A stretch of 64,000 bases of DNA from Antedon mediterranea. Lineage: Eukaryota; Echinodermata; Crinoidea; Comatulida; Antedonidae. Shown here piece after piece: positions 1 to 64,000 of this stretch. Below the pieces are notes generated by a model. The model saw only the letters and a list, made by a program, of their open reading frames with translations, did not search any database and was not told the DNA's origin. Location of the stretch: assembly GCF_964355755.1 (NCBI RefSeq), contig NC_092680.1, forward strand, positions 12,811,001 through 12,875,000, in the 5' to 3' direction. Each line of letters begins with the position of its first letter. The first letter of the stretch is position 1. Made by a program: the position numbers and the translations under genes.

Positions 1-150
1 ATGCAACCAGGTATCCAGGGAGGTATGCAACCAGGTATCCAGAGTAATATGCAGCCAGGAATCCAGGGAGGTATGCAGCCAGGAATCCAGGGAGGTATGC
101 AGCCAGGAATCCAGGGAGGTATGCAGCCTAATATTCATGCAATGCAACAA
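1..150 (+). repeat. 24-bp coding tandem repeat (MQPGIQGG)
   Basis: The window opens inside an in-frame 24-bp repeat encoding MQPGIQGG, with one MQPGIQSN variant, five to six copies visible. It probably extends upstream. Confidence 0.9.
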
Positions 151-3100
151 GGAATGAATCCAAATGTACCGCCTTTCAATCAAATGCCTCAGTTCTTTTA
201 TCCAGGTGAAATTCAAAGATTTGGCCTAAATATGAGCCCACCATCAGATATCAGACCAAAGAAAAAGAGAAGATCAAGACCAAAAGCTAAAAAGAAAGGT
301 AGTGAGAAAGATAAGGATGAAACAGAAACTACTGATGTTCAGCCTAAACATACAGACATTTCAAAAAGTGATATGAAATCTATTGCTCCACCAATCAATC
401 AAATGATTCCTGCAACTAACTCTGGTCACTCAGTCGCAAACCATAATCAGCCAGTGGCAACGTCTGCGCAATTTGTTGACCAAACACAACCTACCACAAC
501 ATCTAACCTGGCAGTTAAAAAGCCAGATGTGTCTATCACAAGCCCATTGTTAGTAAATCTGTTACAACGTGAAATACCTGGTACGCAGTTTCCATTCTCA
601 AATCGTGGCGGTATTCCTACATCATTGGCCAGTACACTCCAGCATGCTGCTATATTAAATTCTAAGAAGATGAATAATATGCCTCAATCTACATTATCTC
701 AAGGCCTTCCCCCAATGCCTCCAGCTAGTGAAATTACCAGAATGCTACCCGAGTCTATTGGTCTCCCTCCTCTACCTACAAGTCAAGTTGTTTCTTCTAT
801 CCCATCTCATATGTCATCACCCCAATCTAACGTGTTAATGACTTCAGCTGTTCGCAGTCAAACACCAAACAGACAGCAAAACGTAAGCCAACCTGTTGCG
901 ACTCAACATTTTCAACCACACTCTGATGAAAATCAAATTAATCAACCAACTGGAGATGGAACTCATAATCTGTTCAGTGCACAACAGAATATCCCTGCTA
1001 GTAACGCTGCTGGAGTCATGTCATTGCAACAGCCCAGTTCAGTCTTGCAGCCTGGTTTAGGTGCATCATATGGACAAATAGAGCAATGCCGTCGTACGCC
1101 AACTCCTTTGAGTAACAACATGTCGCCACCAGTAAGACTTTCAGGTATGCAATCTCCTGGACCAAATAAGTTACCGTTTGCAGCTCCTGGTATGACTAAT
1201 GCAAACATACCACATGGATTACCAACGTCACTACAACAAAGTCAGGTTCCGACATCAGCAGGTCCAACAGCTGTATATCAACAAGGATTAAATCCGATGA
1301 TGCAACAAGGCCAAAGACAGTTCCTTACTCCTACAACTCAAATTCGAAATCAGCTACCATTTCCTCTTCAATTACAACAACAGCAGCAGACACAACTTAA
1401 TCAGTACTTTCCATCAAATATTACTCCAGGCCAAACACCTTCAAATCAAGGAATTGATTTTGCACATGGTGCAAATTTCAATCCAGGAAATATGTTTCCT
1501 CAAAGACAACCAGCTCCTGGAAACTTGCCATTTAACATGGTAAATATTCCAACCTCAAATCTTGCACAATTTAGAATGCCGTTACCAGCAGATGTATCTC
1601 ATCCAGGTAATAAGGGGATGATGCCAGGACCCAGTGGAAATATGATGCAAACACCACCAGTCGGTATGATGCCTGGAAAGTCACCGGTTCGTTACAGAGG
1701 AAATCATCAAATACCACATGCTACTCACTTGCCTCCAACAAATATTATGTTTCCTTCCATACCAAGGTTTCCAGCAAAGCCACAAAACAATATGGTTATG
1801 CCATTTGATGAGACAACTTTAGATGGCATAAGTGATGCAGAAAAAGACTTGCTTGCAATGGCAGAGAAGGTGGCAAATGAAGCAGGAATGGAAACGAGCA
1901 ACAGAATGGCAAATCTCTTCTCCAAAGACAACAAACAAACGGAAGTTATATCCAATGAAATGCTATTGAAGAAAGATCCAACCCAACTAAAAGAAATGGA
2001 TTCTATTAAAGTTCCTCTTGGTGAAACGGTTAAATCTGGTGATGTTAAACAGCAGAAATCACCAGTTATACAGCTTACTAAACAGCCACATGATATGTTT
2101 ATGGCTGGAGATACTCAGAATATTGCGTCATGGAGCTCAACCATTCTTCCAATACATGGTAAAGACCGATATTCGATACACACTCACACCACTACAGGAA
2201 ACGGAGATAAAAAGTTGACCTTAAAAGGGGATGAAAATAGCCAATTTAAAACTCAAGTTTTACCTGAAGGTGGTCCTTCAAGCAACTCATTGAACTCACA
2301 TCAACCGTCTTCATTCTCTCTTCCTGTAGAAGCAGCTTCAAAATCTGGCAGTTCTCAAGGTACAGTTGGAGCTGATATGCCACCTTTTGAGACTGGTGCT
2401 CATTATGTATCAATGCCAAGTACAGAAGGACCATGTCAAAACACAAATTTTATATCACAATATAATTCTGCAAGTGCTGTTGTTGATAAGAAACTTAACA
2501 ACCCACCTGTATCAGTTGATGAGTTGCATAGAAAGAATATATTTGGTATGAATGTCAATGCACCAACTCAGAACTTAAATCAAGGTGTTGTACAAGAACA
2601 AAAGGTTTCTGATAAATCTAGTATTTTAATGCAAATGATTCATATGGATTCGATGCGGAATAACTCTGGTATGATTAACCTAACAAGAAGTGTAAGCGAA
2701 CCGGTTGGATCTCATGGAGTTCCGTCAGAGAACATAAGTGTTGATTCAATAAAGATGCCGACTCTTGAGAGAATGACGCATGATAATGAAAATAGTTCTT
2801 TACCTCAACAGCAGGAGATTAGCAAAGATGTTGCTGAATTAAATGCTGAGTACGTTCCCAAGACAACTGTTTCCAGTGCTTCTCAGCCTCTGATGCCACA
2901 GTTAGTTCCAAAACAGCTCCCTCAGCAGAAACAGATGTATTCACCAAAATCGTTATTATTACCTAGCTGCATGCCTCCTCCGGGTCACGGCTCAACTGGA
3001 AATTTAACAAATTCTGAAACTCAAAAATCAGGTCAGTTTGATAAGAGAGCAAGGTCTGTATCGCCTGTTACACAGCAAGGAAGTGAGTTTCCAAGATTAC

Positions 3101-4810
3101 CTTTAACTAGTGCGTCATTTATCAATCAGACTCCATCTCCTACTACATCCAGTCCATCAGGCATGGGTATGAGTGCTAGTGCTCTATTAAGCTCAATTGC
3201 AAAATCAGCATACAATGCAGGCATGACACCAAGAATGCAGAGCCCATCGGAAAACAGACCTTCAACATCACAGCCAGTCGTAATACCTGCTGCAGCTACA
3301 ACAAGTACACCCTCTCCAACTAATCTTCCTCTGTATGCAAACCCTTTAGGACCAGATGCTCATACCAAACCTATCACTGTTAAGGTTTCACCAGTTACTG
3401 CTCCAGAAGTTGTTAAATCAACACCTTTGCTACCTTCAGTTTTACCAAATGTTAGTCTAGCCTCAACAGAATCTAATGTATCACCGACAGGTGATGAGCA
3501 GCCGAATTTAACACCTACAAAACCACCGGAAGTTGAACAGACACCTGTGAAACTTCCTCAAACCACAGAAGTACCACCAGACTTGTCAGTACTGATGGAA
3601 GAAACACCTGAACAAATTGACTCCCCTAAGTTAAGTGTTCTTGCAGAACAACCAATACAACATAAAGAGAGTGACAGATCTACGTCGACTGTTGAGCGTA
3701 GTATCAGTGATGATGCAGTGAGAGAACAATTGACTGTAAAAGAAGAAATGTCGCAGCCTGATTTAACACAAAATTCGTCTTCTGTGCAATTAAAAAGAAA
3801 GTATGATGATAATACTCTTTGCGATCCGCCTCCTAAGGTGTTGAAAGTAGACAGTGAAACAAAACAAGAAGAAGACTTGAAGAAATCTGCAAATGCTGAT
3901 CTAACAGACTCTGATGATCACAGGCCCTTGCCACTTCTTGTTAGAGAATCAACTATTGAAGTAGGAAATATTTCATCTGAGAAGGGCCAGACTGCTGGAG
4001 ACATGTCTTTGGAATCTGAAGAAAGTTCGGTTGCAACTATGCCGACACTACTGCCTTCAAAGGTAGAACTCATGGACATTGCTAAATGCAAAGACACTCA
4101 TCAATTTCCATTTAAACTTGAAAGTGAAGCCCAGACTGCTGGTGAGGCCGCAAGTATATCTGAACCAATAACAAATCCACAAAACAGTGAAATAAAACCT
4201 ACTAATCTGAAAGAGACAACAGAGGCAAAACAAGAAAGTGCACATATAGTTAAAAAAATTGAGACTCCAACGGTTAATACATCAAAAAGTCCTCCTGACA
4301 CATCTCCTGCAAGTTCTAAAGACAGCACAAAATCATCACCAGTTGAAAGAAGAACTACACCTAAAAGAAGAGCTGCAGAAGAAGCCAGCCGTCCACTGTC
4401 TGAGAGATCAACACCAAGTCGACAGTGCACCCTTCAAGTGGATGAGCCGCCAGCTACTCGAGCTAGAAGGGCAACACGAAACAAATCACCAGCTGATCAC
4501 CCAGCACGTCTCAGAGAAAGAGAGGATTCCGGGAGCAATCGCGACCAGCATGCAGAACAAGGAGCAGATACTGATGGACGTATGACTAGGAAGAGAAGTA
4601 CAAGAATAATAGGAAAAGGTTTGTTAAACCTATTTTTTATCCTGTCTAAATATATGTTTTAAATAAAATAAATAAATACTTCTCTATAAAAAAAATTGAA
4701 TATTATTTAATATTATTCACAATATTTCAGATGATGTACCAATATCGATTTCTTATTTTAATGTTTTCTTATCTTACATTACAGGATCTAAGGATACCAA
4801 AGACAAGTAG
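1..4810 (+). CDS. NCOA6: NCOA6-like nuclear receptor coactivator, 3' part (5' end outside window)
   Basis: Exon 1-4618 is open from the first base and probably began upstream. A donor (AAAAG|gtttgt) joins to a last exon at 4785-4810 (acceptor ttacag), adding GSKDTKDK and a TAG stop; reading through the donor would instead stop at 4660-4662. The visible protein starts with five to six copies of MQPGIQGG. A basic stretch (PKKKRRSRPKAKKK, about residues 86-99) looks like a nuclear localisation signal. The key motif is SPLLVNLLQ at residues 181-189, an LXXLL box matching the first NR box of vertebrate NCOA6. The rest is low-complexity Pro/Gln/Ser/Met sequence with a short polyQ near residue 460, ending in Arg/Lys-rich sequence (TPKRR, TRARRATRNK, TRKRSTR). 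NCOA6 is a nuclear scaffold of MLL3/4 (KMT2C/D) complexes that contacts liganded nuclear receptors; that role is family knowledge. I saw no second LXXLL box. The assignment rests mainly on the NR box and composition. Confidence 0.72.
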
Positions 4811-5768
4811 GTCCAGATGTACACTGATTCATCTGATGTAGTACAAGTGATATTTTGTCAGGGACGGACCAATCCAGGGTTGTTTTAATGGGGGAGCGCT
4901 AAAACATAATAAATAAATATCTATCCCTGGATATGTTTTTTTGCATATTGTTATGCTTAATAAGCTTACTTATATTTATTGCTGCATATATCAGTCTCCT
5001 TATTACTTTCTTTTTTACAAACTAATAAGGATTGTCATTTTATTTTCAATGCTGCCAAATCAATTTCCAAGCCTGTAGCCAAACGGTTTGAACAACCTAC
5101 CAACCTGCCTGAAGAAATAGATACCAGTCGTGGTAATGGTAAATGGGCATACCTTACTAGCCCAGTTTTTGATGATTTTTGCCCTTTTGTGGCTCCAGGC
5201 TTGAATGTATACTGGTTTATGTATTTAATATTTAGTAACAACATCACAACATAATATGTATACAGTATTCATTTTGCTTAATTAACTACCTGCCAGATCT
5301 GTTTAATTTCAAATACATAATACATTTATTTTACAATCTGCTGTCAGGTTTATCTTCATTACTTTAGTTATGTTCTCACCAAAAGATAATAACTATATTA
5401 GTAATAGTTATAATATAGTTGATATTTCCCATTTCAATTGTTATACAAAAGTATTACATACAATACTATGAATATATTACTTTATACGTTTATCAAAATA
5501 GGGAACCTGTAACAATTTAATCTACTGTGTTTTAGCCATATTTTGTAAATAACTTTTGTACACAATGTGTAAACTCTGTAAATATTATTTTTAAAGAAAT
5601 GCGAGTACTGTATAGTGATTGTTGTAAACTGCATGCAAACAATTAAATGAGACAACATGTTTCTATCTAACTTGTTTGTTGTGTTAGAAAAAGGCTATCT
5701 AACAACAGGACACTTAGCTCGCCTTGCCAATATATAGGAACTTGTAATTGTCCTTTGATCTTATGTCT

Positions 5769-5851
5769 GGCTGCGACAAATACCATCACTCAGTACTGTA
5801 CTATGTACATATTCTCTGCTTAGTGATGGCTGGTATTAATGATCGCAGCCA
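5769..5851. repeat. Imperfect 83-nt hairpin
   Basis: The segment starts GGCTGCGA and ends TCGCAGCC; ATACCATCACT in the left arm pairs with AGTGATGG..GGTAT in the right arm, leaving a loop of about 25 nt. It could be a small palindromic element or a small-RNA precursor. I recognise no known miRNA in it. Confidence 0.55.
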
Positions 5852-6072
5852 CAGATAACCCCTTTGATCTCCGGAGCTCGGCATACTGTTGTTAGATTGC
5901 CTTGGTTTAAAGACTGTGTTGTGATTTCATATCATTTCCCTGAAATCTGCTGCATGTGTCTGAGAAGATTGACGTAGGAAAACTATTTTTCCATACATTG
6001 GTCCCAGTCATGATTACGAACAGGATTGTTATAATAAAGAAATCCGTCTTGAAGAAGAAAAAAAAGGCAAGA

Positions 6073-6325
6073 TGACCAGTTAGCTCAGACGACTGGGCGT
6101 CGTGAAACACGAATGCTGTGGGTTCGCTTCCCACACTGGTCGGTGGAATAGAGTTAAAGGTATGCGGCTGTGTTTGGGGTTCACAGAGTTATACGCCCTT
6201 TCCACCATACATCATGAGGCAACAACATCAATGCATCTGATGATGTGCTGGAAACGACCCCAAAAGGCTGTACAGGGCCTTAGTGCTGATGCAAGGAGAG
6301 CACACTTTAACATCTTTTTTTTTTC
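6073..6325 (+). repeat. tRNA-derived SINE-like repeat
   Basis: The first 68 bases fold like a tRNA: acceptor strands GACCAGT/ACTGGTC, D-arm TAGCTCAG, and a perfect T-arm (GTGGG, TTCGCTT, CCCAC). The anticodon arm is too short for a working tRNA. A non-tRNA body follows and ends near a T-run at 6309. I read it as a SINE rather than a tRNA gene. Confidence 0.55.
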
Positions 6326-6409
6326 TGTCCACCAACATCCCTACTGCTGCAGCTGTGTATTTGATCTCATAAATTTTATGTTTAGCGCCCTCAATTTATC
6401 ATCACCGCG

Positions 6410-6585
6410 CTCGAGTAGTTGTGTGTGTTTGTCTCGATATTGTCGTGTGTACGTGTATGTTTACCACACACACACAGGCGCGGCGGCGGACGCGTTGGGC
6501 AAGTTCTCAAATATTCAATGAATGAGTGCATAACGAGATGTATTGAAACTTGTAACTGAGCTAAAATACAATTTCTTGTTTAGAA
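6410..6585 (+). promoter_or_regulatory. Probable NRBP 5' region
   Basis: A CG-rich stretch (gcgcggcggcggacgcg, near 6478) lies just upstream of the first NRBP coding exon. A likely 3' splice site (cttgtttag) ends at 6583, two bases before the ATG, so at least one non-coding exon probably lies upstream. The transcription start cannot be fixed from sequence alone. Confidence 0.35.
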
Positions 6586-9500
6586 ATGGCCCAAACAAAA
6601 CCTCCAACGGGCGGTAGTGAAGAAAAGAACCAGTCTCCTCATGATAGTGGGGATGATAGTGAAGATGAAAGTAAGGTTTTAGAAGAAAGTCCGTGTGGAA
6701 GGTGGCAGAAGCTGCGAGTAGTGGTGAGTAATTGTTATTGTCTAACCTGGCTCGGTTCGGGTGGTCACTCATTAGCCTTAGCTGTTTTTGGATAGGCCTA
6801 CTACTACTAGGCCTAGCTCTAGGCCTAGGTTTGTGTAGGTGTCACGACAAATATGGTCCGGGGCCAAAATCGGTCCGGCCGGACCAGTTTTGGCTCTAAA
6901 GTTGTGGGTGTGTCGAAAGCGAAGACCTCGAAAGCGAAGATCGAAGACCGAACGAAGACCTCGAAAGCGAAGACCCTACGAAATGGTAGTGTGCACAAAA
7001 TCCGACCAAAATCATACAAAATCGTGATAACACCTTGAATTTACAGATCCTGAAAAAATATTTCAATTTTAATCGTTATATTATAACAAATCATGACTTT
7101 ATCTATGAACAAGTTCACGTGTTTTCGCCAATGGAGTTAATATGTGATATAGTTTTACGAACAAACACATCGCGCTATTTGCAAGGCGACGGATGCACAA
7201 GAAGAACCTCGCACATGAAATGTCACTTGTTCCGATAACAATTTAAAATCATAGCCAATTGTTTATAAGTATAGAAATAAACTACAGTAAGTAAATTGTA
7301 AGAAGTAAAGGATGGCGGTAGGCCTGGTATTTAGGTTTATTTTAGAGCCTATAGGCCTATAAAAAGTGTCCGTATCATAGATTTTACACTGCTTTTAAAT
7401 GTTAGGTACAGAGATCTTTTTTGCATTTAAATATGTTGCTATGTGTTTTTTATCTATAATATTTGCCTATTGTTTATTATCTAAATGTATGAATAAATAC
7501 AATAAGATATTCATTTTCCTGTATTGTATTTAAACTTTTACATTTTCCCATTGTAACTATTGCTATTTTACTTAATCGCCAGTTTCAAAATGTTTTCTAA
7601 TGTATTCATAATAGACAAATAATAGGGCCTATATCAGTATCAGAATATTTAGTGTGGTTGGAGAAGCGACAGATGATGTAAAGAAAAATTTAAATTTTTT
7701 TTGGTTAATGAAATATTTATTTTCCTTTTAAGGAAAATAAATATTTCATGTTTCATTAACCAACGTATGAACCACTAAACAAAAAAAATTCTGCCGCAAC
7801 GTATCATTGGCGCACGCAACAGAAAATCTATCTATCTATCTTCTATCTATTTTGCATCCCCTCTTAAGATCGAGAATCATGATGAACATAATAAAGCAGA
7901 AACGGTGTTGAACACATCTGTTCCCACTTGTGATGACACGCAACGTTATTTTCTTACGGCGCACTCGGGGGCGCACTTTGCGTCGATCTGAAAACCAATT
8001 TCAGCTCTTAAAATATTTCCCGGGCCAATGACAGTTCGTCCCAACAGCTTACCGTGAACTAACGGAACTTTATTTTATATCTTTGTATTGTCAAAGTAAA
8101 AAATAATACTGTATTCAAATTATGATTTGACAAAAGGCTAATACTGTAGAACGAACGATAGACATCACACTCTGACAATTTTTCTTGATCGTTAACCCGT
8201 TATAATAGTATAATTCTGTTAGATTTGTTTGTATTAGTGTCAATTCTATATTTAAATGGTCAACAACCGGTAACCTGTTTCTTAATTAAAATTTTATGTT
8301 TTCTTTTGTTAATGGACACTCATGGCAGGGATGCAAACATTTAGAAGCGGGACGTCGACAATCTGTTGAAAATCGGGAGACTGTTGAATAGTCGTCTCAA
8401 CCACAAGCTTGTGAGATAGAAGGTTGGGGGTTAGAGTGGTTAAGCCCGATAAACATTCACCATCACTTAATAAAGATTTATAGAGAGTATCTCTTTTTGT
8501 ATTCACCACGGGCAATGCTTGAAAACAAAAGTCAGTTTTTTATTTGATGATGAGGAAAATTGTGGTTGGCGGAACTGGAACTTCATTAAACTAATCTTTT
8601 GACAGTGTCGGTAAACGTAATACCGATATGAATAAATACCCGTTTAAATATTGAAAAATAAATTAAACGTGAACATACTATCGTCACTAATCACATTGTA
8701 ACAAAATCGGCGACTTGTAATTTTGGAGGGAATATTTTTTATTTCAATCTTTGTTTTGAATGGCTTTTATCTTTGTGAACGTTGACATAATGGCATAATT
8801 ATTCGGAATTATGGAAGCCGTGAAACAGATGATATGTCGCAGGAAACGACCTATTTATAACCAAAATTTGCAGAACGCTGATGCCTATATCGTTCGTTCT
8901 TTTTACTTCTTGTCAAATCATAATTTGAATATATTCTGCCAAATTTGACCCGGGAAATATTTTAAGAGCTGGAATTAGTTTCCAGATCGACGCAAAGTGC
9001 GCCTTAAGAACAAATGTGCGTGTCATCACAAGTGGGAACCGACGTGTTCAACACCGACTGCTTTACGTTCATCATGATTCTCGATCGTAAGAGGGGATGC
9101 AAAAATAGATGGAAGAGTATTTTCTTATGTTGCGCGCGCGTCAATACGATACGTTGCGGTAGGATGTTTTCGTTTAGTAGTTCATACGTAATGAAATATT
9201 TATTTTACATTTTTCTTCTTTACATAGTACTATCGCTTCACCAACCACACTAACCGATACTGATAATATTATTTGTCCATTAGGAATACATTAGAAAAAC
9301 ATTTTTAAACTGGCGAATAATTAAATCAGTAATACTGTAGTATTGGCTACAATGGGGAAAATGTACTGTACAAGTTTAAAATACTATACAGAATAACTCC
9401 AGAAAATAAATATCTTATTGTATTTATTCATACAAATAGGCAAATATTATAGATAATAAACATACATCAACATAATAATATTTAAATGCAAAAAAAAGGA

Positions 9501-12500
9501 TCTCTTAGTTGTATTAACGCGTGCGTATAACATTTTTAAAAATAAGTGTAAATCTATGATACGGACACTTTTTATAGGCCTATAGGCTCTAAAATTAGGC
9601 TAAATAAGCCTATCGCCATCCTTTACTTCTTACAATTTACTTTAATTTATTTACTTTATTTTAGTTTATTTCTATACTTTTCTATACAGTTGGCTATGGT
9701 TTTAAATTGTAGGCGACGTGTGCTACAATACAAAGTTATCGGGAAAAGTGACATTTAATATTGCATTCAATTCGAGGTCCTTCTTGTGTGTCCGTCGCCT
9801 TGCAAATAGCGCGATGTGTTTGTTCGTAAAACTATATCACATATTAACTCCATTGGCGAAAACACGTGAGCTTGTTCATAGATAAAGTCATGTTTTTTGA
9901 TAACATAACAATCAAAATCGAAATATTTTTTTGGAATCTGTAAATTCAAGGTGTTATCATCGATTTTGGTCGGATTTTGTGCACACTACCATTTCGTAGG
10001 GTCTTCGCTTTCGAGGTCTTCGATCTTCGCTTTCGAGGTCTTCGCTTTCGACACACCCCTAAAGTTGTGGCCAAAAGCAGTCCGCCACTGCCAAAATCGG
10101 TCCGGGTTTTTCTGCTGTCGATTTTAATTGAATTACTAGGCCTCCCTAGGCCTATGATGCTGTTTTAAGTTGTTTATGGCTAGAAAAATATCCCATGATA
10201 TATATAAGTAAGTTATCTTGTCGGATAAATACTATAAATAAATGTATTTTATCTAAAAACATGACTTAGGTGTTCACTCATATTTCAGCCTGCCACACAC
10301 TCACATGAACGGGTATGAGACGCTGATATTGCCAGCCAGATTTTATTTTATGATTGAGGCCTTTTTCCTTCCTCAGCCTAATCAATATTGGATAATTGTT
10401 GTATAATGATTGTACTGAATTGATATTGATTGATTAACCATAAATTAGTAATAAATTAAATTCAATTCAATTCAATTTATTTTCATAAGATACATCATTG
10501 TGGAATAATATTACAGTGTTTTTTTGGGTTTTTTTTGTAATTAGAATGCACTTATGCTGGAGAAACATAAATAAGCCTGGAGGGCTTTAAGGCTAGTTCC
10601 ACCAGAAAAAAACAAATATATAATTAAAAAAGTATATAAATTGTTTTTAACATCATGGGGAAACGAAGATGTTAAAAAAACAAAAGAAAAAAATGGATTA
10701 AAAACAGGCAGAGAATTAATTGTACACAAAAAACCTAAAATTTAGTACTAATTATTGATGAGTTACTACTATAGTAATAGTAATAATGATGATAAAAAAA
10801 ACAGGCTTAATTTATTTTATTAAAATAACAATAAAACCCCGTAATTTTCAATATAATGACTAATCATGGCCTTTTTAAATGATATACATTATGACTCATT
10901 TTGCGCACCATATATTTGCAAGATCGGACCATATTTGGCGGCCAAAAACAGTCCTACTGCCCGGACCAGTTTTGGCGGCCAAAATTGGTCCGGCCGGACA
11001 GGTTTTGGCAGCCATAAATGGTCCCCCGGACTGATTTTGGCAGCCAAAACTGGTCCGCCGGACTGATTTTGGCCTGGACTGATTTTGGTGTGACATAACC
11101 AGTAAACATATGATATGATCTTCATAACAGTAGATAGGCATAGATAGGCCTTAGTATATCAGTAACACCAATTGAGTGGTGGACATAGCATAATATAATT
11201 AATAAATAGGCCTATTTTTAACAGTATTATATTATATTAAACAAAAAAATTAGCCCTGCTGGGCTGGGTCCAAATTTATTTTTTGTACATATTAAGTTGG
11301 GGATCCCTTATGTTATGTGAAAGATAGCCGAACTAGGCCTATTTCCTAAACTAGGCCTAAACCTAAAGGTAGCCGATCACTCCGGCCGCGCTTCACTCCG
11401 GCCGCCGTATCAGTTTAGCGCGATGTTATGCACTCCGGCCGCTTTTCAATTCGACTTCCTGTGCAAAGGGGCCGTTAGTATGGAGCGCCCATATCTACGT
11501 TTTCTATACTGTTCAGTGTTATAACAAATTCTTGGTGCATTTAAATGGAACTAGTGGAATATTTATTAGCAACAATTTTACTTTTTTCATTAACAATAAC
11601 ATTCAAAGAAGTTGGAACTGCTTTTTCTTTCAAACTAAACTTAACTTAATTAAATTCAATAATAAAATAATAATCAAATACCTGTCTAATTAATGCTTGA
11701 ATAACAATATTTAATTTCTTTCTATGATTGTACATTTATTTTTATAGCTTTACATTTATTAACGTTAAAAATTAGTTAAAACCCTTATTTTTATAACACT
11801 TTATCTTGCCAGTACCCATACTTACTAATTATAGTTAATAACAATATGTAAAATATTAATTCATTTATTTCAAATAATCAATTATTATTGATGTTTGTTA
11901 TAGTTAATAACAATATTTACAATATTAATTAATTTATTTCAAATAATCAAATATCATATATCTAATTAATGTTACCGTACCTGGAATTGTATCAAGAATT
12001 AATATATATATTAATATATCGTTTTTGTACAGTCCAATTTACAATGATTTTATATTTTAATTTATATATGATAAAAATAATATGACATATATAGGGTACA
12101 TTGCAATAAATTACATTAATTAATCACATTACAATTAATATACTAGCCTACTATTACATTGGATAAAACACATAAATTATTTTGTTTTAGCATTAGACCT
12201 AGGCCTAATTTAAAACACTTGCGATGTTGTTGTGATCCTGAAAGAGAAAAAATATACTGTATGATTACAAATGTTTATTTTGATTCTCTACAAAAAACGT
12301 GTCTCGGTTGTAAAAGACTCATTGGGCGCTCCATAGCTGCGGCCGGAATGAATCGCGGCCGGAGTGAATCGCGGCCGGATTGAGGCGCGGCCGGAGTGAA
12401 GCGCGGCCGGACTGATCTGTATTCAACCTAAACCCCTAAATAATCACTATAAACGAAGTTGCTCTTGGGATTCGAACCCCATACATCGACATGTAAAGTC

Positions 12501-15500
12501 CAAGTCTAATCCACTTGACTACACAGATGGCCCGGCAGAAAGCGTTTGCATATATTAGCGAATTGTAGTTGGCTTAATTCACTCACAACAGCTCACAACG
12601 TATGGATATGACAAATAAATAATCATGTTTATTTTGTGACGTTTAATGAGGGGTCCCCCAACAGATTGAGTATAGCATCACACTAAATTGTTCCTGTACT
12701 CACTGTAAAATCAGTTACTTTAACAAACATTTCTCATAATTGACAGTAAGTATATGAACTCACTGTAGTTATGACTCATAAGTTTGCAAGCATTTTACTC
12801 TAGGCACTTGCTTGTTGTAGACTGTAGTAATAGTATTTAATAGGTAATTAACAGATTGATTGGAAACAACAATTAATGATATTTTTGCTATCAACATGGT
12901 GAAATTGAATACTTAGTGCCAACCTTTCGTTTTCAAGACATGCCATACAACTTTTTTAAGCATGAGCAGAATTCCTTTTTTTAAAATTCATATGCTTTAT
13001 TCATCATCGATAAAATATAAAGAAAAATTTGAAAACCTTGATCGCTATGTGCGAACTGTAGTTTAGTGAAAAAAAAAAAGTATATATATACATATATTTC
13101 ATTTCATTTCAAACAACATGGTTATTAACTGAACAATCATGTATGGTATTTAGTACACTACAGTGTAATAGATTAACATAGGTTATTTATAACTTATCCA
13201 CTGATCATTATTTTCTTGGATGTTCTCAGTAATGTCATAGTAAGTGAAGTGAAAAGATCAAACAACAAACAGAACTTTCCATAAAGTAACTCTAGTCTTA
13301 TATGATTTGGTCATCTTGTTCTTGGATAAGACCATTACTAGTGTGTGTAAACACTTTTAAATCATATTTGGGAATAATGATATCAAAACTAGATTATCAA
13401 GGTCGCATTCCATAGCAACAGGTATTTCAATTGAGGTCAACATGTCAAACTCAAAAGCTATATGTTTATAGTAGTTCTGTACTTTATATTAATTTTTGAG
13501 GGACTACCATATACAAATAAGAGATCCATTAATTTTAAATACAACTTCAAGTATTACTGTTACAACTTTAATAAATAACCTTAAAATTAATTTTTAATTA
13601 AAAAGTTTTTTTTTAATTGGTGACGTCTATTTTTTATGCTACTGTAGTAATACTAATTATTGCAATTAGATGTTTTTGCTCTACTCTGACGTAATTTGTA
13701 CTTTATACTACTGTAAGTACATTGAGATTACTTGCGAAAAAATTCGCAAGTAGTTCTCGGGTGGGACTCGAACCCACGATCAGAGTAGGGCAAAAACATC
13801 TAATTACTCCACTCCCTGACGCAAAACTACAATTACAAAACTATTATTGCAATTATATTTTTATTTTAAATGTTTATAGAAATTATATTCTAAATGTTTT
13901 TTTTATCTCCAATCATTGCAATAGGAGACCTACTAGGTAGTGATTAAATTCACTTTTTAGGAATCCTGTCTCTGCCTGGTTGTGTGTGTTGTTTTTTCTT
14001 GTTCTTATTAGTCCACGTTTTGTAAATTGTATTTATTATTATGGATAAATAAAATGTTATATTTAAACATTTTTTGAAAATTAGTGTTTGTAATATGGAT
14101 GGTTCATGGTTTAGGTACATGTATTTTTTTGTAAGTAATATCAATAATGAAATTTAACAGTTGTAAGCTGATAAAATTGTCTGATTCACTTTCTCATGAG
14201 ACTATCCAATAAAAAAATTGTACAAAAAAAATGTTTGGAAAAGAATATTAAATTAAATATAGATATGAGTTATTGAAATGTCTAGACTACACAAGTACAG
14301 TATTAAAATGCTATATGAACTATTGAAGTAACCATGAGATTTTGAGACGAATTGGTAACTAACCAATATTTATTTATACTAATATAATTTAATGTTTTCA
14401 TTTATCAAAAAAAAAATGCGATCATAAAAGATAACAGATTGAACAAGTCGAGACAGGGCACCCCAAATTTGATTAAAATGACCATCAAGTAGAGACCCTT
14501 AAACTGGGAAACAGTTTTAAAAATTGGTGGGCATTGTTTACATATTGAAGCAAACGTTTGTTTTATTAATCTGTTTGGACAAATAAAAGTTTTCTGACAT
14601 GTACATATAATATTCCCCTTTTGTTGAACATAAAGTTTTATATAAAATCTGTTGTTTTGAATGTTCATTTTCGCATTTCTTTTTAGGTCTGAATAATATT
14701 TGTGGTTGCAACATTAAAATGTATTTTTTGTTTTATGTTTTGAAAGGTAACGCAACGAGATGTGCCAGGCATTGATATTGCATACCTGGCAATGGACACA
14801 GAAGAGGGAAGGGAGGTTGTCTGGAATGAGGTGGAATTTTCTGAAAGAAAAAACTTCAAATCACAAGAGGTAAGTTTGTACTGTAAAGAAAAGTTTCCAT
14901 ATAAATATTAAAGAGTTTGATACTAATGAGTAATCAGTTGAGGTGAGGTTCCCACCTGGACCCACCGCAATTAACTTGACCAATCATGACGTGACAGATT
15001 GTTCCAACAATACATGTTGTACTGCAGTACATTTTTCTGCATGATCAACATTTGCTGTGTTTAAATTCCCTGTATACATTCTTATCAGTTGGCTAGCCAT
15101 TATTTATTTGCCTACATTTACCCAATATTTTGGCAAGTTTAAGTGCATTATAACTAGCATAACTGGACCACATTCAAACGTAGTTGTCTGTAAATTAATT
15201 CTAATATATCAGTTGGCTAGCCCTGTTCAATTTTCCCATTTCTACCCAATTTTATGCCAAGTTAAATGTATGTTGTAATTTATAAATTGTAATTTATGGC
15301 AAAGCATGATAAACCACGATCAAATCCAATCCACAGTAAATCAATCGTAATATCACGTTGTAGCTGACTTGCAAGGCATGGCTTATGATACTTTATTTCA
15401 TCCTTCTTCAAAATCTTACTTAGATCAATTAAGTTTTCTCTCAAGCAATTCCAAGGCGATATTATAATCTGTGAGTCTTGGTCACATGATCTGATATCTA

Positions 15501-18500
15501 TGCTGCACTGTGAGGCGTTCTGGTTTTGTGCACTAAGCATACAATATCAAAATCTATTCCACGCTCAAATATTTCCTGAAAACTCGCCTATTAATTTCAA
15601 TAGTTATTCTTTACATTGCGTTGTTGCTTTATATTTTTTGATATATTTATAATTTATACAACACAACAACCTAGCTGTTTATAATTTTTCCATGGTACTG
15701 GTAGCATAGTGTAGGCAAATTCTGTGATACAAATGTGTTATGGTCATGTAACACATGTGATGTCTCTAACATGGCAAAGCCTACTGATATACTGTACAGA
15801 ATTTGCCTACAGTACTTAATCATACTGGAATATGGAGGTAGATAATAACTACTTCATTGAACTCTGACCGATGTCGTCAGGAGTGCAATTTCTTAAAATG
15901 TCCGTTGAATTTCTTTATATTTAGGATTCACCCTTGTTTACATGATAAGCCCATACAACACAAGGCTAGTCTGGTGACTTATTGCGTTTGGAAATCATCT
16001 TCCACTCATGAAATTATGTATACTATTGCATTCATTATTTCTATAATATTTTGCTTTCCAGGACCAAATTAAGCAAGTGTTTGATAACTTGACTCAGTTG
16101 GAACACTCAAACATTGTCAAATTTTATAAATACTGGATTGATTTGAAGACGGACAAACCAAGAGTAAGTACTGTCATGTTCTATCAACTTGGTGAGGGTG
16201 TTAAAGTAGTATAGCATGTATACAACCTGTACAGTTACAGTAGTCATACAAATCAAATCGTGTGTAAATTATACATTCTTTAGATCAGAATATTATCATG
16301 ATTGATCATACTGACTCTCAGCTACAGTATGACAACATTACAACATTACATATACCTGTTTTTAGATCATAACAATGTTTCAATTACCTATATTTTTATG
16401 AGACTTTATTTTTATTCTTGCAATTCAAGAAACAGCAAAACTCAAATCAAAACATATTAAAGAAAAACAAAAACATGATTCATAAAACACCTATTCACTA
16501 CATTTTTAAATAAATGGAGAGGCATATACTGTAGGAGATACTGTGTAATTGAATGATAGATTGCATTGGCAATATAATGCTTAGTACTATTGCCAAGCTA
16601 TATAGCATAAAGAGAATGATCTCTGTAGCTAGCACTCAGTTCAGTTGGGTTTGAGCCAAAACACTACTCAATATTGTATTGAATATGTAATGGAAAATAT
16701 TTCACAGTTTAAATTTAAATAACTTTAAATAATACAGAATTATAATTGTGTGTCCAGTTCTATCTAATGTACATGTATGCTAGTCTGTATTATGTTTATG
16801 CAATGAAATAAACTACAGTGCCTTTTAATTATGTATTATTTTGTTGCTGACGTAGATAACATTCTGAAATCTAAAAATAGCAATAATTATTGATTATGCA
16901 TTAATTTCACAGCCTTTGGGTGACCTGGTCAAGGTCAATTTTGTTTGGTTTCAGCCAGTGGTTTCCACACCTAAAGAGCTGTTAATCTGCCATAACCAAA
17001 TAAACAGACACATAGAGGTTGTGATATTAATATGGATTTCTCTGGGGCATAAATGTATTATTTTTGTCAACCTACAGTATGTTTAACCATGGAGTAAATG
17101 TAATAGTGTTTTAAAATGGGATATGCAAAGATTCCAAATAACACTTGAGTATACAGAATTATTTACTTATTTCTACTAGTTGAAGCTATTTAAAAACTTG
17201 TTATGAAAGAGTTCCGGTGACTAATAATATATAACCATGTACATGGGTTTATTTACACTTTAAATTAGATTTGAAAGGTTTCCATAAAAAAAAAAGTAGA
17301 CTAGTTTTGTCAATCAAGTTTGTGACCTTTGCTCTAAATATCATGAATGCCAGGTCGTTCCACCCACCTCCCTCCCCCCTTAAACAGTACAAATTCACAC
17401 TTACTGTACTACTATTATTACCTAGCTGACTGCACTGAGTGTAATGCTTTCCCAAAAAGTTATTTTTCAAAATTTGTTTTATTGGCATTGAACACTAATT
17501 GCATACATTTTCTAAATGCATATAAATTAGGTTCATGGAGGGATGTCTGTATGGCTTGCAAGGAACTAAACAGTATACTAATACCCTAGTTCCTTCCTTC
17601 CTATACATCTGACCTATCCTTTCCTTTTTTTTTTCTGCAAGGCAACTCTCATCCATAAAATCTTTAGTCATTGAATTCCTTTTTATTTCTGTCATGCAAT
17701 TATGGAGTACTACTGTAAACTGTCCACCCAGGTGTATAAATGGGTACCCGGTTTAGATCAAGACACGATTTCCGCTGATTACTAGCTGCATTATAGGAGC
17801 AGTACAGTATGTTTCCATACGTGTTTAATAATAAAAGATGTGAAGCACTTATAAGTATTGTGCAAAAGCGCTATATAAATAAACGAATAATTTTATTATT
17901 ATTAAACTAATATTGGGTTTCAATATATTTTGTGTTGAATACATTTCAATGAAGAGCCTGTTGGTCACATGACTGCTAATACTTGTCTTTGATTGGTTAT
18001 TCTTATAACATCTAGCTACAAATTGGTTGTTATGGTAATGTTTAATCAAATCTAAACATAATTCTAAAACCAAAATTGACTTGTACTACTGTATGTAGAA
18101 ATGAAAATAATATTTCCCATTTACATTGTATTGTATATGACTAACCAGAAATGGTTGCTAACGCCCGTATTCTTAAACCGGACTTTAGTCGTAGTTCGAG
18201 CTAAAACTAAAAAAATGACGTCATTTTAATTCATAAACCAAACTTCAACTAAATCACCGACTAAATCAGGCCAACCTCGACTAAATCGAGACGGATTTTG
18301 ATCGATTTTTTTAGTCCTGGAGGGGGCAGACTAAATGGTTTTTAAACGATGTTTATAAAAAACGTAACAGTCATTGAGTTGTTATATTGGCCAGATATTG
18401 AAGAATGAAATATCTATATTTATATTAGCTTAATTAAATATACATTGGTATAAATTATAATAATGAAAACCATCTTTATTTACAACTGTATACAAATTAC

Positions 18501-21500
18501 ATTATTTTCTTCGCGCAAGTCCGACTTGAGCTCCGTCACGCCATAGCGACAATGGGAGATGCGGCAATTCACCACGCGATGGAATGTTTAGGGGGCCTAG
18601 CGCTTTCTTGTCACGCTATGAAGTGCGTGGTTCGTGGCGATCATACTTTGTTGGGGGCCTAGAAAATATAAAAGTTACCGTACCGCCATGGTTCCTAAAT
18701 ATATTTTTAAGATTTTATTTGTTGTTAATCAAATATACTTCACTGTTAAATTAATACTGATATTGTTCTAATAATTAACGATTAAAATTGACTTGTACTA
18801 CTGTATGTAGAAATGAAAATAATATTTCCCATTTACATTGTATTGTATAGACTAACCAGAAATGGTTGCTAAATAATTGCACAAAATAGTTTTTAGGAGT
18901 TACTGCAGTAACTGGACAGTAGAATAATGTTTAAATGGTTCCTAAAGCTCTGTCTACACTACCAACTTAGGTTGACAAAAAAGTAATGTATGATGTGCCC
19001 AAATATGGTAGTGATATGCCCAAATATTGTAGTGATATGCCCAAGTATGGTAATGATATGACATCATTTCCATATATCATCACATTTTTTGGTCACATAA
19101 AGTGAAGTAAGTAGACAGATCTTTCATACAGAAAGAATATTCTAAGATTTTAACATTAACAGAAGTTAAGGTGTGACTTTCAATTGCAAATATGAATGCT
19201 TTCATGTCATTTAAGTACATGCTGCACATGCTCAGTAACATTCTGTTCATTGCGAACATTTTTAATGTTATTAAATGATTATCATTTCATGTGCAGAACA
19301 TTCACATTCTATACAATGAGGAGTCTCATTTGGTTTAATGTACTTAAGATATCCATAACATTTGGCCATATGAAAATGATCAATATAGTTTGCCTGTAGG
19401 TACAGTACGTTCCCCTAATGGAAAAATCAATTTGCTATCATACAATTTAAAATAAAATTGAATGTCAAAATGTATCTATTCCATTGAACATATTTTTTAT
19501 TATGTAATTCTTAATGGTGTTTTCATGAATTTAAACTACGATGAGAAATTAATGAACTTTGTACATGTATATTACACTCAGAATAGTATGACACACATCT
19601 TTGTTTTATGTTACTGTACATACACATTCATATAGAATATTCCAGTATCACATTTTATTTTTCTCTGTTTTTTTAGGATATATTTATTTTTGAGTACCGG
19701 TATCACTTCTTTAGGTTCTATCTACAGTATTTATTTTTGCATACATTTTTTTTGTGTGTTTTAGAATTACAGCATCATAGCCTGGCTATGAAATTTATAA
19801 AAATCTAGAGTATTTATTTGCCAGTACTGTATTGGTACTGTACCTTCTATCAGTATTATACTGCTTGTTGTATCTTCTTTTCTTGTTGGACATCCTCTAC
19901 TGGTTGTTTACCAACTAGCTGCTGATCGTAAACAGTCTCAGACGAGACGGATACGTACCAAACCAACCATATCTTCTATTAAAAAGTTTACTTTATATAT
20001 TACTGCATGTCATGTTTTTCCTTGTTTTTTTAGGTTATATTCATTACTGAGTATATCACATCAGGGTCTCTTAAACAGTTTTTAAAGAAGAGCAAAAAGA
20101 ATAGAAAGGTAATCCAGTCCAAGTCTTGGAAAAGATGGTGCACACAAATATTATCAGCATTAAGGTAGGCATACTATAAATGAAAGAGATACTGAAAATA
20201 TCTTTTATTTTGTTTTAAAGATTTTTAAGTCTGAGTGGATCAGTTTGAACCCAATTGTTGTTGAAGATTGTGGATTTATTAATTTTTGTAAGGGCGTGTG
20301 CCACAGAGGGCGTTGGACTTCTGATCAGGATCGGGATTTCAAGACACTTGTCGCATTGCTTATGTCCTAAAACAAAGCACTTGGCCTCTCCACCTAGGTG
20401 TAAATGGGTACCTTCCTGGATTACTAGTTGCATAATTATGACATCTTTCTATACATGTGTGATCCAACGACCGAGTAATAATGTGAAGCGCTTACAAGTA
20501 TTAAGCGATATATAAGATCAATTTTCAGTTTCATAATTTAATTAAATTTTTCCTGTAAATAATTAGTTAAATTACAAAAAATAGATCTAGATCTACATTT
20601 TAGAACTTAGAGCACTAAGTACACACTTAAGATAAAACTATTTGGAATTATAATTAATTAGTTGTTATTATATTTCCATTGAAATTATTGGTTATCTATC
20701 AGTATCACACAATATGTTCACTAATAATGCATGATTTTAATTGTCAAAAAAATAATAACTTTAAAGGGGGGTTCCGGGTTTAAAATGAATAGTAAAAACT
20801 GTAAAATATATTTGTTTGTCTCTTGAACGGTAAAAGTTTCAATTTATATAAATGCCCAGTGAAGCAGAACGAAGGCTGTGAAATGAGGCCAAATTACAAG
20901 TGCAGCTATGGCGATATGACACTGTGTTACAGAATAGGAAATTTGTGAAATGGTCAATCTTCCGACGACTCGTTATCATTAACCATATCAATTACTTTTG
21001 TAAAATTATACTTATCTGATGTAATTTTAGTTGGTCTTCCCATTTATAAAGTCAATTTTCTATGAAAATTCATCAAAAAGTGAAAAATTAGATATGTTTG
21101 CACTTTACGTTTGCCGATTTTCGCACTGACTTAGGGAAAGCCTTCAAAATCAATGAAGCGTAACGTATACATTCTTGCTGAGCGAGGAGAGTGAGAAAAC
21201 GATACACGTGCTCTCTCTGCCGGCCCATGCCTGGCATCGTCACGTGATAAGCAGATACAGTATACAATACCAAACTGGTCGGGTCGAGTATACGGGTCAT
21301 TCCATCTCAGATCACCCAATGAGTTAAACCCTACCTCTTCCAATTTTGATGAAATTTGGTATATGGGTGATTCATAGCAATTAAAGCCAAAATTTCAAAT
21401 TTTAACTTTATCGGACCAACGGTTTTCGAGATATCGCAATTTCAATTTTCGGTTTTTACGGAAAAAAGGGCGCGTCCGCCACGTTTCAAAGAGCTGTATC

Positions 21501-24500
21501 TCGGGAACTATAGGTTCGATTTTAAAAGCAAAGGTATTTTTGTAAAGGGGAGACCATAAGGAATCTAAATATACTAATTGTGTGTGTTTTATGTTAATTT
21601 TAAGTTGAATAAAACTTTGACATATATTTTGACCTTGAAATTGACCCCGTGGAACACGCCTGATTTGTTGGTGACTATCACGAAAAATGTAGCCCTACGT
21701 GTCAACTACAACATATAAAAAAATTGGAGGGTTTTTTTTCTTTGTTTCCATGAAATTACAATTTGAAGTTGACATACCTCTTCCTTTTAGTGTATTTTTG
21801 GTGTCTGTCCATGCAATTTGATGTATTCCAAAAATAATTTTATTTACAAACTAAATATTATTATAATGTTACAATTGTCTATGTCTGGCCTTTACTCCTT
21901 GTCATCTGGCCAATTCAAACAGTATTTAGAAATGTTGTGGCGAACATTTTGGGAAATATTGTAATTCCTAGTCGAAGAGGATTTATAAACGGAGAGGCTA
22001 TAAATAATACAATGTACATTTGATTCAGGAATCCAACAACAGTCTTCTTTGGACGGCCAATAAAAGGTTTTCGCTGGACCATGAGGATGCATAAATTTAA
22101 TTTGATAATCCCCAAACTCTTCTGAGACATCCACAACCAAAACAATCCATGGGACACCATCATAACTACAGCACACAAAATTCTGAAGTCTAATAATGAT
22201 GGGTTGTGTATCAGCAACAATTTCATTTTCATCACTGAAAGATTCTTGAATCACTACCACATCCGGAGGGTTTATCTGGGTACTAAGTTTGTAGACCTAC
22301 ATCTGTGCCAGAGAAATGGGAACAATGATATTGTAATGTACCCTTGATGGTCTGGGCGAGGTTGAATCTCGGCTTTATTTCTTTTTCCACAGTAGATACC
22401 TCATCTATTCCCACATGAAAAAAGTTGATGCCTGGAATGTCCATATGAGCGAGTCATATGGGCGCCGTTTACTGTACCTAAAGAGCCAACAACATCGGCA
22501 AGGGTTCGAGGCCGACTCGCTCCTAGTTCTGGTGGTGGAACAAGTCTTCTCGGATAAGGACTATAAACTGTAGGTCCAGTGTACACAGTTATAACCTGTG
22601 TGTACTTTAAAGAATCCAGTTCATTATTCGAAAAAGAGTAGGGGGTTACCCCGGTGAACTGGTTCACACAATAGCCCCTGTATCAGGGGGATTACCACCT
22701 ATCTGATAGGACAGTGATTAATTAACTATTGGTAATCCTTGGCCACATTGCCTAAAGACATAAAATAAAAAATTACACAGTAGTCGAACATACTAAGAGA
22801 TGTGAGAATATGACATTCAGTCAAACGCTGTAAGCTTCTCTTAGTGACAAGCCTCTTAACTGTTCCACCTATGCCATCACAATCACATGCACTCTTGCCA
22901 TGTGATGTAGCGAAAAAATTCCACTCGGCGTCTAAACCAAAATCTTCCTGGTGGTGGCAAAGATTAATAAAGTTATATTTGTTTTTGTATTGGCCGCCAC
23001 ATCCATCTGTGAAATAATGAACTTTTTTCATGGTTGGTAGTTTTGTTTTTAAATAGGGGATGACAACCTTTAAAAAGGCATATACAGTAACTGTTGTATG
23101 TTCTCTGCAATCACTTATTATGCATATGTTAATGTGCATAATAACATAGTAAGGACACTAAACTATGTGTCAAAATTGATTTGAAAAGTATGTGAGTTAC
23201 CCAGTATTTCTCATATCAAAATATATCTACTGTTTAAGTGGGCCTGATGAGAAAGCGTAACAATAAAGACACCTTAACAGTTAGTGTTCACACTGTGTAT
23301 AAGTATAACAACACCAAAAATACACTAAAAGGAAGAGGTATGTCAACTTCAAATTGTAATTTTATGGAAACAAAGAAAAAAACCCCTCCAATTTTTTTAT
23401 ATGTTGTAGTTGACAGGTAGGGCTACATTTTTCGTGATAGTCACCAACAAATCGGGCGTGTTCCACAGGGTCAATTTCAAGGTCAAAATATATGTCAAAG
23501 TTTTATTCAACTTAAAATTAACATAAAACACACACAATTAGTATATTTAGGTTCCTTATGGTCTCCCCTTTACAAAAATACCTTTGTTTTTAAAATCGAA
23601 CCTATAGTTCCCGAGATACAGCTCTTTGAAACGTGGCGACCGCGCCCTTTAATTGAAATTGCGATATCTCGAAAACCGTTGGTCCGATAAAGTTAAAATT
23701 GGAAATTTTGGCTTTAATTGCTATGAATCACCCATATACCAAATTTCATCAAAATTGGAAGAGGTAGGGTTTAAAATTCCATTTTTTTTGGGTGAACTGA
23801 GATGGAATGACCCACACCCCGTCTATAACACAACATGAACGATGTGTACAGTTTTTGATTGAAGGTCGACTCGACCTACCGGAATGGTATAGACAATATA
23901 GCTCGAATGAGAGAGTTGGAATATTTTTAAACATAAGTATTGCTAATTTTAACAAGTGTAGCCTATAGTAAAAGGCCTGGTAGTATCAATTCGCATAGGG
24001 TCTACTACACTAGCTAGCTCAATTTTTAACTGGGCCGGATCGGCTAGGTCTCCTTCCTACTACCTGGTCTACTTGCTGCAGTATCCGCTTTTTTGGAGCG
24101 TAAACTAGGCCTATTTTATTTGGCCTACTTAGACGATCGGGACACCATACGTGCGGACGACGATCGGACCTTGATTTGCCTCAATATTTACAGCCGATTT
24201 TGTAGAATGTTTTAGGTTTAGATTGTTTAGGAGTTTGGTTGATAGGATGGGTTTGGAATCCACTGAGTTTTGTTATTTATGGGCCAATCGTTTAGTAGTA
24301 GGCTAGCTAGGCCCATGATGGGCCCCAATGTTTTAACGTAGCCATCGTGGCATGGAATCTCATCAGAATGGCTCTCACCCATTAAAAAAAATGATTTAGG
24401 CTAGGCCTAGCCTAGTACGTGAAGCTGATAATACGATCTGTACTATTCGAGGTATAAAAATAGTATATAATTTATGACTCCGTAATCTGTACTAAATTTT

Positions 24501-27500
24501 GTATTTCATTAAATGTCAAATAAATATATGCTACTATTGTTATTATTACTCTTTAGGCCTAGCTTAGAAAATCTACAAAATGTATTTCACAATGATCGGG
24601 TGGTCGTCGTTTGACAGGGGAGAGAGATGTAAATTAGTTGACAAACACAACGTACATGACGTCGCGGTTTTGGAATCCACTGATGACGTGATTTTGTGAA
24701 TATCTCATGAATATTAATGAGCTTCTCTACTGTTAGCTGCTGAAAAACAGACTTTCCATGAATTTACCCTAAAATGTATATGAAATTTAATTTTTTTAAT
24801 TGCTCGTTATTACTTCTTCATTCTGACATGTCTATATTGTTATAATATTTTTTATTTAATAAATAAACGATATTTAAAAGCAATTTTAAACCCAGAATCC
24901 CCCTTTAAAGGCCAGGTGCGGGCAAAAAATTTCTATTGATCATACATTCCAATAATTATCGATCTATAGTTTCCCCTATGTTTCATAAATTTTGGGATTT
25001 AATTTGTGTTACACGAGCTTGTTGAAAATAAGCACTTATCAGTGGGGGGATAGTTCAAATTACACAGTAAAATCTCTATTCTTTTGTACACAAATTTTGT
25101 AAATAGAGAGGCATTTTAAAAAGCTATGAAAAATAAACAGTGTGGAAAAAAAGGTTATCAGATGACTAAATATAGGTAATATAACTTGAATATTACATTT
25201 CTGGTATTTTTATTCAACTTCAGATTTTTATTTTCATGCTATAGCAAAAATTATCCACTGTATATCCACCATCTTTTTTCACCTTCTAGTAGGTATCCCA
25301 ATGAAAAAATTCAGATTAATTTTTTTACATTTTCTTTCAGTTAACCATAAAGAACTTAATGTAATTAGCATTTTGCAATTTAAATGATTGAAATCCGGTT
25401 ACCCGTTCTAAAGTTATGGTTATTTAAAGTGGTAAAAAAATATACGATTTTTTGCCTAAAAATGGTGTTTTTTGCAGTTGAAATTGGAAGCATTTTTAAA
25501 AGGTTATAACTTTTACAATAATTAGTTAAAAGTTTTGAATTTTGTTAAACCTATAGATATCACAGAGTTGTACAACTCTATTTTTTTTGGAGCCTCAACG
25601 AAACCTATTTTTTAAATTATTGGTCCGCAATGTGGTAGGAAAGCATTTAACGCCCATTTTTGCTGGAATTCCCTAAAAAATGAAAAAACTGCAATTTTTC
25701 AATGATCTGTAACTTTTGAACTACTGTACTAATTCATTTAATTTTTTTTGTACTTGTTAGAATGTAGTGTATATTTCATTAATAAATATATTTTAGATGT
25801 GTATATGAAAAAAAAAAATTTTTTTAATGGTGAAATTTAAAATTATAAAAAAAAAAATGAAAAAGTATGTTAAAAACGGTGTGTACTGTTTCCTTTCTTT
25901 TACACTAATTTTCGGTAAGTATAATTATTAGAATATTTTAATATACTTTATATTTATAATTTCAATCATAAATACTATTATATATACAGTAACTTTTGAA
26001 TACGTAAAACAAGATTTTAGGCCCATATGATTATGACACCAAATCTAAGCCGGGCTGCTAAGTAAGATATGCTCTTTTAAGGCAAACGCACAATATGGGT
26101 CAAAATAAACTCATTTAAAATAATCAATGTTAATTAAAACAATTAATTGTTTACCTGAATAGTATATATAACATTATAAAAATTGTTTTCTTTTCGTATT
26201 ATTACGTTATTAAATTGAAATACGGAGCTAAAGTTTAGGCCAAGTCACGGCTTACTCGCGATCAGTAGTCGCTCCCGTTAAAGTATTTCGGTCGCAGTTA
26301 ATGACTTTCGGCCGCCGTATACAGAGTCAAATGTAACGTTGGTAAATTAGCTTAATAAATTTCCTCGGTACATTTTAACCTAACGCATTTGCATTGTATA
26401 CTTGCATAATAAATCTTCCGCACATTACATCAATTTTAAGTTGTTAAATTAATGTGTAAAACCAGATATTCTACGACGGAAAAGGACATGTTAATCTCCG
26501 ACATCGCTGCTGTCACACATCTCGCGTCGAGCCGGTCGAACTCGAGCGAGGAAAACTAAACAACGTGTTCAAAATATGGAACGTACCATTCGCTGATAGG
26601 GTGCATTAATGTATTTAACGGAAAACGCCACAACAAACACGCGCGTATTTTAGAGTACAATATTTTACTCACTACAATATTCACCGGATTATAATGGTTG
26701 GATCTTTAAAATTTTGAACGGGATTTACGCCTCATGCACCATTTTAAAATGTAGTTCGCACAATTACCATGCACAATACGTTTGTAAACTATGTTTTATC
26801 GATTTCAATGTAGATTTAGCTATAATTTAATACCAAAATCCATAATATTTTTCCATAAACGGTGAATCAAAATTGGATTTTTGTCACAAAAATTGACTTT
26901 TCGTTACGAAAAACCTATTTAAAGAAGACGATTTTCGTATCAAATTAAAGCTTATTTAAAGCCTGATAACATACAACAAAAATTAATCCGCTAGCTCCAA
27001 TGGTAATCGTGCGATCGTGTTTTGAAAACTGATGGGGATTTTCCGATGAGGTTTTCAACGCGCGGAAATCGGCTCGACGGGATTTTAGAACCGTTTTAAA
27101 ATCGCATTTTCTCGGCAACTAATTCATTAATTTTAATTATAAACACACTTATACATAGATTAAAACAAGTACTTTCAAACAATATAAATTTTGTAAGTAT
27201 TAATTAAGATTGAATACGATTTATTTAACATCAAAGTCATACTACTTTTTCGAATTTCGTCAATATTTCAAAAGTGATACCCCTCTGTGCGCTTTCATTG
27301 GGATACCTACTTCTAGGGAGTCACCAGACATGTTATTACATTAGGTTAAATACCTAACTACTGAAAAAAAGTCTTCCTGGTTTTTATGGAAGAATTTTGC
27401 CAAATTTTGTATTTGACCATATTAAGGAAAATTCATGTTTTTTCGTCTTGATTTCTGTTACAAATATTTGATTTATGTACAATTAACCAAATATTATATT

Positions 27501-30500
27501 TAAAATTCATGCCTGTACCTGAGCTTTAAAACAAATCCACCATTTACATTGTCATGAGCCTAAACCGAACTCCCAGAAAACCACCCAAATCTGATACCCA
27601 TATAAACATGTTTTTTAAACTTTGGTTTGAGAGTTTTCTAATATGTACTGTTTTGCTTGTTGTTTATCTGACATTTATAGATTACTGTACTTTAATTTTG
27701 TTTACTGTTCTGATGATGAGAATAGTTTCTCGAAACATGTCACATTTTAAGGCAGTTTGCCTATTCATTAAATGCCTCGCTATAGTTATTTTAACTCGTA
27801 AGTTTGGTGGTATTATTCATAATTTTGTAAGAAATAATAATTATTTTGCTTTATTCTTGCAGCTATCTGCACTCTTGTGAGCCTCCAATAACCCACGCAA
27901 ACCTCACATGTGACGCCATCTTCATTCAGCATAATGGACTTATTAAATTTGGTTCAGGTATTACAGTACAGAAGATATATCAGATTTTCTTCCTCATTAT
28001 TCGTATTGTCATGTAGACCTTATTAAATCTTTATTTGTTCGTATGGTTTGAAAAATGAAACATAACTAAAAATTCCAATAATTTTAATATGATATATCTT
28101 GGAAAATATTATATAATGATTTTATGTGCCAAAAACTTAAATGTCATCTATGTCAGTTAAAAACAAAGTTTATTTTTTCTTATTTAGTTAAAATATATAT
28201 TTAAATGAAGCTGAAATTATTAAGAAAATGTAAATGCTTTATTCTTTATCTTGTGCAGTCTATTTTGTGCCTAGCTTACCTGGATAAACCAACAATAGTC
28301 TTTCTCCTCGAAGAGCGAGATATAACTCGAAAAGTAGAAGTTTTCATTGAATCCCCCTCTTCTCAAATGGTATAGTCCATGAACTATTTTGATATGTAAA
28401 GCTATTGTACAACATTGTAGAACTTGTTATTTCATTGTTTGTTACAGTCGCTCCATATACAATACAAAAGCATGTGAAGACGTATCGAGAAGAACAAAAA
28501 AACATCTACTACATTGCCCCAGAATACGGAGGTTAGTGACATAAATTATTGTTCTATTTTTATGTGATTATCTATCGTTATTTAATGTTGAAAGTTCATT
28601 TGTTTTTCTTTGTTTGTTAACTTTTTAATAGAAGTTGACATTTTCATTGATTTCTATGATCAATTTAACCTTTTTATGGCTTCTTTTATTGATCATTTTA
28701 TTTCCTGTCCTGATATTGTATTTTATTTATTTTTAACATGGTGTCATGTTTCAGAAGGTATTGAATGAAAAGGTTTATTGAATGCTGAAAGGTTTTACAC
28801 AAATTGTAGGAACATTTCATAGGAAGATTATCAATAGAGGATTGTTTTTGCTGCATATTGCAAAATATGAAAAACGTGTGTGAAAAACTTTTACTACACT
28901 GGTAAAACTACTGGTTACTGTGCTGTTTTATATAATGTTTGTATTAAAAGTTTATTAACCTCTGTGGATGTGGATTTGACATGTTTTGTGAAAACAAAAG
29001 GTTTTCTTGATAAACATTATATTATTATTTATCCCCATTCAGCGGATAACTCCTTGTAACTGTCCTGTTTCATTTTTTTTTTTTTTTTCTGTATTATAGT
29101 TATCCGCATTCAGTGGATAACTCCTTGTAACTCCTGTTTCATCATCTTTTTTTTTTTAGTTATCCGCATTCAGCGGATAACTCCTTGTAACTGTCCTGTT
29201 TCATCATCTTTTTTTTTTTTTCTGTATTATTAGTTATCCGCATTCAGCGGATAACTCCTTGTAACTGTCCTGTTTCATCATCTTTTTTTTTAGTTATCCG
29301 CATTCAACGGATAACTCCTTTGTAACTGTCCTGTTTCATCATCTTTTTTTTCTTTTTTTCTGTATTATTGGTTATCCGCAACGAAGTTGCTGATAACCTC
29401 TTGTGATTGTACGAAATCATCATCATCTTTTTATTTATTTTCTTTCTTTCTGTATGATTTTTGTGGAACGCTTTTCTCTAAAACTTGCAAACATAACATT
29501 TTGTTAACTATCTTAACATTTTGATATTTACGTAACGTCGTCAAGCGAAGCTTTTCATGACGTTTACAATTGCGCAACGTGACTTACGCACGACTTTCTC
29601 GTATTTAACATAGGGCAAAAACCAAATAACATTTTAAATTGAAACTTTGCAAAAGTTTAATTTATATTGTGCGCTAACTTTCTGTTATAAAAAATTGCGT
29701 GTTTTACACATAGTTACGCGCGCACGCGCATTTAAAATTTCAAAATGCGCAAAATTAATTTCTAATCAACTTTCTACGCGTTTCAATTCCTACGCGTGCG
29801 CAAATTTTTACGTGTGCGGTGCGCATGTAGCATTAAAAACATTATTTTTTCGCGTGATTTATGTTTTTCCAGCCTTTTCTAGTAATTTTACCAACTTTTA
29901 AACAATTTCGACTTAAAGTTACGTCATACGAGCACGTCGAAGTGGATAATTTGTGCGCGTTTTTGATGAAAAAGTTCAGAAATTTGTCAAAATTATGCCT
30001 TTTTTTAAACAGTCGTAATTTCTAAACTGCATGGTCAACTTTTTGTGGATGACATTTTCTGGATGATGAGTTGTAGATATCGGATCATGTATTAATATGG
30101 CTAACCGGACATTGTGATGTCATCGTATGGCCACGCCAATATAAAATTTAAGATTTTTATATTTTTTTCATAGCTCATCACATTTAATAGAGCGCATCTC
30201 CACTTATCCGTTTTTCATTTTCACCCGATTTTGATATTGTGTAGGTCAATCAACTATCTTCCGCATGAGTTAAAAATAATTGAATTTTATGACGTCATCA
30301 TGCCTACTAATTTAAATTACGTGTGGCATCAATTTCATCTGTTATAGCTCGTAAGAATAAAATGTAATAATCACGATTAAAACGTTTTCTGGAAGCTATT
30401 GGATTGTAGATATGAAATCATGTGAAAATGTTGCCAATCTGATGATGTGACGTCATCATATGGCCAGTTAACTAAAATAAGTCGTATTTTCATTTTTTGC

Positions 30501-33500
30501 GTAATAGTTCATAACATTTAAAAGAGCGCGCATCAATATTTCACGTTTTTAAATTTCTTCTACACGTTAATATGTTGTTGCTGAGATAATATCCTTCCGA
30601 AATTGCTATCTTTGTATTTCATTTTGATGCCGTTGCCATGTTAAAATTTGGAATAAATGGCGGCTCCCGTAATTTCGCCTAATCTACACTGTATGTAATA
30701 TGTAAACAGATTTTACTGTTTATACCGACTGTAATGGAATGGTATAGCCCAAATCGTTTATTTCCTACCTATTTCTATAATGTAGCAGGCCAAATAAGAC
30801 TAAGTTATTTTTACAGGATAGAGGGAAGCAAACAATATTTTTCTCGTATCAGAGCCATTCATCGTTGTTAGGAGATATGTGATTTCTATTACATTTTACA
30901 GTTTGTTTGTCAGTTGCTCGTCCGGCCTGTAGGTCATAATGCCAACGTGAACACTTCCTTTTGGCCTCAACCTATCCCCTTAATGTTAAAATGTACGTCG
31001 TTAAACGTCCATGTTTCCCCACTTGCGCGGCGGATAACCAAACTCGTCAAAGTGACGAGTTTCATGTCTAGTTCTTCTTTCTTTCTGTCATTTTTGTGTC
31101 ACCTGTATCTCAAAAACTTGTAAATATAACATTTTATAACTTTGTCAACATGTGGGCAATTACGTGAAGTTGTTCACCTCCTATTGTGAATGACGTCAGA
31201 AATTCGCAACGTGACTTACGCGAGATTTTATGAATTTCGCGTATTTAACATAGGTCAAAAACCAAATAACATTTTAAATTGAAACTTTGCAAAAGTTTAA
31301 TTTATATCATGCGCTAACTTTTTGTTGAAAAAAAATTGCGTGTTTTACACAGTTACGCGCGCACGCGCATTTAAAATTTCAAAATGCGCAAAATTAATTT
31401 CTAATCAACTTTCTACGCGTTTCATGTCATTTTGAGCATGTCAAAAATTCCCAGTCGCGCGCAAGTTTTTACGCACGCGGTGCGCACGTAGCGTTGAAAA
31501 CATATTTTTTTCGCATGATTTATGCTTTTTCAGCCTTTTCTAGTACTTTTACCAACTTTTCAACAATTTCGACTTCAAATTACGTCATACGAGCATGTTG
31601 AATTGTTCAATTTGTGCGCGTTTATGATGAAAAAGTTCGAAAAACATCAAAATTATGGCTTTTTTTAAACAGTCGTAGTTTCTAAACTAAACGGAGAAAG
31701 TTATTTTTATTACATATTCTGGAAGATAAGTATTACTGTAGATATGGAATCATGCATTGATAAGGCGAATCGATCATTGTGACGTCATCGTATGGCCACG
31801 CGAATATAAAATATAGGATTTTTGTATCTTTCATCATAGCTCATCACATTTAATAGAGCGCATCTCCAATTATGTGTTTTCCATTTTCACCCTGATTTTT
31901 ATATTATCTAGGTCAATCAACTATCTTTCGCATGAGTTAAAAATATTTTAATTTTTATGACGTCATCATGTCTAAAAATGAAAATAACGTGGGTCACTTA
32001 GGTAATAAAATTATTTTCCTTTGTATTTTTATATAAATTTATTTATAATAAATATACAATATTTGTTATGAGACCCATTTCTGTCAAAATATTGTACCAT
32101 ATAAAATAGCTAAGCACTGTAAGGTATTTAATTGATAGCAGAAAAATACATTTGATGCTGGAAATAGTTATTGTGAAATACTTGTACATAACATTGTATA
32201 ATTACACTTCTCACTGCCACTCCATCCTTGTTTTATTATCTAATTTGATATTTAATTACAGAAAATGTTATCGTTGCATAGATTAGTTGACAATTAACAG
32301 TCATCAAACAGGTAGTTATAATCTAGATCTGGAAAGGTTAAATGTTATGTGGAAAGGTTAAAGTTTATAATACCAATGCAGTATTGCTTATTGGACGATG
32401 ATATAGATTGTTTAGTTGAGATAATTACTGTATATTCTAATGTGAACCTTGTAGTTTTGATTTTGTTATTTTCTGAAATGTAATGTTAATAAATGAGAAA
32501 GACATTAGTAGCATTAATGCTTTATTAACAGTGAAATTGGTTACTTATGATTGATAGTATTATTCTCTGCCTGCCTATACCATGGAGATATAAATTACTG
32601 CACACACACCACTATGTACAATTTGTTACCTTTAATCATTATTGTACACGTTGTTTGAGGTCTAAATAGTGTTATTGAAATACCGTAATGAGAGATTAAA
32701 ATACCATGCTCGAATATTATTATCTATCTCCTCCCCCCCCCCCCCCCCAAAAAAAAAAGAATAATTTTCATCGGATCTTGAACAATTTTATTTCATACTC
32801 ATAGTCTATATTGGTCAATTATAAGCATATTTCATCATTTCTATTCCTAAACTTTGATTTTAAATTAGGAAGGCTTACAAAATGATGAAATGTTGTTATA
32901 TTTTTTTGTTTATAAGAAACATGGGATAGTCACTGTGGCCTATGCTGCAACTGTAAGTAAACTTGGTAGTAGTACATGATTCATTAACTTCTGTTTTTGA
33001 TGATATCTTGTCTTAAAATCTGTTTTAATTTGTGAGGAACACACTGGGCAAACAAATTTAACAAAAGATTATCATTTCATATTCGCATTAAACAGATCTT
33101 AACATTCCAGCAAACTAAAGCACTGTCTACACTATCAATCTTTGTGTGACAAAATAATGGGATGTGCCCATATATGGACAAGATGTCATATCACTACTAA
33201 AAAAAAGCATATCACTACCATATTTGGGCACATCACACATTTGTTGTCAAACTACAGTAGTTTGATAGTGTAGACAGAGCCTAAACAGTTTTTATAGCTT
33301 TCAGTTTGGGGTAGTTTTGGGAGCTTTCACAATTCACATTCACTCCAATGATTCTATTATTTGATAATGTTCCTAAAGCTCTGTCTACACTATCAAACTT
33401 TATGTGACAAAACAAATCTGGTGTGTCCATATACTGTATGGTAGTGATAAGCCCAAATATGGTAGTAGTGATATGACATCATCATGTCCATATATGGGCA

Positions 33501-36500
33501 CACAGAGCTTTATATTGTGACATCAGACAAATTTCTCTACACATTTACATGCGCTAGATTTGTTTGCTCCATCTGTGTATACCACCAGCCAATCCTCCCG
33601 TTGTGATGTCAAAGTACAATTTGATGATTTGCATTTCTAACTAAACTGCATGATCACAACTTACAATAACATTAATATTTATTTTACTTTTATCAATATA
33701 TAGTATATTGGTATACATATTGTTATGTGAATTTTACAGTACCTTTGTTTATTAATGTATAACTTTCAAGATTATTGTAGTATTGTTTCTACTTGTATTC
33801 ATGTCGTCTATTATGTGCTGGATAAAGGTGGCTGCAGACCTTTAAAGCCTTCCAATTCAACCTAAAGCTTCTTTATGACATTCCATCCAGTGGCCTAATT
33901 TCACCAGAGTACCCACCCAAGAAACGGGGATTCATGTCGTCCATTACGTACAGTAACTAATGACTCCATCGTAGTCATTATACGATTAGTTATTAATTTA
34001 TTTAAATTTAATTAAAGTGGTTATCATTTAAAATTATTAGCATTAATCGTTAGTTAATATACAAAACACTGTCTACATTGGCCGATCCAAAATTGTTAAA
34101 GTTTAGGATTGTATAGTAAAAAATGAAAGGCTTATGGTAACAATATTAATATAGATTTTTCTGAAACTCGTGTTTTACAATTAATCATTGTTGTCCATTT
34201 GAAGCATCTATTTTTCTAATGGCTTATAAACTGTTTACTTTGTTAATTGACATTTTTATAGATAGATTATAAATAGACTTTCCCTGACTCTGAAATAAAC
34301 AAGATAAATCAACTAGAAACATCCCTATTGTCAAATGTAAACATACTAATGAAAGTGATTTTGTTTTTCATGAGCTCTTTACAATTTAGTTTATCATGTA
34401 CTTTAAATATCCAAGGCACTCTAGCTGCCCCACCCCCCACCTTTCTAAGTTGTGAAAATTGCATTGCAAATGACAGGACATTATTATATGGTTCAACATT
34501 TTACAATTTTTAGGGCGCCTGACGAATAGTTAATTGTTACTTTTTAATTAGTATACAAAAATGAAATGTTAAATATTTGACATAAAATAAGATATATTTG
34601 CAATCTTGTTTGTGCCATTTAACTTCATAGTTATTTAAAAACTTGAGTTGTACTGACGAGATCTAATAAGATCAAAATATTACTACTGTAGATTGGATAT
34701 ACTGATTATTCCATTATTTCAGATACACAATGTTATTATTATATTTTGTTCTGTTGTTGTTGTACAATATTCAAACCATATTTCCTTGTTATATAATATT
34801 CTGTATGCATTTCTTACTGTAACACACTTGGATATACAGTACCTTGGCTTGATACTGTTGATATGAGATTTTTAACTGCTTGTGCTTGTGCTTGTTCTGA
34901 GCATGTTATTGACACTATACTCTTGAAATGGATGAAGTGATCTGAAATTATTTGAATGTTATTTGAATGTTAAAAAGCACATCAGTATAACAGTTTTGTC
35001 AAAAGTTTCCCGAAAAATATGACGTACCAAATCCTAGTTTATATAGATGTATGAAATCTAAATACCAATAGATATATCCTTTACTTACTACTACTGGGAA
35101 AGTGTTATATTTATTGCGACAATTTTAATTCTGTATGCACATATATATATGTATTTTATGTATGGTTAATGTATATAAAAGTAATAGTTATTTCTGAATT
35201 TGTAAAAGCATTTACTATTTCTATTTCTTTCTCCTTGCATCATTTTTATTAGCATGTTTTTTTTTCTGTTGTTTACATTTTGCTACTTTTTACTGTATTA
35301 TTTACAGTAAGTCCAATTTCAATATTGGAAACAATCTCAATATTTCCCTTGATCTTATGTTGACCTTTCAACTGACTAGTAGCGCAATAATTAGTTTTCC
35401 AGATTTGTTTTTTTAAAATATTATACCATAAAGTAGTTGTTGTTTAAGTTTCCTAAACTATTGCAATAAACATGATACTAGGTATTAAGCGTGTTTGATT
35501 TGATGAAAAGAGTTACCAAACGGCGACTATGGAATGATGTTGACGGGGCACCGAGTCTCCATGATGACATCTGAATTTATCTTCAGTTGAAAAGAAAGAT
35601 TTTAGATGTATTACAACATCGCGGTTACAATGTGTTGAATTAATTGATGTTAGGAAACGATTTAGTACCAAGCAAATTATTTAAAAATAATTTGCTTGGT
35701 ACTATACACTAGAGTTCATTAAATAATTGCAATAATATATTGTATAATTAAACATAAATTTATCTTTTTATATTACTGTATATATAATACTAGCAATTAT
35801 ACCGCCAGGGCGGGTTTCAAAATTAGTTTAAAGCCTTCTCAGTACATAACACCCGACGCCAGTATCTCCGTATACGCACCAACCTCCACCCCTTAATACA
35901 CCCCACACTCTTTACAGTGAAGGACAAATTCAAATAAACTTTAGCTTCAAATTGAGAGGGCATACATAGCTATGATAGGCCTATGGCTTAAGTACGTTGT
36001 AAACTGTGTTAAATGATTAGGTGTCATATGGGCTGATAATTAAAATATATAATGTTGATACTGCGGCCTACATCCCCACCCCAAAATCCCAGCCGTTTCC
36101 CAGGAATAATTAAATACTGTAACATTTTCCATCCACAATTCTGGTCAATTTGATAGCCTACTATTCCTAGCTCCCCTGAACCCCAACACCCTATCTCCAC
36201 TACTCTTAGCCTAAGCAAAATCCCCACTATCCCCTGAACCCCAACACCCTATCTCCACTACTCCTAGCCTAAGCAAAATCCCCACTATCCCCTGAACCCC
36301 AACTCCCAAACCGTATCTCAAACTCCCAAACTGTATCTCCCAACACCCCTCTCCCAACACCCCTCTCCCAACACCCCTCTCCCACAATGGGTGTTTTTTC
36401 ACACAGGAATGGATGTCTGTAATGAGACCATCCAAGAGACCGATATATAGCTGGATATGGGTACTTTGATAAATGTGGAAATGAATAGGTGTCATATTGG

Positions 36501-39500
36501 TTAATGAATAAAATAATGTATATCTATCTATAATTCCCCAAACATCTTGCTGAGGATAATTCAAATACTGTAAAACTTTTGTAGTATAATTTTACAATTC
36601 GATAGCCTACAACCCCGAGCCCTAGCAAAAATGAAATCACAAACCAACACACCAACCCTCCCCTCCCCCCCCCCCTCCCACAAAAAATTTTTTTTAATGT
36701 AGTTTAAAACCTTCCGGGTACAATTGCCATCATTTTGATACCCCATATGTATGGTTACATGCAGAAACATAAATTTGTATAACGAACAAACATCGAAAGT
36801 GGGGATTTTGACCACATTTTGGTCCCTAACTTGGATCCTAGGTGGCGGATGATGTTCAAATATAGCTTAGAACATTCCCGGTACAATTGCGGTCATTTTG
36901 ATACCCCATATGTAAGATTACGTGCAGTAACAAAAATTTGTATAACGAACAAACAAACAAACAAACAAACAGACAGACAGACGTACAAACTCTCTCACTT
37001 ATAATATAGATATTCATTATACTTAATTTAAAACATTTCTTTTCCAACAAGTTTATGGAACATAATTCCGATGTTACAACACTAATAATTTGATAATGGT
37101 TTCATTCTAAGACCTTTATATTTGTAATGTAATGTAATAAATACTTAATTTAGCCATGGAAATCAAAATGAATTAGCTACATAAAACCACCCGGACCTGT
37201 GTTGGCTGTAATATTAAAACATGTATTTGTTCGTTTCATATAAAAAAAAAATAGTAGTGTATCATAGAGTGGGTCTACTCTATTTTTTCCATAGTATTTT
37301 TAGTCTCTGTGATTAACAACTTATGCAAATGATTTTTATTATTTTATCTAAATTTTAATTTTATCTAATGTATGATGATTGTGAATGTTTTGTTTGTTTT
37401 ACCGTATTCCTGTCGATGAAAACAATTTTTCCATGCATATATTTTTATGTATGAAACAAATAAAAAAAAATTTGATTTGATTCCAATGATATATAATAAT
37501 AGCCGAAGGCTGGATGTCAAACTACTATGTTATCGCAGTTCAAAAAGTGATTCCGTTGGAATCACTTTTCAGTCTGGACGCCCTCTAGCCTTCGGCTTAT
37601 TACATCTCTCTGTTTGATTCTAAATTATTTGTTTGTAATTTCAGATCCAACGCAGGTCACCACTGCTGTGGACATATATTCATTCGGTATCTGTGCCCTT
37701 GAAATGGCCGTGCTTGAGATCCAAGGCAATGGTGACTCTAATAGAATCTCAAAAGAAGCTATTACAGCTGCACTTAATTCAATAGAAGATCCATTACAAA
37801 AGGTACTCCACTAAACACAAAACACTTTATTATCATGATAAACTACAGTATTTGATATGTTTTGTCCTTTTTATGATTTTTTTTTATAAATTTTTATTGA
37901 ATATTGTAAATACAGTATTGTTGGCCTTTCGGCTAGTGTACTGTATTCTTATGGAAATAAACAAACAATAATTTAATTACAATAAGTTATTACAGTATAT
38001 ATTTAATATAACAAAGATTTAATTAAACTAAATTATTATTATATATTTAATATAAACAAACATAAGTGTATTTTTGCCTTTTAATTGGTTGATTTTGTAA
38101 TAAGATTCTCCTTTTTTTTATGATTGAAGGAGTATTGCATGGTCAGCTTTTGTAAATATAGAAGGCTGCATTAATTTGTTATACAGTACTGTTTATTTAA
38201 AAATTTTAAATTTATTTATTTATTTTAAGGATTTTATTGAGAAATGTCTAGAAGAGGATCCAAAGAAGAGAATAACAGCTAGAGAACTGTTACTGCATAA
38301 AGTGCTATTTGAAGTTCACTCACTTAAACTATTGGCAGCTCATAGTGTTGTCCAATGTGAACGTAAGATATAGTTTTTATAGTAGAATAAAAAAATAAAT
38401 AAAATAAAAAAAAAAGGGAAAAAGGAAAAAGGTGGCAGACATCCACCTGGAAAAAGGTGGCAGACATCCACTTGGAAAAAGGTGGCTGCAGACATCCACC
38501 TGGAAAAAGGTGACTGCAGACATCCACCTGGACAAAGGTTGCTGCAGGCATCAACCTGGATAAACTACACTCCCAAAGACTTAACAACTTGTAGAGCATC
38601 TTGTGTATATGTGTGTGTTGTGAACAGGATTACCACCTTTAAAAAGGTGGTAATCCTTATGGTTATCCTTGGCAATTTGCCTAAATATATAACAACAAAA
38701 GCCTTCCACTCAACCTAAAGCTAGCTTTATGACATTCCATCCAGTAGCCTAATTTCACCAGAGCACCCACCCAAGAAACCTGGATACCTTAAGTACTTAA
38801 CTTGTTTAACACCCTACAGTACCTTCTCTATCTACCTCCCAAGATTTAAAAGTTTTATCACATAATAAATGGAGCTGTACCTCCCAAGATTTAAAAAAAA
38901 AAATTAAAAGCAAAGATATCAACAAACATATTTTTATTAAAACATTTATTAAAACCCTTCTCAATTCACTATAGCCTCCTTTGGTGTGTTTGTTATAAAA
39001 TTAGTTCCCACCATTTCCTGTACTCTAAATGTACAGCTATTCAGCTTTAAACTTTATGTGACAAAAAAATGTGATGTATCCAAATATGGTAGTGATATGA
39101 CACCATCGTATCCATATATGGGCACATCACATTTTTTTGTCACATAAAGTTTGATAGTGTCGACAGGGCTTTAGAGCAAGCCATAATGATAGTATTATGT
39201 TGATATGTAACAGTAACAGTCTTGATGGCGTGACATTATGATTTATACCAAGTCTATCCAGAGCTCAAGATAATCGTGTCATTATTATTCATACATTCAT
39301 TTCATCTTCATATACAATATTGATTATTGATTTTTACATTTAAAAAGAACAGTTCAATTTATTCAAAAGCCTTTCCTTTGATCACGCAAACTTTAAATGG
39401 CGACAAGTTGAGTAAAATCTAATTACAAAATGTGTATAAATCATATTTATCTTTTACCAGAATGACATCAACATGATAGCATATCTGCGGCCATGTCATT

Positions 39501-42500
39501 ACTTAGTTTAGTAGGATTTTAAGAATAGTATTTCAAGTATCCTGTTGTTTAATCTTCTTTTATGACTTTAAAAATTCTATATAATTACTACTGTAGTTTT
39601 ATCACATAATAAATGGAGCTGTACCTTGGTGGTTAAACATGCTTGCCTTCCAATCCGATGGTTCAGTGTTCAATTCTTACCTAGTGCCAAGGTTATATTT
39701 AATAATATGAAATTATTTAATTTTATAGTTAGTAAGTGTATCCTTGTTTCATTTTATTTCATTGTAATTGTTTTATTATCTGTTTTGATAGTAATTAAGG
39801 TCTTTTTACATTTATGTTTGTTGGTGTTTTCCTTTAAACACGGTCTTACTGAAAAACAACTTTCAGTTGAGTTAAGTATCCGTGATTAAATAAAGCTTAT
39901 TATTATTATATTAACTCGCGACTCTTTGAACTTCACTCCCTAAGCCTTAAATGAGACTTACTTTTAATAAGCATGATCAATTATAAAATAGTTTATCCAT
40001 CCTTTAATTGGATATTGCTGTAAAGCTGATCAATGTTACTAACATTGTATTGCTTCAAAGATATTAACATCATTTTTTGTTGTAGTTTTTGTTCATTTGA
40101 AGGGTTTGCAAGGTTTATGCTTAGCCTTCTTAATATTTGACTTATCTACCAAATGAAATGTACTGTGCTTAATGCAGTATTTTAGTTTTCTTATTGTTTA
40201 TTTTGTAGAAATACCAGAAAATTTGGAAGAACTAAATGCAAACCAAGATCCAGAGGCGGTGTTAGCGACGATATCCCACGCTGATGGCAGGGAACCTGTA
40301 CATATAAGGTAAGCAGTGATAACCCATGCTGATGGCAGGGAAACTGTACATATAAGGTAAGCAATGATATCCCACGCTGATGGCAGGGAACCTGTACATA
40401 TATGGTAAGCAATGATATCCTACGCTGATGGCAGGGAACCTGTACATATAAGGTAAGCAGTGATAACCCATGCTGATGGCAGGGAAACTGTACATATAAG
40501 GTAAGCAATGATATCCCACGCTGATGGCAGGGAACCTGTACATATATGGTAAGCAATGATATCCTACGCTGATGGTAGGGAACCTGTACATATAAGGTAA
40601 GCAATGATAACCCATGCTGAGGGTAGGGAACCTGTACATATAAGGTAAGCAATGATATCCTACGCTGATGGTAGGGAACCTGTACATATAAGGTAAGCAA
40701 TGATATCCTACGCTGATGGTAGGGAACCTGTACATATAAGGTAAGCAATGATATCCTACGCTGATGGCAGGGAACCTGTACATATAAGGTAAGCAGTGAT
40801 AACCCACGCTGATGGTAGGGAACCTGTACATATAAGGTAAGCAGTGATAACCCATGCTGATGGCAGAGAACCTGTACATATAAGGTAAGCAATGATATCC
40901 CACGCTGATGGCAGGGAACCTGTACATATAAGGTGAGCAATGATATCCTACGCTGATGGTAGGGAACCTGTACATATAAGGTAAGCAATGATATCCTACG
41001 CTGATGGTAGGGAACCTGTACATATAAGGTAAGCAATGATATCCTACGCTGATGGTAGGGAACCTGTACATATAAGGTAAGCAATGATAACCCATGCTGA
41101 GGGTAGGGAACCTGTACATATAAGGTAAGCAATGATAACCCATGCTGAGGGTAGGGAACCTGTACATATAAGGTAAGCAATGATATCCCACGCTGATGGT
41201 AGGGAACCTGTACATATAAGGTAAGCAATGATATCCTACGCTGAGGGTAGGGAACCTGTACATATAAGGTAAGCAATGATAACCCATGCTGAGGGTAGGC
41301 AACCTGTACATATAAGGTAAGCAATGATAACCCATGCTGAGGGTAGGGAACCTGTACATATAAGGTAAGCAATGATATCCCACGCTGATGGTAGGGAACC
41401 TGTACATATAAGGTAAGCAATGATAACCCATGCTGAGGGTAGGGAACCTGTACATATAAGGTAAGCAATGATAACCCATGCTGAGGGTAGGGAACCTGTA
41501 CATATAAGGTAAGCAATGATATCCCACGCTGAGGGTAGGGAACCTGTACATATAAGGTAAGCAATGATAACCCATGCTGATGGTAGGGAACCTGTACATA
41601 TAAGGTAAGCAATGATATCCCACGCTGATGGCAGGCAACCTGTACATATAAGGTACTACAGTACATTTATTTAACTTGTTTATTTTTAAAGCCCCATTTT
41701 TATTTCAAAGTGAACTGTACTTTATCTTGAAAATTAGAATATTTCAAAAGTAATAAAACATGAGCAACAGTTGAAAGAAATTCTAAACTTATTTTCATAA
41801 TTTTTTTATTTTACAGAATATCTAATGTTCCATCTCTAGAATTGGAAAAGTTTCTTGAAGATGTCAAGTGAGTGTGTGTTTTTCTTTTTGACATGATAAT
41901 GTGTTAACTTATAAATAGAGACTTTTAAAGCAAAGCTTATATAACATTATTTTATGAGGTTGGTCCATCCATAAAGTTGATCATTAGGAACCCTCACAAA
42001 AATACAATATGACTATAAACATGCAACAATTAAAAATTAAAGTTATAATAAATAAATAATTAGAATTTATAAAGATTAACAAAAAGAAATAATGCACAAA
42101 ATAATTAGAATAAAAACGGTTATCAATTAAAACAATGACAAGGACAAATGTAAGGCCCTCGCTAAATCAGATTGCTTCACTGTTCTGGATTCTGCAGATT
42201 CCGCTTTCAAACTTAAGGTCAAGGAAGCCCTCCACATCACGTGGAGTAAATATTCCTTGAACAAACAAATCTATAACATAGGCGTAATGCTTGCCATATG
42301 ATTGTTTGTTGCCTAGGTTCCTTGTTGTTTTATTATGCTAATTACTCTCTTATTTACATACAACCTGTCCTATTGGTATATAAGTACTCTAGGCGTTGTT
42401 TTCTGTTCTTCTGATGATGAGAATAGTTTCTCGAAACATGTCACATTTTAAGGCAGTTTGCCTATTCATTAAATGTTTTGCTATATTATTATTAAATTGG

Positions 42501-44107
42501 CCATCTTGGAGAGAAAAGACAGGAGATAGGAAGCATGACTCCTTATAAGGCCTTCATAGACTAACAGAAATCCAATTGCTTACCAATTAAGTGTCTAATA
42601 AAATACTTTATGCTTGTATTTCAGAAATGGTATTTACCCATTGACATCATTCAGAATGTCACACACACAGTTATCGCAACCTCGTCCCCAATCACCAGAG
42701 ATGGCAGAGTCTGTGAAAAGCACTACCCCAGAACCTGTAGATATTGAAAGTCGACTCATTAGTTCCATGATTTGTACACTTAAACTGACAGAGTCAGGAA
42801 CTGGCAATTACCATGTAAGTTGTCTGAGACATTTTAAAAATTAAGATTAACTTTTGTACTTTCAACTTGTTTGTACATTGTCTGATGAAACAATTATGAT
42901 GATTTTTTTTCTCCAATTTATTCTTCAAATCATCTCCTTTCACATAATTCTAAAGATTCCATTGGATAGAGTTAAAGAGGCAATTTTGTCAAGGCATGCT
43001 TTAATAAAAAGAAATCTTAATAATGTGAGTCCCTGTAAAAAGTAATGATAAATCTTAAAACAGTACAGCAAACTCTCCGAATACTGGACTACCCCAAAAC
43101 CACACTTTCGTGAGGTTCAAAAGGTCCCAAATTTGTTTTTACTATTAAAAACACATTCCAAATACCGGACATATCAGGCCAAAGTTGTTGGGTATTTGGA
43201 GACTTGACTGTATTATTAATAAAAAGATGGTTCTATATATTTTAGAAATGAAGTAGATATAGTTTGAAAATCCTTATTGGTGGTATTTTTTGGATAAAAA
43301 ATAAATGTATATTGTTACAGATGGAGTTGGCTTTGAAAATGGATGATAAAATGAATAGAGAATTGAGTTGTGAGGTTCAAAGTGGTATGTACTTTAGTAT
43401 TAATTCATCAATTTCTCCCAGATTATACTGATTAACTTGGTTGCTATGAAACCAATGGATAAAATTGTTCAATTTTTGGCGTCATCTTAAAGTGCAGACC
43501 ATTTACTGGCATTAAACGCATTTCAAAGAGAATTCTAAAATACTCGGCGGCTCTTTAAATGCTGATAACAATGTATTAAACGGTAAAATGGAACGGTCAA
43601 TTGATAGAGTGAAAAAATAGTTTACTTGACCTAGAAATAGAAAACACTGTACTTCTTCATTACAGATGAAAGTCCTATTACTCTAGCAACAGAATTAGTG
43701 GACTTTGGCTTCATCAGTGTGGTAAGTTTAGATTTTGAAAAATAATTATTCAAATTTAAGTATTGAAAATAGTTTAAATGTGAAGTAAAAATTAATTATA
43801 TTCATTTATGTCACCGGAAGGGATCGCAAAAGCCCAGACAAAAAAAAATCCAGTTTGGATTGTGTAATTTATTGAAGAACAAAACGGATTATAAATTTAA
43901 CCAAATGGGGCAGCCGTACTTATGACAATAAATTTAATAAAACTTGAAACTTTACATGGAAGTGAGCATTAGACATCTAAACACTTAAATAAATAAATTA
44001 AAAAAAATCTCTTTCATTTTCAGGATGACAAGGAAAAGGTAGCTAACAAAATTGAGATTGAAATCAACAAAATATCTACAAATTCTGCAGTCATGGTAAC
44101 CACATAA
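6586..44107 (+). CDS. NRBP1: Nuclear receptor binding protein (NRBP) pseudokinase, complete, 14 coding exons
   Basis: Coding exons: 6586-6723, 14747-14869, 16062-16163, 20034-20164, 27863-27957, 28448-28531, 37645-37802, 38230-38362, 40209-40308, 41817-41867, 42625-42814, 43321-43384, 43666-43721, 44024-44107. All have GT/AG borders and compatible phases, giving 1509 nt (502 aa plus stop), close to human NRBP1/2 length. Family hallmarks in order: LEESPCGRWQK (residues 32-42), YLAMDTEEG, VVWNEVEFSERKN, EHSNIVKFYKYW, FITEYITSGSLKQFLKK, KRWCTQILSAL, LHSCEPPITHANLTCD, FIQHNGLIKFGSV, VDIYSFGICALEMAVLEIQG, LKLLAAHSVV, LEKFLEDVKNGIYPL, and a C-terminal LATELVDFGFIS segment. It is a pseudokinase: N73 replaces the beta3 lysine, HAN (176-178) replaces HRD, and FGS (194-196) replaces DFG. 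NRBPs act as adaptors in trafficking and Cullin-RING ubiquitylation (family knowledge). Invertebrates usually have one NRBP, so NRBP1 versus NRBP2 is not resolved. Exon 9 has seeded a minisatellite in the following intron. Confidence 0.95.
6838..10112. mobile_element. 3.3 kb foldback element with ~1.2-1.3 kb inverted arms
   Basis: Left arm (about 6850-8165) reappears reverse-complemented at about 8885-10110. Matching landmarks: the AAGCGAAGACC repeats at 6917-6983 versus 10000-10050, GAACAAACACATCGCGC at 7159 versus its complement near 9810, and the block around CCCGGG at 8019 versus 8950. The ends carry repeated GGTCCGG/CCAAAA motifs. The middle (about 8170-8880) is single-copy and I see no transposase. 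It lies in NRBP intron 1. Exact termini and target duplication are not resolved. Confidence 0.8.
10905..11095. repeat. GGTCCGG / CCAAAA repeat block (solo end of a foldback family)
   Basis: Several spaced copies of GGTCCGGCCGGAC and TTTTGGC(A/G)GCC like those at the ends of the 6.8-10.1 kb element. It appears to be an isolated end of the same or a related family. Confidence 0.6.
11375..12417. mobile_element. Foldback element with CACTCCGGCCGCG end repeats
   Basis: The left end has three spaced copies of CACTCCGGCCGC over about 80 bp. The right end has five reverse-complement copies (GCGGCCGGAGTGA type). Both lead inward to matching GGAGCGCCC / GGGCGCTCC. The roughly 0.8 kb interior is very AT-rich and has no recognisable gene. 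In NRBP intron 1. Confidence 0.75.
12464..12537 (-). repeat. tRNA-like sequence (SINE head or tRNA relic)
   Basis: On the minus strand it has an A-box-like TAGTCAAGTGG and a B-box GGTTCGAATCC, but no clean acceptor stem. Confidence 0.45.
12538..14746. other. Remainder of NRBP intron 1
   Basis: AT-rich sequence with no supportable coding region. The only structured element I see is a tRNA-like SINE head at 13752-13815 (minus strand, perfect T-arm GTGGG/CCCAC around TTCGAGT) beside a short palindrome ACTTGCGAA..TTCGCAAGT at 13730-13751. Confidence 0.5.
14940..15010. repeat. Fragment related to the MITE at 46669
   Basis: Shares GTTCCCAC and AACTTGACCAATCA with the palindromic element at 46669-46816. 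Lies in NRBP intron 2; the rest of that intron (14870-16061) shows nothing else I can name. Confidence 0.4.
17721..17915 (+). repeat. SINE 3' part (tail copy 1)
   Basis: Shares the blocks TAAATGGGTACC, GATTACTAG, TGTGAAGC and a GCGCTATATAAAT-type tail with 20285-20525, ending in a TTATTATTATT tail typical of tRNA-derived SINEs. Confidence 0.6.
18072..18872. repeat. 90-bp direct repeat flanking a 622-bp insert
   Basis: 18072-18161 and 18784-18872 are nearly identical (AAAATTGACTTGTACTAC at one end, AAATGGTTGCTAA at the other). The insert begins CGCCCGTATTCTTAAACC and holds repeated GACTAAATC words. It may be a tandem duplication later invaded, or an element with unusually long flanking repeats. 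Confidence 0.75.
18942..19124. mobile_element. Palindromic MITE, copy 1
   Basis: Starts CTAAAGCTCTGTCTACACTA and ends in the complementary GTAGACAGATCTTT. Inside, CCCAAATATGGTAGTGATATG is partly triplicated (shown here as its core CAAATATGGTAGTGAT). Confidence 0.75.
20285..20525 (+). repeat. SINE copy 2
   Basis: Longer copy of the SINE at 17721, including CCTCTCCACCTAGGTG, TAAATGGGTACC and the AAGCGCTTACAAGTATTAAG tail, just after NRBP exon 4. Confidence 0.55.
21294..23813 (-). mobile_element. 2.5 kb DNA transposon with ~510-bp inverted ends, nested in element A
   Basis: Starts GGGTCATTCCATCTCAG and ends CTGAGATGGAATGACCC. The inverted repeats reach about 21808 and 23307 and remain very similar, so the insertion is recent. 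Between them, the minus strand carries a broken transposase-like gene. No target duplication could be fixed. Confidence 0.85.
21892..23139 (-). pseudogene. Broken transposase-like gene of unassigned family
   Basis: Three minus-strand fragments lie in order: 23139-22726, 22667-22401 and 22260-21892. The first has YFTDGCGGQYKNKYNF and FFATSHGKSACDCDGIGG, which resemble acidic-residue motifs of RNase-H-like (DDE) transposases. The last has FVCCSYDGVPW and KFMHPHGPAKTFYWP followed by a Cys/Trp/Pro-rich tail. I have an impression of similar uncharacterised, multi-copy metazoan proteins but cannot name the superfamily. Stops or frame changes separate the fragments and the expected N-terminal part is missing, so it is probably inactive. 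Its position inside the matching inverted ends supports it being the element's own gene. Confidence 0.6.
24909..27525. mobile_element. TTAA-flanked element B (AGGCCAGGTGCGGGC ends), interrupted
   Basis: Left end AGGCCAGGTGCGGGCA; right end TGCCTGTACCTGAGCT is its imperfect complement. TTAA at 24905-24908 and 27526-27529. It shares its left TTAA with element A. Without the 2020-bp insert at 25290-27309 it is about 600 bp, non-coding. Its right part recurs at 56333-56523. Confidence 0.7.
25290..27309. mobile_element. 2.0 kb element with TAGGTATCCCAATGAA ends and 7-bp duplication
   Basis: Starts TAGGTATCCCAATGAA and ends TTTCATTGGGATACCTA. CTTCTAG is repeated at 25283-25289 and 27310-27316. It interrupts element B. 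The AT-rich interior has no supportable ORF, so it is non-autonomous. Superfamily not assigned. Confidence 0.8.
27697..27815 (+). repeat. Dispersed repeat with hammerhead-like core, copy 1
   Basis: CTGATGA at 27710, GAGAA..TTCTC stem, then GAAAC, followed by ACATTTTAAGGCAGTTTGCC and TTAAATGCCTCG. Nearly the same sequence is at 42411-42490; a related inverted copy is at 61027-61193. Lies just before NRBP exon 5. Confidence 0.6.
28255..28395. repeat. Dispersed repeat copy (pair with 57805)
   Basis: Shares TTTTGTGCCTAGCTTACCTG, CTCCTCGAAGAGCGAGATAT and ATGGTATAGTCCA with 57805-57945. Class unknown. Confidence 0.65.
29030..29400. repeat. Array of GTTATCCGC palindromes
   Basis: About five 60-70 bp units, each with a GTTATCCGC-ATTCA-GCGGATAAC hairpin followed by TCCTTGTAACTGTCCTGTTT and a T-run. 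The last unit differs (GGTTATCCGCAAC-GAA-GTTGCTGATAACC). Confidence 0.85.
29400..31985. repeat. ~1.6 kb direct repeat, second copy incomplete
   Basis: About 29470-30330 reappears at about 31110-31980 in the same orientation. Landmarks: CAAAAACCAAATAACATTTT at 29606 and 31257, ACGCGCGCACGCGCATTTAA at 29715 and 31352, TAATAGAGCGCATCTCCA at 30184 and 31851. A GCGGATAACC at about 31029 sits at the junction, linking it to the palindrome array. Non-coding and CG-rich in patches, unlike its surroundings. Confidence 0.8.
33115..33285. mobile_element. Palindromic MITE, copy 2
   Basis: Begins AAAGCACTGTCTACACTATC and ends with the complementary GATAGTGTAGACAGAGCCT, with CATATTTGGGCACATCAC inside. Confidence 0.75.
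33372..33512. mobile_element. Palindromic MITE, copy 3 (right end damaged)
   Basis: Begins CTAAAGCTCTGTCTACACTA and has the CCCAAATATGGTAGTA and CCATATATGGGCACA core; the right inverted end is largely missing. Confidence 0.7.
35790..37012. repeat. C-rich repeat block and duplicated element tail
   Basis: Two ~59-bp units (CCCCTGAACCCCAACACC start) at 36173-36296, then CCCAACACCCCTCT repeats to about 36380. At 36700-36815 and 36845-36960 a ~150-bp unit is duplicated (TTTTGATACCCCATATGT, AATTTGTATAACGAACAAAC), ending in (CAAA)n (CAGA)n and CTCTCACTTATAATATAGAT. This looks like the end of an unclassified dispersed element. Confidence 0.6.
37495..37606. mobile_element. Small palindromic element with inner hairpin
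   Basis: Outer arms AATAGCCGAAGGCT and AGCCTTCGGCTTATTA; inner perfect hairpin AAAGTGATTCC-GTT-GGAATCACTTT. About 40 bp before NRBP exon 7. Confidence 0.7.
38423..38562. repeat. ~25-bp minisatellite in NRBP intron 8
   Basis: Five imperfect units of GGTGGCAGACATCCACCTGG type just after NRBP exon 8; units 3-5 carry an extra CTGCA-type insertion. Confidence 0.8.
38563..38800. repeat. SINE tail and dispersed repeat fragments
   Basis: CACTCCCAAAGACTT and GTAGAGCATCTTGTGTATAT (38569-38612) match 63921-63980. AAGCCTTCC..AACCTAAAGCT and TGACATTCCATCCAGTAGCC (38698-38790) match 33845-33930. Confidence 0.6.
39043..39173. mobile_element. Palindromic MITE, copy 4
   Basis: Almost perfect inverted repeat: AAACTTTATGTGACAAAAAA versus TTTTTTGTCACATAAAGTTT around CAAATATGGTAGTGATATGA. 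Confidence 0.8.
39617..39911 (+). repeat. tRNA-derived SINE-like copy
   Basis: tRNA-like head with CCTTGG/CCAAGG acceptor strands, GGTGGTTAAACATGC A-box region and GTTCAATTC B-box; ends with AATAAAGCTTATTATTATTA. Similar heads occur at 47228 and 63824. Confidence 0.55.
40209..40308 (+). other. NRBP1: NRBP exon 9, source of the intron 9 minisatellite
   Basis: Encodes IPENLEELNANQDPEAVLAT followed by ISHADGREPVHI, matching the family's IPEN.LEE and GREPV region. Its last ~38 bases and the first ~10 intron bases form the unit amplified from 40309 to 41652. Confidence 0.9.
40271..41652 (+). repeat. 48-bp minisatellite of duplicated exon 3' ends and splice donors
   Basis: AG|GT junctions recur exactly every 48 bp from 40309 to 41653 (1344 bp, 28 steps, 29 junctions) with no net length change. 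Each unit is exon 9's last ~38 bases (GCTGATGGCAGGGAACCTG core) plus GTAAGCAATG. Nearly all keep AAGGTAAGC; variants are TATGG|GTAAGC-type in two units, GTGAGC in one, and GTACTA in the last. In the NRBP frame every retained unit meets TAA directly after the junction, so only the first donor gives the full protein. The long minus-strand reading frames here are a by-product of the unit length being divisible by three. Confidence 0.95.
42118..42495 (+). repeat. Dispersed repeat with hammerhead-like core, copy 2
   Basis: CTGATGA at 42411, GAGAA-TAGT-TTCTC, GAAAC at 42433-42437, then ATGTC and ACATTTTAAGGCAGTTTGCC, as at 27710. The left boundary is uncertain. In NRBP intron 10. Confidence 0.55.
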
Positions 44108-45041
44108 CAGAGGCTGTTACTATTCGCCGATTGTCACACAATGCACTCCAAATGTAACCAATCACCAAAGGCTAGCTAGCTACTGTAACTATATATATAC
44201 GAGCTGGAATCGTCTTCGTTAGGTGTTAAGCAACGCTTGAAAGGCATTTTTTTAAATATTTAATACTGTAATTACCGTCTTAATGTTGGTATAAACACAC
44301 TCCAAAATGTGTGGGTATTGGTTTGTGAGAATGTAGGCCTCTTCACTACAGTTTGGCTCTTGTAAAGCCCTATACTTCAGTCCCACATTTTGACACACCT
44401 TCAGTTTGGTCCTAGGGTGTAAGGTTTTCGGCTTAATATTCTACTATAGTCAATATATTAAAAGTGAACTGTAATAAGAAAATACAAATTTAATGTAGAA
44501 AATTAATTCAAGAGTTACAAGTTAATTAAGCACTTTTTTTGAAAACCAAACAAGAACTTTGAAGTGTGTATTCTTTAAAATGGCAGAAGTACAAGTATAT
44601 AAGGAACCATGTCAAAATTCTACTGCAGTAACTGCATATACTCTTACAAACTAGTTTGTGCAATTATTTAAAAACATTTCTAAGTAATCGCACACACTGA
44701 TGCAGCAACTGCCTCATAAACTTTACATTTAAAACAAATTAAAATCATATGTTACTACAGTAAAACATGTAGTTACTGCAGTAACTGCTGTAGAACAATT
44801 TTGACATGATCTCTAAGTTTTCCAATATAACAAACGTTAATCAGTCGGTATATTTTTTTATTTGCGTAAAATATGTTTTTTTATATAAAACGAGGACCAT
44901 AATTGAATGTATTTCAATGCAATAGCTTATCACCAATACATAATATTTGAAATCCGAAAATTTACTGGACATTTATAACAATATATTATGATCTAGGCTT
45001 ATTGTTGTACATAAAACATTTTCAACAAGTAAACCCGGCCT
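44108..45041. other. NRBP 3' UTR / downstream region
   Basis: AT-rich, no supportable gene. Probably includes the 3' UTR. Several CTGCAGTAACTGC-like words occur at 44620-44800. No polyadenylation site fixed. Confidence 0.4.
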
Positions 45042-45945
45042 GCATCAATGAGGCTAAAACTTTAAAATACAGTGATACTGGAACTGACGATACTGAAAAC
45101 GTTGAGCCTACCCAAACTAGGCCTGCCAAGTCCACCTCTTCATCATTTTATTCTTGAGTCGTGTCATAAGCCAGTGTCTGAGCAACATCATTATCTTCTT
45201 GAGTTGTGTCACAATCAGTGTCGGAGCAACATCATTATCTTCTTGAGTTGTGTCATAAGCCAGTGTCCTAGCAACATCATTATCTTCTCGAGTTGTGTCA
45301 CAATCCGTGTCGGAGCAACATCATTATCTTCTTGAGTTGTGTCAAAAGCCAGTGTCCTAGCAACATCATTATCTTCTCGAGTTGTGTCACAAGCCAGTGT
45401 CGGAGCAACATCATTATCTTCTCGAGTTGTGTCATAAGCCAGTGTTGGAGCAACATCATTATCTTCTCGAGTTGTGTCATAAGCCAAGGTGGGATTATCT
45501 TCTTTATCTGGTTTTTCATCAGTTTCATCCGCATACCTCTGAGTGGCTTCCGCAGCTAGGCCTTCCACTTCTCCCTCTTCATCAGTCTCTTCATCACCAT
45601 ACCTCTGAGTGGCTGCTTCAGCCGCATAAGCCTGGGTGCTGTAGCTAGGCTTGCTAAGTCCAACTCTTCATCAGTCTCTTTAACATCACCATACCTCTGA
45701 GTGGCTGCATCAGACGCATAAGCCTGGGTTGGTGCTGTAGCTAGGCCTTCCACTTCTCCCTCTTCATCAGTCTCTCACCATACCTCTGAGTGGCTGCTTC
45801 AGCTGGTACAGTAACTATGTCTTTATCTGTTTCTTTTTGAGTGGCTGCTTCAGTTATTGTGTAAAGCTACAGCAGCCACCCAGGCTTATGCGGCTGAAGC
45901 AGCCACTCAGAGGTATTGTGATGTTGAAGAGGGAGACTTGTATAA
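45042..45945. pseudogene. Rearranged partial copy of MDC1 exon 7, centre inverted
   Basis: 45042-45118 (+) matches 58785-58862 (TTTAAAATACAGTGATACTG, GAAAACGTTGAGCCTACCCA). From about 45119 to 45858 the match is on the minus strand and covers the TQ-repeat region, including peptides such as PTQAYASDAATQRYGDV and PTLAYDTTREDNDVAPT. From about 45862 to 45935 it is again on the + strand (CAGCCACCCAGGCTTATGCG). The minus-strand frames are interrupted by frameshifts and there is no start or splice context, so this is a pseudogene fragment. It shows that the TQ repeat block has been duplicated and inverted locally. Confidence 0.8.
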
Positions 45946-46134
45946 TGGTGAATATTTTAAAGAGAGTAACTTCAGCTAAGGTTGTATATAAAAATAAAAT
46001 GGTTATTAAAGAAAGTGCTGCAAGTAGTAGATAAATGATTGACCTTATTAATTTTTGTCAATAATATTATTTTTTTAAACCTTGTACAAAATTGGGTTAT
46101 GTTAACAAATGTAATGTTTGTCTAATAATATTAA

Positions 46135-46409
46135 AGATGTATTGTCCCCCTGAAAAAATATTTCTTAACAGTTGAATATGCCATTTTCACCAAAAATGGG
46201 ATCGAAAAAAAATGTATTTACCTGAATAAACTACAATTTAAAGCAAACAAATTTGTCAAATTGTCTGCCAACCAATGGGTTTTTGGTTGAATCTAACCAT
46301 TTATTTTGTCATTTTATATGTGAAAACTTTATTAAAACTACAAAATAACATATTTAAAGTCTCATTTAATTAATCTTCATTTTTCATGTTTTTGGGGGAC
46401 AATACATCT
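46135..46409. mobile_element. TTAA-flanked MITE (AGATGTATTGTCCCCC ends)
   Basis: Left AGATGTATTGTCCCCCTG, right GGGGGACAATACATCT, TTAA at 46131-46134 and 46410-46413. 275 bp, non-coding. Confidence 0.85.
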
Positions 46410-46668
46410 TTAACATAATGGTCACTATCAATCAATATAGATATGTTTGATTTTGTATTAATGTATTTGAAGGCCACTATAATCGACAATATCACGATTA
46501 AAATACTTTGTCATAATTTGTGGACATTCTAAATCGGTGCAAGTATGAGATACTATCTAGATTATTGCATTGAGAATCAGACAAGTATATTGTCACTATT
46601 CTTGTAGATATTTGTTATGGTAGAGATACAAATGTGATACCAGTTGTTTTAAAACTGATACCTGTTGT

Positions 46669-46816
46669 GCTTGGTTCCCACTAGAGACGCAACGCAAGGA
46701 CGTAACGCAACATAAGTAACTTGACCAATCACAAGCGATGGATTATTCAAACTGTCGCTTGTCATTGGATAACAGGCTTACGTTGCGTTACGTCTCAGTG
46801 GGAACCAAGCTTTACG
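46669..46816. mobile_element. Palindromic MITE (GCTTGGTTCCCACT ends)
   Basis: GCTTGGTTCCCACTAGAGACG at the left is mirrored by CGTCTCAGTGGGAACCAAGC at the right; CGTAACGCAAC pairs with GTTGCGTTACG further in. Confidence 0.8.
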
Positions 46817-47227
46817 CTGTGGTGTCAAATACAAACTACATATTACTTTATGTCTAAAGCTAAGTATGTCCAAATACAATTCACTGTAAAGCTTACTTAA
46901 GAAAAAAGGTTACGCTGTGATTGGCTTAATGTTTGACTAACCTATTATACACATTTAAATGTCCATAATATTTGTTGTAAAATTTAATTCACTTTAATGG
47001 TGCAGACGATTTATTGTGTGTCTCTAGTACACAATTCCCCTGTATCAACATGTTGAATGCACTTGAATACACTGCTTGTTGAATATGTTTTAGGTAATTC
47101 AAAGCTTCATTGAAACTATGGAACTTAATGTCTGTACAATTTTGAACACTGACTGTATGTCTGTATGTCCCAAATTGTTGTACTGTGCGTTATTTCTCCA
47201 ATTAGAAATTGGTGTATTCAATTGGGT

Positions 47228-47340
47228 AAATGTTAGTGGTTGGCTACCTATTCCAGAGTCCTGGGCTCAAATCCTGTCATGTGATTTTTTTCTCATGAAA
47301 CATTTTTTTGTCTGTAGAGATCTTGTATTTGTTTGTTGAA
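47228..47340 (+). repeat. tRNA-like SINE head
   Basis: TTAGTGGTTGGCTACC and GGGCTCAAATCCTGTCA resemble the head at 63824-63890 (GCTTGGTGGTTATGATGC, GGGTTCAAGTCCTGTCA). Confidence 0.45.
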
Positions 47341-47753
47341 AAGGATAGTGAGAATTAACTTAGGTTATCCTTTGGAAAGGAAAATTCTCAGTTCTAGTAC
47401 AATTGTTTGTTTAAATGGTAACTTTAGTTATACATAAAAACATGTACATTCAATGTAAATTTCTTAATCAAATACAACAAATGACAAACTTAATAATTTT
47501 TAAAATGATGAATGTTTTAATTTCACAAGAAGCCTACTGTGGAACACCCCTATTAAGGGGACATTTCATATTTAACGAAGGAGGGGAAATAATGTAGTAG
47601 TTTTGTAACACTATGGCCAACCAATATTCCTGGAGGCACACCCATTAAGGGGATGCTTTGGACGCCTAAAGGTTTTCCTTATTGGGTTTACAGTTAGTGT
47701 ACAGTAGTGTGTATGATAATGGGTTAAATCATCATTATCCTCTTTTCACACTT

Positions 47754-47920
47754 CTAAAGTTCTGTCTACACTATCAAACTAGTTTGAAAAAAAAAAGTGT
47801 GATGTGCACAAATATGGTAGTGATATGCCCAAATATGGTAGTGATATGACATCATCATGTCCATTTATGGGCACATACAGTTTTTGTGAAATAAGTTTGA
47901 TAGTGTAGGCAGAGCTTTAT
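47754..47920. mobile_element. Palindromic MITE, copy 5
   Basis: CTAAAGTTCTGTCTACACTA start, GATAGTGTAGGCAGAGCTTT end, CAAATATGGTAGTGATATGC core duplicated. Confidence 0.75.
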
Positions 47921-48685
47921 GACATTATTTAAATTGTTTACCAGCAACCTGTTCTGTTTCATATTACCAGGGAAGAGTTAAATTTAACTCTTCCCTGATA
48001 TAACACACTTTCTAAACACTTTTCAATAGTTTGTATGTAACTATTATTAGCAATATATCTGATGGCATACTGTTAGTGTAAGTGATTATTATTTTATATT
48101 TCAATCTTCCATTCATTATTATGTTACCTCAATAAAATTAATAAACTGAAATCAGTTGAAATGCTTAAATATTTTATGAATTTGACTTGAGATTAATTAG
48201 TATTTAGCAATTTTTGTAAATAGTTCATAAGAAAATAAGAAACAGTTTTGGAATACAAAACCTCGCCACAGCTCTAGTCACTTAATGATATCCCCATAAT
48301 TTATGCTAAGATCAGAATAATATCAGAGATTATCCCAGGCTCGGTTAAGTCTTATAAGCAGAATTTATGTCGAGAGAAATTGGTATATTGTTATTTTATA
48401 ATGTTATAATTAAGATTTGTTTAATTTCAAACCAAATTTCATTTAAAATAAAGTCTGTCCTGCAAATAACACAACATTGCTTCTTTTTTTAGTGCCTCAA
48501 ATTCTACATAAAAGTGTCTATTAATAATAATTAATGTGTGGCACACTTTGATGATAAAGGTGCATCCAAATAATAACTTAAAGGAAACAAAATAAATCTC
48601 TATTAAAATATTACAATGGGTATATAAAATATTTTCATATGTAATTTCATTGACTAAAACAAAATGCAATATAAAAAAAAATTGG
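47921..48685. other. Intergenic, nothing recognised
   Basis: AT-rich sequence with a perfect short palindrome GGGAAGAGTTAAATTTAACTCTTCCC (shown as arms GGGAAGAGTTAAA / TTTAACTCTTCCC) at 47971-47996. No gene seen. Confidence 0.5.
48672..48680 (-). terminator. Pol III T-run terminator of tRNA-Gly
   Basis: Nine consecutive A on the + strand (T on the transcribed minus strand) a few bases past the tRNA 3' end. Confidence 0.8.
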
Positions 48686-48757
48686 TGCGTCGGCCGGGAA
48701 TCGAACCCGGGACAATTGCTTGGAAGGCAACTATGTTAACCACTACACCACCGACGC
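48686..48757 (-). tRNA. tRNA-Gly (anticodon TCC)
   Basis: Read on the minus strand: acceptor strands GCGTCGG/CCGACGC with discriminator A, D-arm with A-box TGGTGTAGTGGTT, anticodon stem GTTGC/GCAAT around CTTCCAA (anticodon TCC), T-arm CCCGG-GTTCGATT-CCCGG-type with B-box GGTTCGATTCC, no intron, 72 nt. A run of nine T (minus strand, 48672-48680) just past the 3' end is a Pol III terminator. All arms pair well, so it is probably functional. Confidence 0.95.
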
Positions 48758-49215
48758 CCATGTTTTAGTCAGGTAGAAATGATTGTATTTAAAAGATATA
48801 CCAAAGGTAAGCATTTTAACACAATATTTTTCATAAATCTGTGACATTTTAATTATTTTATTTCATTTATTTAGACCTTTTATGTTGTTTACATTACATT
48901 TTAATGTTTTTTTCGATGTTTATTCATCCACCATCGATATTGTCATACTGAGGCTGTTGGTGGCGGGCTCCATTTGTACCTTTCCACCAAAAAATTAAGT
49001 TTACGCGCGAGTGACTAATCAAACATGTAGCATGTGTGGACTTGTTTTCAGCCGTGCTGGGATGTCGAAGATGTGTGTAGGGCCGGCTAGTGTACTTGTC
49101 ATTGTCAGATTTTATTACTAATTAAGCACTACTACTACTAGGTCTAGGCCTGTCGGTATACCGTAAGTTCAACATTTTTAGTAGGCTTACAGGCCTCTAG
49201 GCCTATAGTAGGTAG
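48758..49215. other. Intergenic, upstream of tRNA-Gly (minus strand)
   Basis: No gene recognised. Somewhat GC-richer at 48950-49220, with TAGGCCT palindromes near the foldback element. Confidence 0.4.
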
Positions 49216-49223
49216 CCTAGTAC

Positions 49224-51369
49224 GGTGTCAGATGAAATCGGTCGCGCTTGAAATCGGTCGCGTTTGAAATCGGTCGCGATAAAATCAACTTCCGGTATTT
49301 TGTATGGCGCGCCGCTAGAGCTGTACCTTTGATGATATCGGTCGCGTTTGAAATCGGTCGCGCTATTTTGTATGGATCGAGCGGGATGCATGCTAGAGCG
49401 GGATATACATTTTTCGTTTATATAGTTAATTGATATTTTTTAGGAACTAGATTATTTATGTGGATATTTTTTACTTGGTTAATAAATATTTATTATCAAT
49501 CATTAAATTAATTTTTTTTTTGTATTTCACAGGTCTTGGAGAAGGACTGTGTGTTTTCAAAATGGCCATTTCTAAACACGTTTAAATATTATATGTATTA
49601 GGCATAATGTTATATTAGGCATATAATAATTTACCTAGGACCACAATGGAAATTTAGGACCACAATGGAAATAAGTTTGCCGTCTCGGTACTTTTTTGTG
49701 TTTTTATCCTATTGATTCTATATCAGAATAAAGAAATAAAAATAAAATACCTCTATTTATATGTACTGTAATTAATATATTATATAGAGAATATACGTCT
49801 GTCGTGTCTTTTATTATGCAAACAATTACGTAAAAGAGAACAATTATTTATTTAAAAACAATAATTTTTACAATATAGCCCGTAAAGCCAGCGTATCCAT
49901 TTTTATACTTATGCATATATGTGGCAGATTATATCATCCATGTTGTTAACAACATACTATTCGATCACCTTATTTTATTTCTATCCGTTATGTAGGATAA
50001 TATTAAGTATATAATGATTATAGTTGAGGCAAATCACGTGTATATTTTTATTTCTAGGCCTAATGTTTAAAATAGTTTTTAGTAAAATGATCATTATTAT
50101 GCGGATGGTTAAAAAGCGAGTTACTGAAATAAACCCCCGAATAAGCCATATCGACGGAGATGCGCCTTCTATGATCGTGAAGCTGTTTCCTCTAACAATA
50201 CGTTATTTTGCTGACGGGGTTTCCTCTTTTTAAAAAACACGCACTTGTTAGTGTGTCAACTCATGGACAAAACACGTACGATCGTTGTCCATGGCGAGAT
50301 AAAGATGACGTCTATTACTAATAACCATACGTTTGAAACGTCTATAGGCCTCCTGCACGTGTTTTTGTGAAACGATTCAATGAGCTATAGATGCTCGACG
50401 CGATTATGAGATTATGTTCATTCATTCATTCATTCTTTATTTAGCCTTTAAAATCGAAATACATTTAAAACATATGTAACAAAATCAAGACACGTGGAAA
50501 TCTAAGGAGGCAAGGATAAGCAAAAGCAATTAAAGTCGCTGTAGCTCACAGGCTTGCTATATATCCATAATAATTCCGAATAAAGTACTGTTTGTATAAT
50601 TTGACAGTATGATTTATATATAATTTACGTAAATACGTCGGCGATACTATAGATTTTAATTTGAATATCTTTTATTTCTTCATTTATAATAATCATTTAA
50701 TGTAAATAATTAAGTAAGTGCAACTCAGTGTCTCGCATTCATACGCTGTTTAGTAAATCAGTGCAGATTACCTCTTTGAGAATCGTGTTCACCTTTATCT
50801 ATCATTGTACATCATAGTCCTACTGTAGGCCGGTAGATTGATTTATAACGGCATATTATCTATATATTTTATTAATATCCTAAAACCATACGTAATTGTT
50901 TGCATAATAAAAGACACGATAGACGTATATTCTCTATATAATAATATATTAATTACAGTACATATAAATAGAGGTAAATTATTATATGCCTAATATAACA
51001 TTATGCCTAATATAATATTTAAACGTGTTTAGAAATGGCCATTTTGAAAAGACACAGTCCTTCTCCGAGACCTGTGAAATACCCAAAAAATTAATTTAAT
51101 GATTGATAATAAAAATTACCAAGTAAAGAATATCCACATAAATAATCTAGTTCCTAAAAAATATCAATTAAATCTATATAAACGAAAAATATATATCCTG
51201 CTCTAGCATGCATCCCGCTCGATCCATTCAAAATAGCGCGACCGATTTCAAACGCGACCGATATCATCAAAAGTATAGCTCTAGCGGCGCGCCATACAAA
51301 ATACCGGATTTTATCGCGACCGATTTCAAACGCGACCGATTTCAGACGCGACCGATTTCATCGTAAACC
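49224..51369. mobile_element. Foldback element with GAAATCGGTCGCG end repeats, 8-bp duplication (copy 1)
   Basis: Left end GGTGTCAGATGAAATCGG followed by spaced GAAATCGGTCGCG units, CCGGTATTTTGTATGGCGCG and GATGCATGCTAGAGCGGGAT. The right arm (about 50885-51369) is the reverse complement, ending CGCGACCGATTTCATCG. Arms are about 0.5-0.6 kb. CCTAGTAC is repeated at 49216-49223 and 51370-51377. No transposase seen. An 8-bp duplication fits hAT-like transposition (inference). Confidence 0.85.
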
Positions 51370-51434
51370 CCTAGTACTAGCTAGTAGGCTAGGCTAGCCT
51401 AGCCTAACTAGCTTGCTGGATGGGCCTCCCTCCT

Positions 51435-53256
51435 TTCGGTCGCGTCTGAAATCGGTCGCGTTTGAAATCGGTCGCGATAAAATCAACTTCCGGTATTTTG
51501 TATGGCGCGCCGCTAGAGCTATACGTTTGAAATCGGTCGCGTTTGAAATCGGTCGCGCTATTTTGTATGGAGCGAGATGCATGCTAGCGGGATATACATT
51601 TTCTTCGTTTATATAGTTTATTAGTTATCCGCTTATTTAATTGATATTTTTTAGTTAGGAACTAGATTATTTATGTGGATATTTTTTATTTTGGTTAATA
51701 AATATTTATTATCATTTTTTTTTTATTTCACATGTCTCGGAGAAGAAGGACTGTGTCTTTTCTAAATGGCCATTTCTAAACACGTTTAAATATTTTATTA
51801 GGCATATAATAATTTACCTCTATTTTATTATGCACTGTGTAATTAATATATTATATAGAGAATATACGTCTGTGTCTTTTATTAATCAAACAATATATAG
51901 CCCGTAAAGCCAGCGTATCCATTTTTATACTTATGCATACTGTGGCAGATATATCATATCCATGTCGTTAAAAACTTACTATTGGATTACCTTACCGTAT
52001 TTTAATTTCTATTTTATTTATGTCCGTACGTTATGTAGGATAATATTAAGTTTAGGCCTATAATGAATATTGTTGAGGCAAATCACGTGTATATTTTTAT
52101 TTCTAATGTTTAGGCCTAAAATATTTTCTAGTAAAAAAGGATTATTATATGCGGATCGTTAAAAGGCGAGTTACTGAAATAAACCCCGAAATAAGCCATT
52201 AATCATATCGTGGATGCGCCTTCTATGATCATGCAGACGTTAACTGCACGTTATTTTGCTGACGGGGATTCCCTTAAAAAAAAACACGCACTAGTGTGTC
52301 AAATCATGGACAAAACACGTACGGCGATCGTTGTCCATGGGCATGTAAAGATGACGTATAATAGGCCTATTACTAATAACCATAAGTTTAAAACATCTAT
52401 AGGCCTGCACGTGTTTTGTGAAACCTAGTTCCATGGTGAAATGATGTATATAATTTACATATATACCTCGGCAATACTATAGTTTTTAATTTGAATATCT
52501 TTTATTTCTATATATTTTCTATACATTTATAATAATCACTAGGCCTATCATTGTACAGTTTAGATTGATATATAACGGCATATTATTTTATTAGTATTAT
52601 CCTAAAACCATGCTCACGTAAGAGTGGCGGATATCGAACGTAAAAATCATCGTCATACATCATCTTCCTTTATTGCATAAACCTCATTGAGCTGGTATCC
52701 ACTTGCAGGTATAGAACTAGTTTCGTAATTAACTGTGATAAGAAAATACGCAATAGGCGCGTCTACTTGTTTAATTCAACATTTTTAAAACTTTAAACAG
52801 TGGCATGCTAATCTTTTCAAAAACTTAAACAATATTCAATAACACTTTTTAAAACGATTTTCTAAACGAACACATTACAATTATTCATTGACACCTGTAA
52901 GATAAAATGAAAACACAAATTATTTATAAATAATGAGATAAATATTTATATTTAAGCCTACTGTACTAAAAAAATAATAACGATCGAGGTAAACAAAATG
53001 TTAATAGTATTAGTTAGAAATTCTATATTCAAAATTAACTAAAAACATAATTAGCGTTTTCATTAAAAATGTATCGTAGTGCGTCCCATGCAAAATAGCG
53101 CGACCGATTTCAAACGCGACCACCGATTTCAAACACGACCGATATCATTAAACGTATAGCTCTAGCGGCGCGCCATACAAAATACCGGAAGTTGATTTTA
53201 TCGCGACCGATTTCAAACGCGACCGATTTCAGACGCGACCGATTTCATCTGACACC
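51435..53256. mobile_element. Foldback element with GAAATCGGTCGCG end repeats (copy 2)
   Basis: Same end units (TCGGTCGCGTCTGAAATCGG) and the same interior landmarks as copy 1 (AAGCGAGTTACTGAAATAAA-type segment at 50113 and 52162, GGACAAAACACGTACG at 50265 and 52308). The right end CCGATTTCATCTGACACC is the complement of copy 1's left end. The left terminus lacks GGTGTCAGATG, so it is probably truncated. Confidence 0.8.
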
Positions 53257-53311
53257 CTTTCTAGCCTCTAGCTAGCTAGGCTAGGCCTACATTTATGATA
53301 TTATTATTTAA

Positions 53312-53937
53312 AGCCCCATTCCCTACGTTTTTTAGATCTATTTTAAGATCACAAACTATATTTAATGTAAAAATAATACTATATGGTCCTATTGCGATAA
53401 CTTTTTTCGTCTTTAAACGGTTAAAAATGTGAAAAATAAGTCGATTTTAATAATTATAGCGGCCCGCTATAAATCCCAAAATGCATTGCGCGCGGATTGA
53501 TATTTTTGTTTTTCACCTGTAATTCGCCCACTTTTTGATCGATCGTGAGGCCAAAACAAATGGAAGACTCCTAACTTTTCAGCGAAAATACCGGGTTTTC
53601 CCCAATTTGTATCAACGGAGTCTGGCAAAAATAGAAAGACAATTAATGCAGCAACTATACAACGTCAGGCTAGGTATATAGCTAGCGTACGATGTTCGTA
53701 CGTTACCGATGTTTACCAGCTAGGCCTACAAAACTAAGCCTAGCCAGGCTAGGCCTAAGACCGTCCACGAGAGGTCGATCGCCGCGAGCTACTTAGGTAG
53801 TGCATTGTTTCTCACTTTTTATCATAATTTACCACAAAACGTACATTTAAGACAAGGAATGACATGGTTTAATGTTTTTAAAGTGATATATATGTATTAT
53901 TTTCCAAAAAACGTCCAAAATTGCAGGGAAGGGGTCT
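53312..53937. mobile_element. TTAA-flanked element (AGCCCCATTCCCT ends)
   Basis: AGCCCCATTCCCTACGTTTTT at the left and AAATTGCAGGGAAGGGGTCT at the right, TTAA at 53308-53311 and 53938-53941. Non-coding, about 0.6 kb, just upstream of MDC1. Confidence 0.75.
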
Positions 53938-53939
53938 TT

Positions 53940-54323
53940 AATTAATCAGGCCTAGCTAGGCTATTGGTAGGGGTTGGCCTAGCTAGGCCTATCTATTCTA
54001 GCTAGCGGGTGGGGTAGGCCTAGCTAGGCCTCAACCCCTACATAGTATAGTAGTAGGCCTAGCTAGGTCCTACTAGAGTCTTGAGAGACCGGGTCTAGGC
54101 CTAGCTAGGCCTAACCTACTAGGTAGGGTCCAGTAAAAAGTCACGCCATATCCATCGCAAAGAAGTCGCCCTATCACAAGTGTATGTCCTTATTTTTAAC
54201 GACATCACATGGATGGAATGGAATATGAATTGCATCATTCATATTAATTATATATGTTGTATAGGCCTAGGCCAAATATGTCTAATAGTAATACTTGTTA
54301 TTTTTCAGATATATGCAATCGGA
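53940..54323 (+). promoter_or_regulatory. MDC1 5' region with CTAGGCCTAG repeats
   Basis: Dense overlapping TAGGCCTAG palindromes at 53945-54125. A polypyrimidine tract and AG (ttatttttcag) end at 54308, 15 bases before the MDC1 ATG, suggesting an upstream non-coding exon. Confidence 0.4.
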
Positions 54324-57300
54324 ATGGATTTTGACTTGACACAAGCAATTCCCCTCTCTGATGTTGAAAGCGACGGCACTGATGATCTTGAAGAAAGTAA
54401 ACATCCAGTGAGTTTTAAATAATCCCAAGCGTGTAGCCATGCCTACATGTAGCCATGCCTATGTGTAGCAATGCCTATGTGTAGCCATGTCTGTAGCCAT
54501 GCCTACGTGTAGCCATGTCTGTAGCCATGCCTACGTGTAGCCATGTCTGTATCTATGCCTATGTGTGTAGCAATGTCTGTATCTATGCCTATGTGTGTAG
54601 CAATGTCTGTATCTATGCCTATGTGTGTAGCAATGTCTGTATCTATGCCTATGTGTGTAGCAATGTCTGTATCTATGCCTATGTGTGTAGCAATGTCTGT
54701 ATCTATGCCTATGTGTGTAGCAATGTCTGTATCTATGCCTATGTGTGTAGCAATGTCTGTATCTATGCCTATGTGTGTAGCAATGTCTGTATCTATGCCT
54801 ATGTGTGTAGCAATGTCTGTATCTATGCCTATGTGTGTAGCAATGTCTGTATCTATGCCTATGTGTGTAGCAATGTCTGTATCTATGCCTATGTGTGTAG
54901 CAATGTCTGTATCTATGCCTATGTGTGTAGCAATGTCTGTATCTATGCCTATGTGTGTAGCAATGTCTGTATTAATGCCTATGTGTGTAGCAATGTCTGT
55001 ATCTATGCCTATGTGTGTAGCAATGTCTGTATCTATGCCTATGTGTGTAGCAATGTCTGTATCTATGCCTATGTGTGTAGCAATGTCTGTATCTATGCCT
55101 ATGTGTGTAACAATGTCTGTATCTATGCCTATGTGTGTAGCAATGTCTGTATCTATGCCTATGTGTGTAGCAATGTCTGTATCTATGCCTATGTGTGTAG
55201 CAATGTCTGTATCTATGCCTATGTGTGTAGCAATGTCTGTATCTATGCCTATGTGTGTAGCAATGTCTGTATCTATGCCTATGTGTGTAGCAATGTCTGT
55301 ATCTATGCCTATGTGTGTAGCAATGTCTGTATCTATGCCTATGTGTGTAGCAATGTCTGTATCTATGCCTATGTGTGTAACAATGCCTGTATCTATGCCT
55401 ATGTGTGTAGCAATGTCTGTATCTATGCCTATGTGTGTAGCAATGTCTACGTGTAGCCATGCCTACTCTACTACATTCACCATCTCACTCACACATTTTC
55501 CTTGCTGTTTGAATCCTGGCTAATTTAATTAAAGTTAATTAGTTAATTAGTATATAATACTGTACTATTAATATGTGTAATCATGAATTAACTCAGTATT
55601 GTATCACATTTAAATCTCAAGTTCTAAGTGACATTTAATACTGTACATATAAGGGACAAATTTGGTGAGTGTGTCACATAATGGTTTCCTACAGAAATTT
55701 CTTAAAAACATCTATTATGTTTCAAATTAAAATATCTCCAGTTAAAATTAAAGGATTATTTCTTGGTAATATTTTATATTAATTCAACTTCTTACTAACT
55801 CTGTTAGAGTATAGGGTCTGGACCAACAGGTGGTAAACACCTCTATAAAACGGTCCTATTCCAATTGCTGTGGCTGTTTTTGACAGTGGCTGTGTTTGTG
55901 TGGACTAGTACACTAGTAATCCAGATTCTCATGTCATTTACAATGTATCTTGTTTTGCAGGTGGCATTTATTAAGGCTGTGAAACAAAAAGGCATTCCAG
56001 AAACATCATACCCAATTTATAACGGTGTAAATTTGATTGGAAGAGGTGAGACAGCGAATGTTTGTATTCCACTCAAGGCATTGTCTAAAGAGCATGCGTG
56101 TATTGAGGCTGATGGTGACAGTTTTATTATATACGACAAAGCAAGTCGAAATAAAACAAGGAGAGGAAAGAAGTTTCTGAAACCAAACGTTGGATATGAA
56201 TTAAAAGATAAGGACCTGCTGACATTTGGAGATGTCAAGTGTGAATTCCTAATCAACCACAATAAAAAGGTATTTGACATTCAGTGACCAACTGACATAA
56301 GCCAAACACTGACCTTATAAAACAACCAGTTAGGGAGTCATGAGATATGGAAACATCTGTATTTGAACTACCTAACTACTGAAAAAAGTCTCACTGGTTT
56401 TTATAGCAGTCACTGCAATCAACAGTGTTTATCATGTTTGTCATGATTTCTGTTGCACATTTCTAATTCATGTATATTTTTCCATATGTTATATCTAAAA
56501 TTCATGTCTGTACCTGAGCTTTAATATCAACTAATTTTTTTAAGACACCTGCCCCCAGAACATATTGATTTACTTGTGTAGAATTTACTTTGATTTTATT
56601 TCTCTATAGGATGGCGCTATTGAATCGGATTCAGACTCAGAACAATCTGAATGTCTTCTTGAGAACGCTAACTTAATACTAGTGAGAAATTCTTAAATAT
56701 TACATTAAAAACAATAAATGTGTATATCTATTATAAAAAAACCCACTTTTCAAATACAGAACAACATGACCTTTAGCACAACTTGGTTTGTTTGATGCAA
56801 CTCATTTTAAATGTATATAAGGGAGAGCTTTGTCGTCAAATTTCAGCTACGACGCAATAACTGATTTGGATCTCAGTGGTTCAAGTGTTTAAAGGAGACA
56901 TTTTTATCATTACTGTGATCATTAAAGTTGCGTACAGTATTGCATAGCCGCAGTAGAATTTAAATTCCTCCAAATCAGTAAAGTATCATGTTACATTTGT
57001 TATTGTTGCATTATTTCACTAGTTAACATCAACATCACTGAATACCACCAGAAACCATCATACAAAACCACTAAGCAGCCTAAACATTGCACATTTCAAC
57101 AAAACATATTTGATTGAATCTTGACTGCTTTTAGCTGAGTAATTTTGGTAAAATTCTCAAACTCAACATTTACAAGCATGTAACTTATAATTATGAAAAT
57201 TTTAATTTTCAGAATACTGGGCAACAATCAGATGTCGATGACTCTGCCTCTAAAAAGAAAGGTTTGTACATTTATATTACCAACAAATTAGTCTCAACCC

Positions 57301-60300
57301 TAACGCTTAAAGCTCTACACTATCTAACTATGTGACAAAAAAATGTAATAAGCCCATATATGGACATGAAGATATCACTACCATATTTGGGCACATTAAA
57401 CTAGTTTGATAGTGTAGACAAAGCTAGGGTCAGTCACAATTGCAAGAGTATTTGAGTGCAAGTGTACTCAGTTTGTGGTAAAATCTACTTGACTACATTT
57501 TTTCGTCACCCTCGCTTTTTCTAAATTTACTTACAGCTACGCTCGTTGAAGCTTCTGGTTCCGATACAGACGACGAGGCAGGCATGCCCGTATTAGGTAA
57601 ACATTTAGTGTTTAATAAAGTGTAGTTTCTGTTTTGTTTTATTTGACACAACATATTATATATACATTTGTAATGATTTCAATAAGCCACAATGGCTTTA
57701 AGTCTGAACGTCCAGATAAAACAAACAATAAATATTGTGATGACTGAAATAAAAAGTATATGAATATAAGTTTATATAACATAAATTAAAGAATGTGTTA
57801 TTCTGTATCTATTTTGTGCCTAGCTTACCTGAATAAACTGACAATAGCCCTTTCTCCTCGAAGAGCGAGATATAACTCAAAAAGTAGAAATTTTCATTTG
57901 AACACCCCACTCGACAAATGGTATAGTCCAATCCATGAACTATGCCCTCATGTGGGAGCCTCCCCACAAACCACATCAATTCGAGACATGAGAGAGTAAA
58001 CATATCTTCAAGAGAGCTTGTACAGTGGTTTGCTGTTGCTTTACTTTTTCTTGGTTACTAGAGATTCATTGAACTTTGACATGGCAATAAAATGTTTATT
58101 CAGTAGTATTAAAGCTATGTTTGTGTTTAGACAGCAGCAAGTGTGTTCCTGACAGCCAGCCGATATTGAATATCAGCTCTATTCACAATTCACCATTTTG
58201 CTCATTACATTTGAGTAAAATCGATGAAACAATCAATTCAGAAGGTACAGTACGTTGATTTGAACTCATTCTGTGCAATAAATACAAGCCAAATGGAAAC
58301 TTAATTCTTCTGTGGTATGGATTAATTTGATCATCCTTAATCTAGGGTTTGTTTTATTTATATGTTTATAGATTTATAGAACAACAATCGTATTACAAAT
58401 ACTGTATATTAAGTTTCATCTTGGCAATTTTATTTAACTTTAGATTTTTTATTTAACCTTTTTATAGAGGGTGACCCTAAACAGCGTATGCTGACAATCA
58501 AGGGGCCCTCTTGAGTTATCATAACTGACTGTGTGACAGTGGCTGTGTGTATACTAGTACACCGGTGGTAACCCCCCCCCCCCCCCCCTACTCATCTCGA
58601 AAATGTACTAGTTAGGTTCTTGTACATGAGCTAGAAGTGTAGTCTGGACCTTCAGTTTATAGTCCTTATCTGAGAAGATGATGTTATGGCAGGTATTAAG
58701 GTATTAAAAGAAAATGAAATGCTTTTCTTTTCCCAGCTGATGATACAGAAACACAAATGTACGATGATCACAATAAAAATGAGGCCTGCATCAGTGAAGC
58801 TAAAACTTTAAAATACAGTGATACTGGAATTGACGATACTGAAAACGTTGAGCCTACCCAAACTTACTCAATAACTGAAGCAGCCACTCAAAAAGAAACA
58901 GATAAAGACATAGCTACTGTAGCAGATGAAGCAGCCACTCAGAGGTATGGAGATGAAGAGACTGATGAAGAGGGAGAAGTGAAAGGCCTAGCTACAGCAC
59001 TAACCCAGGCTTATGCGTCTAAAGCGGCCACTCAGAGGTATGGTGATGTTGAAGAGACTGATGAAGAGGTGGACTTGGCAGGCCTAGCTACAGCACCAAC
59101 CCAGGCTTATGTGGCTGAAGCAGCCACTCAGAGGTATGATGATGAAGAGACTGATGAAGAGGGAGAAGTGAAAGGCCTAGCTACAGCAGCCACCCAGGCT
59201 TATGCGTCTGAAGCAGCCACGCAGAGGTACGGTGATGTTGAAGAGACTGATGAAGAGGGAGACTTGGCAGGCCTAGCTACAGCAGCCACCCAGGCTTATG
59301 CAGATGAAGCAGCCACGCAAAGGTATGGTGATGTTGAAGAGGCCGATGAAGAGGAAGACGTGAAAGGCCTAGCTATAGCAGCCACCCAGGCTTATGCGGC
59401 TGAAGCAGCCACTCAGAGGTATGGTGATGTTGAAGAGACTAATGAAGAGGAAGAAGCGGAAGGCCTAACTACAGCAGCCACCCAGGCTTATGCAGATGAA
59501 GCAGCCACTCAGAGGTATGCGGATGAAACTGATGAAAAAGCAGACCGAGAAGATAATCCCACCTTGGCTAATGACACAACTCGAGAAGATAATGATGTTG
59601 CTCCAACACTGGCTTATGACACAACTCAAGAAGATAATGATGTTGCTCCGACACTGGCTTATGACACAACTCAAGAAGATAATGATGTTGCTCCGACACT
59701 GGCTTATGACACAACTCAGGAAGATAATGATGTTGCTCCGACACTGGCTTATGACACAACTCAAGAAGATAATGATGTTGCTCCGACCTTTGCTCATGAT
59801 GATGATGATGATGCTGCTGTGAGTCACGGCGATAAAATATCAAAAACACATGAAGTGGCGGAAACACAGGTTTTTGGTAAGGGTGATGAAGTGGCAGAAA
59901 CACAGGTTTTTGGTAAAGATGATGAAGTGGCTGAAACACGGGTTTTTGGTAAAGATGATGAAGTGGCTGAAACACAGGTTTTTGGTAAAGATGATGAAGT
60001 GGTGGAAACACAGGTTTTTGGTAAAGATGATAAAGTGGCAGAAACACAGGTTTTTGGTAAAGATGATGAAGTGGCGGAAACACAGGTTTTAGGTAAAGAT
60101 GATAAAGTGGCGGAAACACAGGTTTTTGGTAAAGATGATGAAGTGGCAGAAACACAGGTTTTTGGTAAAGATGAAAACACTAATAGTACAGAAGTCATTG
60201 CAACTGGTGAGACGGTATGTACTAGTTTTATGCACTAAATCATTAAGACAATACTGAAGATAGATATAGATTCTATACTAGCTCTTGTTGGTTAGGAAGT

Positions 60301-63300
60301 TAGTTTAGTTTACAGTCTCTATTTCTGTTAACATACACAGTTAATAATTAAGTTAATTATAGTTGTTGTTACTGTCAACTTTACCAATTATTTAATTAAC
60401 AGCAAGTTCCAGACAGCCAAGACACTATGGAAGCAGAGATAGAATCTCTACTTTTTAAAGTTCCTGGTAAATCAGCACTAGCAAGTCCACACAAGAAAGA
60501 CCATCAAAGAAGGACTGTAGAATTTGCTGTAAGCCGGCTTATTGTTTCAATTACTATCTATTTTAAGAATATTTTATGAGATTGTTCCATCTATCCAAAG
60601 CTGATCATTAGGGTCCCTCAGAACATACTATTCATATTTATCAATATTAAATTTACATATAATAGAAATCCTTGAAAAGGATTTAAAATTTATTTGGCCA
60701 TCTGAGAGATGGGAGAGATATTTGAAGAGTATGTCGGACATCTAAAGGAAGAAAATTATAGAAAGATGGAGTCAAAGAGTGGAGTTAAAAAGTAGGTCAA
60801 TATCTTATTATTATGATTTTTCATTGCTTGTTTGCTTTATTTTCCAGGTTCCTCCAAAGTCCTCTGTCAGTAGAAAATCCAAAAGAAAAGTACAGATTGA
60901 AGAGGAGGATTGTGGAACAACAGAAAACAAACAAATAACGGTACTTTTTTCCCTCTTCACTTGTTTTGAATGTTAGTGAATACAAAATAAAAAATCATGA
61001 ATAATACCACCAAACTTGCGAGTTAGGATGACTATAACGAGGCATTTAATAAAAAGGCAAATTGCCTTAAAATGTAAATGTGACATTCTCATCATCAGAA
61101 CAGTAAACAACGCCTAGAGTGCTTATATACCAATAGGACATATTGTATGAGGCAATTTGCCTTTTTATTAAATGCCTCGTTATAGTTATCCTAAAATAAA
61201 AAATATTTCAATATTTTGTGTATATGATGTTTTCATTTATCTTCTTCAGGTTCCAGCAAAGTCCTCAGCCAGGAGTAAAAAACAAAAAGTTCCACAGATT
61301 GCAGAAGAACAGAGGGAAACACCAGAAAACGAACAAGTAATGATACTTACTTTGTTTGTTTAACTTAAACATGTTACTTTGTGTTCAAGACTCAACATGT
61401 TATTCTGAATAATGGTAATTCATGTGTATTTTTTATATTTTCCAGGTTCCTCCAAGGTCCTCTGCTAGGAAATCCAAAAGAAAAGTTCCACAAATTGCAG
61501 AAGAACAAAGTGAAACACCAGAAAACAAACAAGTAATGACAATTCCTCCAAGGTCCTCTGCCAGGAAGTCAAAACGAAAAGCACAGATTGAAGAAGAAGA
61601 AGATGAAAAAGAAGAAGAAAGGGAAACAACAGAAAACAAACCAGTAAGGATCTTTACTTTGTTTGGTTAACTTAAACATGATACTTTGTGTTCAAGACTC
61701 AACATCTTATTCTGAATAATGGTAATTCATGTGTTTTTTAAATATTTTCCAGGTTCCTCCAAGGTCCTCCGCCTGGAAGTCAAAACGAAAAGCACAGATT
61801 GAAGAAGAAGAAGATGAGAAAGAAGAAGATAAAAAAGTAGAAGAAGAAGAACAAAGTGAAACAACAGAAAACAATCAAGTAATGATACTTACTTTGTTTG
61901 TTTAACTTTAACATGATTCTTTGTGTTCAAGACTCAACATCTTATTCTTAATAATGGTATTTCATGTATTTTTTTTTTATATTTTCCAGGTTCCTCCAAG
62001 GTCCTCTGCCAGGAAATCCAAAAGAAAATTTCCACAGTTTGCAGAAGAACAAAGTGAAACACTAGAAAACAAACAAGTAATGATACTTTATATTTTTAAC
62101 TTAAACATGATACTTTGTGTTCAAGACTCGACATCTTATTCTGAATAATGGTATTTCATGTGTTTTTTTTAAATATTTTCCAGGTTCCTCCAAGGTCTTC
62201 TGCCAGGAAGTCAAAACGCAAAGCACAGATTGAAGAAGAAGAAGAAAGTGAAACACCAGAAAACAAACAAGTAATGATATTTACTTTGTTTGTTTAACTT
62301 AAATAAACATGATACTTTTTGTGTTCAAGACTCAACATCTTATTCTGAATAATGGTATTTCATGTTTTTTTTTTATATATTTTTTAGGTTCCTCCAAGGT
62401 CTTCTGCCAGGAAGTCAAAACGAAAAGCACAGATTGAAGAAGAAGAAGAAAGTGAAACACCAGAAAAAAAACAAATAACGGTATTTACTTTTTTGTATAT
62501 ATAGAGTTTTGTATACAAAGTTTGGAAAACAATTTTTTCCAGCTTTGATGTACAGTTTATTGAAAATGACCAAGAGAAGGTTGAATCTAAATTATCATAC
62601 TTTTTTTTATTAATGATGACATGTTCATATTTTTTTAATTTTTGATAATACAGGTTTCTTTTTTTATATTTCAAAGACCCCAAAGAAATCTAGAAGTACA
62701 GTACCTGATGAGATGCCCTACACTCCATCATTACGCCGCAACAGAACCAGCGTTTGTCCACCAAAGATCATGTTTACGGGTGTGGTTGATGAGGCCTGGG
62801 AAAAAGTAAATTGCTATTCATTTCTTAGTTTGCTTTTTCAGCTTTGTTGGTTTTACTGAATAAGAAACACTGTACATGTATAGAGTAATCTACATTTGTA
62901 CTTCATCTATACTATACTTACTACTTACTTTATTGCCGGTCCGCCAGATAGTCTGATGACTTTCCCACCTTGGCTGCTTTGCTTATATCTCGGATTGCTT
63001 TTCTCCAGTCCTGTCTGTTTTCTGCTATTCTCTGAATCGTTTCTATACTATAATGCCCAGTTATGAAAAAATAGTAACTATGCATATATTGTTCTATTGT
63101 AACCTGCTTTATTTTAGTTATTTGTTTATTTATACCAACATTTTAAAATGAGTATGACATTTGTTTTTTAGATTGTAAAGGATGTAGGCGGTGTTAGTGC
63201 CACCTCAATTGAAGACTGTACGCACCTAATAACAGACAAGGTAATTTAAAAAAATATAAACATGCATTTCTAATGAATTAAAACATTATAAAAATAGATT

Positions 63301-63792
63301 TGGTAAAAACTGATTAACTGGAAACATGATGCAAATTCTGCTTATCAGTTAACAGTGTGTATGTGTTGAGCATTATTGTAAAGCTTTGTCTACACTATCA
63401 AACCTTATGTGACAAAACAATGTTATGTGCCTATATTTGGACACAATGTCATATCACTACCATATTTGGGCAGTTTGATAGTGTAGAGATTAATACAAAG
63501 AATACACACATTATAGAATGAAAACATGCATAGTCTTGGTCAATCCGGTTCTCAAACTGAATCCATACATTTTGTGTACACATTGACAGTTAGATAATCT
63601 GTGGGGCTTTCTAGCACAATTCTCGTAGTCTGTATATCTGAGATTGTTTGATTGTTGGTGCAATTTTGATATATTATTTTGAATATTTCTAGATGCGTCG
63701 TACTGTTAAGTTTTTGTGTGGCCTTGCCAAGGGTGCGTACATCCTTAGCCCAAACTGGCTTGAGGAGTCAAAACGAATGAAAAACTTTGTCA
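54324..63792 (+). CDS. MDC1: MDC1-like DNA-damage checkpoint mediator, 5' part (18 coding exons; 3' end outside window)
   Basis: Coding exons: 54324-54407, 55961-56269, 56610-56681, 57213-57261, 57537-57596, 58131-58244, 58737-60214, 60403-60528, 60848-60940, 61250-61336, 61446-61643, 61753-61878, 61990-62076, 62184-62270, 62388-62480, 62677-62805, 63172-63240, 63693-63792. Phases agree throughout, giving 1120 residues so far. The N-terminus MDFDLTQAI resembles vertebrate MDC1 DTQAI. An FHA domain lies at about 45-125 (LIGRGE, LSKEHACIE, ASRNKTRRG). Acidic linkers include one SDTDDE. Exon 7 has 28 TQ sites. Seven symmetric exons repeat a VPPRSSARKSKRK..ETPENKQ unit. BRCT1 starts near 1050 (PPKIMFTGVVDE) and continues through THLITDK and TVKFLCGLAKGAYILSPNWL. 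MDC1 binds gamma-H2AX via its BRCT pair and recruits RNF8 via phospho-TQXF (established in vertebrates). The second BRCT is expected beyond the window. Confidence 0.93.
54425..55470 (+). repeat. 30-bp minisatellite in MDC1 intron 1
   Basis: About 30 head-to-tail copies of a 30-bp unit (CAATGTCTGTATCTATGCCT core) from about 54540 to 55455, with only about five base differences, flanked by degenerate TAGCCATGCCTACGTG units. It starts right after exon 1's donor. Long open frames arise because the unit is divisible by three and lacks stops; I do not regard them as genes. Confidence 0.95.
55961..56269 (+). other. MDC1: MDC1 exon 2: FHA domain
   Basis: Single exon for residues 29-131 covering the whole FHA fold. 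Phosphopeptide-binding residues expected of FHA domains are present: GR in LIGRGE, S and H in LSKEHACIE, and N in SRNKTRRG. Confidence 0.88.
56333..56523. repeat. Right part of TTAA element B, second copy
   Basis: Matches 27314-27525 (CCTAACTACTGAAAAAAGTC, CTGTACCTGAGCTTTAA). Left end missing. In MDC1 intron 2. Confidence 0.7.
57307..57425. mobile_element. Palindromic MITE, copy 6
   Basis: AAAGCTCTACACTATCTAAC start, AGTTTGATAGTGTAGACAAA end. In MDC1 intron 4. Confidence 0.7.
57805..57945. repeat. Dispersed repeat copy (pair with 28255)
   Basis: Same landmark blocks as 28255-28395. In MDC1 intron 5. The rest of that intron shows nothing I can name. Confidence 0.65.
58737..60214 (+). other. 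MDC1: MDC1 exon 7: TQ-motif array exon
   Basis: Residues 230-722. Three repeat blocks in order. (a) 58740-59545: paired ATQAY and ATQRY sites with acidic EETDEEG linkers (seven TQRY, six TQAY, plus TQMY, TQTY, TQKE). (b) About 59567-59790: five 15-residue DTTQEDNDVAPTLAY units (the first has TTRED). (c) About 59850-60170: nine 12-residue EVAETQVFGKDD units, seven TQVF, one TQVL, one TRVF. TQ is the ATM/ATR site and F/Y at +3 is the RNF8 FHA preference in vertebrates. Confidence 0.9.
60848..62480 (+). repeat. MDC1: Tandem exon+intron duplication array in MDC1
   Basis: Eight copies of a ~30-residue unit in seven exons, separated by ~110-bp introns; from exon 10 on these introns are near-copies (TTTGTGTTCAAGACTCAACA, ATTCTGAATAATGGTATTTC). 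Most unit periods are 194-204 bp. Exon 11 contains two units fused across a lost intron. All introns are phase 0. Confidence 0.92.
61027..61193 (-). mobile_element. Inverted-ended repeat related to the hammerhead-like family
   Basis: CTATAACGAGGCATTTAATA at the left is mirrored by ATTAAATGCCTCGTTATAGT at the right. The minus strand has CTGATGATGAGAATG but lacks the TTCTCGAAAC part. In MDC1 intron 9. Confidence 0.65.
63379..63488. mobile_element. Palindromic MITE, copy 7
   Basis: GTAAAGCTTTGTCTACACTA start, CAGTTTGATAGTGTAGAGAT end, CATATCACTACCATATTTGG core. In MDC1 intron 17. Confidence 0.7.
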
Positions 63793-63823
63793 GTAAGTAT
63801 CTATATATTGTTTTATTTCAACA

Positions 63824-64000
63824 ATGATTGGCTTGGTGGTTATGATGCTTGGCTACCAATTCAAGGGTACTGGGTTCAAGTCCTGTCAGTGTCATATTTT
63901 TTGTTAATGACAAATTACAACTCCACTCCCAAAGACTTTTAATAAGACTTTTTTTTATGTAGAGCATCTTGTGTATATGTTTGTCTTGTGAACGGGATTG
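63824..64000 (+). repeat. tRNA-derived SINE, cut by window edge
   Basis: tRNA-like head with GGCTTGGTGGTTATGATGC and B-box GGTTCAAGTCC, then CACTCCCAAAGACTT and GTAGAGCATCTTGTGTATAT as at 38569-38612. Confidence 0.6.

Follow-up and report, generated by a model that had tools for sequence, protein, structure and literature searches.

The window, a stretch of 64,000 nt, carries on its plus strand a kinase-like gene, which we take to be NRBP, kinship included; its exons, placed by eye, span approximately 14747–44107. The product of these exons contains a kinase domain (Pkinase, E 5e-30 in Pfam, with junction codons set by eye) and its best solved chains are WNK3 and WNK1; some 5′ exons may be missing from the by-eye model. 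The feature described here starts at the end of a 100-nt coding exon (40209–40308; provisionally exon 9), which is preceded by a T-rich tract and TAG and ends in AAG, in phase 2. The next coding exon (41817–41867; ISNVPSLELEKFLEDVK), placed by eye, is followed by the donor CAA|GTGAGT. Joined from 40308 to 41817, the two exons read ...ISHADGREPVHIRISNVPSLELEKFLEDVK, and this junction presumably needs no gap against human NRBP1. A genome search with both exons gives one match, the first exon at this locus. Two segments separate the exons: 28 tandem 48-nt copies of the exon end (40309–41652), each opening with a splice donor, and a unique 164-nt intron (41653–41816), which ends in TTTACAG and is likely the intron as it was before the expansion.

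TRF reports a period of 48, 28.9 copies, 94% matches and 0% indels at 40270–41655; with the left flank included and the units cut at the donor boundary, the count comes to exactly 29 whole 48-nt units, of which unit 0 is exonic (the last 48 nt of the exon, 40261–40308) and 28 are intronic. Junctions recur at an exact 48-nt spacing (40309 + 48k, k = 0 to 28), the last at 41653; they are preceded by AAG in 27 cases and by ATG in two (40405 and 40549), and the donors that follow are GTAAGC in 27, GTGAGC in one (40933), and GTACTA in one (41653). The original prediction of 29 donors in a row is thus right, provided that the divergent GTACTA is counted. Identity reaches 0.94 at a shift of 48 vs 0.38 at the best of the other shifts from 10 to 149, multiples of 48 left aside, which excludes chance as the source of the periodicity. 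The array starts at the exon’s own donor and has a donor in each unit, and, as in human CBS, the exon end lies inside the unit (48-nt units aligned to 40261–40308); we refer to it as an exon-end multi-donor minisatellite. When two array units are searched against the genome, 14 of 14 among the matches listed fall inside this array, both counts being lower bounds.

Could the array be false, or its copy number wrong, as a result of sequencing or assembly? A single assembly stands behind it, but 11 positions vary across the 28 intronic units, unique sequence flanks the array at both ends, and the locus lies within one long contig of a 354-Mb genome assembled in 18 contigs; an artefact is very improbable. 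Units 4, 5 and 6 repeat units 1, 2 and 3 with 0, 0 and 1 differences, a 144-nt triplet that shows recent growth. In the 39 nt that follow the donor part, identity to the exon is 38/39 for the last unit and 39/39 for unit 13; unit 1, the first intronic one, is not exon-like, so the array follows no simple order of old ends and young middle. On the minus strand, open frames of 491 and 480 codons span the donor array (40191–41704), owing to the lack of stops in those frames of the 48-nt unit.

Other repeats are found further along the window. A 30-bp array at 54464–55448 (33 copies, 98% matches) is open in two plus-strand frames of 332 and 319 codons. Downstream plus-strand open frames at 57482–60235, presumably MDC1-like, contain SDTDDE and many TQxY/TQVF repeats, which form tandem arrays of 96, 45 and 36 bp; by eye, arrays at 45141–45803 resemble the reverse complement of the 58.9–59.8 kb repeats, an inverted partial copy between the two genes. 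At 61447–62496, each unit of a tandem array with a period of mostly ~200 bp seemingly contains an entire small exon along with its acceptor and donor (VPPRSSARKSKRK...).

What would the NRBP message gain from a later donor? Read-through beyond the first donor adds one R and then a stop, TAA at 40310–40312. The stop is supplied by the donor’s own GTAA because the exon ends in phase 2, and it is kept for every later donor because 48 is a multiple of three; as originally predicted, only the first donor keeps the frame. The gene has later introns (exon ends by eye), and TAA-bearing mRNAs made from later donors would be expected to decay.

Many of these sites can be bound by U1, but the 100-nt exon would be expected to be defined together with the first donor, the earliest to be made. 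With a U1 5′ end taken from recall, predicted pairing is −9.5 or −9.6 kcal/mol at 26 sites, −8.0 at the two ATG sites, and −5.6 at the last. Early transcription and the shortness of the exon that it closes (100 nt) would favor the first donor; use of a later one would be rare and would each time give a TAA-bearing mRNA. A leak to donors 2–4 is plausible because the resulting exons of 148–244 nt are still definable. The earlier claim that the spliceosome must choose the first donor is best read as a fair expectation, to which gap-free first-donor junctions in two sister arrays, DHX8 and TDP2 (see below), add weight. Folding offers no help: in predicted folds the first donor is among the least accessible (0.007 vs up to 0.18), and there is thus no structural reason for it to win. 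A role of RNA structure in hiding the later donors was considered and rejected, since the 40209–40600 region folds no better than shuffled sequence (z 0.96; 83 of the 100 shuffles are as good or better).

The same donors could make the array a dosage device: donors 2 to 28 would often be used, their TAA-bearing mRNAs would be degraded, and copy number would set the level of the kinase-like protein. Consistent with such a device, 25 of the 27 internal alternatives match the first donor in predicted U1 pairing (the other two, at −8.0 kcal/mol, fall slightly short) and every one of them would yield a stop. Two human cases are consistent with it too: two downstream repeat units serve as donors in IFI6, and ABCA7 expression drops with array length (PMC5954066), as far as the available parts of these accounts go. 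The latter source also states, however, that retention of one ABCA7 unit, apparently ~2%, is the same irrespective of length (PMC5954066); the donor positions of the NRBP array do not stand out as constant (variation is as low or lower in 15 of 48 nine-position stretches), with no sign of selection on its internal donors; and, by genome-wide place counts (below), donor words are not consistently in excess in arrays. On balance, a dosage role is unlikely.

How did an exon end come to be repeated within its own intron? We think it probable that this exon-end donor minisatellite arose by tandem duplication across the exon–intron boundary and that the first donor is the one mainly used, leaving the rest as near-neutral ballast. 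In the simplest history, the ancestral intron would begin GTACTACAG; the left break would fall in the exon (~40261–40264) and the right break no more than 3 nt into the intron (GTA|CTACAG). The duplicated donor would then lie directly after an intact exon, leaving the mRNA unchanged, with the new copy landing in the intron. Joining the intronic GTA to the exonic AGCGAC would create GTAAGC at once, upgrading the weak GTACTA donor. The left flank GTTAGCGAC matches the unit (GTAAGCAAT) at 6/9 positions, beyond the TRF edge, a level reached by 1.3% of window 9-mers outside the array, or by 0.2% if AGC has to be exact; no such resemblance to the unit is seen in the right flank (1/6). AGCGAC differs from AGCAAT at two positions, both CpG-type transitions. 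The last junction (GTACTA, 41653–41658), weak in its predicted U1 duplex (−5.6 vs −9.5 kcal/mol for most internal donors), is probably the original start of the intron, and the sequence points to GTACTA as the ancestral donor; GTACT is plausible as a donor here because GTACTC opens a further intron of this gene (exon ends by eye). A possible alternative is that the donor was GTAAGC from the outset, in which case the right end must have lost sequence in a later deletion. Expansion would have followed by unequal exchange or slippage, with the 144-nt triplet a recent step, and the intronic copies would be ballast with a possible leak. Most likely, the array is close to neutral and has no dedicated regulatory role.

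A Rogers-type origin would instead have the intron itself created by tandem duplication of an AGGT-bearing exon piece, with units excisable from GT to AG. Nearly every unit does run GT...AG, and in fission yeast, introns span exonic 24-bp AGGT copies in genes that contain several of them, according to the part of the source available (PMC4974935). What follows the array, however, is an unrelated intron stretch of 164 nt that has a T-rich acceptor of its own, and the 21 nt before a unit’s own AG include just 8 pyrimidines, which together make intron creation quite improbable. Recursive splice sites were also considered and discarded, with no pyrimidine-rich tract before AG|GT.

Other arrays were sought by pattern searches for three spaced donors; where a search returned more, the first places were taken, so that the set is a sample and not a census. 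The 5′ flanks of 20 distinct listed arrays and of NRBP were read by eye, unblinded. In 12 of these 21 arrays, an open, exon-like stretch runs up to the array and ends where it starts: NRBP, L006, L007, L009, L010, L020, L021, L023, L024, L026, L027 and L028. Homology reaches up to the first donor in six arrays besides NRBP, all with the same anatomy: TDP2 (L009, E 1e-10), DHX8 (L007, E 1e-20), an axonemal dynein heavy chain (L020, E 1e-15, where the top row is labeled malate dehydrogenase and most others dynein heavy chain), importin-9 (IPO9; L028, E 3e-9), an ABCC8/9-like transporter (L026, E 5e-10), and a nucleotide-sugar transporter (L006, E 2e-22). The other five exon-end arrays have no match in Pfam, the one database searched for them. 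By eye, no exon was found at the array start in L008, L011, L016, L019, L022 and L025; the flank obtained for L017 and L018, which belong to one repeat family, is still inside the repeat and leaves the array start outside the view. In L005, a 24-bp donor-word array lies within the intron, ~60 nt past an exon-like stretch that has no Pfam match.

Judged by spacing rather than counted one by one, donors number ~4 in the ABCC array (where the units are irregular), 10 in L006, ~74 in importin-9, and ~80 in dynein. The first-donor exon of DHX8 and its next exon align to a solved relative with no gap at the junction (103 of 103 residues), and the first-donor junction of TDP2 is likewise gap-free against a solved relative, the one gap of that alignment lying elsewhere. 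Read-through meets a stop in 11 of the 12 exon-end arrays, NRBP included. The importin-9 array differs: its unit is 15 nt, in phase 0, and read-through stays open over the 50 codons examined, adding VSYIE or VSYIK repeats, so that use of a later donor would alter protein length. This importin-9-like exon and its 15-nt donor array (~74 units by spacing) lie at G000:C9:1176302-1177397 (L028, L053). Two sister arrays also hold words that may be traces of their birth: TGCAAATA is common to the DHX8 exon and to the intron past the last donor, and TATT is similarly shared in IPO9, where it is short enough for chance. Shared words of this kind make birth from short homology likely for exon-end arrays. 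We tentatively propose, at somewhat less than even confidence, a recurrent class of arrays in conserved genes, among them a splicing helicase and a dynein heavy chain, which would be born by short-homology duplication across exon ends and survive through commitment to the first transcribed donor despite the presence of ~4 to ~80 equal ones.

Do minisatellites favor donors? Places were counted on both strands for three spaced donor words vs the same word reversed; such counts are dominated by a few long arrays and are not counts of arrays. AGGTAAG is found at 873 places vs 944 reversed for periods of 17–47 and at 1608 vs 2399 for periods of 48–78, and CAGGTAAG at 187 vs 243 for GAATGGAC. The opposite direction is seen with CAGGTAAGT (40 places vs 12 reversed) and AGGTAAGC (241 vs 5). 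Single AGGTAAG words number 37,712 in the genome vs 46,103 reversed. With both directions seen, genome-wide place counts give no consistent support for a preference of minisatellites for donors.

An automatic exon test, which asks for a pyrimidine tract, YAG, and an open frame of 45–250 nt up to the donor, is passed by 9 of the 21 donor arrays, NRBP among those tested, and by 5 of the 20 single AGGTAAG sites. None of the 4 arrays built on a non-splice word passes, although two of these have only ~145–155 nt of flank. The test is insensitive, missing TDP2, dynein and ABCC; the single sites are 20 of the first 22 listed on the plus strand of one contig, two close neighbors being left out. The rates for donor arrays and single sites are not clearly different. 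When five by-eye peptides from the 20 single sites were compared to Pfam, two matched, both to UTP6_C and one of them below the curated cut-off. Chance seeding of minisatellites over donors, combined with harmless use of the first donor, is enough to account for what is seen, and the results suggest that exon-end donor arrays are tolerated in this genome.

Why should such arrays matter? Work on how the spliceosome selects one of several equivalent neighboring donors usually relies on constructs with two or three sites. The NRBP intron is a natural case with 28 near-identical donors, and similar arrays are carried by at least six further conserved genes of the same genome. The length of the mRNA tells which donor was used: if our reading is correct, donor k adds k − 1 units, and each array is a natural competition assay for 5′ splice site choice. 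The NRBP array also illustrates how a minisatellite can begin at an exon end without a change in the protein. Among the papers listed by literature searches on such arrays, no report of a genome-wide class, of short-homology birth or of donor upgrade was found, which is not proof of absence.

The closest known systems are human. The IFI6 (6-16, G1P3) minisatellite reportedly sits at an exon end. As related in the available part of a later account, two of its downstream units serve as donors and three mRNA species result (Turri et al., 1995, via PMC4526556). Repeat units thus supply splice donors in both IFI6 and NRBP; unlike in IFI6, where downstream units are used, the later NRBP donors add a stop, and the NRBP array is known from DNA alone. 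The CBS 31-bp VNTR, c.1444_1467+7, is present in 16–21 copies and has been typed in people (PMC2630376, in part); its name implies a unit made up of 24 exonic and 7 intronic nt, which repeats the donor, as in NRBP. In contrast to NRBP, copy-number typing exists for CBS, as does a reported link to reduced enzyme activity (Lievers et al., 2001).

The ABCA7 intron 18 VNTR, in the sections available, has a 25-bp unit described as intronic and ranges from ~12 to ~427 units between people; longer arrays go with lower expression and more exon 19 skipping, with the one-unit retention unchanged (PMC5954066). Like the NRBP array, it starts at the exon’s own donor, its unit begins with GT, and a premature stop follows, in ABCA7 from one-unit retention; the NRBP unit, by contrast, is 48 bp long and copies the exon end, and length variation is known for ABCA7. 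For the earlier suggestion that copy number could tune NRBP expression, ABCA7 offers mixed support. By analogy, IFI6 and ABCA7 make copy-number effects possible but speak against simple donor competition as their cause. Intron gain by tandem duplication (Rogers, 1989; ATP2A1 and potato RdRp, in the part available of PMC4974935) shares with the NRBP array a duplication that touches splice signals and leaves the peptide unchanged, but in NRBP the donor side of a probably pre-existing intron is multiplied and no new intron is claimed. The kind of array is therefore already known, from human IFI6, CBS and ABCA7; the NRBP array is a new case, and the recurrence of such arrays in one genome appears to be new.
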